Part shown: piece after piece, positions 1 to 64,000 of the stretch
Layout of the letters: every line of letters starts with the position of its first letter
How positions within the stretch are numbered: the first letter of the stretch is position 1
Origin: Acidimicrobiia bacterium
GTDB lineage: Bacteria > Actinomycetota > Acidimicrobiia > Spongiisociales > JAHEDJ01
Direction: 5' to 3'
DNA: 64,000 nucleotides
NCBI GenBank assembly: GCA_035471805.1
Contig: DATIPS010000029.1
Coordinates: 1-64,000, forward strand
The notes under the pieces: generated by a model
Told to the model about the DNA's origin: nothing
The model's database searches: none
What the model saw: only the letters and a program-made list of their open reading frames with translations
Position numbers and translations under genes: made by a program

Positions 1-81
1 ACGCTCGGCCAATCCCACCCAACAACTCTCAAGGTGGGGCGACCGCCGGCCGAAATCTAAAGGAACCGACGAAGGATTGTG

Positions 82-873
82 ATGCGTCGACTCGTACCCA
101 TCGTTGTGCTGGCCCTTCTGATGACCGGCTGCAAAGTCAAGGTCGATCAAGGATTCGAGCTCAACAGCGACGGATCAGGAACGGCCACCGTCGTCTTCGG
201 ATTCGACGATGAGCTGACGGAGATGATCGGTTCCTTCTCCCCCGACGACGACCCCTTCGCCCAAATGGCGTCGGATCTGCCGGCCGGTTGGACCTCATCC
301 GATTGGTCGGAAGGTGAGTTCACCGGCCTCGAGACAAGCACGAGCTTTGCAGACCTGGCCGAACTGCGGTCGATCGCCGCACTGGTGTTCAGCGGCGAGG
401 ACGGCCTCTTCGACAGCTTTCTACTGGAGGAAACGGGCGAGGGCGGATTCCGCCTCGACGCGAGGATGAGCGGACAGTCGCTCGAGGAAGGCCTTCAGGG
501 AATGGAGGGTTTCGACCTCGGGGGATCCATTGGCGAACTGTCCGAGACTTTCTTCGATGCAAACATAACGGTGAAGTTCCCCGGTGAGGTCGTGAGCCAC
601 AATGCCGACGTTCAAGAGTCCGACGGCACGCTCGTGTGGAAGGTTCGACTAGCCGACTCCGGGCGGGCGATCACCGCGGAGTCCGCTCCCGGCGGGGGTT
701 TGCCTCTCGTTCCCATCGCAGCGGGCGGCGCGATCGTGCTGGGGATATTGGCCGTATTCGTCCTGAGAAAACAACGACCCGGTGGGTCCGTGATCGTCAA
801 CGACGACGAAAGGTCCGCGGAGCCGATCGGCGAACCGGCAGGCGGACCGATCGACGGCGATCCGTTCGCCTAG
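82..873 (+). CDS. LppM-like membrane lipoprotein
   Basis: Predicted lipoprotein of 263 aa exported to the cell surface and also held by a C-terminal membrane helix. The N-terminus is a lipoprotein signal peptide ending in LLMTGC, with the acylated Cys at residue 17. The ectodomain opens with a VDQGFELNSDGSGTATVVF strand pattern typical of LppM-type domains. A hydrophobic segment at about residues 208-230 is followed by RKQR and a charged tail. ATG at 82 is chosen over GTG at 79 because the GAAGGA site at 71-76 is then 5 nt away. The molecular function of the family is poorly defined; membership is inferred from overall pattern. Confidence 0.72.
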   Translation: MRRLVPIVVLALLMTGCKVKVDQGFELNSDGSGTATVVFGFDDELTEMIGSFSPDDDPFAQMASDLPAGWTSSDWSEGEFTGLETSTSFADLAELRSIAALVFSGEDGLFDSFLLEETGEGGFRLDARMSGQSLEEGLQGMEGFDLGGSIGELSETFFDANITVKFPGEVVSHNADVQESDGTLVWKVRLADSGRAITAESAPGGGLPLVPIAAGGAIVLGILAVFVLRKQRPGGSVIVNDDERSAEPIGEPAGGPIDGDPFA

Positions 874-879
874 CCGGGT

Positions 880-1281
880 TCAAACGAAGCTGAAGGAGCC
901 CACCCATTCACCGTCTTCATAGTCGATTTCAAGGTGATGAGGAATCAACCGTGAAGTGTCGACCACGGGCATGTCGACCACGCATGGCGAACCGTCGCCT
1001 TCCTGCGGTGCACAGAGTTCGAAGAGAACGGGACGCACGATGATCGACAGTTTCTCATTGACGACGAGAGCGTCGTCCTCGTCCGTCAGGTCACGGAAAT
1101 TGACCCGTTTGCGCACGAGGCAGCCGAACAGAATCTCGAGTTCGACCAGCAGCGGCACCCTGCGCCTGATCAGCCGGCTGCCGGCCCTCCCGGACAGATT
1201 GACCTCGAGCAGGCGATCGCCGACTACCAGCTGCTGTCTCGAACCGCTGGATACAGAGACTTCACGCAAAACTCCTTGCAT
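880..1281 (-). CDS. Hypothetical protein, 133 aa
   Basis: Unrecognised soluble protein of 133 aa, convergent with the lipoprotein gene and separated from it by only 6 bp. It has no signal peptide or membrane segment. It looks like a small mostly-beta protein, with alternating hydrophobic residues in VPLLVELEILFGCLV and LSIIVRPVLFEL. The opposite strand also has an open frame, but its composition is Ser/Thr/Arg-rich and shadow-like, so this strand is preferred. No strong ribosome binding site precedes the ATG, so the start is uncertain. No function is proposed. Confidence 0.5.
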   Translation of the reverse strand: MQGVLREVSVSSGSRQQLVVGDRLLEVNLSGRAGSRLIRRRVPLLVELEILFGCLVRKRVNFRDLTDEDDALVVNEKLSIIVRPVLFELCAPQEGDGSPCVVDMPVVDTSRLIPHHLEIDYEDGEWVGSFSFV

Positions 1282-1415
1282 ACGTTCAATCGTATCTGTC
1301 GGTCACCGCTACGGGAGGATCGATGCCAACCGGCAGGCGACTGCACCGCCTATGCTGTCCTGGGGGGCGACGGGGTTTCCTCTCGGTAGAGCGTCTCAGG
1401 GTCGAGAGTTGAACA

Positions 1416-2222
1416 ATGCCAACATTTGACGGATCGCTACAGATAGCCGGAGATTCCTCCACGAAGATGCCGGCCGGAATCCGCGTGGACGGCGGCCGCC
1501 TGACCATCCTGGCAGGCCCGGCGGACGAGATCGGGAGCTGGAGCCTGACCGGACTGGACATTCACAGGAAGAGCGGAGCGTTCGTCCTCAACGTCGAGGG
1601 AGAGCAGCTGATCATCTCCGTCGACGACCCCGACGGCTTCGTGCGCCTTGTTCAAATCAACGACGACGTCCCGGCTGCCGCACCTGCACAGAAGGAGCGG
1701 CGTTCGCGCAGGCAGAAGACCGGAAGGCCGGCCAAGGAACCACGGGCAAAGAAGTCTCGGAAACCCAAGGCTCCCGGACCTCCGACGGCCGAGCCGGAGC
1801 CGGCTCCGCCCGCCGCGGAACCGAAGCCGGTGCCGTCCTATCTAATCGAGCCGGATCCGGCACCCACCCCTCCCCCGCCACCTGCTGTGGAGGAACGGCA
1901 GGCCCCAAAGACCAGAGCAGAGAAGCCGCCGAAGAAGAAGCCGCGTGCACCCAAGCAGACTTCTTTGTTTGCTGCTCTCCCACTCTCGTGGAAGATCGGA
2001 GCATTGCTGGTCGTTCTTGCCGTAGTCCTGGGGCTGTTCGCCCCCGGAATACTCACCGCGGTCCTGATGCTGACCGGGATGACGACCCTCTTGCTGGCCG
2101 TTGTGGTGGGAACCGACTCAATCGTCGCCGCTCGACTCCCCTCGGCATTGACTCCGACCACCGCACTGGCGGCCGGCGTGATCCTCCTGGTCCTGAGCGC
2201 ATTGATGATGGTGATCACCTAG
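1416..2222 (+). CDS. Membrane protein with N-terminal sensor-like domain and Pro/Ala/Lys-rich linker
   Basis: Unrecognised 268-aa protein in three parts. Residues about 1-88 form a compact domain with several beta-like segments (GGRLTILAG, GAFVLNVEGEQLIISVDD). Residues about 89-185 are a low-complexity linker rich in Pro, Ala, Lys and Glu, including runs of PPPPP and KKKPR. Residues about 190-268 contain three hydrophobic helices, so the folded N-terminus is probably cytosolic and tethered through the linker. The small domain could be PH-like, but this is a guess from secondary-structure pattern only. It is convergent with hrpB, 25 bp away. Confidence 0.6.
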   Translation: MPTFDGSLQIAGDSSTKMPAGIRVDGGRLTILAGPADEIGSWSLTGLDIHRKSGAFVLNVEGEQLIISVDDPDGFVRLVQINDDVPAAAPAQKERRSRRQKTGRPAKEPRAKKSRKPKAPGPPTAEPEPAPPAAEPKPVPSYLIEPDPAPTPPPPPAVEERQAPKTRAEKPPKKKPRAPKQTSLFAALPLSWKIGALLVVLAVVLGLFAPGILTAVLMLTGMTTLLLAVVVGTDSIVAARLPSALTPTTALAAGVILLVLSALMMVIT

Positions 2223-2247
2223 TCGCCCGTTGCTCGTCGCGGTCGGA

Positions 2248-4704
2248 TCATCTCTTTGGTGTGGCATTCGCCGGGTCTTGCGGCCAGTCGTGCTTGGGAT
2301 ACCGCCCGGCCATCTCCTTCCTGACTTCCGACCACGACCCCGCCCAGAACCCGCCCAGGTCGGTAGTGATCTGCAGCGGCCTGCCTGCCGGGGAGAGCAA
2401 CTCCAGAATGACGGGCCGGCGCCCGACCATCGGCGTGGCACTCGAACCGAACATCTCCTGAACCCTCACCGCCACTCGCGGAGCTCCGTCTGCGTAGTCG
2501 ACACGAGCCTTGCGGCCGCTCGGTAGTGCGATCTCTTTCGGGGCCAGCTGATCGATCTCGCCGGCGAGCGGGTATCCCAACGTGCCTCGCAGTATCGAAG
2601 CCAGATCGAGACGGTAGAAGCGATCGAATCCGGTTGGGAGGCCTATGTACGGCAGCAGCCACTCCTCGAGGGTCTCGGCCAGCGCGGCCGTCGACCAGTC
2701 GGGCCAGTGATCCCCTTCAGATCCGCGGAGAAACGCCACCCGGTCTCTCAGCCCCTGTGCAGCATCCGTCCAGGGCAGATCCTCGAGGTTGCGATCTCTC
2801 AGGCGTGCCAGGACGGCTGCCGTCGCGTCCGGTCCCGGCATGGCCCGCTGTTCGGATTCCTCGAGCACCATCCCACCCAGCCGCACCGTTCGTCGCTGCA
2901 TCAAACGATCCTCAGTCCACATGAACTCACGACGCTCCTCGACCTCATGCGAGTAGACGTCCACGAGATCGTCGCCGTCGACCGGAGCGGCCAGACGAAT
3001 GCGGGCGTCCTTGCGCTTGCCGTCCAGATCGGCAGCCACGACGAAACGTTCGCTTGCCAGGGAGTCGGAAGGAGCGATCCACGCCGATGTCCCCGTGCGA
3101 AGTTGAAACCGGCCGGGCGAACCACGTTGAACGGCCAGTCGATCGGGAAAGGCCAGGGCGAGAACACGGCCGCAATGATCCGGATCGGCTTCGGACATGT
3201 GGATGCCCGCTCTCCGCGCCAGATCGTCTGCGTTGCGTCGCAGCCGTTCCAAGGCCCGTCGATCGAGGTTGGGATGAGACACCGTGGAGCCGACGGCCAG
3301 CTCGATACGAACCGCGATGTCGGCCGGTATCTCCTCGGGCGACCCGCGCAAGATGTCTCGATCGTCCACTGCAGCCGCCAGGTAACAGGCCAGGGACTGG
3401 TCCTCACCGGAGTCCACCACCATTCGGGCGAGGCGCGGGTGCAGCGGCAGGTTGGCCATCAGGCGGCCCGAGTTGGTCAATCTCCCGGCGGCGTCGACGG
3501 CACCGAGCAACTCGAGCAACCGCCTGCCTTCCGTGAACGCTCGTACCGGGGGCCGATCGAGGAACTCGAGTTCCGCCGGATCGGCAGTACCCCAGGCGGC
3601 GAGTTCGAGGGCGAGCCCGGCGAGATCTACCTGCGTGATCTCGGGCTCGATGTGGGCCTTACGCGGCCCGTGCTCGACTTTGGACCACAGGCGATAGGCG
3701 ACACCGGGCTGCGTCCGGCCGGCCCGGCCGGCCCGCTGATCGGCGGATGCTTTGGAGATTGGAATCGTCTTCAACCGGGTCATACCGGTTCTCGAGTCGA
3801 ACCGGGGCGCCCGCGCCGACCCACCGTCGATCACGATCGTCACCCCTTCGACGGTCAGGCTCGTCTCGGCGATGTCTGTCGACAGAACGACCTTCCTCCG
3901 CAGCGAGGGCATGAGCGCGGCGTCCTGCTCCTCGACCGAAAGCGAGCCGTGCAGCCGGTGGACCTCGACATCTGATCCGCCTTCAGCCAGAAGCCGCGCC
4001 ACACGGTTTATCTCGCCCATTCCCGGCAGGAATACCAGGATGTCCCCCGCCTCGGAGCGCAGAGCCTGACCGACCACGGCGGCGACGTGCGGCTCGAGCC
4101 AGGTCCGACGCGGCCGCGGCTCCCAGCGGATGTCGACCGGATGGGAACGCGCCTCGCTGCGGATCACGGGGGCCGCTTCGTCCCGGCCGAGCAAGCCGGC
4201 GATTCGATCGGAGTCGATCGTGGCGGACATGACCAGCAAGCGAAGGTCGGGCCGGAACACTCGCCGGGCATCCAGGGTCAGAGCCAGGCCCAGGTCTGTT
4301 TGGAGGTTCCTCTCGTGGAACTCATCGAACACGACCATCCCCACACCGGAAAGCTCAGGATCGCGCTGCAGCCTTCTCGTCAGGACTCCCTCGGTTACGA
4401 CCTCGATGAGCGTCCCCGGCCCGATCCGCCGGTCGGTCCGGGTCACATAACCGACCGTCTCACCGGCTTCCTCTCCGAGCAGAAAGGCCATCCGCCCGGC
4501 TGCGGCGCGGGTGGCCAGTCGTCGCGGTTCGAGAACGAGAATCTTCCGACCCGCCAGCCACTGTTCGTCGAGGAGGCGAAGCGGCACGACGGTCGTCTTG
4601 CCCGAACCCGGCGGGGCGACGAGCACCGCCTGCCCATGGGCGGCCAGAGCAGAGCGAAGGGGCGGCATCGACGCTTCGACGGGAAGGTTGGTATCGGGGA
4701 GCAC
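2248..4704 (-). CDS. hrpB: ATP-dependent helicase HrpB (DEAH-type)
   Basis: DEAH/RHA-family helicase of 818 aa, full length for HrpB. Residues 30-38 carry Walker A (APPGSGKTT), motif II is DEFH at 127-130, followed by motif III SAT and the motif VI region QRAGRAGRTQPG. After the helicase core come the helicase-associated HA2-like region and the HrpB-specific C-terminal region. The cellular substrate of HrpB in bacteria is not well established; a role in RNA metabolism is inferred from family. The gene stands alone, convergent with the upstream membrane-protein gene. Confidence 0.92.
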   Translation of the reverse strand: MLPDTNLPVEASMPPLRSALAAHGQAVLVAPPGSGKTTVVPLRLLDEQWLAGRKILVLEPRRLATRAAAGRMAFLLGEEAGETVGYVTRTDRRIGPGTLIEVVTEGVLTRRLQRDPELSGVGMVVFDEFHERNLQTDLGLALTLDARRVFRPDLRLLVMSATIDSDRIAGLLGRDEAAPVIRSEARSHPVDIRWEPRPRRTWLEPHVAAVVGQALRSEAGDILVFLPGMGEINRVARLLAEGGSDVEVHRLHGSLSVEEQDAALMPSLRRKVVLSTDIAETSLTVEGVTIVIDGGSARAPRFDSRTGMTRLKTIPISKASADQRAGRAGRTQPGVAYRLWSKVEHGPRKAHIEPEITQVDLAGLALELAAWGTADPAELEFLDRPPVRAFTEGRRLLELLGAVDAAGRLTNSGRLMANLPLHPRLARMVVDSGEDQSLACYLAAAVDDRDILRGSPEEIPADIAVRIELAVGSTVSHPNLDRRALERLRRNADDLARRAGIHMSEADPDHCGRVLALAFPDRLAVQRGSPGRFQLRTGTSAWIAPSDSLASERFVVAADLDGKRKDARIRLAAPVDGDDLVDVYSHEVEERREFMWTEDRLMQRRTVRLGGMVLEESEQRAMPGPDATAAVLARLRDRNLEDLPWTDAAQGLRDRVAFLRGSEGDHWPDWSTAALAETLEEWLLPYIGLPTGFDRFYRLDLASILRGTLGYPLAGEIDQLAPKEIALPSGRKARVDYADGAPRVAVRVQEMFGSSATPMVGRRPVILELLSPAGRPLQITTDLGGFWAGSWSEVRKEMAGRYPKHDWPQDPANATPKR

Positions 4705-4728
4705 GCCCGGAGGATAGGTCGTCGTGGC

Positions 4729-4956
4729 TCAGCGCAGTCCGACGAGCGCCACGAAGACCGGTTCCGTGGTTGGCGGAGGCGACGGCAGGTGGATGACGTC
4801 GAAAACCGTGCTCAAGACGGTGAGAGCCAGCAGGGCGAGTGCCACGATGGCCGCCACCACCTGCAGGCGGCGGGTCCGCCGCCTGCGCTCCGCTATGAAG
4901 TCGTCGTCGAATAACTCGTACTGATCCAGACCAGATCCCACCTTGTGTTTCCCCAT
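4729..4956 (-). CDS. Small single-pass membrane protein
   Basis: Protein of 75 aa starting at ATG 4956. A longer in-frame extension to 5121 exists but would run into the divergent helicase gene and has poor coding character. The N-terminus is charged (DQYELFDDDFIAERRRRTRR), then one hydrophobic helix at about residues 31-50, then a short Pro-rich exposed tail ending LVGLR. The positive cluster before the helix predicts a cytoplasmic N-terminus. It lies 24 bp upstream of hrpB in the same direction and may be co-transcribed. Function unknown. Confidence 0.62.
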   Translation of the reverse strand: MGKHKVGSGLDQYELFDDDFIAERRRRTRRLQVVAAIVALALLALTVLSTVFDVIHLPSPPPTTEPVFVALVGLR

Positions 4957-5083
4957 TGTGGTCGATGTCGAAAACCAACCGTTAGGTGCGTTCGACGCTG
5001 AGGGCACTAAGGTGGCGTAGCCGGCCCGACGCGCCGGAGGCTCTCCGTGACGGATCGAGCCCCCCTCTAGGAGCCCAGACCCT

Positions 5084-6337
5084 TTGAACCGCGAACAAGA
5101 ACACCTAACCACCACCACCACCTTCGCTCAGCTCGGCGTGCCCCGGGACCTGATCGAAGTACTCGACGACCAGGGCATCACTTCGCCTTTCCCCATTCAA
5201 GCCCTGTCGATTCCCGATGCGTTGGACGGCCGCGACATCTGCGGCCGGGCGAAAACGGGCTCCGGGAAGACCCTCGCCTTCGGGCTGCCCATCGTCGAAC
5301 GCCTGCACAAAGCACCCCCTCGCCGACCGATCGCGCTTGTCTTGGTGCCGACGCGGGAGCTCTGTGTACAGGTGAGCGAAGCACTCGAGCCGCTGTGCCG
5401 CGCCCGCGGGTTCACACTCCTCTCCGTCTACGGCGGAGTCTCGATGAAACACCAGATCGACACTCTCGCCGAGGGCGTGGAGGTTGTCGTCGCCACTCCC
5501 GGCCGGCTCCTCGATCTCGCAGATCGCAGAGCGCTCTCGATCGAGCAGGTGGAGATGGTCGTGATCGACGAGGCCGACCAGATGGCCGACATGGGTTTCC
5601 TCCCCCAGGTTCGATACGCGATGCGACAGATCAAGGGCAAACACCAGACTTTCCTCTTCTCAGCAACCCTCGACGGCCCGGTGGGCAATCTGATTTCCAG
5701 CTACACCGATGACCCCGTATTCCACGAAGTGACCTCAGACTCGGTCACAGTCGAAACGTCGGAACACCGCTTCCTCGAGGTGCATCACATGGACAAGGCG
5801 AAGGTGGCGGCCAGGATCGCTCAGAACGCCGATCGCATGCTGGTGTTCGTGCGAACGAAGCGTGCCTGCGATCAGGTTGCGAGAGATCTGCGCGCCCTGG
5901 ACACCCATGCCCGTCCCATTCATGGAGACCTACCGCAACCGAAGCGTGAACGGACGCTGGCCGAGTTCGCCAGCGGCAAGAGCCCGGTTCTCGTCGCCAC
6001 GAACGTGGCCGCCCGCGGACTTCACATCGAGGGAGTCGACATCGTCCTCCACTACGACCCGCCGGAGGACTCACGCACGTACGTCCACCGGTCGGGGCGG
6101 ACCGCCCGGGCGGGCGAGGAAGGTCTCGTGGTCACAATGGTCGAATGGGACCAGATCGCCATGGTGAAACGAATTCAAGAAGAAGCGGGCCTCGTCCAAC
6201 CCATAGTCAAGATGTTCTCCAACGACGACCGCCTCGACGACCTGACGGCGTTGAAGCCGCCCCGCCGGGAAGAACCCCCGGCCCCCGTGACTCCCAGGCG
6301 GAGCGGGAGGCGCCGACGCAAACAGCGTCTGCTGTAG
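5084..6337 (+). CDS. DEAD-box RNA helicase
   Basis: RNA helicase of 417 aa with all core motifs: Q-motif FPIQ near residue 39, Walker A AKTGSGKT at 56-63, PTREL, ATPGR, DEAD at 162-165, SAT at 193-195, ARG in motif V and HRSGRTARAG in motif VI. The tail is basic (RRSGRRRRKQ), typical of RhlE/DbpA-like proteins, and probably binds RNA. The start is TTG at 5084, supported by AGGAG at 5069-5073. It probably remodels ribosomal or messenger RNA. It is divergent from the small membrane protein gene, with a 127-bp intergenic region. Confidence 0.92.
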   Translation: MNREQEHLTTTTTFAQLGVPRDLIEVLDDQGITSPFPIQALSIPDALDGRDICGRAKTGSGKTLAFGLPIVERLHKAPPRRPIALVLVPTRELCVQVSEALEPLCRARGFTLLSVYGGVSMKHQIDTLAEGVEVVVATPGRLLDLADRRALSIEQVEMVVIDEADQMADMGFLPQVRYAMRQIKGKHQTFLFSATLDGPVGNLISSYTDDPVFHEVTSDSVTVETSEHRFLEVHHMDKAKVAARIAQNADRMLVFVRTKRACDQVARDLRALDTHARPIHGDLPQPKRERTLAEFASGKSPVLVATNVAARGLHIEGVDIVLHYDPPEDSRTYVHRSGRTARAGEEGLVVTMVEWDQIAMVKRIQEEAGLVQPIVKMFSNDDRLDDLTALKPPRREEPPAPVTPRRSGRRRRKQRLL

Positions 6338-6357
6338 CGGTCCTTCCCGCACCGGTT

Positions 6358-7488
6358 CTAGCCCGGCGTGATCCTGGGGTCGGAGGGTGGCAGGCGGTCC
6401 CGGCCTTCCTGAATCGCAATTACCGTCAGTCCGGACACAGTCACACCGGCCCCGGCGAGGACCGCCAGCGACCTGAACGCATCGGCATCGGTGAACGCTC
6501 CCCCCAGCAGGGGGCCCAGCGAGCGGCCGAGAGCCATCAGACCCTGTGCGTCACCCGCCCTCTCATCGGCGGCGAGGGACCTGGCGGCCAGCATCTGGAG
6601 AACGCCGGGCAGGCCCATCCAGAAGGCGAAACCCCACCATGCCATTCCGACGAAGAACCACACGGCGTGACCACCGGCAATCGTCAAAGCCACCGCCGGC
6701 CCGGCGCTCGCCAACCACCACCCCGGACGGCGGTGCCTGGCCGCCAGACGGGCTCCGGCCAGACCGGAAGCCGCATTGAGCGAAAAAGCCCAGGATGTGG
6801 CCACTGCGCTCATTCCCAGGGTCGCCCTTGCCGCGACGGACGCATAGACGAACAGACTCGAACCGAAGAACGTCAAGAGAAACATCGAGGCCAGCAGCAC
6901 CCGATTCGAACGCGATCGGCTCACAGCCTGCCTTCGCTTCACGTCGCCGCCGGTCTCGAGCCGGGCCAACGCCCCTGGAATCGATACCAGCGTCAGCATC
7001 CCATACACCGCCTGATCGCCCCAGGACGCAATCGATGAGACGAGCGGAGCACCGACCATCGCAACCACGGGTCCCAACGCCGAGACCGCCGTCAGAGCGC
7101 GCGGCCGTCGCATTGCATCGGCCCAGGCAATCCAGGTGATCACACCGGCAGCCGCTCCGGCGAGGAATCGCAGAGAGATCAACAGCCAGAACGCTCCGGC
7201 GAGAACACTCGCAAGGTTGAGGCCGAGGAACGCCCAGGTACTCCACCGGAGGACCTTCCCCGAAGGGGCGGCGAGCCTCGGCGCGAGAACGTTCACCAGG
7301 GCGAAAGCGCCGACCTGGACAACCGAGATTCCACCGGCGATCCCGTCGGAAACGTCGAACCGGTCGGCAATCTCCGGAATCAAGAACGGTGTCGAGCCGA
7401 ACATGAGCGTCACGGCTGCCAACCCTGCAAGCACGGCCCGGGGCGCATCGGAGCGGATTGAGTAGAGGGAGCGGATCGGGCCGAACAT
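6358..7488 (-). CDS. MFS transporter
   Basis: Major facilitator superfamily carrier of 376 aa with about 12 hydrophobic helices. The first helix reads VLAGLAAVTLMFGSTPFLIP and a DRF loop follows, as in many drug/metabolite transporters. The chosen start is ATG 7488; a longer open frame to 7743 would overlap the divergent dehydrogenase gene. No substrate can be assigned. It shares a 75-bp intergenic promoter region with the alcohol dehydrogenase gene at 7564, which suggests common regulation but not necessarily a common pathway. Confidence 0.82.
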   Translation of the reverse strand: MFGPIRSLYSIRSDAPRAVLAGLAAVTLMFGSTPFLIPEIADRFDVSDGIAGGISVVQVGAFALVNVLAPRLAAPSGKVLRWSTWAFLGLNLASVLAGAFWLLISLRFLAGAAAGVITWIAWADAMRRPRALTAVSALGPVVAMVGAPLVSSIASWGDQAVYGMLTLVSIPGALARLETGGDVKRRQAVSRSRSNRVLLASMFLLTFFGSSLFVYASVAARATLGMSAVATSWAFSLNAASGLAGARLAARHRRPGWWLASAGPAVALTIAGGHAVWFFVGMAWWGFAFWMGLPGVLQMLAARSLAADERAGDAQGLMALGRSLGPLLGGAFTDADAFRSLAVLAGAGVTVSGLTVIAIQEGRDRLPPSDPRITPG

Positions 7489-7563
7489 CGCCGCCGATTC
7501 TCGCAGGTCGGCCGGGTTCGTTCGGAACTCGGCAGCCAGCGAAACGCAGGTACCCTCCGGCCC

Positions 7564-8604
7564 ATGCGCGGTCTGCTTTTCCGGAGAACAAGGACGATCG
7601 AATACCGGGACGACATCCCGGACCCAAGCATCGAACTCCCAACCGACGCGGTCATAGCCGTTACAAGGGCCGGGTTGTGCGGATCGGACCTCCACGCCTA
7701 CGAGGGCCGGGAGGCGGCGCGCCCCGGCGTCGTACCGGGCCACGAGGCGGTCGGTGAGATCGTCTCGGTCGGGGACCTGGTAGCGCGATTCGCGCCGGGT
7801 GACCGGGTCCTGGTCCCTTTCACGACCAGTTGCGGCGAATGCTCGCCGTGCAAGGGCGGCCTTGCCGCCCGCTGTGAGAAAGGACAGTTGTTCGGCTGGG
7901 GCGATCCGGTCGAGGCGGCTGCTCCTGCCCTCCAGGGCGGGCAGGCGTCGATGCTGCGCGTTCCGCTGGCCGACGGCACCCTCGTGCGGATCCCCGGAGG
8001 GACGACCGACCCCCAGGCGACGCTTCTCACGGACAACCTGCCGACCGGTTGGTTCGCCGCCGAGCGGTCCGACCCAACGGCGGGCGAAGCCGCGCTGGTC
8101 GTGGGGCTGGGCTCGGTGGGGCTCTCCGCCGTCGTCTCACTCCGGGCGATGGGAGTCGACCCGGTCTTGGCGGTCGACCCCGTCGAGGACAGGCTCAACC
8201 GAGCAGCCGCTCTGGGTGCGACCCCGGTGAGCCCGGACGACCCTGACTTGCCGGCCAGCCTGAACTCGGTTGTCGAGGCAGCCGGCACATCGTCTGCTCA
8301 GGCGTTCGCCTTCAGGTCGGTGCGGCCGGGGGGAACCCTGTCGGTGATCGCCGTGCAGACGGACGACCACTTCCCGTTCACCCCGATCGAGGCATACGAC
8401 CGAAACGTGACGGTCCGTTTCGGAAGAGCCCCGGCGCGGTCCGTCCTCACCCGCCTCCTACCCCTAATCCAAGAGGGGAAACTCAGAATCCCGGATGAAT
8501 CCATCGTGACCCACCCCACTGTGCCGTTGGCCGAGGGTCCGGAGTTCTACAGACGTTTCGCCGCCAGAGAGCCGGGTCTCGTGAAAGCCCTCTTCATACC
8601 CTGA
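7564..8604 (+). CDS. Zinc-dependent alcohol dehydrogenase
   Basis: Medium-chain dehydrogenase/reductase of 346 aa. Catalytic zinc ligands are C39 (in GLCGSDLH) and the H60-E61 pair (PGHEAVGEI). The structural zinc site is complete: C90, C93, C96 and C104. A Rossmann GLGSVG sits at 181-186, so the protein binds NAD(P). Substrate could be an alcohol, sugar alcohol or aldehyde and cannot be read from the sequence. It is divergent from an MFS carrier and ends just before a strong hairpin at 8612-8659. Confidence 0.9.
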   Translation: MRGLLFRRTRTIEYRDDIPDPSIELPTDAVIAVTRAGLCGSDLHAYEGREAARPGVVPGHEAVGEIVSVGDLVARFAPGDRVLVPFTTSCGECSPCKGGLAARCEKGQLFGWGDPVEAAAPALQGGQASMLRVPLADGTLVRIPGGTTDPQATLLTDNLPTGWFAAERSDPTAGEAALVVGLGSVGLSAVVSLRAMGVDPVLAVDPVEDRLNRAAALGATPVSPDDPDLPASLNSVVEAAGTSSAQAFAFRSVRPGGTLSVIAVQTDDHFPFTPIEAYDRNVTVRFGRAPARSVLTRLLPLIQEGKLRIPDESIVTHPTVPLAEGPEFYRRFAAREPGLVKALFIP

Positions 8605-8611
8605 AACCCCG

Positions 8612-8659
8612 TTTTCGCGCGACATTCTGCCTCTCTGGGTTCCGAATGTCGCGCGAAAA
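8612..8659. terminator. Perfect 16-bp palindrome between convergent genes
   Basis: The left arm (8612-8627, TTTTCGCGCGACATTC) is perfectly complementary to the right arm (8644-8659), around a 16-nt loop. It separates the convergent alcohol dehydrogenase and typA genes and probably acts as a bidirectional terminator. On either strand the 3' arm ends in A residues, not a U tract, so a classical intrinsic terminator is not certain. Its equal arm and loop lengths resemble the 51-bp repeat family of this window, although the sequence differs. Confidence 0.6.
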
Positions 8660-8678
8660 GGGTGTTTGGAGGGGAGAG

Positions 8679-10505
8679 TCAGCGGCGCTTGGCGGCGAGT
8701 TTGCGGTCGCTCTCGGTGAGGTGGCGTTTTCGCACCCGGATCTCTTTGGGTGTGACCTCGACGAGTTCATCCTCGGATATCCACTCGATGGCCGTCTCGA
8801 GGGTGTGCCGTCTCGGCGGCTTCAGCTTGATCGCATCGTCGGCGCCCGAGGCGCGCACATTGGTCAGCTGCTTGGCCTTCGCCGGGTTGGCGGGCATTTC
8901 TGCCGGTCTCGAGTTCTCGCCGATGATCATGCCCTCGTAGACGTCCTCGCCGGGACCTATGAAGAGGTCCCCACGTTTCTGGAGGTTGTCGAGAGCGAAT
9001 CCCGTCGATGTGCCGCGCCTGTCCGAAACAATCGCGCCGCCCGACCGCTGAGGCAGTTCCCCGGCCCACGGCATCCACCCGTCGTGGTGCTGGTGCACCA
9101 GAGCGGTTCCGCGGGTCGCCGTCATGAGCAAAGACCGAAAGCCGAGGAGACCGCGCGACGGCGCGGTCAACGTGATAATGGTCCTTCCACGATCCCCGGG
9201 GCGCATGTCCGTCACCGTCCCCTTCCGGGGTGCGGCCGCCTGGGTAACAGTACCGACGTGCTCATCGGGCACATCGATGACCGCTCGCTCCAGAGGTTCA
9301 TGGGGCTTGCCGTCGATCTCCCGCAATATCACCTCCGGACGGCTCACCTGCAGCTCGAAGCCCTCCCGTCGCATCGACTCGATCAGAACGGCGAGTTGCA
9401 GTTCCCCGCGGCCGGCGACTTCGATGATCTCCGGTGAAGCAGTGGGCCCGATACGAATCGAGACGTTGCCGAGCACCTCCTTCTCCAATCGCTCCCTGAT
9501 CTGGCGCGAGGTGAGGAGGGTGCCGTCCTTGCCCGCAATCGGCGAAGTATTGACTCCAAAGGTCATCCGCAGGACGGGCTCGTCTACGACCAGCCGGGGC
9601 AGAGGCTGCGGATTGTCTGCATCCGCCAGTGTGTCTCCGATCTCCACCTCCGGGAACCCGGCGACCACGAAGAGGTCGCCGGCGGTACGTTCCGAGACTT
9701 CAACCCGGTTCAGGCCGACGAAACCCATGAGGTGGGAGAGCTTGCGTTTGAGTGGGGGTTCCTCTTCGCTGGAATGACACAGAACCACCTGGTCTCCGGC
9801 CCTCAAGGTCCCCTGCATGACGCGGCCGATGGCCAAACGGCCCAGGTAATCGGACGCATCGAGGCTGGTGACGAGCGCCTGCAACGGCGCATCCGGGTCA
9901 CCGGCCGCCCCGGGAATCGAATCCACTATGGCGTCGAGAAGCGGCGACAGGTCGTCGTTCTCACTTGGCATGCCCACGCCCACAGTTGCTCTGCCGAACC
10001 GGGCTATGGACGAGATGATCGGGAACTCGATGTGGTGATCGTCCGCATCGAGGTCGAAGAAGAGTTGGTAGACCTCATCCGCAACCTCACCGATCCGCGC
10101 GTCTGCGCGGTCGACCTTGTTGATCACGACGACTGCAGGCAGATGGGCGGCGAGGGCTTTCGACAGCACGTACCTGGTCTGCGGCATCGGCCCCTCGGCA
10201 GCATCGACGAGCAGCAAGACCCCATCGACGAGAGCCAGGGCACGCTCGACCTCGCCACCGAAGTCGGCGTGACCGGGAGTGTCGACGAGGTTGATGCGAA
10301 CCCCCTTCCACTCGATGGAAGCGGCCTTGGCGAGGATCGTTATCCCCCGTTCGCGCTCCTGATCGTCGGAGTCCATGACTCGATCGACCAAAGCCTCGTG
10401 GTCGGCAAACACCCCGGCGGCGCGCAACATGGCATCCACCAGAGTGGTCTTGCCATGGTCGACGTGCGCGATCAACGCGACGTTGCGAAAGGGAGCGACG
10501 GACAT
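8679..10505 (-). CDS. typA: GTP-binding translation factor TypA/BipA
   Basis: Ribosome-associated translational GTPase of 608 aa from ATG 10505. The G domain starts at once: G1 [10 protein letters not shown]2 ERERGITI, G3 DTPGHADF and G4 NKVDR. EF-G-like domains follow and the BipA-specific C-terminal domain carries [16 protein letters not shown]-like sequence, including the MTATRG motif. BipA assists 50S assembly and growth under stress. An in-frame upstream ATG (10544) adds 13 residues unlike the family, so the shorter start is used; no clear ribosome binding site is visible for either. Confidence 0.94.
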
Positions 10506-10567
10506 GAGAGCAACATGGTAGGGATCAAGTCGGACTACCGCCATCCCGGGCGCCGTATGCTCAGCGG

Positions 10568-10894
10568 ATGGACACCCAACCAGCAGCCACCGTAATCGCC
10601 GACCTCGCCGCCGAACTGGAGATACCGCAGGACGGAACCCTCAGCCGGGTTCTGTACAAAGACGACAACATCCGCCTCGTGCTGTTCGGTTTCGACACCG
10701 ACCAGGAACTCACCGAGCACACGGCTTCGATGCCGGCAATCCTGCAGGTGATCAGAGGACGGGCCCGGGTGGGCCTCGACGATCAGGTGACCACCATCGT
10801 GCCGGGAGGGTGGGTCCACATGGAGGCTCATCTCCCGCACTCCGTCCTGGCACTCGAACCGACGGTGCTCCTCCTGACCCTTGTTCGCAACTGA
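10568..10894 (+). CDS. Cupin-domain protein
   Basis: Single-domain beta-barrel protein of 108 aa. The pattern fits a small cupin: FDTDQELTEHTASMPAILQVIRGRARV (motif 1, with only part of the usual His/Glu ligands) and GGWVHMEAHLPHSVLALE (motif 2 with H). It may bind a metal and a small ligand or be a non-enzymatic sensor. It is divergent from typA and lies 105 bp before the nitrilase gene in the same direction, so co-transcription is possible. Specific function unknown. Confidence 0.75.
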   Translation: MDTQPAATVIADLAAELEIPQDGTLSRVLYKDDNIRLVLFGFDTDQELTEHTASMPAILQVIRGRARVGLDDQVTTIVPGGWVHMEAHLPHSVLALEPTVLLLTLVRN

Positions 10895-10999
10895 GGGCAC
10901 CGGCCGTCGATCGGCGAAGGGACCGGCTCCCGTTGGACGCGAGAGGACGGACAGAACCCCGACCCTGCCGACGGATCGGTCAGGCGGTATGGTCTCCTC

Positions 11000-11932
11000 A
11001 TGCGTATTGCAGCAGCACAGACCGCGCCGGTTTGGGGTGACCCCGAAGCCACCGCCGAACGAGTAATCCAATGGATTCACCGGGCGGCCGAGGACGGTGT
11101 CGACCTCGTCGCCTTCGGGGAGACCTTCCTCTCCGGATATCCCTTCTGGGTTGCCCGCACCGACGGTGCTCGCTGGGATGACGACGACCAGAAGTCCGCG
11201 TACGCCTTCTACCTCAAAGCCGCGGTCGGAATCGACGGACCCGAACTCCAGGCCGTCTCGAGCGCAGTCGCCGAGACCGGTGTCTTCACCTATCTGGGAG
11301 TCACCGAACGCTCGTCCAGTCGGGGAACGATCTACGCGACACTCGTCGGCATCGATCCGTCGAACGGGATCGTATCGGCCCACCGCAAACTGACGCCGAC
11401 CTACGAGGAACGCCTCGTGTGGGGAACGGGCGACGGCCACGGGCTGCAGGTCCATGATCTCGGTCGCGCCAGGGTCGGCGGCCTCAACTGCTGGGAGAAC
11501 TGGGTCCCAACGGCGCGCCACGCCCTCTATGCGCAGGGGATGGACCTTCACATCGCCGCCTGGCCCGGCTCGGTCGAGCTGACCGAGGACATCACCCGCT
11601 TCATAGCGAAGGAAGGAAGGTGCTTCGTGCTGTCGGCGGGGGCGCTGCTGCGTCCCCAGGACATACCTTCCGACTTTCCACTCCGGGAAGCTGCCCTGGC
11701 CGGGGACGGGTCGTATTTCTACAACGGTGGTTCGGCCGTTGCCGGACCGGACGGGAACTGGATCCAGGAACCGGTTGCTGGTGAGGAGAGACTCGTGGTT
11801 GCCAACATCGATGTCGCCGCCGTCCGCGGTGAACGACAGAACTTCGACGCGGCCGGCCACTACTTTCGCGGGGATGTTTTCGAGGTCACGATCGATCGCC
11901 GTCGCCTCGATCCGGCGACCTTCGCCGACTGA
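11000..11932 (+). CDS. Nitrilase-family carbon-nitrogen hydrolase
   Basis: Hydrolase of 310 aa with the complete Glu-Lys-Cys triad: E41 in FGETFLSGYP, K130 in HRKLTPTYEER and C164 in GGLNCWENWVP. The GLNCWENW motif and the KLTPTYEE context are typical of true nitrilases (branch 1), which convert organic nitriles to carboxylic acids and ammonia, rather than of amidases. Natural substrate unknown. The SDR gene follows 10 bp downstream, so the two are likely one transcript. Confidence 0.88.
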   Translation: MRIAAAQTAPVWGDPEATAERVIQWIHRAAEDGVDLVAFGETFLSGYPFWVARTDGARWDDDDQKSAYAFYLKAAVGIDGPELQAVSSAVAETGVFTYLGVTERSSSRGTIYATLVGIDPSNGIVSAHRKLTPTYEERLVWGTGDGHGLQVHDLGRARVGGLNCWENWVPTARHALYAQGMDLHIAAWPGSVELTEDITRFIAKEGRCFVLSAGALLRPQDIPSDFPLREAALAGDGSYFYNGGSAVAGPDGNWIQEPVAGEERLVVANIDVAAVRGERQNFDAAGHYFRGDVFEVTIDRRRLDPATFAD

Positions 11933-11942
11933 GGGTGAACGT

Positions 11943-12797
11943 GTGGCTGACTGGAACGTAGCCGGCAAGCACATCCTGATCACGGGGGCCAGCGCCGGAA
12001 TCGGCAAAGCCACGGCACTGGACCTTGCCCGCCGCGGCGCCATCCTCACCCTGGCGGGTCGATCGGAGTCGAGAACGCGGAAAGTCATCGACGAGATATC
12101 CGGAAACGGCGGCTCAGCCGGTTTCCTGCTCGTGGACCTTGCCACCCCCTCGTCCGTGAAGAGGGCGTCCCTGGAGTTCCTCGACCGCGCAGAACCCCTC
12201 CACGTGCTCATCAACAACGCCGGAGTCGGTGGGACCAGGGGCATCACAGCCGAAGGATTCGAACTTGCTTTCGCGACCAATCACCTAGGTCACCACCTCC
12301 TCACCAGATGGCTGGTGCCCCGTCTCATCGAGTGTTCTCCCGCCAGGTTGATCGTTGTTGCATCCTCGGTGCATCACAACGTCAAGCAGGTGAACTGGAA
12401 GAGGATCCGGAAACGGACATCTTCGTTGTTCGGTGTGCCCGAGTACCGGACTTCGAAGCTGGCCAACATCCTGGACGCCCGCCGGTGGGCTCAGCAACTC
12501 GAAGGAACCGGCGTCGACGTCCACATCGTCCACCCGGGCCTGGTTGCATCCGAGATCTGGCGGGACCTTCCCCTTCCAATGCGGAAGATGTTCGCCGGGA
12601 AGGGTCAGACCACCGAGGATGGGGCGCGTACCCCGATCTGGGCGGCCACGAGCCCCGACCTCGAGGGAGCCAGCGGCGGCTACTACGGCAATCTGACCGA
12701 AAAGCGAATCAGCGACCTGGCGGCCGACGCCGACCTGACCGACCTGCTGTGGGAAAGCACCGAGCAGTGGCTGGCCGATTGGCTGCCGCCGGGTTAA
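11943..12797 (+). CDS. Short-chain dehydrogenase/reductase
   Basis: SDR of 284 aa starting at GTG 11943, with GAGGGTGA at 11931-11938 as ribosome binding site; longer in-frame starts lie inside the nitrilase gene. Nucleotide-binding TGASAGIG is at residues 14-21 and NNAG at 91-94. Catalytic residues are a Ser in VASSVHH, Y168 and K172 (YRTSK). The ending and long C-terminal region match the retinol-dehydrogenase/WWOX-like subgroup. It uses NAD(P); its substrate is unknown. It likely works with the upstream nitrilase. Confidence 0.88.
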   Translation: MADWNVAGKHILITGASAGIGKATALDLARRGAILTLAGRSESRTRKVIDEISGNGGSAGFLLVDLATPSSVKRASLEFLDRAEPLHVLINNAGVGGTRGITAEGFELAFATNHLGHHLLTRWLVPRLIECSPARLIVVASSVHHNVKQVNWKRIRKRTSSLFGVPEYRTSKLANILDARRWAQQLEGTGVDVHIVHPGLVASEIWRDLPLPMRKMFAGKGQTTEDGARTPIWAATSPDLEGASGGYYGNLTEKRISDLAADADLTDLLWESTEQWLADWLPPG

Positions 12798-12896
12798 ATC
12801 CGCGGCGCGCCGACTGCTCCTCCGGTAGGTTTCGGTGCTGCCCGCCCACCAACCGGTCCGGCGACCCGGGACCCCTTCCCTCGGAGGGCCTCTCGC

Positions 12897-14702
12897 GTGA
12901 CAAAGGGTCGATGGAGACACGAAGTGACCGCACCCAACTACCGACGGACCCTGGTCCGCTACCTCCGGCCCCAAGCAGGGCGGGTCGGCCTGCTCAGCGC
13001 GGCATTGTTGAGCTCCATCGGCCTTCAAATCGCCGTACCGCTGATTCTCCGGCGTTTCATCGACTCAGCGCTATCGGGCGCTGCAATCGCCGGTCTCATG
13101 GGCGCCGGACTCGCTTATCTGGTGGCCGGAGTTGTCAACCAGTTTCTGTCTGCCGGAGCCACTTACCTCGGCGCCGACATCGGATGGACCGCCACGAACG
13201 CTCTTCGAGAAGACCTGACCGAGCACCTGCTCGGACTCGACATGGGTTATCACAACGACACCACACCCGGTGAGATGATCGAACGGATCGACGGCGACGT
13301 CACGGCCGTCTCGAACTTCCTCTCCAGATTCGTGGTCCGCCTCCTGGGCAGCGGTCTGTTGTTGATCGGTGTGCTGGTCGTGTCCTGGGTGACCGACTGG
13401 CGGATCGGCCTCTCCATCTCCGCATATGTTGCGGCCGTTCTCACCCTGATTCTGCGGATACGTCACCTGGCGGTGGAGGCATCAGAAGAGGAGCGTGCAG
13501 TCTCCGCGCGGTTGTACGGTTTCATCGAAGAGCGGCTCGCCGGAATCGACGACATCCGCGCCAACGGCGCCGGTCGGTTCATGATGCTTCGGTTCGTGGG
13601 CGTGATGCGCGACTTCTACTACAGAACGAACGCGGCCTGGAGGAAACGAACGGTCTTCTGGGTGGCCTCGAACATCGCCTTCTGGTCGGGAGACGCGGTA
13701 GCGCTGGCCGTCGGCGTGTGGCTGGTCGTCCGCGGAGAGATCACTATCGGTACGGCCTATCTGATAGTCCAGTACGTTCAGCTCGTCCGAACGCCGATAG
13801 AACAAGTAGCCCAGGAGTTTCAAGATCTCCAGAAGGCGGCAGGTGGCATCATTCGAATCGATGCGCTGCACGATCTAACCACCAATCTGGACGAGTCGGG
13901 GACGGCCGTGCTGCCGGAGGGTCCCCTATCGATCTCCTTCCGCGACGTCACCTTCGCCTACGAGCGCCGGCCCGTCCTGCGGGGCGTGTCTTTCGAACTC
14001 GAGGAAGGAAAGGTCCTCGGCCTCCTCGGACGGACGGGCGGGGGGAAGACCACGATCACAAGGCTCATCTCACGCCTCTACGACCCGACCGAGGGAACCG
14101 TTGCGCTGTCCGGAGTCGAGCTTGGCTCTGTCTCCCCTGCGTCACTCAGGAGCAGGGTCGGTGTCGTCACCCAGGATGTTCAACTCTTCCGGGCGTCGGT
14201 CAGAGAAAACCTGACATTCTTCGACCATGCCCGGCCGGACCAAGAAATTCTCTCGACCCTCCGGTCGGCCGGGCTCGGCGAATGGATTGAGACCCTGGGG
14301 CTCGACACCGTGCTGGGAGCCGGAGGAGCGGGCCTCTCGGCCGGCGAGTCACAGCTGCTGGCCTTCGCCCGCGTTTTCCTCCAGAACCCCGGCCTCGTCA
14401 TACTCGACGAACCATCGTCGCGTCTCGACCCCGCCACCGAGTCGATGCTCTCGCTGGCGACCGAACGGCTCTTCCGGGGCAGAACCGTGGTGATCGTCGC
14501 CCACCGCCTCGACACTGTCCAACGGGCGGACGAAATCATGGTGGTCGACGACGGCGTCATCGTCGAGCACGACCTGCGCGTGACCCTGGCAGCCGATCCG
14601 GCCAGCCGGTACGCAGAGCTGCTGGCCGCCGGCGAGCGAAGCGACATGCTCGGCCGGGGAGCCAGCTGGAGGAGCCGGTCGCAACCGGAGGGTGCCCGAT
14701 GA
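12897..14702 (+). CDS. ABC exporter subunit A (fused membrane and ATPase domains)
   Basis: Type IV ABC half-transporter of 601 aa: about six membrane helices in residues 1-310, then an ATPase domain with Walker A LLGRTGGGKTT, Q-loop VTQDVQLF, Walker B LVILDEPSSRLD with catalytic Glu, and switch His in VIVAHRLD. Its signature motif is altered to LSAGE instead of LSGGQ. It overlaps the next gene by 4 bp (ATGA), so the two form a heterodimer. Start at GTG 12897 follows GGAGGG; GTG 12924, with its own GGAG site, is a real alternative. Substrate unknown, probably lipid, peptide or drug export. Confidence 0.9.
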   Translation: MTKGRWRHEVTAPNYRRTLVRYLRPQAGRVGLLSAALLSSIGLQIAVPLILRRFIDSALSGAAIAGLMGAGLAYLVAGVVNQFLSAGATYLGADIGWTATNALREDLTEHLLGLDMGYHNDTTPGEMIERIDGDVTAVSNFLSRFVVRLLGSGLLLIGVLVVSWVTDWRIGLSISAYVAAVLTLILRIRHLAVEASEEERAVSARLYGFIEERLAGIDDIRANGAGRFMMLRFVGVMRDFYYRTNAAWRKRTVFWVASNIAFWSGDAVALAVGVWLVVRGEITIGTAYLIVQYVQLVRTPIEQVAQEFQDLQKAAGGIIRIDALHDLTTNLDESGTAVLPEGPLSISFRDVTFAYERRPVLRGVSFELEEGKVLGLLGRTGGGKTTITRLISRLYDPTEGTVALSGVELGSVSPASLRSRVGVVTQDVQLFRASVRENLTFFDHARPDQEILSTLRSAGLGEWIETLGLDTVLGAGGAGLSAGESQLLAFARVFLQNPGLVILDEPSSRLDPATESMLSLATERLFRGRTVVIVAHRLDTVQRADEIMVVDDGVIVEHDLRVTLAADPASRYAELLAAGERSDMLGRGASWRSRSQPEGAR

Positions 14703-16459
14703 GCACTCTTCGTCTCGCCTGGGAGATGATCCGCTACAGGCCCTTCCTGTTCATGCTCAGCGCCTCTCTCTGGACGATCGTCCACTCGCTGCCGATCGTT
14801 TTCGGTTTGCTGATCGGCCAGGTCTTCGACCGGCTGGCGGGGCTCGGTCCGGCGGGTTCGAGTCCGTGGACTCCCGTGATCGTCTTCAGCGCGCTGGCGC
14901 TCGGTCGCAACGGTGTGCTCTGGTTCGGAGACATCGCCTGGATTTCCTACTGGAACGACCAGGCCCTGCAGTTGCGGCGAAACCTGCTGCGCTGGCTGCT
15001 GGAGGCACCCGGATCGCGGACAATCGAAGTCGACCCCTCGCAAGCCGTTTCGACGTTCCGTGACGATGTCGAGGATCTCTTGGAATACGTGGAGAACTTC
15101 GTCGACATGGGCGGCCTGCTCGTCTTCGGCGTCGGCTCTGTGTTCGTCATGGCCCAAATCGACGCCGGGTTGACCGGGATCATCCTGATCCCGCTGCTGC
15201 TGACCGCCGCCTTGACCCAGTCGCTCAGTCCGCAGATAAGGAGCCGGCGCCGGGCTATGCGCACCGCGACGGAGAACGTGACGGGGTTCGTCGGCGAGAC
15301 GTTCGGTGCCGTGCAGGCGGTCAAACTGGCACACGCCGAAGAAGCACTGCTCGGCGAGTTCCGGAAGCTCAACGAGACCCGGCGAACGGCCGCCTTGCGA
15401 GACACGTTCCTGACGGAACTGCTCCGATCGATCAACTTCAACATGGCTACCGTCGGAACTGCGCTCGTGCTGATCGTCGCCGCCGGCGCGATAAGGGATG
15501 GAAGCTTCACGGTCGGCGACCTGGCGGTGTTCTTGACCTACCTCCCCCGGCTCACCGGTTACACGGCTTTCGCCGGCGACATCATTGCGCAGTACCGCAG
15601 AACCGGAGTCGCCTTCGAGCGGATAAGACGCCTGGCGGTCGATGCCCCCGATCATGCTCTGATGGACAGGACCCGGGTCCCGCTCTCGGGCGACCTTCCT
15701 GATCTGCCGCCGGTCCCGCCGGGGCCCTCCGACCGGCTCCAGCGTCTGTCGGTTCGGGACCTGACCTTCCGATATCCGGACTCTGAGGACGGCATCACCC
15801 AAGTCTCGTTCGATCTCGAGCGCAACAGCTTCACTGTGATCACCGGCAAGATCGGCTCCGGAAAGACGAGCTTGCTGAGGGCACTGCTTGGACTGGTCCC
15901 ATTCGAAGGTTCGATTTCGTGGAACGGTGAGCAGATCTCCGACCCGGCCTCCTTCTTGATACCGCCTCGATCGGCCTACACGCCGCAGGTTCCGAGATTG
16001 TTCTCCGACACACTGGCGAACAACATCGCGCTGGGGCAGCACATAACTCGCGAGCGTCTCAGGGAGGCGGTGGCGCTGGCTGTGCTGGATGCCGACCTCG
16101 AACGACTGGAAGACGGGTTGAAGACGGTGGTCGGCGCCCGGGGCGTGAAACTGTCCGGAGGCCAACTCCAGCGATCGGCCGCAGCACGGATGTTCGCCAC
16201 CGAAGCCGAACTCCTGGTTTTCGACGACTTGTCATCAGCTCTCGACCTCCACACGGAGGCCGAGCTGTGGACACGGCTCTTCGAGGAACGAGAGGTGACC
16301 TGCCTGGTGGTATCACACCGCCGGGTGGCTCTCAGTCGGGCCGACCAGATCCTGCTGATGGACGGCGGAATGATTGTGGACCGCGGGCCGCTGGACGAGC
16401 TGCTCGAACGGTCTCAGATCATGCGCGATCTGTGGGTGGAAGCCGACGAAGAGGAGTAG
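14699..16459 (+). CDS. ABC exporter subunit B (fused membrane and ATPase domains)
   Basis: Partner half-transporter of 586 aa. The membrane domain fills about residues 1-315. The ATPase domain has Walker A TGKIGSGKTS, an intact signature LSGGQ, and Walker B LLVFDDLSSALD in which the catalytic Glu is replaced by Asp. The switch His is kept (VVSHRRV). With subunit A this gives one consensus and one degenerate ATP site, as in heterodimeric exporters of the TM287/288 type. ATG overlaps the previous stop as ATGA, indicating translational coupling. The gene ends 16 bp before a 51-bp palindromic repeat. Confidence 0.9.
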   Translation: MSTLRLAWEMIRYRPFLFMLSASLWTIVHSLPIVFGLLIGQVFDRLAGLGPAGSSPWTPVIVFSALALGRNGVLWFGDIAWISYWNDQALQLRRNLLRWLLEAPGSRTIEVDPSQAVSTFRDDVEDLLEYVENFVDMGGLLVFGVGSVFVMAQIDAGLTGIILIPLLLTAALTQSLSPQIRSRRRAMRTATENVTGFVGETFGAVQAVKLAHAEEALLGEFRKLNETRRTAALRDTFLTELLRSINFNMATVGTALVLIVAAGAIRDGSFTVGDLAVFLTYLPRLTGYTAFAGDIIAQYRRTGVAFERIRRLAVDAPDHALMDRTRVPLSGDLPDLPPVPPGPSDRLQRLSVRDLTFRYPDSEDGITQVSFDLERNSFTVITGKIGSGKTSLLRALLGLVPFEGSISWNGEQISDPASFLIPPRSAYTPQVPRLFSDTLANNIALGQHITRERLREAVALAVLDADLERLEDGLKTVVGARGVKLSGGQLQRSAAARMFATEAELLVFDDLSSALDLHTEAELWTRLFEEREVTCLVVSHRRVALSRADQILLMDGGMIVDRGPLDELLERSQIMRDLWVEADEEE

Positions 16460-16475
16460 CCGGGCGATCCAGAGG

Positions 16476-16526
16476 TTTTCTCGGCAATACTGTCAATCCC
16501 CACGCGCAACAGTATTGCCGAGAAAA
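16476..16526 (+). repeat. 51-bp palindromic interspersed repeat, copy 1
   Basis: Perfect copy: 17-bp left arm TTTTCTCGGCAATACTG (16476-16492), 17-nt loop TCAATCCCCACGCGCAA, and fully complementary right arm (16510-16526). It sits between two convergent genes, the ABC exporter and the GNAT gene, ending 7 bp from the latter's stop. It serves as the reference for the other seven copies. The plus orientation is defined by ACGCGC in the loop. Confidence 0.9.
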
Positions 16527-16533
16527 TGAGCTC

Positions 16534-16992
16534 TCACAGTGTGAGGCGCATCACCCACTCACCGTCGTGCTCTTCGTCCGTGTCGACGAACCCGAGCCGG
16601 GCGTAGAAATCCCTGGGGCCGCCTTCGGCACGCACATAGCTCAGGACCAGCTCCTCCGCGTTCGGCTGCCGTCGCACGAAGTCGATGACCTGCTCCATCG
16701 CCCGATGGCCGAAACCGAGACCCTGGTATCGATGGTCGATCATGTACCGCCACAAGTAATACTCCGGCTTCTCGGGCTGAAGTGAAAGCATCACGAAACC
16801 GACCGGAGTGTCATCGGCATAGATGCCCCGGAACCAGGCGTCTTTGGCAAAGTGGGCCTCCGCGATCGACACCGAGTTCGGAGCGACAAAAGACTCCTGC
16901 TCGGAAGACACCGAGAGTTTCAGGATCGGACGGAGAGTCTCTTCGGTGATCTCCCGCAGACTCACAACACTGCCCTTAGTTGGGTCGGTCAC
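16534..16992 (-). CDS. GNAT-family N-acetyltransferase
   Basis: Acetyltransferase of 152 aa. The acetyl-CoA binding segment is YQGLGFGHRAMEQVIDFV (Q/R-x-x-G-x-G/A pattern), followed by the C-terminal GPRDFYARLGFVDT motif typical of spermidine/aminoglycoside-type GNATs. The start is GTG 16992, with AGGAG five nucleotides upstream; the frame remains open further upstream but runs through the 51-bp repeat and into the FKBP gene, so the extension is rejected. Acceptor substrate unknown. Confidence 0.88.
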   Translation of the reverse strand: MTDPTKGSVVSLREITEETLRPILKLSVSSEQESFVAPNSVSIAEAHFAKDAWFRGIYADDTPVGFVMLSLQPEKPEYYLWRYMIDHRYQGLGFGHRAMEQVIDFVRRQPNAEELVLSYVRAEGGPRDFYARLGFVDTDEEHDGEWVMRLTL

Positions 16993-17004
16993 CGGCACTC
17001 CTGG

Positions 17005-17055
17005 TCTTCTCGGCAATACTGATGATCCCCACGCGCAACAGTATTGCTGAGAAAA
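17005..17055 (+). repeat. 51-bp palindromic interspersed repeat, copy 2
   Basis: The left arm ends at 17021 (TTCTCGGCAATACTG) and the right arm runs 17039-17055 (CAGTATTGCTGAGAAAA), with a 17-nt loop holding CCCCACGCGC. There is one mismatch in the stem. This copy is unusual in position: it lies between two divergent genes, just upstream of the GNAT ribosome binding site and 217 bp upstream of the FKBP start, so it is in promoter or leader territory rather than at gene ends. Confidence 0.88.
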
Positions 17056-17271
17056 TCGTCTTCCGATCGGATCGACGCCGCCCTGTGGAAACCACCCCAG
17101 TTCGCGCGCTAGAGTCTCTCGCGGCAGTTGCACGAAACTGCGACTCCAGTGTCTCTTTTCCGTTCTTGGCGATCGGGTTTGGGGCCTGAAGCCAGACCTG
17201 TGCCGCATGTCACGACCGGTCTTGCCGGATGGCGTGCAGTGTGGGGACGAGAAGCGAGAAAGGAGCACCCG

Positions 17272-17691
17272 ATGCCGGTTTCCGGCGACCGGGTCACGGT
17301 TCACTACACCGGAACACTCGACGATGGGTCGGAGTTCGACTCGTCGCGAGACCGGGATCCCCTCGAGTTCGAGGTGGGTGCCGGTCAGGTGATTCCGGGT
17401 TTTGACCAGGCCGTTGAAGCTCTTTCCGTTGGCGAGTCGTCCACATTCCGCCTCGAACCGGGCGAAGCGTATGGAGATATGCGAGATGATCTCGTATTCG
17501 ACGTACCGCTCGCCAACGCCCCCGACGGCCTCACCGTCGGCGACTCGGTGCAGCTGGCCACCGGGCAGCCGGCAACGGTGATCGCCGTCTCGGCCGAAAC
17601 GGTGAAAGTCGATGCCAATCATCCGCTTGCCGGTCAGGCGCTCACCTTCGCGGTCGAGCTAGTGTCGGTTGTCTCAGAAGGAAATCGGTAA
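17272..17691 (+). CDS. SlyD-like FKBP peptidyl-prolyl isomerase
   Basis: Cytosolic protein-folding isomerase of 139 aa. The FKBP core is VTVHYTGTLDDGSEFDSS and LEFEVGAGQVIPGFDQAVEAL; the inserted-in-flap chaperone domain is residues about 70-120, ending in the conserved ANHPLAGQALTF. This arrangement is SlyD-like, but the His/Cys-rich metal-binding tail of E. coli SlyD is absent. ATG 17272 follows AAAGGAG (17259-17265). The stop overlaps the next start (TAATG), so it is coupled to the RNA-binding protein gene. No signal peptide. Confidence 0.9.
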   Translation: MPVSGDRVTVHYTGTLDDGSEFDSSRDRDPLEFEVGAGQVIPGFDQAVEALSVGESSTFRLEPGEAYGDMRDDLVFDVPLANAPDGLTVGDSVQLATGQPATVIAVSAETVKVDANHPLAGQALTFAVELVSVVSEGNR

Positions 17692-17972
17692 TGAACATCT
17701 ACGTAGGCAATTTGCCCTATTCATACACGTCGTCGGATCTCGAGAATCTCTTCACCCCCTACGGAGAGGTCACCTCGGCACAGGTCATCATGGATCGCGC
17801 CACCGGCCGGTCCCGCGGCTTCGGCTTCATCGAGATGGCCGACGACGCAGCGGGTCGTGAGGCTATCGAGAAGCTCGACGGCTACGACCTCGACGGCCGC
17901 CGGCTCACAGTCAACGAGGCTCGGCCCCGGCAAGAGCGTCGTGGCGGCGGAGGCGGTGGAGGCCGCTACTAG
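17691..17972 (+). CDS. RRM-type glycine-rich RNA-binding protein
   Basis: Protein of 93 aa made of one RNA recognition motif plus a short Gly-rich tail (about eight Gly before RY). RNP2 is IYVGNL at residues 3-8 and RNP1 is RGFGFIEM at 42-49, both with the aromatic residues that stack on RNA. Similar small RRM proteins occur in cyanobacteria and some actinobacteria and are often cold- or stress-related. The ATG shares its A with the TAA of the FKBP gene, which implies translational coupling. A GC-rich hairpin at 17995-18028 follows. Confidence 0.93.
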   Translation: MNIYVGNLPYSYTSSDLENLFTPYGEVTSAQVIMDRATGRSRGFGFIEMADDAAGREAIEKLDGYDLDGRRLTVNEARPRQERRGGGGGGGRY

Positions 17973-17994
17973 GAATACCGACTAGTCACCATAC

Positions 17995-18028
17995 CGCTGC
18001 GCGGCCACCCTTCGGGGTGGCCGCAGCG
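17995..18028. terminator. GC-rich hairpin terminator between convergent genes
   Basis: Arms 17995-18010 and 18015-18028 pair over 14 bp, with a two-nucleotide bulge in the left arm, around a TTCG tetraloop (GGCCACCC-TTCG-GGGTGGCC at the top). There is no U tract on either strand. It lies between the RRM gene and the convergent permease gene and could stop transcription from both sides. Confidence 0.65.
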
Positions 18029-18038
18029 CGTCCGGCCT

Positions 18039-19040
18039 TCAGTCCGTCGCCCGGGCGATATCCCTGAAGCCCAGACCGACCAGATAGAAAGCAGCGGAGA
18101 ACAGGCTGATTGCCATCGCGGCCGCGATTATTGCCTCCCACGGGATCCCGGCCCGATTGGCCGGGGGCAGCGAGAGAGCGAAGAAGATGATCGTTCCCCA
18201 GTTGAGCCGCGTATCGCTGAAGCCGAGAAACGACACGAATCCATCGGCGACGATCGCCCCGCTGGCCCCGATCAGCATGTAGAGGGCGGCCACCGGCACG
18301 AGATGCGGGAGCAGGTGCTTCAGGATGATCTGCTTCGCCCCCGCGCCGGCCACGCGGGTGGCATCGATGAACGGCCTGCTCAAGATGGTGAGGGCCTGGC
18401 TGCGCAGCACAATCGCCGCGCCGGAAGCCCCCGACACCACGCCGTAGACCACGCCGAAAGCCAAAGGATTCAGTGAGTCCCTCAATGGGCCCGCACCCAG
18501 GATCACCATCAGAAGGGGCGCCGGGAGGAGTTGCAGCGTGTCGGATACCTCGGTCATCAGCATGTCGGTTGCCCCCCGCCGGTAGGCGGAGATCGTCGCG
18601 ACGGCCAGACCGACGATGGCAGTGGTGACCGCCGCCGCCAGGCCCACGACGAAACTGGGCGTGCTGGCTGCCAGCACCATCGACAGCACATCCCGGCCGA
18701 GGTTGTCGACACCCAAAGGATGCCTGATCGTGAACGGCTCGGGGAGCGTCACCTCCGAAACCGTGTCCCCCACCACTACGAATGGGTTGACCATGCGGGC
18801 CCGCATCAGCTGAATCTGCGTGGCGTCGTCCGTCAGTTCCTCCACGACCGTCTTCTCGATGATGATGTCGTCGTGGCCGAATATCGGGTCGTATGTGGCT
18901 CTGTTCCAGACCGTGGCCATGAGGATGGGATGGGCGATTGCTGCCACCGCGTAGAGGATGATGAGGAACACCCCGAACATCGCGAGCTTGTTCGACCGGA
19001 ATCTCCCGAGAGCCAGCCGCCACCAGGATCGCCGCCTCAT
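18039..19040 (-). CDS. ABC permease, oligopeptide type (DppC/OppC-like)
   Basis: Inner-membrane permease of 333 aa. The N-terminus RRRSWWRLALGRFRSNKLAM and the LGVDNLGRDVLS motif are diagnostic of DppC/OppC subunits, and the EAA loop reads DATRVAGAGAKQIILKHLLPH. Between helix 1 and the LGRD motif lies an enlarged extracytoplasmic segment (about residues 42-110). It overlaps the DppB-like gene by 4 bp (ATGA). No ATPase or substrate-binding gene lies nearby, so the transported substrate (peptide or other) stays open. Confidence 0.88.
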   Translation of the reverse strand: MRRRSWWRLALGRFRSNKLAMFGVFLIILYAVAAIAHPILMATVWNRATYDPIFGHDDIIIEKTVVEELTDDATQIQLMRARMVNPFVVVGDTVSEVTLPEPFTIRHPLGVDNLGRDVLSMVLAASTPSFVVGLAAAVTTAIVGLAVATISAYRRGATDMLMTEVSDTLQLLPAPLLMVILGAGPLRDSLNPLAFGVVYGVVSGASGAAIVLRSQALTILSRPFIDATRVAGAGAKQIILKHLLPHLVPVAALYMLIGASGAIVADGFVSFLGFSDTRLNWGTIIFFALSLPPANRAGIPWEAIIAAAMAISLFSAAFYLVGLGFRDIARATD

Positions 19041-20263
19041 ATCGCCATCTCCGTTGGTCGATCAGTCTGGCCGTAGCGAGTGCGCGGATCGAGCATGGCG
19101 TGCAGCACGTCGAGGACGATGCGCGCCCCGACCGAGATCAACCCTATGAATAGGAGCCCGCCCACGACGAGCGGGTAATCCCTGGCCTGAAGTGATGCAA
19201 ACAGCACCGAACTCAGTCCCGGGAAGTTGATCGAGGCACCGTAATGAGTAGGCACCGAAAAGGCATACTCGACGATCACCAGACCCGACAGGACGAAGGG
19301 CAGCGACACGACGAACCGGCTCAACGCCGGCAGGAGGGCAACGCGTGCGGCATGCCGATCGCGCACTTGCTTCTCCGACATCCCGATGGCGCGGGCCGTG
19401 TGGATGTATTCCTCCTGAGAGACTCCATCCATCGCTGCTTCGACAACCAGGATGATCTCACCGACCGTCAGGATCGCGACTGCCATGAGCGGCAGGGACA
19501 ACAAGAAGAGGATGTCCAGAGCTTTGGCCCGTTCACCGAGATACTGCCAGAAAGCGAAGTTGAGGCCGACCCACGAAATGAACAGAAACCAACCGGGAAT
19601 CCTCTTTCGGAACAAACGGCGAAACGGTTTCTGAATGGTCAGAATCACAATCCCCGTGACGATGAAGGCGATCGACATCTGCCAGAGCAGGGGCTCACCG
19701 CTGGTCGGCAGGATCATGAATGCCCTGCCCACCCGGAACCCTCCCTGGTCGACGTTTTCGAGGGTGGTCATCGCGCTCCGCCCATCGAGGCCGGCGAGTC
19801 TGATCCACGCAATAGCGAGCAAGAATGCAAGGAACGGCGGAAAGAGGGTGTGGGTCGTGACTGCGCCGAGGCGAATGATCCCCTTGAGGCGTCGGCTCTT
19901 CGACCAGCCGACGACCTTGCCCAGCCAGTGCCCGGAGAGAAACGCCAGCGTGACCGAGAGCGTAAAGATGAGGAGGCTCCACGGGAGCAGCGTGGCCATG
20001 AGGTCGAGGATCGGTCGACCGTCTGTGGTCTCTCCGAATCTCCCCTGAACGAAGCTTCCCATGAATCGCCACCACTGCTCGAATACCGAACGGTCGAGAC
20101 CCAGCTCGGCCTGCATGGCCGCCCGGCGCTCACCGAGGCCCGGCATGAAGTTGTTGGTGAAGTCACCGGGCATCATCACTTTGGCGACGAAAAACACAAG
20201 GCTCGCGAAGAAGAACAACGTGATGATCGAGGAGATGATTCGCCGGACCAGGAAGCGCCCCAT
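19037..20263 (-). CDS. ABC permease, oligopeptide type (DppB/OppB-like)
   Basis: Permease of 408 aa, longer than the usual 300-340 aa of DppB. It starts with the typical LVRRIISSIITLFFFASLVFF helix and ends with the family features ARAIGMSEKQVRDRHAARVALLP (EAA loop) and LDVLHAMLDPRTRYG. The extra length comes from an insertion with added hydrophobic segments in the middle, around FRVGRAFMILPTSGEPLLWQ to WFLFISWVGLNFAFW. ATG 20263 is chosen; GTG 20269 is an alternative and neither has a clear ribosome binding site. It forms an operon with the DppC-like gene. Confidence 0.87.
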   Translation of the reverse strand: MGRFLVRRIISSIITLFFFASLVFFVAKVMMPGDFTNNFMPGLGERRAAMQAELGLDRSVFEQWWRFMGSFVQGRFGETTDGRPILDLMATLLPWSLLIFTLSVTLAFLSGHWLGKVVGWSKSRRLKGIIRLGAVTTHTLFPPFLAFLLAIAWIRLAGLDGRSAMTTLENVDQGGFRVGRAFMILPTSGEPLLWQMSIAFIVTGIVILTIQKPFRRLFRKRIPGWFLFISWVGLNFAFWQYLGERAKALDILFLLSLPLMAVAILTVGEIILVVEAAMDGVSQEEYIHTARAIGMSEKQVRDRHAARVALLPALSRFVVSLPFVLSGLVIVEYAFSVPTHYGASINFPGLSSVLFASLQARDYPLVVGGLLFIGLISVGARIVLDVLHAMLDPRTRYGQTDRPTEMAI

Positions 20264-20351
20264 AGTCACGTGAGGCTAGCGCTCCGAACCCGCCGGCCTG
20301 CTGCCCCTGCTATCTCAACGTCGACGGTGCACGAAGGCGTATTGTCCGGAT

Positions 20352-21413
20352 ATGGAGAGAATCAAACTGATCCTCCGGCTTCTATCTGCCGTCCTCATGG
20401 CAGTTGTCGTCCGGACCATCCGCCGGATGATCCGTGGACCATTCGTTGAGACCTGGTCATGGTCCGTCGAACTGACCGTTGTCGCAGCACGCGCCTTCGT
20501 CCGGGCCAGTGCCCGCAACGGCGATCGGGCCGACCGACGCGCCCTCGAGGCCGCCTTCAATCCACGGCTCCCGAGGGCTCTCCGCGATGTGATCTCGGTT
20601 CGAGACGGCACCGTCGGAGGAATCGATGGCGAGTGGCACGAACGTCGGGGCAATCTGCATGATCGGGCAACGATGCTCTATCTGCACGGCGGCGCCTACA
20701 TCTCGGGCAATCCAGCCACCCATCGACGATTCGCCGCTCAACTCACCTGGGCAACCCACACGCGGACGTTCGTCGCCGCCTACCGGATTGCCCCTGCCGA
20801 CCCCTTCCCGGCCGCAGTCGATGATGCGTTGGCCGCCTACGAGGGACTGCTCGACGAGGGCGCCGATCCAGAGGAGATAATCGTGGCCGGCGACTCGGCC
20901 GGAGGGGGTTTGACTGCTGCGCTGCTACTCCGTCTGCGCGACGAGGGCAAGCAGCTGCCGGCCGGTTCGATCCTCTTCTCCCCGTACACCGACCTGGAGC
21001 ACCGGGGTGGGAGCATCCGGCGCAACTCGCAAACCGACTACCTGCCCCTCGGCGAAGCAGGCGCCAATACTTACTATCTCGGATCAGCCGACCCTCACCA
21101 TCCGTACGCCTCTCCTATCTACGGCGACTTCGCCGGAATCCCCCCGATGCTCATCTTCGCCGGTGGGCGAGAGATGATCCTGGATGACTCCATTCGGCTG
21201 ACCGAAGCCGCCCGCCGGACGGGGGCACAGGTCGACCTGGTCGTAGAGGAAGACATGTTCCATGTGTGGCCCGCGCTGCTCCCAAATCATCCGGCGACCA
21301 AGCGCACGCTGGCGAGGTCGGCCGAGTTCATCATGGAGCTGAGGGACGAACCGTCCGAGCCGCCAAAGGCGGCCAGAACCCCGAGACCGAGGAGCGTGCC
21401 GCCGCCGACGTAA
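20352..21413 (+). CDS. Alpha/beta hydrolase, hormone-sensitive lipase family
   Basis: Esterase/lipase-like enzyme of 353 aa. The oxyanion motif HGGA is at 112-115 and the nucleophile Ser182 lies in GDSAGG; the catalytic His is in MFHVWP near residue 298. An N-terminal hydrophobic stretch (residues 5-24) may anchor it to the membrane. It probably hydrolyses short or steryl-type carboxylic esters. The last 42 codons overlap the end of the convergent LysE gene; about 24 residues (EPSEPPKAARTPRPRSVPPP) extend past the normal family end. Confidence 0.88.
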   Translation: MERIKLILRLLSAVLMAVVVRTIRRMIRGPFVETWSWSVELTVVAARAFVRASARNGDRADRRALEAAFNPRLPRALRDVISVRDGTVGGIDGEWHERRGNLHDRATMLYLHGGAYISGNPATHRRFAAQLTWATHTRTFVAAYRIAPADPFPAAVDDALAAYEGLLDEGADPEEIIVAGDSAGGGLTAALLLRLRDEGKQLPAGSILFSPYTDLEHRGGSIRRNSQTDYLPLGEAGANTYYLGSADPHHPYASPIYGDFAGIPPMLIFAGGREMILDDSIRLTEAARRTGAQVDLVVEEDMFHVWPALLPNHPATKRTLARSAEFIMELRDEPSEPPKAARTPRPRSVPPPT

Positions 21414-21976
21414 CGCTGAAGCCGTCCGACCCATGCCCTGCGCCGCATGGCGGTGCCGAGCGTTCCTGCCAGCACTGCGTAGACCGCATCGCTGATCAGG
21501 CCCATCAGCACAAAGAGGAACCCGAGAGCCAACACTTGCGCCGTGATCGAACCGGTGTCCGGTGAAACGAACTGGGGCAGGAAAGCGAAGAAGAACAAGG
21601 CAATCTTCGGGTTGAGTACGTTCACCATGACCCCTTGGGTGAACACCCTGCGCAGGACGGTTGGTTCCGCTTCCGCGCCCGTCACCGCACCACCCCCCGC
21701 CAGTCGGCGGATCCCGAGGTAGATCAGATAGGCGGCGCCGACGTATTTCACCACTCGAAACGCCGTCGCCGACGACATGAGCAGAGCAGAGACTCCAAGC
21801 GCGGCCGCAACGACATGGAACAGAGATCCGAGCGCGACACCGGCCACGGATACCAGTCCCGCCGTTCGACCTTGGTCGAGGCTCCTGGCGACTATGTAGA
21901 GGACCGCCGGCCCGGGTGCCACGAGCAGCGCGATCGAGGCGACTACGAACAGGCCGAGGTTCACGGCGTCAAACAT
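21287..21976 (-). CDS. LysE/RhtB-family amino acid exporter
   Basis: Membrane exporter of 229 aa with about six helices. Family features are LLVAPGPAVLYIVARSL at the N-terminus and GVMVNVLNPKIALFFFAFLPQFV in the middle (the NPK motif). The family normally ends near residue 205; here 24 extra residues (GSDGSSLSSMMNSADLAS and beyond) are read from DNA that also encodes the C-terminus of the hydrolase on the other strand. The substrate is probably an amino acid such as homoserine, threonine or lysine, not decidable from sequence. Confidence 0.87.
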   Translation of the reverse strand: MFDAVNLGLFVVASIALLVAPGPAVLYIVARSLDQGRTAGLVSVAGVALGSLFHVVAAALGVSALLMSSATAFRVVKYVGAAYLIYLGIRRLAGGGAVTGAEAEPTVLRRVFTQGVMVNVLNPKIALFFFAFLPQFVSPDTGSITAQVLALGFLFVLMGLISDAVYAVLAGTLGTAMRRRAWVGRLQRYVGGGTLLGLGVLAAFGGSDGSSLSSMMNSADLASVRLVAG

Positions 21977-22044
21977 TCCGGGGACGATACCCGGAGTCCA
22001 ATCCGGAGGCGGGCGCCCTACGGCGGTTGCCTACACTGCCGGCG

Positions 22045-22665
22045 ATGCTCATCGCCGACTCCGCCGCCGTCATCGCGACCGTTCTGGCGGTGATAACGCT
22101 CATTCCGCAGATCACGAAGCTGCGGCGCACGCGCAACGCGGAAGGGGTATCGGCGACGTGGGCGGCCTTCGGAACCGTCTCCAACGGGGCGTGGGCCACC
22201 TACCTCGCTTCCCAGTCCCTCTGGCTGGCGCTGCCCTCCACCTCCGTCATGGCGATCTTCTACCTCGTCACCCTCCTACTCATCGGCCGGACCGGCAGAT
22301 CCATACTGCGCGCCATCTCGCTCGGCAGCTTGTGGGCACTGGCATTGGCGGCCGCCGGACTGGTCGGCGGATGGCAGGGCCTTGGACTAGTCCTCGGAGT
22401 CTCGTTCGGCGTCCAGGCGACACCGTCTATTTGGACCGCGTTCAACACCCGGGCTCCCCGGGGGATCAGCTCAGGCACCTGGCAGCTCATCCTCATCGAG
22501 GGCGTCCTGTGGGGTGTATACGGAGTCGGCTATTCCGACCGTGCGGTCGTCCTTTACGGGATTCTGTCCACCATCGCCTCGGCGTTGATGCTCGGCCGTT
22601 ACTACGGGACCCGGCATCGCTGGCTCGACCCCACCAGGCCGCCGTCGGTACCCTCTTCGACATGA
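22045..22665 (+). CDS. PQ-loop (MtN3/SWEET-like) membrane protein
   Basis: Membrane protein of 206 aa with about six to seven helices in two halves. The first half has TLIPQITKLRRTRNAEGVS, a canonical PQ-loop; the second has GVQATPSIWTAFNTRAPRGIS, the same layout with PS in place of PQ. Bacterial SemiSWEETs have a single repeat of about 90 aa, so this two-repeat form resembles full SWEET or other PQ-loop carriers. Substrate could be a sugar or amino acid. The TGA stop overlaps the ATG of the aminotransferase gene, so they are translationally coupled. Confidence 0.75.
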   Translation: MLIADSAAVIATVLAVITLIPQITKLRRTRNAEGVSATWAAFGTVSNGAWATYLASQSLWLALPSTSVMAIFYLVTLLLIGRTGRSILRAISLGSLWALALAAAGLVGGWQGLGLVLGVSFGVQATPSIWTAFNTRAPRGISSGTWQLILIEGVLWGVYGVGYSDRAVVLYGILSTIASALMLGRYYGTRHRWLDPTRPPSVPSST

Positions 22666-23816
22666 AGGTTGCTCGCCGCTCAGATGTTGCCCCTTTCTAC
22701 GTGATGGAGGTCATGAAGGCTGCCGCCCGCCGTGAACTCGCCGGAGGCGAGGTCCTTCACCTCGAAGTCGGCCAGCCGTCCACCCCGGCACCGGAGGGCG
22801 CTCTCTCAGCCGCCGAGGCGGCACTGCGCTCGACGCGACTGGGGTATTCCGACGCCCACGGTGTACCCGAGCTCCGTGCGCGAATAGCCGACCACTACCT
22901 CGAGCGGTACGGCATCGGTATCGACATCGAACGCATCGCAGTGACCGTAGGTGCATCCGGCGGCTTCGTACTGGCCCTGCTGGCAGCTTTCGACGAGGGG
23001 GACCGGGTTGCGATGACGTCGCCCGGCTATTCGGCCTATCGGAACATCATGCACGCTCTCGGGGTCGAGGTGGTCGAGCTTCCGGTCGGGCCCGACACCC
23101 GCTTCAACCCGACGCCGGATCGTCTCGAGGGCCTCCTCCCACTCGACGGAATCGTGACGGCCTCACCATCGAACCCGACCGGGACGATCCTCACCGGTGA
23201 CGAACTATCGGGTCTCTCCAGGTTCTGCGAAGAGCACGGCATCCGCATGATCGCCGACGAGATCTACCACGGAATCACCTACGGGGAGGAACCCGCCGAG
23301 ACGGCCGTCGCCCACGCAGATTCCGCAGTCGTCGTGCAGAGCTTCTCGAAGTACTTCTCGATGACGGGCTGGCGGCTGGGCTGGCTCGTGCTTCCCCCAG
23401 AGCTGATCCGTCCGGTGGAGCGCCTCGCCCAGAACCTCTTCATCTCGCCTCCGACGCTGTCGCAGCTGGCCGGAATAGCAGCCTTCGACTGCTCCGAGGA
23501 GCTCGACGCCAACGTGGCCCGGTACGCGGAGAACCGGCGAATCCTCATAGACGGACTGGCCAAGGCAGGTATCGACCGTATCGCCCCGGCCGATGGCGCC
23601 TTCTATGTGTACGCCGATGTATCCCACCTCACCGACGATTCGCAAGCACTCAGCCGCCGCTGGCTGGATGAGATCGGCGTCGCCGCGACCTCAGGGATCG
23701 ACTTCGATCCGGCCGACGGCCACCGTTTCATCCGGTTCTCCTATGCGGAGTCGACTGCCGACATCGCGGAGGCCGCCGCACGCCTGGTTGAGTGGGCCGA
23801 GCACCGGGAGCCTTGA
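22662..23816 (+). CDS. Class I PLP-dependent aminotransferase
   Basis: Fold-type I aminotransferase of 384 aa. The PLP lysine is K230 in SFSKYFSMTGWRLGW; NPTG is at 171-174, D199 in ADEIYH binds the pyridine nitrogen, and an Arg near the C-terminus (RFSYA) fits carboxylate binding. It resembles aspartate/aromatic or alanine-type enzymes; exact substrate unknown. ATG 22662 overlaps the PQ-loop protein stop (ATGA). The coupling suggests that the carrier may move a substrate or product of this enzyme. Confidence 0.9.
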   Translation: MKVARRSDVAPFYVMEVMKAAARRELAGGEVLHLEVGQPSTPAPEGALSAAEAALRSTRLGYSDAHGVPELRARIADHYLERYGIGIDIERIAVTVGASGGFVLALLAAFDEGDRVAMTSPGYSAYRNIMHALGVEVVELPVGPDTRFNPTPDRLEGLLPLDGIVTASPSNPTGTILTGDELSGLSRFCEEHGIRMIADEIYHGITYGEEPAETAVAHADSAVVVQSFSKYFSMTGWRLGWLVLPPELIRPVERLAQNLFISPPTLSQLAGIAAFDCSEELDANVARYAENRRILIDGLAKAGIDRIAPADGAFYVYADVSHLTDDSQALSRRWLDEIGVAATSGIDFDPADGHRFIRFSYAESTADIAEAAARLVEWAEHREP

Positions 23817-23845
23817 GTCGCCGAACTCGGCCGCCGGCCGGGTCG

Positions 23846-24313
23846 CTAGTCGAGGAGCTCTACCTCGTCGCCACGGCGGATCGTTCCGCCAATGATCACC
23901 TTTGCGTAGACCCGGCTCCATCCGGGATGGGCTGCCTGACCGATGCGAGCGGACCTCCCGTCTGAAAAGGAGCCGGAGATCTTCGAGCACGGGCTGGTGT
24001 AGCTGGTGACCTGGGCCACCGTCGATCCGATGCGAAGCCGAACGGGCGGGCTCACGAGGTCCCAATCGAGCCCCGTGATGGTCAAGTTCTCACCTGCAGT
24101 ACCGGCAGAGATTGGATGACCCTCGGCCTGCAGGGCTTCGATGACTTCGAGCGAAAAGAGGCAGAGAGCCCGGTCGAACCCGCCGTGATGTTCCTTGTCG
24201 GACTGGTCATCACCAACGATCCCGTTGATGTCGATGAGAGCCTCTGAGACCGGGAGCTTCGGCACACCCCCGTCGCTCGCGTTGATCTGGAACACAGTTG
24301 CCATCGCCAACAC
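23846..24313 (-). CDS. MOSC-domain protein
   Basis: Protein of 155 aa consisting of a MOSC domain. Conserved parts are the early GGVPKLPV, HHGGFDRALCLFS, GENLTITGLDW and the signature Cys in TSYTSPCSKI. MOSC proteins bind sulfur via this Cys and serve in molybdenum cofactor sulfuration or as YiiM/MARC-type molybdoenzymes; stand-alone members like this resemble YiiM. Start is GTG 24313 after GGAGGT; TTG 24310 or ATG 24304 also fit the same site. A 51-bp repeat lies just upstream of the gene. Confidence 0.85.
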   Translation of the reverse strand: MLAMATVFQINASDGGVPKLPVSEALIDINGIVGDDQSDKEHHGGFDRALCLFSLEVIEALQAEGHPISAGTAGENLTITGLDWDLVSPPVRLRIGSTVAQVTSYTSPCSKISGSFSDGRSARIGQAAHPGWSRVYAKVIIGGTIRRGDEVELLD

Positions 24314-24335
24314 GATACCTCCACGATCGAACTGA

Positions 24336-24386
24336 TTTTCTCAGCAATACTGTTGCGCGTGGAGAACCACAGTATTGCGGAGAAAC
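24336..24386 (-). repeat. 51-bp palindromic interspersed repeat, copy 3 (inverted)
   Basis: Left arm TTTTCTCAGCAATACTG at 24336-24352, 17-nt loop, right arm from 24370 (CAGTATTGCGGAGAAA). Here the loop reads TTGCGCGTGG, the reverse complement of the loop in all other copies, so this one is inserted in the opposite orientation. One stem mismatch. It lies between the start of the MOSC gene and the stop of the SpoU gene, both on the minus strand. Confidence 0.88.
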
Positions 24387-24399
24387 CCGGAGGAGTCCT

Positions 24400-25014
24400 C
24401 TAGCGGCCGAAGCGGTGCTGCAGGATCCAGTGGTGCATCGCTATCCCGGAAGCCACGCCCGCATTGATCGACCGCGTCGAACCGTACTGTGCGATCGAAC
24501 AGACGAACGCGGCCGCTGCCCGAGCCTCCTCGGACAGACCCGGCCCTTCCTGACCGAAGAGCAGCGCACACCGGCTCGGAAGCCGGGTGGTCTCGATGGG
24601 AACCGCACCGGGCAAGTTGTCGATGCCCACGATCGGCATTTCGGCATTCGCCGCCCAATCCACGAAATCGTGAACCGTCGGATGGTGGTGAACGTGCTGG
24701 TAGCGGTCGGTGACCATCGCCCCCCGCCTATTCCACTTTCGCTTGCCGACGATGTGCACTGCTTCGGCCATGAAGGCGTTCGCATTGCGCACGACCGAGC
24801 CGATGTTGAAATCGTGTTCCCAGTTCTCGACCGCCACATGAAACGGGTGACGACGGCCGTCGAGGTCGGCCATGATCGATTCGTGTCGCCAGTAGCGATA
24901 TTCGTCGACGACATTGCGCCGATCGCCGGCCTCGAGAAGCTCCGGATCGAGTCGGGGATCCTCGGGCCACGGCCGCGGGTGCGGCCCGACGCCTACCTCA
25001 CGTTCACGATCCAT
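24400..25014 (-). CDS. SpoU/TrmH-family RNA 2'-O-methyltransferase
   Basis: SPOUT-fold methyltransferase of 204 aa that transfers a methyl group from SAM to a ribose 2'-OH in tRNA or rRNA. Motif 1 is NWEHDFNIGSVVRNANAF, motif 2 LLFGQEGPGLS, motif 3 STRSINAGVASGIAM, which forms the trefoil-knot SAM site. It lacks a long N-terminal RNA-binding domain, so it resembles TrmH-type tRNA enzymes; the target nucleotide is not decidable. Its start overlaps the upstream membrane-protein gene by 11 bp, suggesting an operon. Confidence 0.9.
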   Translation of the reverse strand: MDREREVGVGPHPRPWPEDPRLDPELLEAGDRRNVVDEYRYWRHESIMADLDGRRHPFHVAVENWEHDFNIGSVVRNANAFMAEAVHIVGKRKWNRRGAMVTDRYQHVHHHPTVHDFVDWAANAEMPIVGIDNLPGAVPIETTRLPSRCALLFGQEGPGLSEEARAAAAFVCSIAQYGSTRSINAGVASGIAMHHWILQHRFGR

Positions 25015-25264
25015 CGACGCCGGCGCTACCGGAACCGATGATCACGCCGATGAACCCTCCCCCGAACACGCCGGTGAGGATCCCGGGCCAGATGGCCGTT
25101 GAGAAAGCTCTGCCGAGGTCCGAATCGGTGAAAATCCACATCGCGAGCACTATCAAGATGATCGAGAGCGGCGTCCCCACGGCAATGCTCGTGGCGATGG
25201 CGCGCCCGAACTTCTTCTCGTCTACTTCTCCGTGCTTTTGAGGTGGATGGGCCTCGACGGTCAT
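25004..25264 (-). CDS. Small two-helix membrane protein
   Basis: Protein of 86 aa with a hydrophilic N-terminus (VEAHPPQKHGEVDEKKFG), two hydrophobic helices (about residues 22-46 and 57-77) and a Gly/Ser-rich end. The second helix is Gly-rich (GILTGVFGGGFIGVIIGSG), suggesting tight packing or oligomerisation. It overlaps the SpoU gene by 11 bp. Function unknown. Confidence 0.7.
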   Translation of the reverse strand: MTVEAHPPQKHGEVDEKKFGRAIATSIAVGTPLSIILIVLAMWIFTDSDLGRAFSTAIWPGILTGVFGGGFIGVIIGSGSAGVDGS

Positions 25265-25373
25265 CTGTGGTCTCCCCGGTTCACTTGGCCGATAGCGTAG
25301 CGTCGATGCCGGGGAGACGGCAGGGCGAGAGGTGCCGACGGAGTGCCGGGCCTTCCGCGCCTAGGATTTGCAG

Positions 25374-25464
25374 GACTCATCCGGAGCGATGGAGGGACCA
25401 GGCCCTGTGAGAGCGCGGCAACCGGCCCGCGGGGATTCGGTGCCAGCGCCTGAGCGATGAAGTG
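25374..25464 (+). promoter_or_regulatory. SAM-I (S-box) riboswitch upstream of metH
   Basis: The RNA reads ACTCATC (P1 5' strand) - GGAGCGATGGAGGGACCAG - GCCCTGTGAGAGCGCGGCAA - CC, then GGTGCC and GCGCCTGAGCGATGAAGT (P1 3' strand). It keeps the key S-box elements: GATGGAGGGAC, GGCCC-tgTGA, GCGGCAACC and GGTGCCA. SAM binding should close P1 and lower metH expression. The P1 3' strand GATGA (25456-25460) can pair instead with TCATC at 25478-25482, a possible switch element just before the metH ribosome binding site. No intrinsic terminator is obvious, so control may be at translation. Confidence 0.9.
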
Positions 25465-25507
25465 GCGGACGGTCCCCTCATCACGACCGACAGACATCAG
25501 GAACGCA

Positions 25508-28500
25508 GTGAGCGACTACGTACGGGCAGCCGAATCCAGAGTCGTGGTCTACGACGGTGCAATGGGCACCTCGATCCAACAGGCCGGTCTCGGTGAGGAC
25601 GACTTCGGAGGCGCCGACCTCGAAGGCTGCAACGAGCTGCTCAACGTGACGCGACCCGACCTGATTCGCCGGATCCATGCCTCATTCCTGGATGTCGGCG
25701 TCGATGTCGTCGAGACGAACAGCTTCGGCGGGTTCTCCGTGCCGCTCGCCGAGTACCGGCTCGAGCATCGCGTTCATGAGCTCAACCTGGCGGCAGCACG
25801 ACTGGCCCGAGAGGTCGCAGACGACTATTCGACCGGAGATCGCAAACGCTGGGTTGCCGGGTCGATCGGACCCGGGACGAAGTTCCCGACCCTCGGCCAG
25901 ATCAGGTTCGCGGATCTCAGGGATGCCTATGAAGAGCAAGCCGCAGCTCTCCTCGAGGGCGGAGTGGACCTCTTCATCATCGAAACCCAGTTCGACCTGC
26001 TCGGCCTGAAAGCCGCCATGATCGGAGCAAGGCGTGCAATGCGATCGGCCGGGAGAGAGGTCCCGGTCCAGGCGCAGGTGACCATCGAAGCGACCGGCCG
26101 AATGCTGCCCGGCACGGAAATCGGCGCGGCACTCGCCGCTGTCGATCCTCTGCGCCCTGATGTGTTCGGCCTGAACTGCGCGACCGGCCCGGCAGAGATG
26201 GCGGAGCACATCCGCTATCTGTCGGAACGGGCGCGTATGCCGATAGCGGTCATCCCGAACGCAGGGCTTCCGGAGGTGATCGAGGGTGCCATGTGCTACA
26301 ACCTCTCGCCGGAGGAGCTGGCCGATCACCACGTCCGGTTCATCACCGAGTTCGGTGTCTCGGTGGTCGGGGGATGCTGCGGCACGACGCCCGAGCATCT
26401 GCACAGGGTCGTCGAGGCAGTGTCCGACCTGGACGTCCTCCCCCGTGCGGCCCGGCACGAACCCGGCGCCGCCTCGACATACTCGTTCGCTCCCTTTCGC
26501 CAGGAGACATCGTTTCTGATCATCGGGGAGCGGACCAACGCCAACGGATCGAAGAAGTTCAGGGAAGCGCTGCTCGCCGAAGACTGGGACGGCTGCGTGC
26601 AGATGGGAAAGGAACAGGTCAAGGAGGGCGCCCATCTCGTCGACCTCTGCGTCGACTACGTCGGTCGCGATGGGAGAGCCGACATGGACCGGCTGGCCTC
26701 GCGCTTTGCCACCGAGGTGAGTGTGCCGCTGGTACTGGATTCCACCGAACCGGAGGTGATGGAGGCAGGCCTTCAACGGATCGGTGGAAGGGCGGTTCTC
26801 AACTCTGCCAACCTCGAGGACGGCGATCATCCGAATTCGCGGTTCGACAGGGTGATGTCGCTGGCTCGGGACTACGGAGCTGCCGTCGTCTGTCTGCTCA
26901 TCGATGAGAACGGGCAGGCGCGAGACGTCGAATGGAAGATGCGCGTCGCCCACCGCATCCACCGCCTCGCCGTCGAACGCTACGGGCTCGAACCGGGCGA
27001 TCTGATCTTCGACCCGCTCACGTTTCCGCTGACAACGGGCGACGACGCCCTGCGCCGCGACGCGATTGCAACGCTCGAGGCAGTCAGGCGAATCAAAGTC
27101 GAACTGCCCGGAACCTTCACCAGCCTCGGCATTTCCAACGTTTCGTTTGGATTGAAGCTGGCGGCCCGCCACGTACTCAACTCGGTGTTCCTCCATGAGG
27201 CACTCGGGGCCGGGCTGGACGGCGCCATCCTCCATGCGGCCCGGGTGATACCTCTCCACAGGATCCCGGAGGATCGGAGGGAAGCCGCCCTGGATCTCGT
27301 CTACGACCGCCGGCGCGCCGGATACGATCCGCTCGAGCGCGTCCTGGAGCTTTTCGCCGACGCGACCACGACGGCAGTCGAGAAGGAGGACCGCAGCGAA
27401 TGGCCGATCGAGCGACGCCTCGAATACCGCATCGTCGAAGGCGACCGCGACGGACTCACCGATGACCTGGATACGGCGCTCCGGAGCCGTAGTGCAGTGG
27501 ACATCATCAACAACATCCTCCTGGCCGGCATGAAGACTGTGGGTGAGCTGTTCGCGACAGGTGATATGCAGCTGCCCTTCGTGCTGCAATCGGCAGAGAC
27601 TATGAAGGCGTCGGTCGGCTATCTGGAACCGCACATCGACGCAACCGGTCACACCGGCCGGGGGTCGATCGTCCTGGCAACGGTCAAGGGTGACGTGCAC
27701 GACATCGGGAAGAACCTCGTCGACATCATCCTCACCAACAACGGGTACACGGTCCACAATCTCGGCATCAAGGTCGGCATCGCCGACATGATCGACAAAG
27801 CCCTCGAAGTGAACGCCGATGCAATCGGGATGAGCGGCCTTCTCGTGAAATCGACCCTGATCATGCGAGAAAACCTGATCGAACTGCACGAACGGGGATT
27901 GGCCCACCTTCCCGTCATCTTGGGTGGCGCTGCTCTGACCAGGAGCTACGTCGAACGCGATCTCCGCCAGGCCTATCCGGGACCGCTCTTCTACGGCAAG
28001 GACGCTTTCGCCGGGCTGGCGGTCATGGAGCGGATCGCAGGAGACGAACACCTGACGGATGCCGAGTTCGGCCGCAGGCCTGAGGGGCGTCGGCTGCCCG
28101 CCAGGCAGCCGAGGAAGGATGCGGAGACGCAAGCACGGACTCGCTCGCCCGAGGTGGACGGCGACAACCACATCTTCACTCCCCCGTTCCTCGGGTCGAG
28201 AGTCGTCAAGGGAATCCCCCTTGACGAAATCGGCGAATACCTGAACGAAACCGCCCTCTTCAGAAACCAGTGGCACTTCCGCCCCGAAGCCGGTGAAGAC
28301 GACGCGGCTTTCAAGGACCGCATTCGCCCGGTGCTTCGTGAGCAGCTCGATCGGGCGAAACGCAACAACCTCCTGATTCCGCAAGTCGTGTACGGCTTCT
28401 TTGCAGTGAACTCAGACGGCAACGACCTCATCGTCTGGCAAGACGCCCGGCGGAACCGCGAGATGGCCAGGTTCTCGTTCCCACGTCAAACGAGCAGCCC

Positions 28501-28963
28501 CTTCATGTGTATCGCCGACTTCCACCGCCCGACCGACGAAGGGCTCGACTACGCGGCATTTCACATTGCAACCATCGGTGATCGAGCCTCGGTGCGAGCG
28601 GCCGAGCTGTTCGCCGCCCACCGTTATGAGGAGTACCTGTTGCTCCACGGTCTGGCCGTTGAAATGGCGGAGTCACTTGCCGAGTACTGGCACCATCGAA
28701 TCAGGACCGAGTGGGGTTTCGTCGACGAGGACGGTCCCTCTCTCACGGGGCTCTTCCGGCAGAAGTATCGCGGGGGAAGGTACTCATGGGGCTACCCGGC
28801 CTGTCCCGATCTCGAAGACAATGAAACCGTCGCCCTCCTCCTGGGAGCCGACCGAATCGGGGTCTCGGTCGGGGAAGACACCGGCTGGCAATATCAGCCC
28901 GAGCAGACCACCTCGGCCATCATCTGCCACCACCCGCAGGCGAAGTACTTCATCGCCCGCTGA
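25508..28963 (+). CDS. metH: Cobalamin-dependent methionine synthase
   Basis: Full-length MetH of 1151 aa that methylates homocysteine from methyl-tetrahydrofolate through B12. Order: homocysteine domain (about 1-310, zinc Cys at 224, 290 and 291 in GGCCGTT), pterin-binding domain (about 335-600), B12 cap helices (FVLQSAETMKASVGYLEPH), B12-binding domain with DVHDIG at 729-734, and the C-terminal AdoMet activation domain (GYPACPDLEDN). GTG 25508 is chosen, after AGGA at 25499-25502; the upstream ATG at 25457 lies inside the riboswitch P1 stem and adds an unconserved 17 residues. Confidence 0.97.
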   Translation: MSDYVRAAESRVVVYDGAMGTSIQQAGLGEDDFGGADLEGCNELLNVTRPDLIRRIHASFLDVGVDVVETNSFGGFSVPLAEYRLEHRVHELNLAAARLAREVADDYSTGDRKRWVAGSIGPGTKFPTLGQIRFADLRDAYEEQAAALLEGGVDLFIIETQFDLLGLKAAMIGARRAMRSAGREVPVQAQVTIEATGRMLPGTEIGAALAAVDPLRPDVFGLNCATGPAEMAEHIRYLSERARMPIAVIPNAGLPEVIEGAMCYNLSPEELADHHVRFITEFGVSVVGGCCGTTPEHLHRVVEAVSDLDVLPRAARHEPGAASTYSFAPFRQETSFLIIGERTNANGSKKFREALLAEDWDGCVQMGKEQVKEGAHLVDLCVDYVGRDGRADMDRLASRFATEVSVPLVLDSTEPEVMEAGLQRIGGRAVLNSANLEDGDHPNSRFDRVMSLARDYGAAVVCLLIDENGQARDVEWKMRVAHRIHRLAVERYGLEPGDLIFDPLTFPLTTGDDALRRDAIATLEAVRRIKVELPGTFTSLGISNVSFGLKLAARHVLNSVFLHEALGAGLDGAILHAARVIPLHRIPEDRREAALDLVYDRRRAGYDPLERVLELFADATTTAVEKEDRSEWPIERRLEYRIVEGDRDGLTDDLDTALRSRSAVDIINNILLAGMKTVGELFATGDMQLPFVLQSAETMKASVGYLEPHIDATGHTGRGSIVLATVKGDVHDIGKNLVDIILTNNGYTVHNLGIKVGIADMIDKALEVNADAIGMSGLLVKSTLIMRENLIELHERGLAHLPVILGGAALTRSYVERDLRQAYPGPLFYGKDAFAGLAVMERIAGDEHLTDAEFGRRPEGRRLPARQPRKDAETQARTRSPEVDGDNHIFTPPFLGSRVVKGIPLDEIGEYLNETALFRNQWHFRPEAGEDDAAFKDRIRPVLREQLDRAKRNNLLIPQVVYGFFAVNSDGNDLIVWQDARRNREMARFSFPRQTSSPFMCIADFHRPTDEGLDYAAFHIATIGDRASVRAAELFAAHRYEEYLLLHGLAVEMAESLAEYWHHRIRTEWGFVDEDGPSLTGLFRQKYRGGRYSWGYPACPDLEDNETVALLLGADRIGVSVGEDTGWQYQPEQTTSAIICHHPQAKYFIAR

Positions 28964-28975
28964 CCTGCAGGTCCG

Positions 28976-30088
28976 TCAGGCGACCCGGACCGAGAATCTG
29001 AGGAGAGCCCCGACCCCGTGGGCGTCGAGCGGACTCGACACCGAGATCTGATCGGCCTGCCCGCCTCTGCGGAGCACCTGCTCCATCGCCGCGTCGATCA
29101 CGTCACCGAGCACCACCATCCCAGAACCACAAGCCATGCAACTCTCGCCGCTCCGTTCCAGCCATCCGCAAGTGCCGCACATCACCCCCGGGCGGGTGAA
29201 CCGACCGGCAACCACGAGACGATCGACGGCACCGTTGTTCACGGCGGTCAGCACGTCCTCGAGCCCGACAACGGCCCTTCCTCCCTCCTCGGAGGTGACA
29301 CTCACCCTCGAGGCGAGGGCCTCTTCGGCTTCATACGAGGCGTCGAGCAAGAAGACATTCGCACGATCGGCGATGTCAGAGTCCGACATCGTGTGCGGGT
29401 CGATGACGAAGGAGCCGAGCAACCGAGCGCGGAGATACGGATGGAGAAACGATTCGAACCGGACCGAGGTCTCCTCGTGACCGCCGACGACCAACTTCCC
29501 GAAGCCGAGTTTGCGCTGGAGTTCGAACAACCTGTCGGCGACGTACCGGAAGTGCCGTCGATCCAAGAAGTCCGCGTGGTTTCTGGCTCCCTTCTCCTCG
29601 TATCCGGAGAACCCGCCGAAGTTACCCTTGTGCGACTCGGACTCTTCGATGAACTCGAGCAACCGCATACTCCCGCCACCGCCGCCGTATAGCCAGGCAT
29701 GCCTGCGGTCGACGACCGCCACTACAACACTGTCGCGTTGCCGTATGCTCCGCAACGGACGCAGATAGGGACGATCAGCGGCGAAAGCGACATCCCACAC
29801 CGGGGTCGACAGGGGAATGTACTCGAACAAGCCCCCGCCGTCACAAGCGAAGACGGCCGTGGCAGGCGAACGATCCACGTCGATGCGATCGGCCAGCCCG
29901 ATCACGCTGTCGAGGTCGCTGCGGAGCGACATCTGGGCATCATGATCGAGGTTCGACAAGGACCTGAGGGGTTTCAGGAGATCGCTGAGACGCGCACGAA
30001 CAGACTCGTGGAGCGGCTCGCGGTTGACATACACCGAAAGCACCGGATAGTCGGGGCTCTCGAAGCGGGAGAGGCGGTCGATGTGCAT
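28976..30088 (-). CDS. Bacterial eRF1-like protein (baeRF family)
   Basis: Protein of 370 aa resembling the bacterial archaeo-eukaryotic release-factor (baeRF) group. The middle third resembles eRF1 domain 2 (VVVAVVDRRHAWLYGGGGGS) and the last third matches the L30e-like eRF1 domain 3 with a four-Cys zinc knuckle (C304-x2-C307, C317-x2-C320). No GGQ is present where the peptidyl-tRNA hydrolysis loop belongs; there the sequence is NFGGFSGYEEKGARN. These proteins are suspected to act on stalled or damaged ribosomes, without proof in this lineage. A strong AAGGAGG site precedes the ATG. It is convergent with metH, 12 bp apart. Confidence 0.75.
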   Translation of the reverse strand: MHIDRLSRFESPDYPVLSVYVNREPLHESVRARLSDLLKPLRSLSNLDHDAQMSLRSDLDSVIGLADRIDVDRSPATAVFACDGGGLFEYIPLSTPVWDVAFAADRPYLRPLRSIRQRDSVVVAVVDRRHAWLYGGGGGSMRLLEFIEESESHKGNFGGFSGYEEKGARNHADFLDRRHFRYVADRLFELQRKLGFGKLVVGGHEETSVRFESFLHPYLRARLLGSFVIDPHTMSDSDIADRANVFLLDASYEAEEALASRVSVTSEEGGRAVVGLEDVLTAVNNGAVDRLVVAGRFTRPGVMCGTCGWLERSGESCMACGSGMVVLGDVIDAAMEQVLRRGGQADQISVSSPLDAHGVGALLRFSVRVA

Positions 30089-30148
30089 GAGCCTCCTTCG
30101 AGTTTGGGCCGGGCGCGCGCAGGCGACACGAATAGATGCGGAGCCGCG

Positions 30149-30163
30149 CGGCCCGAAGGGCCG
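30149..30163. terminator. Short hairpin downstream of metZ
   Basis: CGGCCC (30149-30154), GAA loop, GGGCCG (30158-30163). It lies 73 bp past the metZ stop in its transcription direction and could end that transcript. A larger nested inverted repeat abuts it at 30163. Confidence 0.4.
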
Positions 30164-30207
30164 GTAACCAGAGGTGTTCGAGAGATGGTCACCTCGACTT
30201 CAGGTTA
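30163..30207. promoter_or_regulatory. Nested inverted repeat upstream of the baeRF gene
   Basis: The outer arms GGTAACC (30163-30169) and GGTTACC (30201-30207) are exact reverse complements, and inside them GAGGTG (30171-30176) pairs with CACCTC (30188-30193). It could be an RNA hairpin in the metZ 3' region and baeRF leader, or a protein-binding operator. It lies 75 bp upstream of the baeRF start. No known motif is recognised. Confidence 0.4.
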
Positions 30208-30235
30208 CCCTCGTGAACCCTGGATTGGGGCCTCT

Positions 30236-31408
30236 TCAGAGCTCCAGCGCCCCGGCCAGATCTGCCTCGAGATCCAGCAGGTCCTCGAGCCCCACGGAAA
30301 GGCGCACCAGCGAATCGGAGATGCCCATCGCCTGCCGCTCCTGTGGAGTGAGCCGGGAGTGGGTGGTCGTCGCCGGGTGAGTCGACAGGCTCTTCGCGTC
30401 CCCGAGGTTGTTCGATATGTCAAACAAGCGGAGCCGGTTCATGAACCGGAAGGCTGCGGCCCGACCTCCGTCTATCTCAACAGACACCATCGACCCGCCC
30501 GCCTCCATCTGACGGCGGGCCAGGTCAGCCTGTGGATGCCCGTCGGCGGTCGGGTACAAGACGCGGCTGACCACCGGCGCCCCGTCGAGGAAAGCGGCCA
30601 GCGCGGCGGCGCTCCTGGATTGCTCGCGGACGCGGAGGTCGAGAGTCTCGAGGCTCTTCGCCACCACCCAGGCATTGAATGGACTAATCGATGGGCCGGT
30701 GTGACGCTGGAACTCCTGTAGCGGGCCATCGATGAACTCGGCCGTACCCAGAACCGCTCCGCCCAGTGTGCGACCCTGCCCGTCGAGGTGCTTGGTCGTC
30801 GAGTAGACGACGATGTCGGCACCCAGTTCGAGCGGACGCTGCAAGACCGGGGTTGCGAAGACGTTATCGACGATGACCCGCGCTCCGGCGGCGTGCGCCA
30901 GTTCGGATACAGCTGCGATATCGACGAGTTCGAGCATCGGGTTGGACGGAGTCTCGAGATACACGAACTTCGGGGAACGCTCCATCGCACGCTCCCACGA
31001 TTCGAGATCGCGACCGTCGACGAAAGTGGTCTCGATTCCCCAGCGTGCCAGCAGCCGTCCGAGTACCGCGACCGTAGACCCGAACAGTGCGCGAGAGGCG
31101 ACGATACGATCGCCGGCGCTCGCGTCGCACGCAACGGCTGCGAAGACTGCGGCCATTCCGCTGGCGGTCGCCCGGCATGCTTCGGCCCCGTCGAGTAGCC
31201 GAAGCCGCTCTTCGAATGTCGAGATCGTCGGGTTCCCGTAGCGCGTGTAGACGTAGCCCTCGGCTTCCCCGCTGAAGACCGCGGCAGCTTCCTCCGCAGA
31301 CTCATAGACGAATCCAGATGTCATGAATATGCCTTCGGCCGTCTCGCCGAAGGCCGTCCGCTCGTGCCCGCCTCGGACCTGCCGGGTCTTGGGTCTCCAG
31401 TCATCCAT
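30236..31408 (-). CDS. metZ: O-succinylhomoserine sulfhydrylase
   Basis: Cys/Met-metabolism PLP enzyme of 390 aa that makes homocysteine directly from acylated homoserine and sulfide, feeding metH. The PLP lysine is in YSTTKHLDGQGR; YTRYGNPT and GMAAVFA near the N-terminus, SNPMLELVDIA and HPATTTHSRLT near the C-terminus match the family. The HLDGQGR sequence after the lysine favours MetZ over cystathionine enzymes (HLDG + other). ATG 31408 is preferred over TTG 31417. It is divergent from the MetF-like gene, with 83 bp between. Confidence 0.9.
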   Translation of the reverse strand: MDDWRPKTRQVRGGHERTAFGETAEGIFMTSGFVYESAEEAAAVFSGEAEGYVYTRYGNPTISTFEERLRLLDGAEACRATASGMAAVFAAVACDASAGDRIVASRALFGSTVAVLGRLLARWGIETTFVDGRDLESWERAMERSPKFVYLETPSNPMLELVDIAAVSELAHAAGARVIVDNVFATPVLQRPLELGADIVVYSTTKHLDGQGRTLGGAVLGTAEFIDGPLQEFQRHTGPSISPFNAWVVAKSLETLDLRVREQSRSAAALAAFLDGAPVVSRVLYPTADGHPQADLARRQMEAGGSMVSVEIDGGRAAAFRFMNRLRLFDISNNLGDAKSLSTHPATTTHSRLTPQERQAMGISDSLVRLSVGLEDLLDLEADLAGALEL

Positions 31409-31491
31409 GAATGACAACCGTACATCGACATTGCTGCCTGTGGGTCACCGACGTAGGGTTACCTTCCCTACCCGCCGTACGCCGAGGAACC

Positions 31492-32298
31492 ATGCTGACC
31501 GCGAATCGAGACTGGACCGTGATCGTCGAGGTCAACCCGCCCGACCTTCCGGACATGTCCCACCTCCTGCTGGAGGGTGCCTGGACCCATGTGCTGGTGA
31601 CGGACAATGTCTTCGGGAAGATCCGGGTATCCCCCTATGCCTACTCCGCACGGATAACGCACGACGTACCGTCGGTTCATCCGACAGTCGTGGTTTCGAC
31701 CCGTGACCGCAACATCCTGGCCATCGAGAGCGAGGTCCGAGGAGCATTGGGGAACGGAGTCAACTCTTTCCTGGTGGTCGTGGGTGACACAATGCCTCAG
31801 GTCGATCATCTGGCCGACCATCGAGAGGTGGTGAGGCATCTCCGGGATCTCCAGGGCAGGACTCCGGCGTTCGAGGTGGGGGTGCCGACCCGCTTCAAAT
31901 CGTACGACTTCCACCGACAGGTCGATTCGGGAGCGGAGTTCTTCGTGGCAGGCCCACTTCTGGATCCCTCAACAGTCGGCGAGCAGATTGCGAAGTTGCA
32001 GATGCGAGACGGCGACCCGCCGCTGTACGTGATGGTGATTCCCCCGTTCTCGCCGGGTTGGGTGGAGCAGATGGAGTCGGTGGGGGCGATTCCCTGCAGT
32101 GATCGTCTCAAAGCAGATCTCGCAGGTCTACCTTCCGAAGACCGGAGGGCGTTTGGATGGAGCGTGGCCACGGCAACGGCCGCGGCCGCCCGGAGGGAAG
32201 GAGCGGCCGGGGTGGTGCTCATGGGTCTCCACTTCGACACAGTGATCGACGAGGCCGCCGAGGCCTGGCGAAGCGGTTCGCAACGGGACCCGGGCTGA
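31492..32298 (+). CDS. MetF-like methylenetetrahydrofolate reductase family protein
   Basis: TIM-barrel protein of 268 aa resembling methylenetetrahydrofolate reductase: FLVVVGDTMPQ at the flavin strand, RFKSYDFHRQVDSGAEFFVAGPLLDPS (compare GADFFITQ in MetF) and GVVLMGLHFDT near the end. It is shorter and more diverged than classic MetF, so it could have another C1 or flavin role. Its place beside metZ and near metH supports supply of methyl-folate for methionine. ATG 31492 has GAGG four nucleotides upstream. Confidence 0.7.
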   Translation: MLTANRDWTVIVEVNPPDLPDMSHLLLEGAWTHVLVTDNVFGKIRVSPYAYSARITHDVPSVHPTVVVSTRDRNILAIESEVRGALGNGVNSFLVVVGDTMPQVDHLADHREVVRHLRDLQGRTPAFEVGVPTRFKSYDFHRQVDSGAEFFVAGPLLDPSTVGEQIAKLQMRDGDPPLYVMVIPPFSPGWVEQMESVGAIPCSDRLKADLAGLPSEDRRAFGWSVATATAAAARREGAAGVVLMGLHFDTVIDEAAEAWRSGSQRDPG

Positions 32299-32384
32299 AC
32301 TCGCCGAACCGCCCCGGGTTCGTCGATATGCTCCGGCCGGCGGCGGTTTCGCGCATATCTCGCGAGGTCGGGTTGAATAGCGGC

Positions 32385-33821
32385 ATGCGCTTCCGGATCC
32401 CCGTATTGCTGGCTCTTTCGATCGCCGTCGCGGCATGCTCTTCGGGCGTCACTTCGACCACCGGCGGTTCGGTCGCCCCGTCGACCTCTTCAAGCAGCTC
32501 AACCACCGGCACGGCCGACACCCAGTCGGAGTCGACGTCGGCTGCCGGTACCGATCTTCTGATTACCAACTGCGATGAGCCCACCGCCGATTTCGAGCCA
32601 TTCTGCGACGCCTACAACCTGATCAGAGGGCACTTCGTGGACGATGCCGACGACGCACTGCTGGCTGCCGGTGCCCTGGAGGGGTTGGAAACGCTGGAGT
32701 CGGAAGGCACCGGCGGACCTCGCGACAGAATCACCTGCTCCGAGCCGAGTGAAGCTTTCGAGTCCTTCTGCGAGTCGCTGGTGGATGAGCTCGAGAGCGG
32801 AGATTCCAGCCTCGGCGAAGTCATCGAGGCCGCCATCGCAGGCATGGTCGCGATAGGACTCGACGACCCCTACAGCGTCTATCTCTCTCCTTCTGCGCTG
32901 GAGAACTTCAGAATCGATACCTCCGGAAGCGTTGAGGGCATCGGCGCCTTGGTCCGCGGCGAAGAGATAACCGACCCGGACGGGGAGGGCTGCTCCCTGC
33001 TATCCGATACCTGTCACATGGTCATAGTCCAGCCGCTCGACGGCAGCCCGGCGGAAGCCGCCGGCATCGAATCGGGCGACTATGTCGTTTCGGTGGACGG
33101 CGAGGGCGTCGAAGGCAAGCTTCTCGACGAGATCGTGGCCATCGTGCGAGGGCCGGCCGGGACCGAGGTGACCCTCGGCATCGAAAGGGGTGGTGAGCTG
33201 CTCGAGTTCACCGTGACCAGGGCCGCTATCACCGTGCCCAACGTTGAATTCGATGTGCTCGACTCAGGAGCTGGTTATCTCCGCCTGGTGACCTTCGCCA
33301 GCAACGCGGATGAAGCGATTCGCGAGGCGATCCGCGAGTTGCTTGCCGCCGGGGTGACCGACATCATCTTCGATCTGCGCAGCGACCCAGGCGGATCTCT
33401 GGACGCGGCCGTGAACATCGCCAGCGAGTTCCTGGAAGACGGCCTGGTTGTCGTCACCGAAGCACCGGGAGACCGGCTGGAGTATCCGGTCCAGAGCGGC
33501 GGGCTCGCAACAAGCACCGACATCGGACTGGCCGTTCTCGTCGACCGGGCCAGCGCCAGCGCGTCGGAGGTAGTTGCCGGCGTCCTCCAGGAGACGGGCC
33601 GGGCGACGATCGTTGGCGAGGTGACCTTCGGAAAGAACACGGTGCAGCAACAGTTCAACCTGGACAACGGCGGGGCTATCAAGTTGACCATCGCCCGCTG
33701 GTTGACACCCGAAGGGAAGGATCTCGGCGATGGGGTTCATCCGGACATCTTGATCGAGTTCGACACAGATGCCGAGTCGGACCCGTGGATCGACGCTGCT
33801 CTGGAAGCCCTGGGCTACTGA
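32385..33821 (+). CDS. S41-family C-terminal processing protease, lipoprotein
   Basis: CtpA-like protease of 478 aa. The signal peptide ends in a lipobox (IAVAAC, Cys at about residue 19), followed by a long Ser/Thr linker, then a PDZ domain (VQPLDGSPAEAAGIESGDYVVSVDG) and the S41 peptidase domain. The catalytic Ser is in RASASASEVVAG and the Lys in VTFGKNTVQQQ, giving the Ser-Lys dyad. It likely cleaves exported proteins at the membrane surface. ATG 32385 begins a clear signal sequence; in-frame upstream codons do not. Confidence 0.9.
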   Translation: MRFRIPVLLALSIAVAACSSGVTSTTGGSVAPSTSSSSSTTGTADTQSESTSAAGTDLLITNCDEPTADFEPFCDAYNLIRGHFVDDADDALLAAGALEGLETLESEGTGGPRDRITCSEPSEAFESFCESLVDELESGDSSLGEVIEAAIAGMVAIGLDDPYSVYLSPSALENFRIDTSGSVEGIGALVRGEEITDPDGEGCSLLSDTCHMVIVQPLDGSPAEAAGIESGDYVVSVDGEGVEGKLLDEIVAIVRGPAGTEVTLGIERGGELLEFTVTRAAITVPNVEFDVLDSGAGYLRLVTFASNADEAIREAIRELLAAGVTDIIFDLRSDPGGSLDAAVNIASEFLEDGLVVVTEAPGDRLEYPVQSGGLATSTDIGLAVLVDRASASASEVVAGVLQETGRATIVGEVTFGKNTVQQQFNLDNGGAIKLTIARWLTPEGKDLGDGVHPDILIEFDTDAESDPWIDAALEALGY

Positions 33822-33827
33822 TCCCCC

Positions 33828-33880
33828 GTTTTCTGAGCAATACCGCTAATCCCCACGCGCAACAGCATTGCCGAGAAAAC
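33828..33880 (+). repeat. 51-bp palindromic interspersed repeat, copy 4
   Basis: Left arm TTTTCTGAGCAATACCG (33829-33845), 17-nt loop CTAATCCCCACGCGCAA, right arm CAGCATTGCCGAGAAAA (33863-33879), plus one more pairing base on each side. It is the most degenerate stem of the family (four mismatches), but the loop length is kept. It starts 6 bp after the ctpA stop and is the first half of a tandem doublet with copy 5. Confidence 0.85.
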
Positions 33881-33888
33881 ACAGGGCA

Positions 33889-33940
33889 GTTTCTGAGCAA
33901 TACTGTTGATGCCCACGCGCAACAGCATTGCGGAGAAAAT
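33889..33940 (+). repeat. 51-bp palindromic interspersed repeat, copy 5
   Basis: Left arm TTTCTGAGCAATACTG to 33905, 17-nt loop TTGATGCCCACGCGCAA, right arm from 33923 (CAGCATTGCGGAGAAAA). It begins exactly 61 bp after copy 4 begins. Its last base abuts the msrA stop codon (33940-33942). The pair sits between convergent ctpA and msrA. Confidence 0.85.
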
Positions 33941-34581
33941 CAGGTCAGGCCGGTCGGGCATGCAACGCCCGTGCCACCCAACCCGCAATAGCCGCCCGGG
34001 TTCTTGCCCAGGTATTGCTGGTGATACTCCTCGGCGTAATAGAACTCACCCGCGGGAGCAATCTCCGTGGTGATCTCCCCGTGTCCGTGCGCCGTGAGTT
34101 CCGCTTGATATCGATCACGTGACCGTTTGGCGGCTTCGAGTTGCTCATCGGAGGTGGCGTAGACCGCCGAGCGGTATTGGGTCCCTACATCGTTGCCCTG
34201 CCGCATACCCTGAGTCGGGTTGTGACCTTCCCAGAACACCCCGAGCAGCCGGTCGTAGCCGACCGCCGCCGGATCGAACACGACCAGCACGACTTCCGCG
34301 TGACCGGTCCGCCCCGTGCATGTCTCCTCATAGGTGGGATTTGGGGTCGATCCGCCCGCGTAGCCCGCAGCCGTCGAGTACACCCCGTCGGTCTGCCAGA
34401 AGCCGCGTTCGGCCCCCCAGAAGCATCCCATGCCGAACACGGCGGTTTCCAGCCCGTCCGGAAACGGAGGAACGATCCGGTTCCCGTTCACGTAGTGGGT
34501 CTCCGGCACACGGATCGGCTCAGAACGACCCGGAAGAGAGTTCTCGTTGTTCGGTGTTTCTTCGCGCCGGAACCAGGCCAC
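33940..34581 (-). CDS. msrA: Peptide methionine-S-sulfoxide reductase
   Basis: MsrA of 213 aa, which repairs the S-epimer of methionine sulfoxide in proteins. The catalytic Cys53 is in [33 protein letters not shown] and the C-terminal [15 protein letters not shown] carry substrate and resolving-Cys positions (two further Cys near the end). It has an N-terminal extension of about 30 residues, with no signal peptide, so it is cytosolic. The stop codon touches repeat copy 5. Confidence 0.96.
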
Positions 34582-34615
34582 GGCCGTACCTCCTCGTCCT
34601 GTCCGACGCTAGCGG

Positions 34616-34924
34616 CTATTGCTCCCTAAATGGGAGGGCGAGCCCCGAATCTCGTGAGGCTTTCAGGAGGTAGAGCCCGGCCGTCAGGCTTCCGCCGACC
34701 ACGAGCCCGGCCAGCCAGGGAGTAGCCCTTCGCCACCCTTCCCTCTTGACGATCCATGCCCCGATGATGGCCAAGGCCACATACAGGTCGACGAGCGTGA
34801 CCCGACCCCAGGCGAGATCCATGAGCAATCCGCCTTCCGTGGTGAATCCGTCTCCGGATACAAACCCGTAGGAGATCATGCCGAGCATCACAACGAAAGC
34901 CGCTAGGCCAATCCATTTCATCAT
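34616..34924 (-). CDS. Small membrane protein, DUF1475-like
   Basis: Protein of 102 aa with about three membrane helices (residues 5-21, 42-58, 68-86) and a short exposed tail. The pattern W-G-R-V-T-L-V-D-L-Y-V in the second helix resembles the DUF1475/membrane-anchored family of small integral proteins. It lies 34 bp upstream of msrA on the same strand and may share its transcript. Two adjacent ATGs (34924, 34921) are possible starts. Function unknown. Confidence 0.6.
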   Translation of the reverse strand: MMKWIGLAAFVVMLGMISYGFVSGDGFTTEGGLLMDLAWGRVTLVDLYVALAIIGAWIVKREGWRRATPWLAGLVVGGSLTAGLYLLKASRDSGLALPFREQ

Positions 34925-34959
34925 GATCAGTACGGTACCGCGGCGCGGCCGGATGATGC

Positions 34960-35448
34960 CTACACGGCCGGATTGGCCAGACCGGGGACTACCACTGCGC
35001 CGGGCAATCGAACCAGATCCGCGGGTTCGATCCTCAGTTTGGCGGACCTGCTACCCGCGCCGACGATGACCCACGGTCGATCCATCACCGCGGAGTCGAT
35101 GAACAGCGGCACCTCAGGTGGCAACGCGAACGGCGTGACCCCTCCGATCGCCATCCCGGTCAGCCGGGAGGTCTCCTCGGCCGGAGCGAAGCTCGCCTTC
35201 TTCCATCCCGTGGTCTCACGCACTTTTCCGTTCACGTCCAGCCTGGTCGTCGCCAGAACCAGACACGCAACGAACTCGCCGGGCGGCCGTTTCGAAGCAA
35301 CCACGATCGTGTTGGCGGCCGTCTCCGGCGCATAGCCGTAGTTGAGGCAAAAGGCCGCCGTATCGGCCAGCTCGGGGTCGCAATCGAGTGCTTCAAACTC
35401 GAAGCCGAGTCGACCGAGATATGAGAGGACTTCTGGTTGAACCGGCAT
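34960..35448 (-). CDS. YbaK/EbsC-type aminoacyl-tRNA deacylase
   Basis: Single-domain protein of 162 aa that probably removes wrongly charged amino acids from tRNA (trans-editing). Family marks are the early TAAFCLNYGYAPETAANTIVVASK, the DVNGKVRETTGWKKASFA segment with the conserved Lys, GMAIGGVTPFALP, and a final SRSAKLRIEPADLV. This YbaK-like subgroup is common in actinobacteria. ATG 35448 is chosen; upstream codons in the frame are less convincing. Confidence 0.85.
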   Translation of the reverse strand: MPVQPEVLSYLGRLGFEFEALDCDPELADTAAFCLNYGYAPETAANTIVVASKRPPGEFVACLVLATTRLDVNGKVRETTGWKKASFAPAEETSRLTGMAIGGVTPFALPPEVPLFIDSAVMDRPWVIVGAGSRSAKLRIEPADLVRLPGAVVVPGLANPAV

Positions 35449-35740
35449 CAGCGGCCGTCCGTTCCGGAGCAGGAGGTGCCGGTGAGCCACCGCCACGATG
35501 TCTGCCGTCGGGGATCGGCCGCACACGCGAAGTGGACACAAGAGATCGAGCCGGTTTCGAAATGATGGACGGCTTCGCTGCGCCCGGCCAATGGTTCTCC
35601 TCTGCGCGTCGTCGGAACGAAGCTAATCGATCCGTGTTGTGTAGACGCGGCGAGGAATCATGAGGGTCCGGCAAGCCGACGAGCTCTGAAGTCGTGCCGT
35701 GGGCGGAGATCGACATGTCGCTCACGCTAGCTTCGAGTCC
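35449..35740. other. Intergenic region without a convincing gene
   Basis: This 292-bp gap lies between the divergent ybaK-like and sixA genes. Open frames across it on both strands have shadow-like composition. I see no tRNA, riboswitch or strong hairpin in it. It should hold the promoters of both genes. Confidence 0.5.
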
Positions 35741-36244
35741 ATGAAGCGACTGATCCTCCTCCGCCACGCCAAATCCGATTGGGAGGCCGGATTCGACTCC
35801 GATCACTCTCGCCCTCTGAGCGAACGGGGCATGCGATCTGCCAGAGCGATCGGCACGGCGCTGACACGCTCGGGGGAGATCCCGGATCTGGTGATCTCCT
35901 CATCCGCCCTGCGCGCCCAGTCGACGGCGTTCCTGGCCGCCGACACGGGCGGATGGGATTGCGAGATTCGAATAACGGAAGAGCTGTACGGCACCTCACC
36001 CGGCAACGTCCTGAGCATCGTCAAGGACACTCCAGTGGGCGTCTCCCGGCTGATGATGGTCGGACACGAGCCGACCTGGTCGACAACCTCCGGGGTGCTG
36101 ATCGGAGGCGGCAGGGTGCGGGTCCGCACAGGTTGCGCAGTCGCGATCGACCTGACCTCCTGGTCGCTGGCAGAACCGGGAAGAGGCGAGCTGGCCTGGA
36201 TGCTCACACCGCGGCTCTTCACGGACGGCACCTGGCAGATCTAG
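35741..36244 (+). CDS. SixA-type phosphohistidine phosphatase
   Basis: Histidine phosphatase of 167 aa. The nucleophile His9 is in LLRHAKSDW (RHG-like motif RHA as in SixA), with the second His in MMVGHEPTW and Arg in SSALRAQSTA. SixA enzymes dephosphorylate His on phosphotransfer domains of sensor kinases; in actinobacteria the target is unclear. ATG 35741 has no strong ribosome binding site, but the motif starts 4 residues later, so no longer start is likely. Confidence 0.9.
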   Translation: MKRLILLRHAKSDWEAGFDSDHSRPLSERGMRSARAIGTALTRSGEIPDLVISSSALRAQSTAFLAADTGGWDCEIRITEELYGTSPGNVLSIVKDTPVGVSRLMMVGHEPTWSTTSGVLIGGGRVRVRTGCAVAIDLTSWSLAEPGRGELAWMLTPRLFTDGTWQI

Positions 36245-36390
36245 CTTCCGGAACCGGATCCCATCGCCGATGGCGCGAATCCGGCCCCGGGTGATGTCCG
36301 ATGTTCTCATGGGGTTCTTCAGTCGACTTCACAGATTCCTAACGAGCCGGTTCGAGTCTGTCGGTGGAGAGCTCACGAGAGGAGACCATC

Positions 36391-36996
36391 ATGCGAAAGG
36401 CTCTCGCAACACTGACAATCGGACTGGTCGCAGCCGTCGGGATCACCGCCGGCGCGGCGGCCCTCACTCCGACCGCGGCAACGGCCCAGGAGGTCGGAGT
36501 CACAGGAAAGGCCGTCGGGCCCCTCGAGAAAGCTCTGGGTGAGTTGGTGGCCGAGGGGGTCATCTCACAGGACCAGGCAGAGACGGTTGCGGAGCGTATC
36601 CGTGAAGCCGGCCCCTTCCACCGGATGAACCATCATCGGAGTGCGCACCTGGAGACCGTCGCCGGACTGCTCGGAATCGAGAAGTCCGATCTGGCTGAAG
36701 CTCTGCGCGACGGCCGGTCCATCGCCGAACTCGCAGGCGAAGACACCCAGGCGGTCATCGACGCGCTGGTGGCGGAGGCCTCCGATCGACTGACTGCGGC
36801 CGTCGACCGCGGCCGCTTCACGCAGGAAGAGGCCGCGGAGAGGCTGGCCGGTGCCGTACAGCGGATAACCGACATAGTGAACGGTGAGAGGCCCGAAGGG
36901 CCGGAACACCGACGTGGATTCGGCCTGCGAGGCGGCGATTTCTTCGGGCCCCCGAACGAAGGCGCCTTTGGAACCGGAACCAACGCCCGACGGTGA
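36391..36996 (+). CDS. Secreted helical-repeat protein
   Basis: Exported protein of 201 aa. The signal peptide is MRKALATLTIGLVAAVGITAG with likely cleavage near ATAQE. The rest is predicted helical and has at least two related segments: LEKALGELVAEGVISQDQAE and LETVAGLLGIEKSDLAEALR, then RLTAAVDRGRFTQEEAAERL, which resemble DUF2680/YckD-type repeats. The tail is Gly/Phe-rich and disordered. ATG 36391 follows a strong GAGAGGAG site (36377-36384). Function unknown; it lies before a strong terminator hairpin. Confidence 0.75.
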   Translation: MRKALATLTIGLVAAVGITAGAAALTPTAATAQEVGVTGKAVGPLEKALGELVAEGVISQDQAETVAERIREAGPFHRMNHHRSAHLETVAGLLGIEKSDLAEALRDGRSIAELAGEDTQAVIDALVAEASDRLTAAVDRGRFTQEEAAERLAGAVQRITDIVNGERPEGPEHRRGFGLRGGDFFGPPNEGAFGTGTNARR

Positions 36997-37006
36997 GCGG
37001 GCAACC

Positions 37007-37036
37007 GGAGGGCGGCGGGCGTTCCCGCCGCCCTCC
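37007..37036 (+). terminator. Strong GC hairpin terminator
   Basis: A perfect 13-bp stem (GGAGGGCGGCGGG at 37007-37019 with its complement at 37024-37036) around a CGTT loop, 10 bp after the secreted-protein gene stop. No T tract follows, so termination may need Rho or act by stem strength alone, a common situation in high-GC actinobacteria. Confidence 0.7.
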
Positions 37037-37114
37037 GACCATTACGCGCCGGTTGCTTTACGTCCCGGCCCGGCGTGGGTTTAGGCTTCCTGCCACGCCA
37101 ACAGGAGCACGACC

Positions 37115-38317
37115 ATGAATTCGTTCCTCGAAGACAGCCTGTGGGGCGGAATCGGCCTCGTGATAGCAGGAGCGATCGTCGCCTATCTCATCATCCGCCA
37201 CGCGGCCCTGCCGGCCGTGCGAATGGTGGTGAAGCGGAGCCCCGTGACCTGGGACGATTTGCTGCTCGATCGCAGGTTGCTCCATCGGGTTGCTCTCATC
37301 TTCCCGGTCGTGGTGATCCGGGCGGGAATGCCCTCTCTGCCGCCGATGCCCGACGTCTGGGCCGACTTCACGATTCGTCTCACCGAAGCGCTCTTGATCG
37401 TGCTGGGCCTCTACGCACTCAACGGACTCTTCAAGGCGATCAACAACTATTACGTGACGCTCCCCGTGTCGGCCAGCCGGCCGATCAAGGGTTACCTCCA
37501 GGTTCTGATGATCGTGGCGTCCGCGTTCGGAGCCGTGGTAGCCGTCGCCCGCCTGGCAGATCAGTCGATCGGATTCTTCCTTGGTGGTCTCGGGGCGATG
37601 ACCGCGGTCGTGCTGTTGATCTTCCAGGACACGATTCTCTCGCTGGTTGCCTCGGTGCAGTTGACCCAGAACGACATGCTGCGAGTCGGCGACTGGATCG
37701 AGATCCCGGACATCGGCGTCGACGGCGACGTAATCGACATCGCCTTGCACACCGTCAAAGTGCAGAACTGGGACAAGACGATTTCCACGGTCCCGACCCA
37801 TCGGCTGATCTCAAACACGTTCCGCAACTGGCGCGGTATGTCGGAAGCAGGCGGCCGCCGGATCAAACGGGCCCTGCACATCGACGCGACGAGCGTCCGT
37901 TTCCTCGACGAAGGCGAGTTGCGGCGTTTCGGCACCTTTGAACCACTCGCCGACTACATGCGTTCGAAGACCGACGAGCTGGCCGCCTGGAATGCCGAAC
38001 GGCCGGTACCTGAGGGAACCTGGGGAGACCCCAGGCGTCTCACCAATCTCGGGACATTCCGGGCGTACGTTGCCACGTATCTGCACAGACACCCCGGCCT
38101 GGCGACGGACCGAATGACCGCCCTGGTCCGTCTTCTGGGGCCGACCCCCGAAGGTGTGCCGCTGGAGATCTATGTGTTCACCGCCGACACGGACTGGATC
38201 TTGTACGAGGGGATCCAATCCGACTTGCTCGATCACCTCCTGGCGATTCTTCCCGAGTTCGGATTGAGGTTGTTCCAGGCACCGAGCGGCTCCGACGTCC
38301 GCTTTCTCAGTTCGTAG
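37115..38317 (+). CDS. MscS/YbdG-type mechanosensitive channel
   Basis: Small-conductance mechanosensitive channel of 400 aa. Membrane helices lie at about residues 10-30, 65-80, 88-108, 128-145 and 150-182; the pore-lining helix has GGLGAMTAVVLLIFQDTILSL and is followed by the MscS beta domain DMLRVGDWIEIPDIGVDGDV and NWDKTISTVPTHRLIS. The length and C-terminal extension match the YbdG subfamily rather than 286-aa MscS. It opens to relieve turgor after osmotic downshift. It stands alone, after a terminator. Confidence 0.9.
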   Translation: MNSFLEDSLWGGIGLVIAGAIVAYLIIRHAALPAVRMVVKRSPVTWDDLLLDRRLLHRVALIFPVVVIRAGMPSLPPMPDVWADFTIRLTEALLIVLGLYALNGLFKAINNYYVTLPVSASRPIKGYLQVLMIVASAFGAVVAVARLADQSIGFFLGGLGAMTAVVLLIFQDTILSLVASVQLTQNDMLRVGDWIEIPDIGVDGDVIDIALHTVKVQNWDKTISTVPTHRLISNTFRNWRGMSEAGGRRIKRALHIDATSVRFLDEGELRRFGTFEPLADYMRSKTDELAAWNAERPVPEGTWGDPRRLTNLGTFRAYVATYLHRHPGLATDRMTALVRLLGPTPEGVPLEIYVFTADTDWILYEGIQSDLLDHLLAILPEFGLRLFQAPSGSDVRFLSS

Positions 38318-38393
38318 TGGCGCCGCCGGGAATCGTCCAAGGGTTCTCAACCCGTCGGGACGAACAGGGCTCGCCGGCGGGTAGGTTGGTCGA

Positions 38394-39080
38394 ATGGGCC
38401 ACAGATACTTCACCCCCAAGCTATTCGGATTCCTCCGGGACCTGAACGAGAACAACGATCGGACCTGGTTCAAAGCCCACCAATCGGACTACGAACAGTA
38501 TGTTCGCGAGCCCGCACTCGACTTCATAACGGATTTCGCCGGCCCGCTCGGGAAGATTTCCGAGCACTTCGTGGCCGACTCTCGGACGGTTGGAGGTTCG
38601 CTGTTCAGGATCCAGCGCGATACGCGGTTCGGCAAGGACAAGACACCCTACAAGTCGAACACCGGCATGCAGTTTCGCCACGCCACCGCCAAGGACGCCC
38701 ACGCACCCGGCTTCTACCTGCACCTCCAGCCCGGAGAGTGCTACATGGGAATGGGCCTGTGGCGTCCCGAGAGCAAGGTGGCGTATGAGGTTCGTGCGCG
38801 AATCGCGAGCGATGAAACGGGCTGGACCCGAGCCTCGAGGAGCAAGCGCTTCACCGACGTCTTTGCCCTCACCGGCGATTCGTTGATACGACCGCCGAAG
38901 GGGTTCGACGACGACCACCCCCTCATCGACGACCTCAAGCGGAAGGACTTCATCGCGTCGACGCGGTTGTCCCAGAAGCAGGTCACGTCCGATCACTTCA
39001 TGGAGGACTTCACCGACTACTGCAGACGGGGAGCGCCGTTCGTGAGTTTTCTCTGCGAGGCCGTCGGAGTTCCGTTCTGA
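38394..39080 (+). CDS. DUF2461-family protein
   Basis: Cytosolic protein of 228 aa of the DUF2461 (TIGR02453) family. Typical features: FTPKLFGFLRDLNENNDRTWF at the N-terminus, FRIQRDTRFGKDKTPYKSNTG in the middle and GFYLHLQPGECYMGMGLWRP. The family is widespread and structurally characterised only in part, with no agreed function. ATG 38394 directly begins the conserved region. It is convergent with the next gene, 24 bp away. Confidence 0.92.
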   Translation: MGHRYFTPKLFGFLRDLNENNDRTWFKAHQSDYEQYVREPALDFITDFAGPLGKISEHFVADSRTVGGSLFRIQRDTRFGKDKTPYKSNTGMQFRHATAKDAHAPGFYLHLQPGECYMGMGLWRPESKVAYEVRARIASDETGWTRASRSKRFTDVFALTGDSLIRPPKGFDDDHPLIDDLKRKDFIASTRLSQKQVTSDHFMEDFTDYCRRGAPFVSFLCEAVGVPF

Positions 39081-39104
39081 GGTCGGATATCCGACCCTGC
39101 CGGT

Positions 39105-39674
39105 TCAAACCGATTCGGCGAGCCAGTCCGACGATCCTGCCAGAAGGAAGAGACTGATCTCATGGGCCCGGTCGAGAGCATCACACAGCTGCTCTCGACC
39201 CATGAAGGCTTCGGACAGTGACACCTCTACGCGTCCTACGATCGTCAGGCTGCGTTGAGCGGCGTCCGTGACCGAAGCGAACGAGTCGATCGCCGATACC
39301 TCCAGCGGCAAATCAGTCGCCCCAACACCCGCCAGGTCGGTGGCGAGAACGAGCAGATCCGGCGGGTGTGGGAGCGGAGGCAGTGCCCAGTTGAAATAAA
39401 GGGGAAGCTGGTGCAGGTCTTCCGGCTCGGTGAACTCCTCTTCGAGGTCCGCCAGCTGATCGTCGAAGGCGATCACTACCCGCGGATCTACTTCGAGAGC
39501 CAGATGAAGGTCGAGCGGGCCGCCACAGGCTTCCTCCGGATGGAGAACCACTTCCCATGACTGGCGCATCGAATACGTTTCGACGAAGTGCCTTTCGTCA
39601 TGCACGTGGAAGTGGTGGTCGACGGCGTGATCCTTGAGATCCGCGATGAAGCCCGGAATATCGACGGCGGCCAA
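39105..39674 (-). CDS. Hypothetical protein, TTG start
   Basis: Unrecognised soluble protein of 189 aa. It starts at TTG 39674 right after a strong AGGAGGAAAGGAG region, which decides the start. It has no membrane segment; acidic, with a His-rich part near the N-terminus (HAVDHHFHVHDERH) that could bind metal. It lies 77 bp downstream of the LiaF-like gene on the same strand and is probably co-transcribed, so the two may share a cell-envelope role. Confidence 0.6.
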   Translation of the reverse strand: MAAVDIPGFIADLKDHAVDHHFHVHDERHFVETYSMRQSWEVVLHPEEACGGPLDLHLALEVDPRVVIAFDDQLADLEEEFTEPEDLHQLPLYFNWALPPLPHPPDLLVLATDLAGVGATDLPLEVSAIDSFASVTDAAQRSLTIVGRVEVSLSEAFMGREQLCDALDRAHEISLFLLAGSSDWLAESV

Positions 39675-39751
39675 ACGGACTCCTTTCCTCCTGCGTCCTA
39701 CAGGCTCGCAGATACGCGCCGCGAACTCAACGGGAGCTTCCCGCTGACGGT

Positions 39752-40219
39752 TCAGGTACGGGTCTTGTCCTTGGCCGGAGTGACCGCCACCCCGCCCATG
39801 ACCGTCGAGGCTTCGACGACCAGATGCGGAGCTTCCTCGGGGACCTCGTGTTTGCGAGCGCTGTTGGCGTGGCCGCCCATGAAGGCCCACCCCTTCAACT
39901 CGACATTCCACCCACGCGGGACCCGCACTTCGACGCCTCCCATCACGGTGACCAGCTTCAGATGTGCTCCGGCCGGATCCAGAGTGGCGTGGGTCAGGTC
40001 CAACTCCATGCCGCCCATGCCGGTGATCACGGAACCGGAGCGCAGTCCGGCCGCTTTGCTCACCCAGTTGCGGCCACCCGTCATCGTGACGACCTGGAAC
40101 ACATCACTGTTCTCGTCACCGACATCGGGGATGAACTGCTTGACGATCTGGGCGGCGACCAGCGCGGCCAGATCGAACAACAGCGCCCATTTCAGGAACT
40201 TCCAGAATGCACGTTTCAT
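39752..40219 (-). CDS. LiaF-like (DUF2154) membrane-anchored protein
   Basis: Protein of 155 aa: one N-terminal hydrophobic helix (about residues 8-28) and then repeated short beta strands (ITGMGGMELDLTHA, LVTVMGGVEVRVPRGWNVE, ASTVMGGVAVTP), the pattern of the LiaF C-terminal domain. In Bacillus, LiaF restrains the LiaRS system that senses cell-wall antibiotics; here no LiaRS pair is adjacent and only this domain is present. A GAGGTGAT site precedes ATG 40219. Confidence 0.8.
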   Translation of the reverse strand: MKRAFWKFLKWALLFDLAALVAAQIVKQFIPDVGDENSDVFQVVTMTGGRNWVSKAAGLRSGSVITGMGGMELDLTHATLDPAGAHLKLVTVMGGVEVRVPRGWNVELKGWAFMGGHANSARKHEVPEEAPHLVVEASTVMGGVAVTPAKDKTRT

Positions 40220-40341
40220 ACGATCACCTCTTCAATACAGTCTTCCAGATTGAGAGATGCTGTGTGTCGTTCGAACGGGCTCCGGGGTCATCGGATGTCT
40301 TGAGGGCCGACAAACCCCTAGGATTTGATTAGAACGGAGCC

Positions 40342-40362
40342 CATACCGACTTTGGCGGTATG
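40342..40362 (+). promoter_or_regulatory. Leader hairpin upstream of the BMP gene
   Basis: CATACCG (40342-40348) pairs perfectly with CGGTATG (40356-40362) around ACTTTGG, 26 bp before the start codon of the nucleoside-binding lipoprotein gene. A TAGGAT box just upstream (from about 40319) could be a -10 element, which would put the hairpin in the mRNA leader. It does not match a known purine riboswitch. Confidence 0.35.
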
Positions 40363-40388
40363 GCTACCCGACATGGAGAGAGGAAGAC

Positions 40389-41498
40389 ATGGCAGACAAG
40401 AGATGGCGGATGCTGGCGATCTTGGTGCTGGTGTTCGCTCTCGTCGCGGCCGCATGCGGCGGGGACGACGCAACAACCACCACAGCCGGTGATTCGAGTG
40501 AGACAACGGCTCCGACGGCAAGCGAGCCGATGAAGGTCGCCTTCGTGCACGTTGGGCCCGTGGCCGACAAGGGCTGGTCGTGGGCGCACGATCAGGGCGC
40601 ACAGTATATGGCCGCCAACATGAACGTCGAGCTCACGACGCTGGAGAGCATCGCCGAGGGTTCCGACTCACAGCGTGTCTTCGAGGACCTGGCCGCAGCA
40701 GGCAACCAGCTGATCTTCGGCACGTCGTTCGGCTACATGGATCCGATGCTGGCGGCTGCTGAGAACTATCCGGACACCGTGTTCATGCACGCCACCGGCT
40801 TCAAGGCGTCCGACAACATGGGCAACTACTTCGGGGCAGCCGAAGAAGGGCGCTACCTGAGCGGTATGGCCGCCGGTGCCGTGACCGAGACGAATCTGAT
40901 CGGCTACGTCGCCGCTTTCCCGATCCCTGAGGTTCTGCGAGGCATCAACGCGTTCACGCTCGGTGCCCGCGAGGTCAACCCGGATGCCCAGGTACAGGTC
41001 GTGTGGACCTCCACCTGGTTTGATCCTCCCAAGGAAGGAACGGCCGCCCAGTCGCTCCTCGATGCCGGCGCCGACGTCATCGCGATGCATCAGGACTCGG
41101 CCGCTCCCGGACAGGCGGCGGACGCCGCGGGCGCGAAGTGGGTCGGGTACAACACCGACATGACCGAGTTCGCTCCCGACGCGTGGCTGACTGCGGCCAT
41201 TTGGGACTGGGGCCCCTTCTATTTGAAGACCGCCCAAGAAGTAGCGGATGGAACGTGGTCGTCGAGCGCCTACTACGGAAACATGGCCGACGGCATGGTC
41301 GACATCGCCCCGTTCGGCTCCTCTGTTCCGGAGGATTCGCGCACGCTGATCAACGAGCGCAAAGCGCAGATCATCGACGGATCGTTCCAGGTGTTCTCCG
41401 ACCCGATCGTCGGACAGGACGGCGCCGAGCGTCCCCTGGGAGACATCTTCGGGATGGACTACTTCGTCGAAGGTGTCATCGGCAGCCCGGCAGGCTGA
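40389..41498 (+). CDS. BMP-family nucleoside-binding lipoprotein
   Basis: Substrate-binding protein of 369 aa for the ABC importer encoded next. The signal peptide ends at a lipobox (LVAAAC, Cys at about 23), followed by a Thr/Ser linker. The body matches basic membrane protein (PnrA/Med) family: MKVAFVHVGPVADKGWSWAHDQG, IFGTSFGYMDP, NYFGAAEEGRYLSGMAAG, VDIAPFGSSVP. Such proteins bind purine nucleosides. GGAAG precedes the ATG. A very strong hairpin separates it from the ATPase gene, which would raise its level over the membrane subunits. Confidence 0.9.
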   Translation: MADKRWRMLAILVLVFALVAAACGGDDATTTTAGDSSETTAPTASEPMKVAFVHVGPVADKGWSWAHDQGAQYMAANMNVELTTLESIAEGSDSQRVFEDLAAAGNQLIFGTSFGYMDPMLAAAENYPDTVFMHATGFKASDNMGNYFGAAEEGRYLSGMAAGAVTETNLIGYVAAFPIPEVLRGINAFTLGAREVNPDAQVQVVWTSTWFDPPKEGTAAQSLLDAGADVIAMHQDSAAPGQAADAAGAKWVGYNTDMTEFAPDAWLTAAIWDWGPFYLKTAQEVADGTWSSSAYYGNMADGMVDIAPFGSSVPEDSRTLINERKAQIIDGSFQVFSDPIVGQDGAERPLGDIFGMDYFVEGVIGSPAG

Positions 41499-41517
41499 GC
41501 GAACGACAGGATCTACT

Positions 41518-41555
41518 CGAGCTCGGGGCCCCGCTTCGGCGGGGCCCCGAGCTCG
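41518..41555 (+). terminator. Very stable intercistronic hairpin
   Basis: A perfect 17-bp stem (CGAGCTCGGGGCCCCGC at 41518-41534, complement 41539-41555) with a TTCG tetraloop. It lies 19 bp after the binding-protein stop and 47 bp before the ATPase start. It probably acts as a partial terminator or mRNA-stabilising hairpin to give more binding protein than transporter. Confidence 0.8.
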
Positions 41556-41602
41556 TCACAGCTTCGGCATCCGTATCTTCCACTGGCTAGTGTCAGCGGA
41601 TC

Positions 41603-43141
41603 ATGATCGATGATGCGGCCACGGGAACGCTCGCAATCGAGCTTCGCAACATTGAGAAGTCCTTCTACGGAGTCAAGGCCAACGACGCCGTGGACTTCCG
41701 CCTCCGGCGCGGCGAAGTGCACGCCCTCCTCGGCGAGAACGGGGCCGGCAAGTCGACCCTTTGTTCCATCCTCGCCGGGCTCTACCGGCCCGATGGAGGC
41801 GAGATGTTCCTCGAAGGAGCCCCGGTCGCCTTCAAGAGTCCGAAGGACGCCCTCGCCGCAGGAATAGGCATGGTCTATCAGCACTTCCGGCTGGTGGCCA
41901 ATCTCACGGTGGCAGAGAATCTGGCCCTCGGTCATCCCGATCTCGGGTTCCGGATCGACCAGGCGGAACTCCAGGCGGCTGCCGGAGAACTCGGCGAAAC
42001 CTACGACCTGGCGGTCGATCCGGCCGCCCGGATCTGGCAGCTGTCCGTGGGCGAACAGCAGCGGGTCGAGATCTTGAAGCTGCTCTACCGCAACGTGAAG
42101 GTGCTGATCCTCGACGAACCCACCGCAGTTCTCACTCCTCAAGAGAGCCAGGCGCTCTTCAAGACCATGCGCAAGATGGCGGAGGAAGGCCGGTCGGTGA
42201 TCTTCGTTTCCCACAAGCTGCAAGAGGTCAAGCAGGTATCCGATCAAGTAACCGTGCTGCGCGGCGGCCGGATCGCCGGCGGGGCCCTCACGAAAGATGC
42301 GGAGTTGCGCGACCTCGCCCGGATGATGGTCGGTCGGGATCTCGTACTGCCGACCCGCGGAGAGAGCGCCCCTCCCGGAGAACCGGTGCTGTCGGTCAAG
42401 GATCTGCACGTAGCCGGCGATCGGGGTCTCGAAGCCGTTCGGGGCGTCAGCTTCGACGTCCGGTCCGGGGAGGTCGTGGGGATCGCCGGCGTCTCCGGCA
42501 ACGGGCAACGCGAACTTGCATACGGATTGACCGGATTGCGGATTCCGGCTTCCGGAACTGTGGAACTGGCCGGCAAGGACGTGACTCATGCACCGGTTCT
42601 CGACCGATTCAATCAGGGCATCGCCTACGTGCCGCAGAGCAGGCTGGGCATGGGCCTGGCGCCGGGGCTCACAACGGAAGAGAACCTGGCTTTGAAAGCC
42701 TTCCGGAGGCCTCCCTATTCGACCCGTTTTCGACTCGTCGAGTCGGCCTTCCGGGACGAGGGTGCACGCCAGATCGAGCAATACGACGTTCGAGGGGTTC
42801 GTCCCGGCTTGCCGATCCGGCTTCTCTCGGGTGGCAACCTCCAGAAGGCGCTCGTCGCCCGGGAGGTCGAGCTCAAGCCGCTCATCTTGATCGCCCGCTC
42901 CCCGACCCGCGGACTCGACGTCGGAGCAACCGGGGCCGTTCGTGAACTGATTCTGGCCGAACGGTCTCGTGGCGCCGGCGTACTGCTCATCTCGGAGGAC
43001 CTCGACGAGTTGCTGGCACTCTCGGATCGCCTGCTCGTGATCTACGAGGGCCAGATCGTGGGAAGCATGCAGGCAGATGAAGCCACGGCCGAGCGGCTCG
43101 GGCTCCTGATGGCCGGCCAACGAGAGGACACCCCCGCGTGA
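41603..43141 (+). CDS. Nucleoside ABC importer ATPase (two ATPase domains)
   Basis: RbsA-like duplicated ATPase of 512 aa. The N-terminal domain has Walker A GENGAGKST, signature LSVGEQQR and Walker B LILDEPTAVLT. The C-terminal domain keeps LSGGNLQKALVAREV but has a degenerate Walker A (GVSGNGQRE) and RSPTRGLDVGA instead of a standard Walker B, as is usual in this family. It powers the permeases encoded downstream; its stop overlaps the next start (GTGA). Confidence 0.93.
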   Translation: MIDDAATGTLAIELRNIEKSFYGVKANDAVDFRLRRGEVHALLGENGAGKSTLCSILAGLYRPDGGEMFLEGAPVAFKSPKDALAAGIGMVYQHFRLVANLTVAENLALGHPDLGFRIDQAELQAAAGELGETYDLAVDPAARIWQLSVGEQQRVEILKLLYRNVKVLILDEPTAVLTPQESQALFKTMRKMAEEGRSVIFVSHKLQEVKQVSDQVTVLRGGRIAGGALTKDAELRDLARMMVGRDLVLPTRGESAPPGEPVLSVKDLHVAGDRGLEAVRGVSFDVRSGEVVGIAGVSGNGQRELAYGLTGLRIPASGTVELAGKDVTHAPVLDRFNQGIAYVPQSRLGMGLAPGLTTEENLALKAFRRPPYSTRFRLVESAFRDEGARQIEQYDVRGVRPGLPIRLLSGGNLQKALVAREVELKPLILIARSPTRGLDVGATGAVRELILAERSRGAGVLLISEDLDELLALSDRLLVIYEGQIVGSMQADEATAERLGLLMAGQREDTPA

Positions 43142-44256
43142 CGACCCGCCGTCTGATCGTCGAACCACGCGGCCTGGCCTCGTCGGGCCTCAAGATCATG
43201 GTGCCAGTCGCGTCAGTATTGGCGGCACTGGTGGTCGGCGGCGTCTTCCTGGCCCTGACCGGAGAGAACCCTTTCAGCGTCTACACACACCTGGTCGATG
43301 CTGCGTTCGGAACCACCCGCGGCATCAGCGAGACTCTCATCTCCTCCACACCGCTGATCCTGACCGGCCTCGCTGCCGCCGTTGCGTTCAAGATGCTCGT
43401 CTGGAACATCGGCGGTGAGGGCCAGTTCCTGGTGGGGGCGATCTTCGCCGCCGGTGCCGCCATCTGGGTGGGGGATGGGGCATCGGCCTGGGTCGCCCTG
43501 CCGGTGATCGTCATCGCCGGGGCGGTGGGAGGGGCCGTCTGGGGGGCTATCGCCGCGGTGCCGCGCGTCTATCTGGGGACGAACGAGATCATCGTCACCC
43601 TCATGCTCAACTTCATCGCCATCAAGCTGGTGGAGTACCTGATCTTCGGCAGCAACAGCCCCTGGCGAGACCCCGAGGTGCTCACATTCCCCGAGGGACG
43701 CCCCATACCGGATGCCGCCCGATTCCCGGAGTTCTTCAACCGGCTCGACTACGGGATCTTTGTTGCCGTCGCCCTGGCAATCTTCGCCTGGTACCTCATC
43801 GACAAGACCCGGTGGGGTTTTCAGGTACGCATCGTCGGCGATTCGGCCGAAACGGCTCGTTACGCAGGTATCAGCGTGCCCCGCAAGTTCCTGGCAGTCC
43901 TGCTGCTGTCGGGGGCGTTTGCCGGCGTGGCCGGCGGGCTCTACGTTGCCGGGCCCGTGGGGGCGCTGGATCCTCGTTCGCTGGTGCTGGGCCTCGGATT
44001 CACCGGGATCATCGTTGCCGCCCTGGCACGCCTGAACCCGCTGGCGATCATTCCGGTCGCAGTGCTGATGGGAGCGCTCAACAACGCCGGCCCCTCCCTC
44101 CAGTCGATCGGAGTGCCGACGGCAACCGTGGCGATGCTGCAGGGCGCCATCCTGATCTTCGCGGTGGCCGGTGAGTTCTTCATCGCCAACCGTGTGCATC
44201 GTCCGGAGCACCGTTCCCAAGCCGATGCTCCGGCAGAGAAGGGCGGTGCGACGTGA
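43138..44256 (+). CDS. Nucleoside ABC importer permease 1
   Basis: Permease of 372 aa of the branched-chain/RbsC-like type (BPD_transp_2). About 9-10 membrane helices; the conserved NIGGEGQFLVGA and GTNEIIVTLMLNFIAI segments are typical of YufP/NupP-like nucleoside permeases. GTG 43138 overlaps the ATPase stop and its own stop overlaps the next start, so three genes are translationally coupled. The C-terminal tail is hydrophilic. Confidence 0.92.
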   Translation: MTTRRLIVEPRGLASSGLKIMVPVASVLAALVVGGVFLALTGENPFSVYTHLVDAAFGTTRGISETLISSTPLILTGLAAAVAFKMLVWNIGGEGQFLVGAIFAAGAAIWVGDGASAWVALPVIVIAGAVGGAVWGAIAAVPRVYLGTNEIIVTLMLNFIAIKLVEYLIFGSNSPWRDPEVLTFPEGRPIPDAARFPEFFNRLDYGIFVAVALAIFAWYLIDKTRWGFQVRIVGDSAETARYAGISVPRKFLAVLLLSGAFAGVAGGLYVAGPVGALDPRSLVLGLGFTGIIVAALARLNPLAIIPVAVLMGALNNAGPSLQSIGVPTATVAMLQGAILIFAVAGEFFIANRVHRPEHRSQADAPAEKGGAT

Positions 44257-45206
44257 ACGACACATGGCCCATCGAACTCCTCTTCGCCGCCATGGTGCTG
44301 GGAACTCCCCTGATCTTCGCCACGATTGGTGAGATCATCGCCGAGCGGTCCGGGATCCTGAACCTGGGAGTGCAGGGCATGATGCTGGTTGGGGCCGTGT
44401 CGGCCTTCTGGGCGACCTACAACACCAACAGCCTCGTGTTCGGTCTGCTGGCCGGCCTGATCGCCGCTGCGGTTCTGTCGATTCTCCATGCGTTCACCTC
44501 GGTGACCCTGCGGGTCAGTCAGATTGTGTCCGGCCTCGCTTTGACACTGTTCGGAACCGGCCTGGCGAGCTTCTTCGGGCGCGCAGGTAGCGACCCGCTC
44601 GTGGGAAATCCGTCCAAGAAGGTATTCGACCCGATACTCACCGGGGGAATCACGGAGTGGCCGATCGTCGGACCGGTGCTCTTCGGGCACGACGTCCTGG
44701 TGTACGCCGCCTGGGTCACTGCCGGAGCGGCCAGCTACTACCTGTTCCGCACGAAGGCCGGTCTGGCCCTGAGGTCGGTCGGAGAAGACCCCGCCAGTGC
44801 TGAGGCTGCCGGCGTCAACGTTGCGCTGATCAGATATGCCCACGTTATGGTCGGCGGAGCCCTGGCGGGTATCGGTGGCGCCTACTACTCACTCAAGATC
44901 GTTCCCACCTGGCAGGATGACCCGCTCGGAGAAGCAGGCTGGATCGCCATTGCCCTGGTCATCCTGGCCAGCTGGAGACCCTGGCGAGCGATATTCGCCG
45001 CCTACCTCTTCGGAGCTGCCGAGCGAGTCCAGTTCACTCTTCAGACCCTCGGTGAGCCGTGGAGCAATGTCCCCTCGACCTTGCTGGCAATGATCCCGTT
45101 CGTTCTGGCGATAATTGCGATGATTGCGCTCACGAGCGGAAAACGAGCCAGGTTCCTCGGAGCTCCTGCCGCGCTCGGCATCCCTTACTTCCGCGAGCAA
45201 CGCTGA
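44253..45206 (+). CDS. Nucleoside ABC importer permease 2
   Basis: Second permease of 317 aa, YufQ/NupQ-like. Features: GEIIAERSGILNLGVQGMMLVGA (helix 2), VSQIVSGLALTLFGTGLASF, and GGAYYSLKIVPTW near the C-terminal region. It pairs with the upstream permease as heterodimer. Starts at GTG 44253 overlapping the previous TGA. The complete set - binding protein, ATPase, two permeases - makes a self-sufficient nucleoside importer. Confidence 0.92.
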   Translation: MNDTWPIELLFAAMVLGTPLIFATIGEIIAERSGILNLGVQGMMLVGAVSAFWATYNTNSLVFGLLAGLIAAAVLSILHAFTSVTLRVSQIVSGLALTLFGTGLASFFGRAGSDPLVGNPSKKVFDPILTGGITEWPIVGPVLFGHDVLVYAAWVTAGAASYYLFRTKAGLALRSVGEDPASAEAAGVNVALIRYAHVMVGGALAGIGGAYYSLKIVPTWQDDPLGEAGWIAIALVILASWRPWRAIFAAYLFGAAERVQFTLQTLGEPWSNVPSTLLAMIPFVLAIIAMIALTSGKRARFLGAPAALGIPYFREQR

Positions 45207-45240
45207 TTCGACCACCGTCGCTAGAGTCCTGTCTTCTTGT

Positions 45241-45259
45241 CGCCGGCACGCAGCCGGCG
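45241..45259 (+). terminator. Hairpin after the nucleoside importer operon
   Basis: CGCCGGC (45241-45247) pairs with GCCGGCG (45253-45259) around ACGCA, 34 bp after the last permease gene and 20 bp before the next start. It may end the importer transcript. There is no T tract. Confidence 0.4.
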
Positions 45260-45279
45260 CGAGGTCTCGGAGCCGAATC

Positions 45280-45753
45280 ATGAACGCCTATCAACGCTTC
45301 GTTCGATGGTGGGGACGCTACCCGTCCTTCGCATGGGTCGGGCGCACGATCATCACTCGACTCGATACGCTCGCCTACGGCAAGAGAACATCGATCACGA
45401 CGATGGGGACCGACTTCCCGCTCTGCTACCTGATCACCACCGGCAGAAAGACGGGTGAACCCCGTACGACGCCTCTGTTGTTCGTCGATCACGACACCGG
45501 CGTAGTCGTGACGGGCACGAATTTCGGCGCCGGCAACCATCCGGCATGGGCCCTCAACCTCGCAGCCGAGCCGCGGGCCGAACTACTTATCGATGGGACG
45601 GAGCGCCCGGTTCGGGCCCGCCTCCTCACCGAGTTCGAGAGGCTGGCCGTGTGGCCGAAGCTGACCGGCGTTTGGCCGGGCTTCGACGACTACGTCGCTC
45701 GCTCCGGACGTACGCCGATGACATTCGTGTTGGAACCCCCGACGGGCCTCTAG
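45280..45753 (+). CDS. Ddn-like F420/flavin-dependent oxidoreductase (DUF385)
   Basis: Protein of 157 aa of the deazaflavin-dependent nitroreductase family. Family marks are LITTGRKTGEPRTTPLLF and GAGNHPAWALNL. Members reduce nitro or quinone-like compounds with reduced F420 in mycobacteria, though some bind flavins. ATG 45280 is used; in-frame starts upstream fall in the importer operon. A second paralogue is at 61428. Confidence 0.85.
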   Translation: MNAYQRFVRWWGRYPSFAWVGRTIITRLDTLAYGKRTSITTMGTDFPLCYLITTGRKTGEPRTTPLLFVDHDTGVVVTGTNFGAGNHPAWALNLAAEPRAELLIDGTERPVRARLLTEFERLAVWPKLTGVWPGFDDYVARSGRTPMTFVLEPPTGL

Positions 45754-45780
45754 CCCCGGTTCGACGGTTGGCGAAACCGG

Positions 45781-46464
45781 CTAGTTGGTGAAAACCTTCA
45801 GAGCAGTCTCGATCTGCGCGGCGTACCCTTCGCCTTCATCCATCGTCCGCAATCGATCGAGTATCTCCGTCAACTCGTCTTCGATTGCCTTCTCGCCCGG
45901 TCGCTCGACAACGCGGACCAATGCCGCGTAGCCCTCGGCCATGGCAGACTCCACCTCGGAGCGGCCCTCGTCGGCGGACAAGCGGGCCGCCAGGAACTCG
46001 GCTATCGCCTCCTGATAGCGGCCGAGGGCCAGCAGCGCGGCTCCGACCATCCAATGACCCCGCCCGACGGCGATCGACCCCTTGTCCAGCTCGACCGCCA
46101 TCCGGACATTGGTTCGCGCCGAATCGAGAGCCTCCAGGAGGTGCCGATGGTTGGGGGTAATCCCCTCCTCGGACCAGCCGGGCCAGGCAAACGAAGACAG
46201 ATTGAACGCCAGCGCCTTGGCTGCACTCAACAGCTCATACTCCCTCGGGGAATCGACGGAGAGGGATATCGCGATGGTGATACCCGATCGAGCGATCGAC
46301 ATCGCCTGGTCGAGATCCTTGCGCTCCCAGTAGGCCTCGTTGGCCAGGGCGCGGCAAATATCCAGCGCCTCGACCGGGTCGGGCAGCGAAACGAGGAACT
46401 CGACGAGCGCCGCCGCGTCCTTCGAGCCGGCTACTTCGCGAGCCTGGTCGATGAGTGCCTTCAT
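45781..46464 (-). CDS. Helical (TPR-like) hypothetical protein
   Basis: Protein of 227 aa, predicted all-helical. Segments such as AYWERKDLDQAMSIARSGI, ARTNVRMAVELDKGSIAVGRGHWM and ALLALGRYQEAIAEFLAAR look like tetratricopeptide helices, so it may be a scaffold for protein contacts. No signal peptide. ATG 46464 is chosen; a longer frame has weak coding quality. Convergent with the Ddn-like gene; no function can be named. Confidence 0.65.
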   Translation of the reverse strand: MKALIDQAREVAGSKDAAALVEFLVSLPDPVEALDICRALANEAYWERKDLDQAMSIARSGITIAISLSVDSPREYELLSAAKALAFNLSSFAWPGWSEEGITPNHRHLLEALDSARTNVRMAVELDKGSIAVGRGHWMVGAALLALGRYQEAIAEFLAARLSADEGRSEVESAMAEGYAALVRVVERPGEKAIEDELTEILDRLRTMDEGEGYAAQIETALKVFTN

Positions 46465-46567
46465 GGCCCGGGAGCATACCGGGAGACAGAAGCCTTTTGC
46501 CATTGGTCCGGGAGAAGGCAACAGGGCCTCTGCCGTGGGCGGTAGGGCCAAGCCGTGACTGCGGGCC

Positions 46568-47899
46568 CTACGGCCAGACGCCCCGCTGCATTATCGCGGT
46601 TCTGCAACGGGACAATGCCAGAACATAGGCTGCGATCCGTAGCGTCGGTACTCGCAGCTCGGGCCCGTCGGGTCGGACCCGCCGCCAGGCTGCCTCGTAG
46701 GATTCCATCCCTTCAGACAGTTTCAAACGCTCCATCAAGATCCGCTCGGTGGCTTTCCCTACACGGTCGCGCAGCCGTGTGAGGGTTTCACCGTGATCCC
46801 ATACCTGGTTCTCGAGATTCTGCGCCCATTCGAAATACCCGGCGACGATACCCCCCGAGGCTGCCAGGACATCGGGGATGAGCCGCACGCCCCTCTGGTG
46901 GAGGATTTCATCTGCCCCGGGTGTCGTCGGATAGTTGGCGGCCTCGACGACGAGCCGCGCTTCTATCCGTGCTGCGTTCTCTTCGGTTATCTGGTTCTCG
47001 AGCGCGGCCGGGATGACGATGTCGGCAGGGGCTTCGAGAATCGCACGGCGGTCCCGCTGTTCTGCCCCCGGGAACCCGCTGATGCCGCCGGTCGCCTCTC
47101 GATGTTTGGCGACCGCCTCGACGTCGAACCCGTCGCGGTTGTAGATGGATCCGGAGGTATCGGCGAGGCCCACGATCAAGGCGCCCGCCTGCTGAAAGAC
47201 GTTCGCTACTCCGGATCCCACATCTCCAAAACCCTGGACAACGACCCTTGCACCCGCAAGGTTCTCAATGCCCGGAACGTATCCAAAATCGAGGGTCCGC
47301 TGCGTCGCGGCCAGCACTCCATAGGCGCCGGCGTGCCTCCGCAAAGGTGAGCCGCCGAGATCGAGGGGCTTGCCCGTGACCACGGCGAGATTGTTCTCGC
47401 CCGGGTGAAGGACCGAGTATGTGTCGTATACCCAGGCCATTGTCTGCTCTCCGGTGTACAGGTCGGGACCGAGCACATCCTTGTGAGGACCGATCGTGTC
47501 TCCGATGGCCGCCACGTAACGCCTGGTGATCCGACGTCGCTCCTCTTCGGAGAGAGTCGTCGGGTCACAGCGGACGCCGCCGTGCGCACCCCCGAAGGGA
47601 ACATCGGCAACGGCGGATTTCCAGGTCATGAGCGCCGCGAGCGCCCGGCAGTCGTTCTCACAGACCGAAGGGTGAAACCGAATCCCTCCTTTGGCCGGGC
47701 CCCTTGCTGCCGAGTTCAGCGCCCGGAATCCCTTGAAAACGTGCACGTACCCGTCGTCCATCACAACCGGAATCGCCACCTGGAGCACATGGTCGGGTTC
47801 TGCGAGCCACTCCGCAGTCCCGCGCCATCCCTTCAGGTCGGATGTGAAAGGTACGGCGGACTCGAAACGAATCCGCTCCGCTTCCAGGAGTTCGATCAT
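46568..47899 (-). CDS. Glu/Leu/Phe/Val dehydrogenase
   Basis: Amino acid dehydrogenase of 443 aa, most like NAD(P)-glutamate dehydrogenase. Substrate site: ARGPAKGGIRFHP, the catalytic MTWKSAVADVPFGGAHGGV with its Lys; nucleotide site GFGDVGSG. It links 2-oxoglutarate, glutamate and ammonium. ATG 47899 is preferred; the frame is open upstream to GTG 47965, but that stretch is AT-rich with atypical codons (ATT ACA AAC GTA ATT), more like a promoter. It is divergent from the PPK2 gene. Confidence 0.92.
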   Translation of the reverse strand: MIELLEAERIRFESAVPFTSDLKGWRGTAEWLAEPDHVLQVAIPVVMDDGYVHVFKGFRALNSAARGPAKGGIRFHPSVCENDCRALAALMTWKSAVADVPFGGAHGGVRCDPTTLSEEERRRITRRYVAAIGDTIGPHKDVLGPDLYTGEQTMAWVYDTYSVLHPGENNLAVVTGKPLDLGGSPLRRHAGAYGVLAATQRTLDFGYVPGIENLAGARVVVQGFGDVGSGVANVFQQAGALIVGLADTSGSIYNRDGFDVEAVAKHREATGGISGFPGAEQRDRRAILEAPADIVIPAALENQITEENAARIEARLVVEAANYPTTPGADEILHQRGVRLIPDVLAASGGIVAGYFEWAQNLENQVWDHGETLTRLRDRVGKATERILMERLKLSEGMESYEAAWRRVRPDGPELRVPTLRIAAYVLALSRCRTAIMQRGVWP

Positions 47900-48023
47900 C
47901 TCAATTACGTTTGTAATCCAAGGGAACGGATCAAGGTAGGGCCGAAGGACGTATTCGCTCTTCACGGCAGAGGGGAGAGCTGTCGCTCTAGTGTGGAGGA
48001 ATCCGGAACAGGAGTACCGACCG

Positions 48024-48845
48024 ATGACCGTACAACCGCCGGCACCGGATCCCCCGGCAGCGAAAGACGGCAGGCTGAAGAAGAAGTATTACGAATCCGA
48101 GTTGCAGCGCCTGCAGGTTGAACTCGTCAAACTGCAGGAGTGGATCAAGGAGCGCGGCCTCAAAGTCGTTGTTCTCTTCGAGGGACGAGACGCGGCGGGC
48201 AAGGGTGGCGTGATCAAGCGCATCACCGAACGCCTGAACCCGCGCGTTGCGCGAGTGGTCGCCCTGCCGAAACCGACTGAGCGAGAGCTCTCCCAGTGGT
48301 ATTTCCAGCGCTATGTAGCCCACCTTCCGGCGGCCGGCGAAATGGTCTTGTTCGACCGCAGTTGGTACAACCGGGCCGGCGTGGAACGCGTGATGGGTTT
48401 CTGCACCGAGGACGAGTACCGCGAGTTCCTGCGCTCGTGTCCCGAGTTCGAGCGCATGCTCGTCCGCTCCGGCATCATCCTGCTCAAGTACTGGTTCTCG
48501 GTCAGCGATGAAGAGCAGGAACGCCGGTTCCAAGCACGGATCGAAGATCGCACCAAGCGGTGGAAGTTCTCACCGATGGACCTCGAATCACGACGCAGGT
48601 GGCTCGAATACTCGAAGGCCAAGGATGAGATGTTCGCTCATACCGACATCAAGCAGGCGCCCTGGTTCGCGGTGAACTCGGACGACAAGCGCCGGGCGAG
48701 GCTGAACACGATAAGCCACTTGCTCGAGAGCATCCCCTACGAGGATTTGACTCCCGAGCCCATCGACTTGCCTCCGCGCGACGATTCGTTCGCCTACGTC
48801 CGCCCCCCGATGGACGATCAGACGTTCGTCCCGGAGAGGTACTAG
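48024..48845 (+). CDS. ppk2: Polyphosphate kinase 2
   Basis: PPK2-family enzyme of 273 aa that phosphorylates nucleotides with polyphosphate. Walker A is EGRDAAGKGG, Walker B DRSWYNRAGVE, and the lid module contains RFQARIEDRTKRWKFSPMD. The single-domain length points to class I (NDP-phosphorylating) or class III; class cannot be set without alignment. ATG 48024 follows AGGAG (48010-48014). It supports nucleotide energy balance under stress. Confidence 0.93.
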   Translation: MTVQPPAPDPPAAKDGRLKKKYYESELQRLQVELVKLQEWIKERGLKVVVLFEGRDAAGKGGVIKRITERLNPRVARVVALPKPTERELSQWYFQRYVAHLPAAGEMVLFDRSWYNRAGVERVMGFCTEDEYREFLRSCPEFERMLVRSGIILLKYWFSVSDEEQERRFQARIEDRTKRWKFSPMDLESRRRWLEYSKAKDEMFAHTDIKQAPWFAVNSDDKRRARLNTISHLLESIPYEDLTPEPIDLPPRDDSFAYVRPPMDDQTFVPERY

Positions 48846-48873
48846 ACGGCGGGGAGGCCGGCCCGCCGGCAGT

Positions 48874-48919
48874 GCTCGCCCCGGTGGCGAGCGCCGGGGA
48901 GCCGGCTCCGAGTCGGCTC
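48874..48919. terminator. Two hairpins between convergent genes
   Basis: GCTCGCC-CCGGT-GGCGAGC (48874-48892) and GAGCCG-9 nt-CGGCTC (48899-48919). They lie between ppk2 and the convergent hemerythrin-like gene, whose stop codon falls on the second one. Likely terminators for both directions. Confidence 0.55.
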
Positions 48920-49370
48920 AGCCGAGGCCTCCAATGTCTATGTCGTAGGCCCGATAGACCAGATCTGCGCCCTTCTGGCGGTGACGGGAGACCTTTCCCA
49001 GCAGAGCCAGGGTTCTCTCGCGAATGTCCTCGGTGGCGTCCTCCAACCCGTCCATCGGCATCGCGCCCAACATATGGATGATCTCGCCGATTTGCTCGTC
49101 CAGCTCCCGGTGCTCTTTCTTCAACATCTTGACCCGGTTCGACAGGCGCGGCGCTTGATGCACCAGGTCGGCCAGAAGACCGTCTTCGCCTTCGACTTCC
49201 CGGGTGTGATCCGCCAGGGCTCCCCGCAACCGGTGAAGCTCACCGTCGACGTGCTCGCGCCAGGCGGCGCCGCGCCCGATCGGAGATGCAATCGCGAACT
49301 CCAGACCGGCGGCGGCGTCCAGCAAGACTGCCCGATGTCTCCCCGCAGCGCTCAGAGCCTCGTTGCTCAC
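48918..49370 (-). CDS. Hemerythrin-like helical protein
   Basis: Protein of 150 aa, predicted four-helix bundle. His residues sit as in hemerythrin HHE domains: EHVDGELHRLRGALADHTREVEGEDGLLADL, then KKEHRELDEQIGEI. If it holds a di-iron or heme centre it may sense oxygen or NO, but not all metal ligands can be confirmed by eye. GTG 49370 follows AAGGAGGTGA, which settles the start against longer frames. It lies 79 bp downstream of the CapA-like gene. Confidence 0.62.
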   Translation of the reverse strand: MSNEALSAAGRHRAVLLDAAAGLEFAIASPIGRGAAWREHVDGELHRLRGALADHTREVEGEDGLLADLVHQAPRLSNRVKMLKKEHRELDEQIGEIIHMLGAMPMDGLEDATEDIRERTLALLGKVSRHRQKGADLVYRAYDIDIGGLG

Positions 49371-49449
49371 GATTTCACCTCCTTCGCCGGCTCGACTTGA
49401 GCGTACTCCCAACATGCCAGAGGGCGTGGGCGCAGTCCAGGGCCAATTG

Positions 49450-50916
49450 TCACCGGATGGGCGCGACCATTCCGGCGATCGATTCATCGAGCGACGAAAG
49501 CGCCCGGGCAGTCCGATTCCAAGATTGCTCGAGGGCCCATCGGGTCTGGCTATCGGGAGCGGACCCGAGCTCGACCGGGATCGGGATCACCCGGAACGAA
49601 CCGCGTTCTACCTTTGTGGGAATGAACCTGATCCCGCCGACTGAGAAGCCGTCATTGCCCTCGACGACGTCGAGGATCGCGATGACCCCGTCCTGGGTGG
49701 GCAGGCTGAAGAACTGGTTCGAAATGATATTGCCCAAACCGTAGAGGACGTACTTGCCGTTGATCATCTCAACGGCTTGAACGACGTGGGCATGGTGCCC
49801 GATGATGACATCGATATCGGGGGAGTCGAGCAGGGTACGGGCCGTGCTTCGCTGTCCTCTGGTGGGCGTTGATTGATACTCGTTGCCCCAATGGAGACTG
49901 ACGACGACGAACTCTGCCCCGCGAGCACGCACGGCGGCGGCATCGGCGAGGATTCTCTCCTCGTCGATCAAGTTGACGAGCCAGGGCTGATCGGCGGGCA
50001 GACGAAAACCATTCAGCCAGTAGGCATAGGCCAGATGGGCCACCCGCACCCCGTTGACGTCGTAGACCCACCAGGCCGGCTCCTGCTCATGATCTGTGGT
50101 GCCTGCACGACCGAGGCCGGCTTCCTCCAGCAGGCCGAGAGTGTCGGCAACCCCTGTGCGGCGCCGGTCGAAGGAGTGATTCGAGGCGGTAGAACAGCCT
50201 TCGTAACCCGCGTTCGCAACGGCTGCGGCTATGGCTCCCGGCGACGAGAAGACCGGATATGAAGACAGATCGGCATCGTCGGCCGAGAGAGGCGTCTCGA
50301 GATGGCACAGCCCGAGGTCGGCGGCCGAGATGATCGGTTCGATCGACGCAAACATCGGACCGAAGTCGAATCCATCGTCACCGCCGTACCTTGCCGCCTG
50401 AGCCATAACGGGAATGTGGGGAAGGATGTCGCCGGTGGCGGCGATCCGGAACGATCTCCGCTCCGACACCTCGGGCAAGTCCAGATCGGCTGCCGAGGCC
50501 AGGACGAACGCAAGGGTCGCGCGATCGATGGGCATATCAACCCGCAAGGAGTGAATCGCAGCGAGGCGCGTCGACAAAGCTCCGATCACCACGGACGCCG
50601 GCACCGAGAGAGCAGAGCAGAAGGCACCAGTGCAAGCCAGGTCCGGCACCCTGCCGAGCACCTTCGACAACCCCTCTGCGACCTCACTCCACGACGCCCG
50701 AGCCGTCGGACAGAACCGATCCGGCTCGAGCCGGTCGCATCCATCCAGCAACCCGGCTGCGACCGCCGCCTCGATGTGAGCCTCTGCCGGGTGGCCGTCG
50801 TCGTCGACGAAAGATCCTCCCGGGCCCGGCGCAGGGCTTGCAGAAGCCGCGCCGGCGGGTACCGCCAGCAAGGCCGCGATCACCGAAAGAGCGACCATCA
50901 GAGTTCGCAAATGCAT
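49450..50916 (-). CDS. CapA-type phosphoesterase with SLH-like repeats, secreted
   Basis: Exported protein of 488 aa. Signal peptide at residues 1-27 (MVALSVIAALLAVPAGAASA). Residues about 35-150 hold two S-layer-homology-like repeats (EAHIEAAVAAGLLDGC... PTARASWSEVAEGL), fit for binding the cell wall. Residues about 155-440 form a CapA/poly-gamma-glutamate-type metallophosphatase: AATGDILPH, ASNHSFDRR, VVVSLHWGNEYQ and DVIIGHHAHVVQ. CapA proteins take part in extracellular polymer synthesis; here the substrate is unknown and no capBC genes are adjacent. Confidence 0.87.
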   Translation of the reverse strand: MHLRTLMVALSVIAALLAVPAGAASASPAPGPGGSFVDDDGHPAEAHIEAAVAAGLLDGCDRLEPDRFCPTARASWSEVAEGLSKVLGRVPDLACTGAFCSALSVPASVVIGALSTRLAAIHSLRVDMPIDRATLAFVLASAADLDLPEVSERRSFRIAATGDILPHIPVMAQAARYGGDDGFDFGPMFASIEPIISAADLGLCHLETPLSADDADLSSYPVFSSPGAIAAAVANAGYEGCSTASNHSFDRRRTGVADTLGLLEEAGLGRAGTTDHEQEPAWWVYDVNGVRVAHLAYAYWLNGFRLPADQPWLVNLIDEERILADAAAVRARGAEFVVVSLHWGNEYQSTPTRGQRSTARTLLDSPDIDVIIGHHAHVVQAVEMINGKYVLYGLGNIISNQFFSLPTQDGVIAILDVVEGNDGFSVGGIRFIPTKVERGSFRVIPIPVELGSAPDSQTRWALEQSWNRTARALSSLDESIAGMVAPIR

Positions 50917-50985
50917 GGCATACCAACGATACGCCGGCTTGGAGTCCGGGGCGTGGCAGACTCCCCTCAGAGAAGAGGAAGGTCA

Positions 50986-52362
50986 ATGCCGTACCGCACC
51001 ATCATCGAACCATTCCGCATCCACAGCACCCAGGCCATCAATCTGCCCACCCGCGAAGAGAGGGAAGAAGCGCTGGGACGCGCCGGTTTCAATCTGTTCG
51101 GACTTCATGCCGATGAAGTCATCATCGACCTGCTCACCGACTCTGGTACGGGCGCTATGTCTGCCGAGCAGTGGGCGGGGATGATGGTCGGGGACGAGTC
51201 GTACGCAGGGAGTCGCTCGTTCTACCGCTTCCTCGATGTCGTGCAAGGAATCACCGGGTTGCCGGAGATCATCCCGACGCACCAGGGAAGGGCGGCCGAG
51301 AGGATTCTGTTCTCGGTCATGGTCAAGGCGGGCGATGTCGTGCCCAACAACACACACTTCGACACGACTCGCGCCAACGTTGAATACCAGGGGGCTGAGG
51401 CCCGGGATCTGGTCATCGCCGAGGGGAAGGATCCGTCGGCCGTCCACCCGTTCAAGGGCAACATGGACCTGGAGGCACTCGAGCGGACTATCGCCGAGGT
51501 CGGCGTCGAGCGGATTCCTCTGGTGATGGTGACGGTCACGAACAACTCCGGAGGCGGTCAGCCGGTCTCGATGGAGAACCTGCGCGCAGTCCGGGACGTG
51601 TGCAGCCGTCATGGGATCCCCTTCTACCTGGACGCATGTCGATTCGCAGAGAACTCATGGTTCATCAAGCTGCGCGAACCGGGCTACGAGGACCGCACGC
51701 CGCGTGAGATCGCAGCAGAGATGTTCTCGCTGGCGGACGGATGCACGATGTCTGCCAAGAAGGACGGCCTTGCCAACATCGGTGGGTTTCTGGCGATGAG
51801 GGACCCGCAGGTGGCCGCAGCCTGCCGGAACCTGCTCATCCTCACGGAAGGCTTTCCGACTTACGGGGGTCTGGCCGGATACGACCTCGAAGCAATCGCC
51901 CAGGGCCTCGAGGAGGTCCTCGACGAGGAATACCTGCGCTACCGGATCCGGTCGACCGAGTACCTGGCGGAGAAGGTGTCGGCCGCCGGCGTTCCCATCG
52001 TCCGTCCGGCCGGCGGCCACGCGGTTTATCTCGACGCAAGGGGATTCCTTCCCCACATTCCACCCTCCCAGTACCCGGCCCAGGCCCTGGCGGTCGAGCT
52101 CTACAGGGACGGCGGTGTCCGGGGAGTCGAGATCGGATCGGTGATGTTCGGAACCGTGCACGCCGATGGAACCGAAACACCGGCCGCCATGGAACTGGTC
52201 CGACTGGCGATTCCACGGCGGACCTATACACAGAGCCATATCGACTACGTCGGCGAGGTCGTCGTCTCCGTCGCAGAGCGTGCCGAGTCGATCGGCGGAT
52301 ACAGAATCATCGAACAAGCACCGTGGCTCCGTCACTTCACGGCGAGATTCGAACCGGTATGA
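50986..52362 (+). CDS. tnaA: Tryptophanase (beta-eliminating lyase)
   Basis: Fold-type I PLP enzyme of 458 aa that splits tryptophan to indole, pyruvate and ammonia. Family marks: PTHQGRAAE, NNSGGGQPVS, DACRFAENSWFIK and the PLP-lysine motif MSAKKDG (Lys259). It is tryptophanase rather than tyrosine phenol-lyase because the position of Thr124 in TPL is Asp126 (HFDTT, as Asp137 in E. coli TnaA), and RSME-R of TPL is RGVEIGS. GAGGAAGG precedes the ATG. No Trp permease or leader peptide is nearby. It is divergent from the CapA-like gene. Confidence 0.87.
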   Translation: MPYRTIIEPFRIHSTQAINLPTREEREEALGRAGFNLFGLHADEVIIDLLTDSGTGAMSAEQWAGMMVGDESYAGSRSFYRFLDVVQGITGLPEIIPTHQGRAAERILFSVMVKAGDVVPNNTHFDTTRANVEYQGAEARDLVIAEGKDPSAVHPFKGNMDLEALERTIAEVGVERIPLVMVTVTNNSGGGQPVSMENLRAVRDVCSRHGIPFYLDACRFAENSWFIKLREPGYEDRTPREIAAEMFSLADGCTMSAKKDGLANIGGFLAMRDPQVAAACRNLLILTEGFPTYGGLAGYDLEAIAQGLEEVLDEEYLRYRIRSTEYLAEKVSAAGVPIVRPAGGHAVYLDARGFLPHIPPSQYPAQALAVELYRDGGVRGVEIGSVMFGTVHADGTETPAAMELVRLAIPRRTYTQSHIDYVGEVVVSVAERAESIGGYRIIEQAPWLRHFTARFEPV

Positions 52363-52452
52363 ATCGAGCCGGGAGCCTGGTGTCGTGCCGGCGGCCGGGT
52401 GCACTTGTGGTCGAGTATCTCGTTAGCGGACGAGACCGTTAGCCTGCCCTCG

Positions 52453-53103
52453 ATGACGATACGGGTAATGCTCGCCGACGACCACGCGCTCGTGCGCGGT
52501 GGACTGCGCGCGCTCCTCGAAGGCGAGCCGGACATCGAGGTAGTCGGGGAAGCGGAAACCGCGGCCGGTGCGGTTGAGCTGGCCGGAGAAACCCAGCCCG
52601 ATCTCGTGGTGCTCGACGTCAACCTCCCGGACGGCTCGGGTGTCGACGCCTGCCGGCAGATCCGCGATAAGTGGGACAACATTCAGGTTGTCATGCTCAC
52701 GGCGTTCGCAGACGAGCAAGCATTCGTGGATGCCGTCACGGCGGGTGCTCTCGGGTTCGTCCTGAAACGCACGAAAGCGTCGGACCTCCTATCGGCGGTA
52801 CGCAAGGCGGCCGCCGGTGAGACGCTGCTCGACTCCGAGCTGAAGGACCATATCTTCTCCCGAGCCCACGCCGGGCGGGACTCCGATCCGCTTCTCGCCG
52901 AGTTGTCTCCGCAGGAACGCAAGATCCTCTCGAGGATTGCCGATGGGAAGACGAACCGAGAGATCGCCGCTGAGATGTACCTGGCTCAGAAGACGGTGAA
53001 GAACTACGTCTCGAATCTCCTGCGCAAACTGCAGATGAACAATCGCGCCGAAGCCGCTGCCTACGCGGCCAGACTGGAAGCACTCCGCGAATCGGACGAC
53101 TAG
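52453..53103 (+). CDS. NarL/DevR-type response regulator
   Basis: Two-component regulator of 216 aa. The receiver domain has the acidic pair DD at 8-9, phospho-acceptor Asp in VVLDVNLPDGSG and Lys in FVLKRTK. The C-terminal LuxR-type helix-turn-helix reads LSPQERKILSRIADGKTNREIAAEMYLAQKTVKNYVSNLL, close to DevR/DosR of mycobacteria, a dormancy and hypoxia regulator. No sensor kinase is adjacent, so its input is unknown. ATG 52453 is 91 bp after tnaA. Confidence 0.9.
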   Translation: MTIRVMLADDHALVRGGLRALLEGEPDIEVVGEAETAAGAVELAGETQPDLVVLDVNLPDGSGVDACRQIRDKWDNIQVVMLTAFADEQAFVDAVTAGALGFVLKRTKASDLLSAVRKAAAGETLLDSELKDHIFSRAHAGRDSDPLLAELSPQERKILSRIADGKTNREIAAEMYLAQKTVKNYVSNLLRKLQMNNRAEAAAYAARLEALRESDD

Positions 53104-53115
53104 CCGGTTCCGGGC

Positions 53116-53568
53116 TCACTCGGATTGGAGAGCCGCGCCGATCCTGTCGACAAAACCTTTGACGCTGCTCTCTGCCAGGCGATGCATGAGGACCTTGTCC
53201 AAGGCGCGACCGAGAGCTCCCAGAGGAGGTTCGTAGGTGCCGCGAAACGCCAGCTGGGTGTGGTCGGGCCCGATGGCGGCCAGAATCAGGCTCCCCTCCA
53301 TCTTGGGGAAGAGGCTCGTGGCCCCGGTTGCCTCCCAGACCACCGGTACCGAGGTCTCCCCCTCCTCGGTGACGGGATCACCAACACGCATACGGACGGT
53401 CTTGGCCACCGTTGCCGGACTCTTCCCGATCGAGATACTCGCCCGCAGTTCCTCGCCGTCGCGATAGGCCGACTCTGCCCATACGCCGAAGTTGGCGAAG
53501 AAGGACCGGAAGCGCGGCGCGACGGCCGTTACCGGTTTCCCGATTTGGACGTAGTAGTAGATGAACAC
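53116..53568 (-). CDS. SRPBCC (polyketide cyclase-like) protein
   Basis: Helix-grip fold protein of 150 aa. Typical course: short N-terminal strands, then VAPRFRSFFANFGVW, VPVVWEATGATSLFPKMEGSLILAAIGPDHTQLAF and the long C-terminal helix ALDKVLMHRLAESSVKGFVDRI. Such proteins bind hydrophobic ligands. GTG 53568 with GAGG eight nucleotides upstream is used. Divergent from the TetR gene with a palindromic operator in between, so it may belong to the same regulon. Confidence 0.75.
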   Translation of the reverse strand: MFIYYYVQIGKPVTAVAPRFRSFFANFGVWAESAYRDGEELRASISIGKSPATVAKTVRMRVGDPVTEEGETSVPVVWEATGATSLFPKMEGSLILAAIGPDHTQLAFRGTYEPPLGALGRALDKVLMHRLAESSVKGFVDRIGAALQSE

Positions 53569-53663
53569 GATGCGACCTCGACAGCACCAAACCACCGACA
53601 CTCCGATCTGACCAGGGCCGAAAGTCATGGAATCCAGGGAAACGGCGATACACGAACAGGCCG

Positions 53664-53679
53664 GCTACCGATTGGTAAC
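53664..53679. promoter_or_regulatory. TetR operator palindrome at tetR
   Basis: GCTACCGATTGGTAAC: half-sites TACC and GGTA with 4 nt between and near-complete outer bases. It ends 8 bp before the TetR start codon, fitting autorepression. The only other matching site in the window lies before the acyl-CoA dehydrogenase gene (55557-55572). Confidence 0.7.
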
Positions 53680-53687
53680 GTGGGCGG

Positions 53688-54272
53688 ATGACCAGTCGCC
53701 TCCCCGCACACAAGCGCCGCCAGCAGATCCTGGACGTGGCTCTTCAGGAGTTCTCGGGTGCGGGTTATCACGCAACCACGATGGACGACGTCGCTGCGTC
53801 GGCCGGAGTGACGAAGCCCGTTCTCTACCAGCATTTCAGCTCCAAGCGGGCTCTGTACATTCACCTGGTAGATGACGTCGGCAAACGCATGGCGGCGGCC
53901 ATAACCAACCGGACCGCATCGGCCGAATCCCCCCGCCGGCAAGTTGAAGCCGGAATCGGCGCATACTTCGACTTCGTCGCCGAGAACCGGGAGGCATTCC
54001 TCCTGCTCTTCGAGGGCGCCGACCGCAGCGACTCGGACGTAGCGGAGGCAGTGGATCGTATCGAGGACAGCATGGCCGAACTCGTTGCCCCGCTCATTGC
54101 CGCCGGGATCGAAGCCGACCAACAGCGGGCGCTCGCCTATGGGATCGTCGGCGCAGCTGAAGCCGCCGGCCGCGCCTGGGCAACGGCGAAACTCTCCGTC
54201 GAACCGGCCAGGCTGGCGGCCGAGATCTCGGAACTGGTCTGGTCGGGTCTCAGGGGCATCTCCCCGCACTAG
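53688..54272 (+). CDS. TetR-family transcriptional regulator
   Basis: Repressor of 194 aa. The N-terminal helix-turn-helix covers residues about 10-55: RQQILDVALQEFSGAGYHAT, TMDDVAASAGVTKPVLYQHF. The C-terminal ligand domain is helical and acyl-type sized (FDFVAENREAFLLLFEGAD), resembling TetR regulators of fatty-acid and lipid genes. A palindrome (53664-53679) right upstream and an identical-type palindrome before the convergently placed acyl-CoA dehydrogenase gene indicate that it controls both. Confidence 0.9.
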   Translation: MTSRLPAHKRRQQILDVALQEFSGAGYHATTMDDVAASAGVTKPVLYQHFSSKRALYIHLVDDVGKRMAAAITNRTASAESPRRQVEAGIGAYFDFVAENREAFLLLFEGADRSDSDVAEAVDRIEDSMAELVAPLIAAGIEADQQRALAYGIVGAAEAAGRAWATAKLSVEPARLAAEISELVWSGLRGISPH

Positions 54273-54323
54273 GCCCCGGTTGCCGGCACCGTCCAACCCG
54301 CCCGATACGGACGTCCGGTCGTC

Positions 54324-55538
54324 TTAAACGATCCGCATGCCGGAGATCGACCGGGCGACAACGAGACGCTGGATCTCGCTGGTACCTTCGAAGATCGTGA
54401 AGATCTTGGCATCGCGGGACCATCGTTCCACCGGGTGTTCACGAACGTAGCCCGAGCCGCCGAGAATCTGAATCGCCTCTTCGGTGGTGCGGACGGCCAC
54501 CTCGCCGGCCTTCAACTTGGACATCGAACCCTCACCCGCTTCGAACGGTTTGCCGTTTCGAGCCATCCAGGCGGCCCGCCAAACCAGGAGACGGGCGGCG
54601 TCGATCTCAGTGCGCATATCGGCGAGTTTGAAAGCGATTGCCTGGTTCATGATTATCGGACGACCGAACTGCACGCGTTCCTTGGCGTACTCGAGCGCGT
54701 ATTCGTAGGCAGCCCTGGCGACACCAAGAGCCTGGGCGCCGACCACGGGCCGCGAGGCTTCGAAAGTCGACATAGCTCCTTGCTTCCTGGAGCTCTTCCC
54801 CTCTCGCGCTCTGGCGAGCCGCGCGTCGAGCCTCTCCTTGCCGCCGAGGAGCATTCGACCCGGGAGCCTGACATCGTCGAGTACCACTTCGGCGGTGTGC
54901 GAAGCGCGGATCCCATGTTTCTTGAACTTCGAGCCCTGGGAGAAACCGGGCGTTCCGGGCGGAATGATGAAGCTTGCCTGACCTCTGGACCGTAGCTCGG
55001 GTTCGACGGACGCCACCACAACATGAACATCGGCGATGCCCCCGTTGGTGATCCAGGTCTTGGTCCCGTTCAATACCCATTCGTCGGTCGCCTCGTCATA
55101 GACGGCTCTGGTCCTGAGAGCGGACACGTCCGACCCGGCATCGGCTTCGCTAACGGCATAGGCAGCAACCCTCGGATCATCAGCCGTTCCGAAGCATTGC
55201 GGAACCCATTCGGCAACCTGATCCGGGGTTCCGGCCGCAGTGATGCCGGCCACGGCCAGCGTGCTCCCGAAGATGGACAGACCGATACCGGCATCGCCCC
55301 AGAACATCTCCTCGGCTACGAGCGGAAGGGTCAACCCGGTGGAGTCGCTGAAAGCATTGAAGAAGAAGTCGAATGAGTAGAGGCCGATCTTGGCCGCCTC
55401 CTGGATGATCGGCCAGGGGGTCTCCTCCCGCTCATCCCACTCTGCCGCGGCCGGACGGACAACCCGTTCCGCGAAGTCGTGTACCCACTTCTGAAGTTGA
55501 ATCTGATCTTCGTTCAGCTCGAGTGAAAACTCCGCCAT
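54324..55538 (-). CDS. Acyl-CoA dehydrogenase
   Basis: FAD-dependent dehydrogenase of 404 aa for fatty acid or branched-chain acyl-CoA oxidation. Marks: AYAVSEADAGSDVSALRT, WITNGGIADVHVVVA (flavin site), QILGGSGYVREHPVERW and FTIFEGTSEIQRL, whose Glu is at the catalytic-base position of MCAD-type enzymes. Start ATG 55538 follows GGGAG; an upstream in-frame codon is not used. A TetR-type palindrome overlaps its promoter (55557-55572). Chain-length preference unknown. Confidence 0.93.
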   Translation of the reverse strand: MAEFSLELNEDQIQLQKWVHDFAERVVRPAAAEWDEREETPWPIIQEAAKIGLYSFDFFFNAFSDSTGLTLPLVAEEMFWGDAGIGLSIFGSTLAVAGITAAGTPDQVAEWVPQCFGTADDPRVAAYAVSEADAGSDVSALRTRAVYDEATDEWVLNGTKTWITNGGIADVHVVVASVEPELRSRGQASFIIPPGTPGFSQGSKFKKHGIRASHTAEVVLDDVRLPGRMLLGGKERLDARLARAREGKSSRKQGAMSTFEASRPVVGAQALGVARAAYEYALEYAKERVQFGRPIIMNQAIAFKLADMRTEIDAARLLVWRAAWMARNGKPFEAGEGSMSKLKAGEVAVRTTEEAIQILGGSGYVREHPVERWSRDAKIFTIFEGTSEIQRLVVARSISGMRIV

Positions 55539-55556
55539 TGGTGCTCCCAAAATCTA

Positions 55557-55572
55557 GTTACCACATGGTAAC
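55557..55572. promoter_or_regulatory. TetR operator palindrome at the acyl-CoA dehydrogenase gene
   Basis: Perfect inverted repeat GTTACC-ACAT-GGTAAC, 18 bp upstream of the acyl-CoA dehydrogenase start. It matches the site at 53664-53679 in half-sites (YTACC/GGTAAC) and in 4-nt spacer, so both are probably bound by the TetR protein encoded at 53688. Confidence 0.75.
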
Positions 55573-55600
55573 TTAACTTGAGGAGTGACGGGGAACCCAG

Positions 55601-55650
55601 TTTCTCGGCAATACTGATGATCCCCACGCGCTTCAGCATTGCCGAGAAAA
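55601..55650 (+). repeat. 51-bp palindromic interspersed repeat, copy 6
   Basis: Left arm TTTCTCGGCAATACTG (55601-55616), 17-nt loop ATGATCCCCACGCGCTT, right arm CAGCATTGCCGAGAAAA (55634-55650), with one stem mismatch. It lies between the acyl-CoA dehydrogenase promoter and the 3' end of the whiB gene, both on the minus strand, 28 bp from the TetR operator. Confidence 0.88.
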
Positions 55651-55668
55651 AACACCGCAGAGATCAAC

Positions 55669-55947
55669 TCAGCTGGCCCGTCGGATCCGGACGCCCCGCT
55701 TGCGGCGCAGGAGGCGGCGCTCGCGGGAAGTCAGCCCACCCCACACGCCATCCCTTTGGCCGGTCTCAACCGCATAGGAAAGGCATTCCTCCCGCACCGG
55801 ACATGCCCCACAGACTGCCTTGGCGGCGCGGACCTGGGACGGTTCTGCCTCGTTGGCCGGAAAGAACAAATCGTCAGCACGACCCGAACAGGCAGCGAGT
55901 TCACGCCATTCTGATCCGAGATCCGACAATGTCTCATGTCCGAGCAC
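55669..55947 (-). CDS. WhiB-family iron-sulfur transcriptional regulator
   Basis: WhiB-like protein of 92 aa, a family restricted to actinobacteria and their phages. The four Fe-S Cys are spaced C-x25-C-x2-C-x5-C (AACSGR..., VCGACPVREEC), followed by DGVWGGLTSRERR and a basic tail RRKRGVRIRR that binds DNA. GTG 55947 is chosen because AAGGAG sits six nucleotides upstream; the frame extends to ATG 56019 but that part is poorly conserved-looking and would almost reach the divergent fetA start. It is divergent from fetAB. Confidence 0.93.
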   Translation of the reverse strand: MLGHETLSDLGSEWRELAACSGRADDLFFPANEAEPSQVRAAKAVCGACPVREECLSYAVETGQRDGVWGGLTSRERRLLRRKRGVRIRRAS

Positions 55948-56047
55948 GCGCGCTCCTTCCGTAAGGTAGTGATAACGCACGCCGTGGCCGGAATGTTCCC
56001 CGGTTTCGCGAATGTTCATCTGGCCGCGCAGGCCTATGGTGCATCAC

Positions 56048-56749
56048 ATGGTGTTTGAACTCGAGGGCATCGAAGTCAACGGCGCCAACGGCCGGCAACG
56101 GTTGTCGATTGACGGGCTGCGCCTCCCATCGAACGGCATGACCGTGATCGTGGGCCCGTCGGGCGCAGGTAAATCCACACTGTTGCGCCTCTTCAACCGG
56201 CTGGAGAACCCGGACGGCGGCCTGATCCGGTTCCACGGTCGGCCGATCGGCGAGACCGACCCACTCGACCTCCGGCGCGCGGTGGGAATGGTGTTCCAGG
56301 AACCCGTCCGGTTCCCCGGAACCGTGTTCGACAACCTGAGAGAAGCCGACCCATCGATCGACGAGCGCACTGCCGAGTCGCTCCTCAAACGGACCGGCCT
56401 CGACGGTACTTTCCTGACCAGGCCGGCAGATGAACTCTCCGGAGGAGAGGCGCAGCGAATGTGCATCGCCCGCGCACTGGCGACCGGCCCCACGGTCCTC
56501 CTGATGGACGAGCCGACTTCTTCGCTCGACCCGGCGGCAACCCGCCAGATCGAAGAACAGGCTCTGGCACTGGCCGAGACGGGCGTTCCCGTCTTGTGGG
56601 TAACCCACGACACCGGGCAGATGCATCGCATCGCCTCTCACGTCATCTGCCTGATAGATGGATCCGTTGCCTATGAAGGCCCGGCAATCGACATGCCGGC
56701 TGCGCCGGACCCCCGAATAGCCGAGTTCCTCGCGGAGCGGCCGTCGTGA
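56048..56749 (+). CDS. fetA: ABC ATPase, FetA-like
   Basis: Small ATPase of 233 aa that energises FetB. Walker A IVGPSGAGKST, Q-loop MVFQEPVRF, signature ELSGGEAQR, Walker B VLLMDEPTSSLD and switch His in WVTHDTGQ are all intact. FetAB is described as an iron exporter in E. coli. ATG 56048 is used; ATG 56036 is possible. The stop overlaps the fetB start (GTGA). The gene is divergent from whiB with about 100 bp between, holding two GAATGTTC direct repeats (55991 and 56010). Confidence 0.88.
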   Translation: MVFELEGIEVNGANGRQRLSIDGLRLPSNGMTVIVGPSGAGKSTLLRLFNRLENPDGGLIRFHGRPIGETDPLDLRRAVGMVFQEPVRFPGTVFDNLREADPSIDERTAESLLKRTGLDGTFLTRPADELSGGEAQRMCIARALATGPTVLLMDEPTSSLDPAATRQIEEQALALAETGVPVLWVTHDTGQMHRIASHVICLIDGSVAYEGPAIDMPAAPDPRIAEFLAERPS

Positions 56750-57522
56750 GCACTGCAGACGTAACGACCCTCGGTTTGACCGCCTCGCTGATCCTTGTAG
56801 TCGTGGCCATCGGAATCTCCGCTACCCAGAGGCTCGGACTCGAGCGCGACATCGTCTGGGCCACGGTCCGGTCGCTCGTGCAACTGCTGTTCGTGGGTGT
56901 CGTGCTGGCGTTCGTCATCGATCCCGGACAACCGCTGATCCTCTCATGGGCATGGGTGGCCGCCATGGTGGCCTTTGCCGGCGTCGTCATTCACCGCCGT
57001 GCCCCGGAGATACCGGGTGTGTTGTTTCTCGGAATGGTCGCCATCGGCTCAGCCGCCGCCGTCACCCTGACGGTCATCTTCGGACTGGGAGTCTTCCCTC
57101 TCGAGGGTCGCACGCTCGTGCCGCTGGCGGGGATGATGGTCGGCAACTCCATGAACGCCACCGTGCTCGCCGCCCGTCGGGTTGTCGACGAGTTGGCCGA
57201 CAATCGTCCCGGGGTCGAAGCTCGCCTCGCTCTGGGGCAGTCCGCCCGGCAGGCGAGCCGCAGCTATCTGCGGTCGGCCCTCCGAACGGCCCTTACACCT
57301 CAGATCGAAACCACCAAGGCGGTGGGTCTGGTATTCCTACCGGGTGCCATGACGGGTCTCATCCTCGCGGGGGTCGACCCGATCGAAGCGGTTCGCGTCC
57401 AGGCGGCAATCATGTACCTGATACTCGGATCAGTTGCCACCACCGCGACGGTCATGACGCTCGGCATAGGCCATCGCCTCTTCACGCCGGATCACCGTCT
57501 GATTCGACTGCCGCGCTCTTGA
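56746..57522 (+). CDS. fetB: FetB-like membrane permease (UPF0014)
   Basis: Integral membrane protein of 258 aa with about seven helices. The UPF0014/FetB signature is the LVPLAGMMVGNSMNATVLAARR segment and SYLRSALRTALTPQIETTKAVGLVFLPGAMTGLILAG. It forms an exporter with FetA. GTG 56746 overlaps the FetA stop. Its last 41 bp overlap the end of the convergent MFS gene. Confidence 0.92.
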   Translation: MSTADVTTLGLTASLILVVVAIGISATQRLGLERDIVWATVRSLVQLLFVGVVLAFVIDPGQPLILSWAWVAAMVAFAGVVIHRRAPEIPGVLFLGMVAIGSAAAVTLTVIFGLGVFPLEGRTLVPLAGMMVGNSMNATVLAARRVVDELADNRPGVEARLALGQSARQASRSYLRSALRTALTPQIETTKAVGLVFLPGAMTGLILAGVDPIEAVRVQAAIMYLILGSVATTATVMTLGIGHRLFTPDHRLIRLPRS

Positions 57523-58696
57523 CCTCCGGATTGCCCGTGCCGGACATCCACGTAAGCAGCGCGGCAAGTGCCATGGCCGCCACGAGGCCCACCAGGGGAA
57601 CCTCATAGCCTCCGGTTGCATCCCGAAGGACTCCAACGCCCGCCGGACCGGCTGCTCCGATGATCGCGGCAAACGTCCACTGGACTCCCATTATCCGGCC
57701 GTAAGCGGGACCGGAATACCACGCAGACATGACCATTGCCCGAAGCGGGAGCATCGCGCCGAAAGAGAGCCCGAAGAGAATGAAATGGGCTCCCATCTGC
57801 CAGTCGGCACCGACGGACACCGCAAGTGCCAGTGCCACCGTCACGGCAACCATTCCGGCCGCATGAACCGATGTGGGCCTTCGCCTTCCGGCGATGAACG
57901 GTGAGGCGTAGCGACCGGGCAGACTCAACGCGGAGGCCACCGCAGCCCAGACTGCCACCGAGGCCACCACAAACCCGGCCTCCTCGAACCGGGCTACCCG
58001 GTGCGTGATGATCGACTGCAGGGTGCCGAAGCTCAGCAGCATGCCGACCGTGTAGAGAACGAAACGGCGATCCGACACCAACGAGCGAAGAGAGAAGGAC
58101 ACGTGATCACCGTGACGAGCTTCGCCTGCACCCCCGGGCAGGAAGACCAAGGAGGTGAACCATCCGACGGCGAGGAGCAGACACCCGAGCGCCGCTGCAG
58201 CTCCTCTCCACCCGAACCAGGCCACCAGCCTTTCCGTCAGGGGAATGAAGATCGTGCCGGAGATTCCGCCGATAACCGTCAGGGTGGCGAGAGCTCGCGC
58301 CCGGTGTCGTACCGAGAACCACTGATCGACGGCGATGAACGCCGGTTCGTAATAGGTCATGGCGCCGGCCGGCCCGATCAGCAACCACCAGGCGCCGAGC
58401 ACATGCCAGGGTTCTCGAGCAGCAGAGAAGGCGAGAAGCCCCAGAAAGCCGAAGGCCGACCCGATCCCGAATACCAAACGAACGCCGTGTTTGTCGGCGA
58501 ACCGGCCGACCGGAAAGGCCAGCAGGCCGCCGACCAGGGCTGCACCACCGTATCCCACGGAGAGGACGGTCGTGCTGAAGTCGGTGCCTGCGGCATCCAC
58601 CGTGAGGAACACCGAAAAGCCGTAGAACATGACACCGAAAGCCACCATCACCGTCGTTGCGAGAGCAACGATCGCCGGCCACGAGAATCGGTCCAT
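57482..58696 (-). CDS. MFS transporter, OFA/MCT-like
   Basis: Carrier of 404 aa with 12 predicted helices. The loop GRFADKHGVRLVFGIGS after helix 2 and the general layout resemble monocarboxylate or oxalate:formate type (OFA) transporters. Substrate unknown. It is convergent with fetB and overlaps it by 41 bp, and divergent from the M20 peptidase gene at 58772, with 75 bp between. Confidence 0.85.
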   Translation of the reverse strand: MDRFSWPAIVALATTVMVAFGVMFYGFSVFLTVDAAGTDFSTTVLSVGYGGAALVGGLLAFPVGRFADKHGVRLVFGIGSAFGFLGLLAFSAAREPWHVLGAWWLLIGPAGAMTYYEPAFIAVDQWFSVRHRARALATLTVIGGISGTIFIPLTERLVAWFGWRGAAAALGCLLLAVGWFTSLVFLPGGAGEARHGDHVSFSLRSLVSDRRFVLYTVGMLLSFGTLQSIITHRVARFEEAGFVVASVAVWAAVASALSLPGRYASPFIAGRRRPTSVHAAGMVAVTVALALAVSVGADWQMGAHFILFGLSFGAMLPLRAMVMSAWYSGPAYGRIMGVQWTFAAIIGAAGPAGVGVLRDATGGYEVPLVGLVAAMALAALLTWMSGTGNPEVKSAAVESDGDPA

Positions 58697-58771
58697 GTAC
58701 GCAGGCTAGGGGGAGGGGTCTTGCGATGGCTCCACGGCGGATAGCTTCCTCGGAGCCGTTAGCCTTCCGCC

Positions 58772-60106
58772 ATGCACGAAGATCTTCGAACCGCCATCGA
58801 CAACCTGTTTCCCTCTCTCCAGTCGGCGCTGGAAGACCTCGTCCGAATCCCATCGATCAGCGCACCTTCCTTTGACGCCGCGGAAGTCCGGAGGTCGGCC
58901 GAAGCGGTTGCCGACCTACTATCGGAAGCTGGATTCGAGACGGTTCGCCTGCTCGAGGTGGAGGGGGCCCACCCGGCGGTCTTCGCAGAGATTCCTGGGC
59001 CCGACGGTGCTCCAACCGTCCTGCTCTACGCACACCACGACGTGCAGCCGGTCGGGGACCCCAACGACTGGGATCGAGATCCCTTCGATCCGGTCGAAGT
59101 AGGCGGGCGCTTGTACGGGCGTGGCTCGTCCGACGACAAGGCCGGCCTCGTCGTGCATCTCGGAGCGGTGAAGGCGCACAACGGCCGTCCTCCGGTGGGT
59201 GTCAAAGTGATCGTCGAGGGCGAGGAGGAGATCGGGTCAACCCACCTGGGTGAGTTCCTGAGCAACTACCGCGATCTACTGGCAGCCGACGTCATCGTCA
59301 TCGCGGATTCGGGCAACTGGCGAGTCGGTCAACCTGCGCTGACGACGTCGCTGCGCGGACTGGTCGACTGTACCGTTGAGGTCAGAACTCTCCGACATGC
59401 CGTCCACAGCGGACTCTTCGGAGGAGTGATCCCTGATGCGCTGACCGTTCTGGCCCGTCTGCTGGCCACTCTTCATGACGCGGACGGAAACGTTGCCATC
59501 CCGGGGTTGGTCTTCGGCGAGTCAGACACCCTGGATCTGACCGAGGAGGAGATGCGCAGCCAGGCGGACACGGTCGAGGGATTGGAACTGATCGGTTCGG
59601 GCCCTCTGACTTCACGCATCTGGACGCAGCCCGCGGTCGCGGTGCTGGCCATCGACGCTCCGGCGGTCGGGAACGCAGTGAATGCCCTTGTACCGGCGGC
59701 GCGCGCCAAAGTGAGTTTGCGCATCGCCCCCGGGGACAATCCGGAACATGCGATGAGCGCCCTCGTGGCCCATCTCGAACAGAACGTCGAGTGGGGAGCC
59801 GAGGTGAATGTGATACCCGGCGTGATGGGTGAAGCCTTCGCTCTCAAGACGACCGGGCGGACGAACGATGCGTTCCGCGCCGCCTTCGAAGAAGCCTGGG
59901 GTCGCGAAACGGTCAATATGGGCGTCGGCGGGTCCATACCGTTCGTAGCAGCCTTCTCGGAGACCTTCCCGAACGCGACAATCCTTCTCACCGGAGTAGC
60001 GGACCCAACAAGCAGAGCTCACGGGCCCAACGAGAGCGTTGATCTCGACGATGTGAAGAAGGGGGCTCTGGCGGAAGCAATCGCCCTGCGATTGCTCGCA
60101 CGGTGA
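58772..60106 (+). CDS. M20-family dipeptidase
   Basis: Zinc aminopeptidase/dipeptidase of 444 aa. Metal ligands: His in AHHDVQPVG, Asp in GRGSSDDKAG, Glu pair in VEGEEEIGS, Asp in VIADSGN and His near the C-terminal AHGPNESV. It resembles the CNDP/DapE-like dipeptidase subgroup, cytosolic, splitting dipeptides or acylated amino acids. It ends two bases before a doublet of 51-bp repeats. Confidence 0.93.
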   Translation: MHEDLRTAIDNLFPSLQSALEDLVRIPSISAPSFDAAEVRRSAEAVADLLSEAGFETVRLLEVEGAHPAVFAEIPGPDGAPTVLLYAHHDVQPVGDPNDWDRDPFDPVEVGGRLYGRGSSDDKAGLVVHLGAVKAHNGRPPVGVKVIVEGEEEIGSTHLGEFLSNYRDLLAADVIVIADSGNWRVGQPALTTSLRGLVDCTVEVRTLRHAVHSGLFGGVIPDALTVLARLLATLHDADGNVAIPGLVFGESDTLDLTEEEMRSQADTVEGLELIGSGPLTSRIWTQPAVAVLAIDAPAVGNAVNALVPAARAKVSLRIAPGDNPEHAMSALVAHLEQNVEWGAEVNVIPGVMGEAFALKTTGRTNDAFRAAFEEAWGRETVNMGVGGSIPFVAAFSETFPNATILLTGVADPTSRAHGPNESVDLDDVKKGALAEAIALRLLAR

Positions 60107-60107
60107 G

Positions 60108-60158
60108 TTTTCTCGGCAATACTGGCTACCTCTACGCGCAACAGTATTGCTGAGAAAA
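60108..60158 (+). repeat. 51-bp palindromic interspersed repeat, copy 7
   Basis: Left arm TTTTCTCGGCAATACTG (60108-60124), 17-nt loop GCTACCTCTACGCGCAA, right arm CAGTATTGCTGAGAAAA (60142-60158), one stem mismatch. It begins 2 bp after the M20 peptidase stop and is the first of a doublet. Confidence 0.88.
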
Positions 60159-60168
60159 GGCACACCCG

Positions 60169-60219
60169 ATTCTCGGCAATACTGTGGCTCTCCACGCGCA
60201 ACAGTATTGCTGAGAAAAC
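60169..60219 (+). repeat. 51-bp palindromic interspersed repeat, copy 8
   Basis: Left arm TTCTCGGCAATACTG to 60184, 17-nt loop TGGCTCTCCACGCGCAA, right arm from 60202 (CAGTATTGCTGAGAAAA). It starts exactly 61 bp after copy 7, as in the other doublet. The pair lies between the convergent M20 peptidase and trmL genes. Confidence 0.88.
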
Positions 60220-60228
60220 TCTTGGAGA

Positions 60229-60693
60229 TCACACTCCGCCGGCGAAACCGTGCCCCTTCCATGCCTCGAACACCACGATGGCCACCGCGTTCGACAAGTT
60301 GAGGCTGCGGGAACGGGGCAACATCGGGATTCTCACTCGGCGGTCCAGCAGCCGGGACTCGAGCACGGTGTCCGGCAGTCCGTCGGACTCAGGGCCGAAC
60401 AGCAACGCATCGCCCGGCCGGTAATCCACTTCCGAATAACGCCCTTCCCCGTCGCGAGTGAAGGCGATCACCCGTGCAGGAGCCACGGATTCGACGAAGT
60501 CCTCCAGTGAGGCGTGTTCCCGCACGTCCGCCCATTCCCTGTAGTCGAGACCGGCGCGCCGGAGCCTCGTGTCGTCCAGGTCGAAGCCCAGTGGATGTAT
60601 CAGGTGGAGCCGTGTACCGGTGTTGGCGCACAGGCGCATGATGTTGCCGGTGTTCGGCGGGATCTCAGGCCGGAAGAGGACAACTTCGAACAT
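60229..60693 (-). CDS. trmL: tRNA (cytidine/uridine-34-2'-O)-methyltransferase
   Basis: SPOUT methyltransferase of 154 aa that methylates the ribose of wobble nucleotide 34 in some leucine tRNAs, with SAM. The start MFEVVLFRPEIPPNTGNIMR, then LIHPLGFDLDD and LLFGPESDGLP, and RSLNLSNAVAIVVFEAW are the full TrmL motif set. Length is standard. It lies 2 bp downstream of nucS and is co-transcribed with it. Confidence 0.93.
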   Translation of the reverse strand: MFEVVLFRPEIPPNTGNIMRLCANTGTRLHLIHPLGFDLDDTRLRRAGLDYREWADVREHASLEDFVESVAPARVIAFTRDGEGRYSEVDYRPGDALLFGPESDGLPDTVLESRLLDRRVRIPMLPRSRSLNLSNAVAIVVFEAWKGHGFAGGV

Positions 60694-60695
60694 GG

Positions 60696-61355
60696 TCAGA
60701 AGAGACGGAGCGTGTTCGATTCGGCTCCCCGCAACTCGTCGAAATCTACTTCGATGCAGGTTATCCGACGCGCTTCCGCCAGAACCTTGGCCTGCGGCGT
60801 GATCGACTGCGCGGCGAAGATCCCTCTCACGGGAGACAACCGGGCGTCGAGGTTGAGGCGCTCCAGGTAGCGAGCCAGCTGTTCGACTCCGTCGATTTCA
60901 CCGCGACGCTTGATCTCGACGGCAACGGTCCCGCCGGCGGCGTCCGAGCAAAGCAGGTCGACCGGACCGATATCCGTGAAGTACTCGCGCCGGATCAGCT
61001 CCAGGCCCTCCTCCAATACACCCGGTTGGTCCGCCAGCAACTCCTGGAGATGCGCCTCGACTCCGTCCTTCTGCAGACCCGGGTCTTCACCCAGTTCCAT
61101 CGTCGCGTCGGAGAGGATCTCCTCGAATCGGATTGTGAGACGTTCCCCTTTCGGGTTCGTGACGACCCACTCGTCGATGCGCTCCTCGAGGTAGTTGGGA
61201 GCATTCATCCAGTTGAGGGGTTTGTATGCCCCGCCGTCGGCGTGCACCGCAACGCACCCGTCGGCCTTGACCATTATGAGACGGATGGCCGGCGGCAGGT
61301 GTGCGTTGAGCCGCCCCTCATAATCAACACTGCATCTGGCCACGACCAATCTCAC
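60696..61355 (-). CDS. nucS: Mismatch-specific endonuclease NucS/EndoMS
   Basis: Endonuclease of 219 aa that gives actinobacteria and archaea a MutS/MutL-free mismatch repair by cutting both strands at mismatches. Marks: [33 protein letters not shown] (DNA-binding domain), and the RecB-like catalytic region [20 protein letters not shown] with Asp, Glu and Lys. The C-terminus ends in LRLF, close to the tail used by such enzymes to bind the sliding clamp. Start is GTG 61355; longer upstream frame is antisense to other genes. Confidence 0.93.
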
Positions 61356-61427
61356 GGCCGCGAGCGTAGCCAGTCGTGAGCAATTCGTCGGCGGCCGGCG
61401 GGAGCCAACCCTGATATCTTCTCCCCC

Positions 61428-61865
61428 ATGCACGACACGGCTGCCAAATACCTCTCCGCGCTTCACACCCTCCTCTATCGCACAACCGGGGGAAGGGTCG
61501 GCCGGCGGCTCGTCGACAACGACATGCTCCTGCTGACCACGAGGGGCCACTCGACCGGCAAGGCCCACACGGTTCCGTTGCTGTACCTCGAGAACGGCAC
61601 TTCGCTGGTTGTAATCGCATCCTGGGGAGGGAGACCCAACCATCCCCACTGGTACCGGAACCTCCTCCATACTCCGGAGGCAGTGGTCCGACTTCCGGGC
61701 CGTTCGTTTCAGGTGATTGCCAGGACCGCCTCGTCGGAAGAGAGACGGAGCTGGTGGCCCAGAATCGTCGAGGCGTACGACGGCTATGAGACTTATCAAG
61801 CGCGGACCGGCCGTGAGATTCCGGTCGTGTTCCTGGAAGAGGCTGGGCGCCGCCGACCGCTCTGA
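61428..61865 (+). CDS. Ddn-like F420/flavin-dependent oxidoreductase (DUF385), second copy
   Basis: Protein of 145 aa, same family as the product of 45280 but diverged: [20 protein letters not shown] replaces TTGRKTGEPRTTPLL, and [14 protein letters not shown] replaces the GAGNHPAWALNL motif. Probably reduces small organic compounds using F420H2 or flavin. It is divergent from nucS with 72 bp between. Confidence 0.87.
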
Positions 61866-61914
61866 TCGGCTCTGATCCGTCCCGCGGCCCCGAACGGTCA
61901 CCTCGACCGGTGAG

Positions 61915-61956
61915 ATTCTCTCCCGAGTAGAGACATCTCTCGATTCGCGGGAGAAT
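61915..61956 (+). promoter_or_regulatory. Inverted repeat in the leader of the ABC gene
   Basis: ATTCTCTCCCG (61915-61925) pairs with CGGGAGAAT (61948-61956), leaving a two-nucleotide bulge, and encloses AGAGACATCTCT, itself palindromic. It lies 24 bp before the GTG start of the ABC ATPase gene. It could be an operator or mRNA hairpin. Confidence 0.4.
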
Positions 61957-61980
61957 GAGCAGGACGAAAGAGGTAGATCT

Positions 61981-62718
61981 GTGACAACAATCACTTCGGC
62001 TGCGGCGTCGGCGCGCCGCGTAACCAAGATCTTCGGTGAGGGCGAGACGGCAGTCAGAGCCCTCGACAACGTCGACGTCGCTTTCGAGAAGGGGCGCTTC
62101 ACCGCGATCATGGGGCCATCCGGATCGGGAAAGTCAACCCTTCTCCACTGCATGGCCGGACTCGACCGGGTCTCGGAGGGCAAGGTCTTCATAGGCGATG
62201 TCGATCTCACGGACCTGGCCGACAAACCCCTGACGCGGCTCCGGCGCGACAAGGTGGGCTTCGTGTTCCAGGCGTTCAATCTGGTGCCGACGTTGAACGC
62301 GAGCGAGAACATCACGCTCCCGATGGACATAGCCGGCCGCAAGCCGGACCCGGAGTGGCTCGACCACATAATCGACATCCTCTCTCTCGGCGACCGCCTG
62401 TCCCACAAGCCGTCCGAACTGTCCGGCGGCCAGCAGCAACGCGTCGCGGCTGCCAGAGCACTCGCCAGTCGCCCGGAAATCATCTTCGCCGACGAACCCT
62501 CCGGCAACCTCGATTCGAGATCCGGGACTCAACTGCTCGAGTTCATGAAGCAAGCCGTGCAGGATTACGGTCAGACGATCGTGATGGTCACGCACGACCC
62601 GCTGGCCGCAGCACACTCAGACCGTGTTGTCTTCCTGGAGGACGGCCGTATCGCGGGGGACATGTACGACCCGAACGCCGAGCGGATCCTGGATCGCATC
62701 AAGACGCTGGAAGGCTGA
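61981..62718 (+). CDS. MacB/LolD-type ABC transporter ATPase
   Basis: ATPase of 245 aa with Walker [11 protein letters not shown]-loop [12 protein letters not shown], signature ELSGGQQQR, Walker [13 protein letters not shown] and switch His in MVTHDPL. The FQxFNLxPxL sequence is characteristic of the MacB/LolD family. GTG 61981 has an AAGAGG site upstream. Pairs with the FtsX-type permease encoded 3 bp later. Confidence 0.92.
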
Positions 62719-62721
62719 GGG

Positions 62722-64000
62722 ATGCTCCGGGCGGCCCTCAAGAGCATCTGGGCTCACAAGATCAGATCGGGGCTCCTTTCGCTGGCGATCCTGGCCGGGG
62801 TGAGCTTCGTTGTCGCAGCCTTCGTGTTCACAGACACGATCGGCGAGGCTTTCGACGATCTCTTCTCGGAGGCCTTCTCGGCCACCGACATCCAGGTGAG
62901 GCGGGAGGTCGACCCCGACCTGAGCTTCGGGCTGCCCGAGCGGATGCCGGAGGACCTTGTCGAGCAAGTGAGCAAGGTCCAAGGCGTCGACGGCGCCTGG
63001 GGAACGGTGTTGTCACCGTACGGTCAGATCCTCGATGCACAGGGCGACCTGCTCCCGACTGCCGGGCCCCCCACCTTCGTGACTTCGTGGTCGGGCGGCC
63101 CTTCCCAGTTCACCATTCGCGACGGCCGTCCTCCGACGGGCGCGTCGGAGTTGATGCTCGACGTTGGCACGATCGAACGTGCCGGCTTTGCAGTTGGAGA
63201 CACGGTGGAAATGCTCATCGGGGGACCAAAGCAGAGCTTCACGCTCGTGGGAAGCCTCGGTTTCGGCGAGGCCGACAATCTGCTGGGAACCAGTTGGGCC
63301 CTGTTCGACCTCGAGACCGCTCAGCAGTTGCTCGACGCCGCCGGTCAGGTCGATGCGATCGAGATAACGATCGAGCCGGCCGGCGACCTGGATTCCGTGA
63401 TCGCCGCGGTGGATGCGGTGCTGCCGCCGGGAATCGAGGCGGTGAGCTCCCAGAGTGTCGCCGAGGAGCAGACGGCGCAGGTCAAAGAGGGCCTGGGATT
63501 CCTGAACACACTGCTCCTCGCCTTCGCCGGCATCTCTCTCTTCGTGGGTGTATTCGTCATCTACAACGCCTTCAGGATCGTTGTCGCCCAGAGAACACGG
63601 GAGCTGGGTCTCCTGCGCGCGATCGGTGCAACCCGCGGGCAGGTGACTTCATCGGTTCTATTCGAGTCCGCGGTCACCGGACTCATAGCCTCTCTGTTCG
63701 GAGTCGGCGCAGGCGTGGTGCTGGCGATGGCGATGCAGGTACTGATCGAGGTGGCCTTCGGGGGCGACCTACCCTCGGGCGGCCTGCAGCTGCAGGTGCG
63801 AACCGTGCTCGTGGCTCTGGCTACCGGGCTCACCGTCACCATGATCTCAGCACTCTTGCCGGCAGTCCGCGCCTCGCGCATCTCCCCCATGGCGGCGTTG
63901 CGTGAAGTGCCGACCGCCGGCACCAGAAAGTCCTGGCGCAATCGGGTGATCGGCGGAACGCCCATCGCCCTGCTTGGTGCGGCGGCGATTGCAGGCGGGT
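62722..64000 (+). CDS. FtsX/MacB-type ABC permease (partial, runs off the window)
   Basis: First 426 codons of a permease continuing past the window end with no stop. The N-terminal helix follows MLRAALKSIWAHKIRSGLLS, then a large extracytoplasmic MacB-PCD domain (about residues 45-255), then helices from TLLLAFAGISLFVGVFVIYN; RTRELGLLRAIGATRGQV and the later ALLPAVRASRISPMAALR are the FtsX-domain signatures. Likely an efflux or lipoprotein-type transporter with the ATPase encoded upstream. Confidence 0.9.
   Translation, partial: MLRAALKSIWAHKIRSGLLSLAILAGVSFVVAAFVFTDTIGEAFDDLFSEAFSATDIQVRREVDPDLSFGLPERMPEDLVEQVSKVQGVDGAWGTVLSPYGQILDAQGDLLPTAGPPTFVTSWSGGPSQFTIRDGRPPTGASELMLDVGTIERAGFAVGDTVEMLIGGPKQSFTLVGSLGFGEADNLLGTSWALFDLETAQQLLDAAGQVDAIEITIEPAGDLDSVIAAVDAVLPPGIEAVSSQSVAEEQTAQVKEGLGFLNTLLLAFAGISLFVGVFVIYNAFRIVVAQRTRELGLLRAIGATRGQVTSSVLFESAVTGLIASLFGVGAGVVLAMAMQVLIEVAFGGDLPSGGLQLQVRTVLVALATGLTVTMISALLPAVRASRISPMAALREVPTAGTRKSWRNRVIGGTPIALLGAAAIAGG

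Follow-up and report, generated by a model that had tools for sequence, protein, structure and literature searches.

What does a release-factor homologue do, and does its place between metH and metZ mean anything? Such a gene lies in the window (the whole stretch of 64,000 nucleotides analysed here), and the original prediction took its product for a baeRF, of a group proposed to act in ribosome rescue, and raised a link to methionine or SAM metabolism that may be coincidental.

A baeRF family 10 protein closest to Balon

The identification as a baeRF holds, with the protein scoring 42.4 bits against baeRF_family10 (PF18854; curated cut-off 27.1), and so does its position, both flanking genes scoring over their cut-offs (TIGR02082 and TIGR01325; Table 1). 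The genome, of 2.85 Mb, yielded no further copy; a weak PF18854 match at G000:C7 (15.1 bits) turned out to be an ORF resembling an alpha/beta-hydrolase by its translation and was left uncounted. Comparison of the window with the nearest genome of its genus gave a dN/dS of 0.11 (0.048/0.422), and comparison with three others 0.14-0.18, at dS values of 1.5-1.9 that are near saturation; within the genus the gene is under purifying selection.

Table 1. Features of the locus, in coordinates of the window.
Feature	Position	Strand	Basis or remark
metH	25457-28963	+	TIGR02082 over cut-off
baeRF family 10 / Balon-like protein, 370 aa	28976..30088	-	ORF with ATG start; PF18854; predicted model and structure matches
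C-terminal domain, residues 263-366	28991..29302	-	eRF1_3 match below cut-off; aligned to Balon and aRF1 chains
Four-Cys ribbon, residues 304-320 (C304, C307, C317, C320)	29129..29179	-	Alignments; putative zinc binding
Middle domain, residues 107-243	29360..29770	-	PF18854 match
Loop at GGQ position, residues 154-172, KGNFGGFSGYEEKGARNHA	29573..29629	-	GG retained, Gln absent; alignments
N-terminal domain, residues 1-106	29771..30088	-	Boundary set at start of Pfam match
metZ-baeRF gap, 147 bp, with inverted repeat GAGGTG...CACCTC at 30171-30195	30089..30235	-	
metZ	30236-31417	-	TIGR01325 over cut-off; upstream of baeRF, same strand

Structure prediction, proposed earlier as a check, bears out the eRF1-type fold: the AlphaFold2 model, a free monomer built from 30 sequences, is a three-domain eRF1-type protein (pLDDT 88.8, pTM 0.80) whose pLDDT falls below 50 nowhere except in the loop at the GGQ position (residues 152-160). 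When the model was compared with solved structures by VIA-align Balon chains took the first six places (Z 22.9-29.5; 334-354 residues aligned with an rmsd of 3.3-4.4), followed by aRF1 4af1 (Z 18.7, rmsd 10.5 over 348 residues) and then the eRF1s. Since full-length aRF1 and eRF1 chains fit the model with an rmsd of about 9-16, as against these 3.3-4.4 for Balon, the modelled domain placement is Balon-like. A Foldseek search of the PDB placed Balon at ranks 1, 2, 4, 5, 6 and 8, with aRF1 third. The structural alignment to Balon covers model residues 1-365, in which residues 1-106 would hold the place of the decoding-centre domain of Balon and aeRF1.

Sequence profiles point the same way. A profile of 25 relatives searched against PDB sequences ranked the Balon MSMEG_1130 highest (1.2e-19, covering positions 8-362 of the 365 in the profile), with Rv2629 Balon at 2e-11 and aRF1 4af1 at 6.3e-11, and up to E 1 gave no match to the type protein, P. 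urativorans Balon. When the wider A6 profile of the family was used, the order was MSMEG_1130 (7.3e-50), aRF1 (3.1e-30) and Rv2629 (1.2e-22), and P. urativorans Balon appeared at 2.8e-15, after these three and several aRF1/eRF1 chains. The NCBI equivalog models for Balon-type factors (Rv2629, MSMEG_1130 and AOC03_06830) gave the window protein 45.8, 39.8 and 16.8 bits, far under their cut-offs of 320, 480 and 330, and by that standard it is therefore no member. There is also profile kinship to acVLRF1 (PF18859 / NF041024) for 17 and 13 of 35 family rows, the window protein itself giving no listed match.

Like the Balons, the window protein combines a predicted three-domain aeRF1 fold in Balon-like arrangement with the absence of NIKS, which occurs nowhere in its translated sequence, and of GGQ at its functional place. 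Classical aRF1 and eRF1 carry both a middle-domain GGQ and NIKS; with 4af1 the window protein shares the domain order, and the 4af1 C domain also has Cys, but the two motifs are missing here and the domains are placed differently. The same two absences set Balon apart from aeRF1 in a 2026 archaeal-factor paper (PMC13324472). The ribosome-rescue frame of the original prediction is thus outdated, the closest solved structures being Balon hibernation factors in the ribosomal A site (PMC10901736), and in that study A-site binding of MSMEG_1130 and Rv2629 is an experimental observation.

The loop at the GGQ position

The middle domain was rightly said to have no GGQ: the loop there, KGNFGGFSGYEE, contains GGFSG, with the GG present and no Gln, where aRF1 has GGQ. 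One GGQ string does occur elsewhere in the protein, in the C domain around residues 342-344; relatives differ in its third letter, and it is not at the catalytic position. What the original prediction missed is that the absent GGQ is not a decayed loop, and that the GG is retained within the most conserved stretch of the protein's clade. Among 80 family rows whose retrieval did not use the motif, 22 have GGW[SAE]Q or near, 28 have GG[FW]xG (the window included; one row has AG) and 30 have other loops; rows L051-L079, which were retrieved with the motif N[YF]GGF[SA]GY and are biased by it, were excluded from these counts and from the entropies below. The glycines of the GGxxG class are true by construction, as the class is defined by its motif, and the independent fact is that in a whole-protein search the main copy fell inside it, Gln-free, in 24/24 baeRF genomes of the taxonomic order (baeRF being present in 24 of the 59 genomes searched, the window's own included). 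A second, divergent copy in G006, one of these 24 genomes (L050:8402-9373), lies on a long branch and has the loop RAGWFALDE, which is not GGxxG.

In 19 thinned rows of the GGxxG clade G159, G162 and E165 are each kept 19/19, and among 352 stretches of 12 columns the one beginning at residue 154 shows the strongest conservation (entropy 1.02). The mean entropy of the loop is 1.24 in GGxxG rows versus 1.78 elsewhere in the protein, the same pattern as in the Gln-bearing group (0.97 versus 1.99), whereas in the remaining group, which pools several clades and thereby raises the value, the loop varies more than the remaining columns do (2.82 versus 2.28). The clade thus lacks the glutamine without any decay of its loop. 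This strict GG[FW]xGxxE loop also separates the clade from Balon, where the loop is variable, and from baeRF family 10 as described, where the loop glutamine is well conserved (PMC6514570). The four Cys, by contrast, are common in family 10.

In a maximum-likelihood tree computed with the loop columns left out, a branch supported at 100/99 set the 34 GGxxG rows, some of them retrieved with the motif, apart from all others; the long-branch rows L050, L180 and Rv2629 had been dropped from this tree. Before the trees were built we removed identical rows (113 to 99), the short L182 and L183, L181, and 13 near-duplicates chosen by judgement. The window protein thus belongs to a well-supported subgroup of its own, marked by a strictly conserved loop. 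Among 29 relatives that have a named public record, 23 bear the title Acidimicrobiia, Actinomycetes, Actinobacteria or Actinomycetota, four 'Acidobacteria' and two just 'bacterium'; 15 motif matches in viral_contigs included no viral relative. The four records titled 'Acidobacteria bacterium' (L058, L067, L068 and L070) have a gene order equal to that of Acidimicrobiia contigs, and their titles may be wrong. The family and the hibernation role of its relatives are known already; of a GGxxG clade with a zinc ribbon that forms a loop class of its own we met no account in the open-licence PMC literature, where the motif itself is not searchable.

So constrained a loop raises the main rival to a Balon-like factor, namely a peptidyl-tRNA hydrolase (a rescue or release factor) with a Gln-free loop, in which the GG turn would bring a backbone amide into the peptidyl-transferase centre, like that of GGQ factors. 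Classical factors are not known to depend strictly on the Gln side chain of GGQ, and conservation peaks in the loop here just as it does in the Gln-bearing group. Burroughs and Aravind see family 10 as possible hydrolases (PMC6514570). However, the Gln by which presumed active members are recognised (22/80 rows) is missing in all 24 main copies of the order, the predicted structure is nearer Balon than aRF1, and SmpB is found in 57/59 relatives (45/45 of the near-complete ones), so that baeRF is not needed to fill a rescue gap. We therefore regard a Gln-free hydrolase as rather unlikely.

A four-cysteine ribbon in the C-terminal domain

The earlier description of an eRF1 domain-3-like region with a four-Cys zinc knuckle stands as to the cysteines, which are invariant in 25/25 aligned sequences and intact in 43/45 GGxxG rows (a count that includes rows L051-L079); the domain match itself is sub-threshold (eRF1_3, 19 bits against a cut-off of 25.8), and the ribbon probably binds zinc. 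It occupies a stretch aligned to the Balon C domain, on which the MSMEG_1130 Balon has no cysteines. Burroughs and Aravind suggested that a two-strand insert of baeRFs at the ribbon's site is a degenerate zinc ribbon (PMC6514570), and Helena-Bueno et al. described EF-Tu, in its GDP form, as bound by a hairpin insertion in the Balon C domain (PMC10901736). We infer that the baeRF insert and the EF-Tu hairpin occupy the same place, and that in the GGxxG clade the ribbon would contact EF-Tu.

Gene neighbourhood

The arrangement metH> <baeRF <metZ is found in 5/5 genomes of the window's genus and in none of the 19 other baeRF-bearing genomes of the order, where neither metH nor metZ was detected near baeRF (fetched stretches of 3 to 18.5 kb, some ended by the contig; tblastn, E 1e-8). 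Moreover, metH and metZ adjoin each other, with no baeRF, in G010 and G030, which are of other genera, and in G041 metZ adjoins a metH fragment, again with no baeRF. That baeRF acts in, or is controlled by, methionine or SAM metabolism could be argued from its place downstream of metZ on the same strand at a distance of 147 bp, from the gene order kept throughout the genus, and from a SAM riboswitch on metH (RF00162, 51.4 bits; 25374-25463, + strand). This riboswitch, however, is on the strand opposite to baeRF, and a search of 24000-34000 against Rfam (E up to 0.1) gave no further RNA family. From the neighbourhood comparison and the riboswitch position we rejected such a coupling, which is very improbable; the methionine/SAM link of the original prediction is unsupported, and the conservation of gene order across relatives, proposed there as a check, is seen only within the window's genus.

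Several other features of this region were observed. The riboswitch overlaps the first listed ATG of metH (25457), so the true start is probably further downstream. The arms of the inverted repeat in the metZ-baeRF gap are identical in 5/5 genus genomes, and it could be an operator or a hairpin; the interval 28900-31600 has no terminator-like site and a single promoter-like one, which lies on the opposite strand. Beside metZ lies a divergent MTHFR-like protein (31411-32298, + strand; 19.5 bits, Pfam cut-off 24) that had no PDB sequence match at E 0.01 and is possibly a non-canonical methylenetetrahydrofolate reductase.

Elsewhere in the order, 15/19 non-genus genomes have a MobA-like NTP transferase gene (PF12804) downstream of baeRF and on its strand. 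In six of the 15 the two alignments are 5-131 bp apart (the MobA match being weak, at 37-41% identity, in three of these six), and in nine XdhC or CoxE + XdhC stand between. Cox-type genes adjoin baeRF in 8/19, typically in the transcription order CoxL-CoxM-CoxD-(M15 peptidase)-baeRF-CoxE-XdhC-MobA-DUF4332. In the window's genus the run M15 peptidase - XdhC - MobA - DUF4332 is present without baeRF in G000, G003 and G004, the three of the five genomes in which that place was compared, and in L032, of another genus, baeRF sits between M15 peptidase and XdhC. From this empty-site picture it appears that baeRF moved away from the XdhC/MobA locus in the window's genus, a direction inferred because the MobA arrangement is spread more widely. 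The placement beside methionine genes looks accidental, and we read it as a relocation without functional meaning.

These neighbours suggest in turn that the factor might serve the production of molybdenum hydroxylases (MobA-like transferase, XdhC and cox genes), for instance by holding up the synthesis of a subunit until its cofactor is available. Although the MobA-like and cox-type associations above favour such a role, the genus has its baeRF elsewhere while MobA and XdhC stayed (3/3 genomes examined). Furthermore, a scan elsewhere in the phylum, covering 46 same-strand neighbours of 71 listed and mostly outside the GGxxG clade (L128-L187), was led by the ROK family (11/46), with ArsA-HSP20 at 4/46, and in the best 25 of its 32 families there was neither a molybdenum-enzyme family nor HPF. 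We consider a molybdenum role improbable.

The cox-type runs that enclose baeRF (CoxL with AYRGAGR, CoxM, CoxD, CoxE, XdhC and MobA) occur in several genera, as at L040:2341-12269 and in L033 and L038. All six CoxL sequences examined carry AYRGAGR, which we take to be the form II motif and not that of the CO-oxidising form I, and this weakened another candidate, a trace-gas persistence operon of hibernation factor and CO dehydrogenase.

Proposed function and meaning

Taken together, we consider it somewhat probable that the window protein is a Balon-like ribosome hibernation factor acting by A-site occupancy, of the baeRF-10 branch and with its zinc ribbon kept. We counted for this the predicted structure, the absence of NIKS and of a middle-domain GGQ, the solved Balon relatives, and the presence in the same genome of an HPF/RaiA-domain protein and of SmpB, a trans-translation protein. 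Upon starvation or stress the factor would enter an A site that is vacant or stalled, needing no stop codon, with its N domain at the decoding centre and its C domain touching EF-Tu(GDP) through the zinc-stabilised hairpin. The middle domain would bring the GG[FW]xGxxE loop to the peptidyl-transferase centre, and this loop, lacking Gln, might hold the peptidyl-tRNA there and not hydrolyse it. We counted against a Balon-like factor the strong constraint on the loop, suggesting a specific act at the peptidyl-transferase centre; the distance to the NCBI models, the P. urativorans Balon missed by the first profile, and a domain placement taken from a predicted free monomer; the identified neighbours, which are not classical stress genes; and the singling out of family 10 as possibly catalytic (PMC6514570).

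A broader proposal, which we put forward tentatively as a possibility short of probable, is that the GGxxG clade represents a third functional state of the bacterial eRF1 superfamily, neither a Gln-bearing hydrolase nor a loop-decayed Balon. Its strict GG[FW]xGxxE loop would perform a specific act at the peptidyl-transferase centre (peptidyl-tRNA locking or Gln-free hydrolysis), its zinc ribbon would possibly be a zinc- or redox-sensitive EF-Tu contact, and it would be co-encoded with molybdenum-enzyme maturation genes in most of the order.

Besides correcting a tempting methionine link as wrong, these observations present one family with three loop states (Gln-bearing, Gln-free but strictly kept, and variable), which offers a testable bridge between release and hibernation factors. 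Comparing the three on ribosomes would reveal how a termination enzyme turns into a ribosome-silencing protein, and would also tell whether zinc modulates the contact with EF-Tu.
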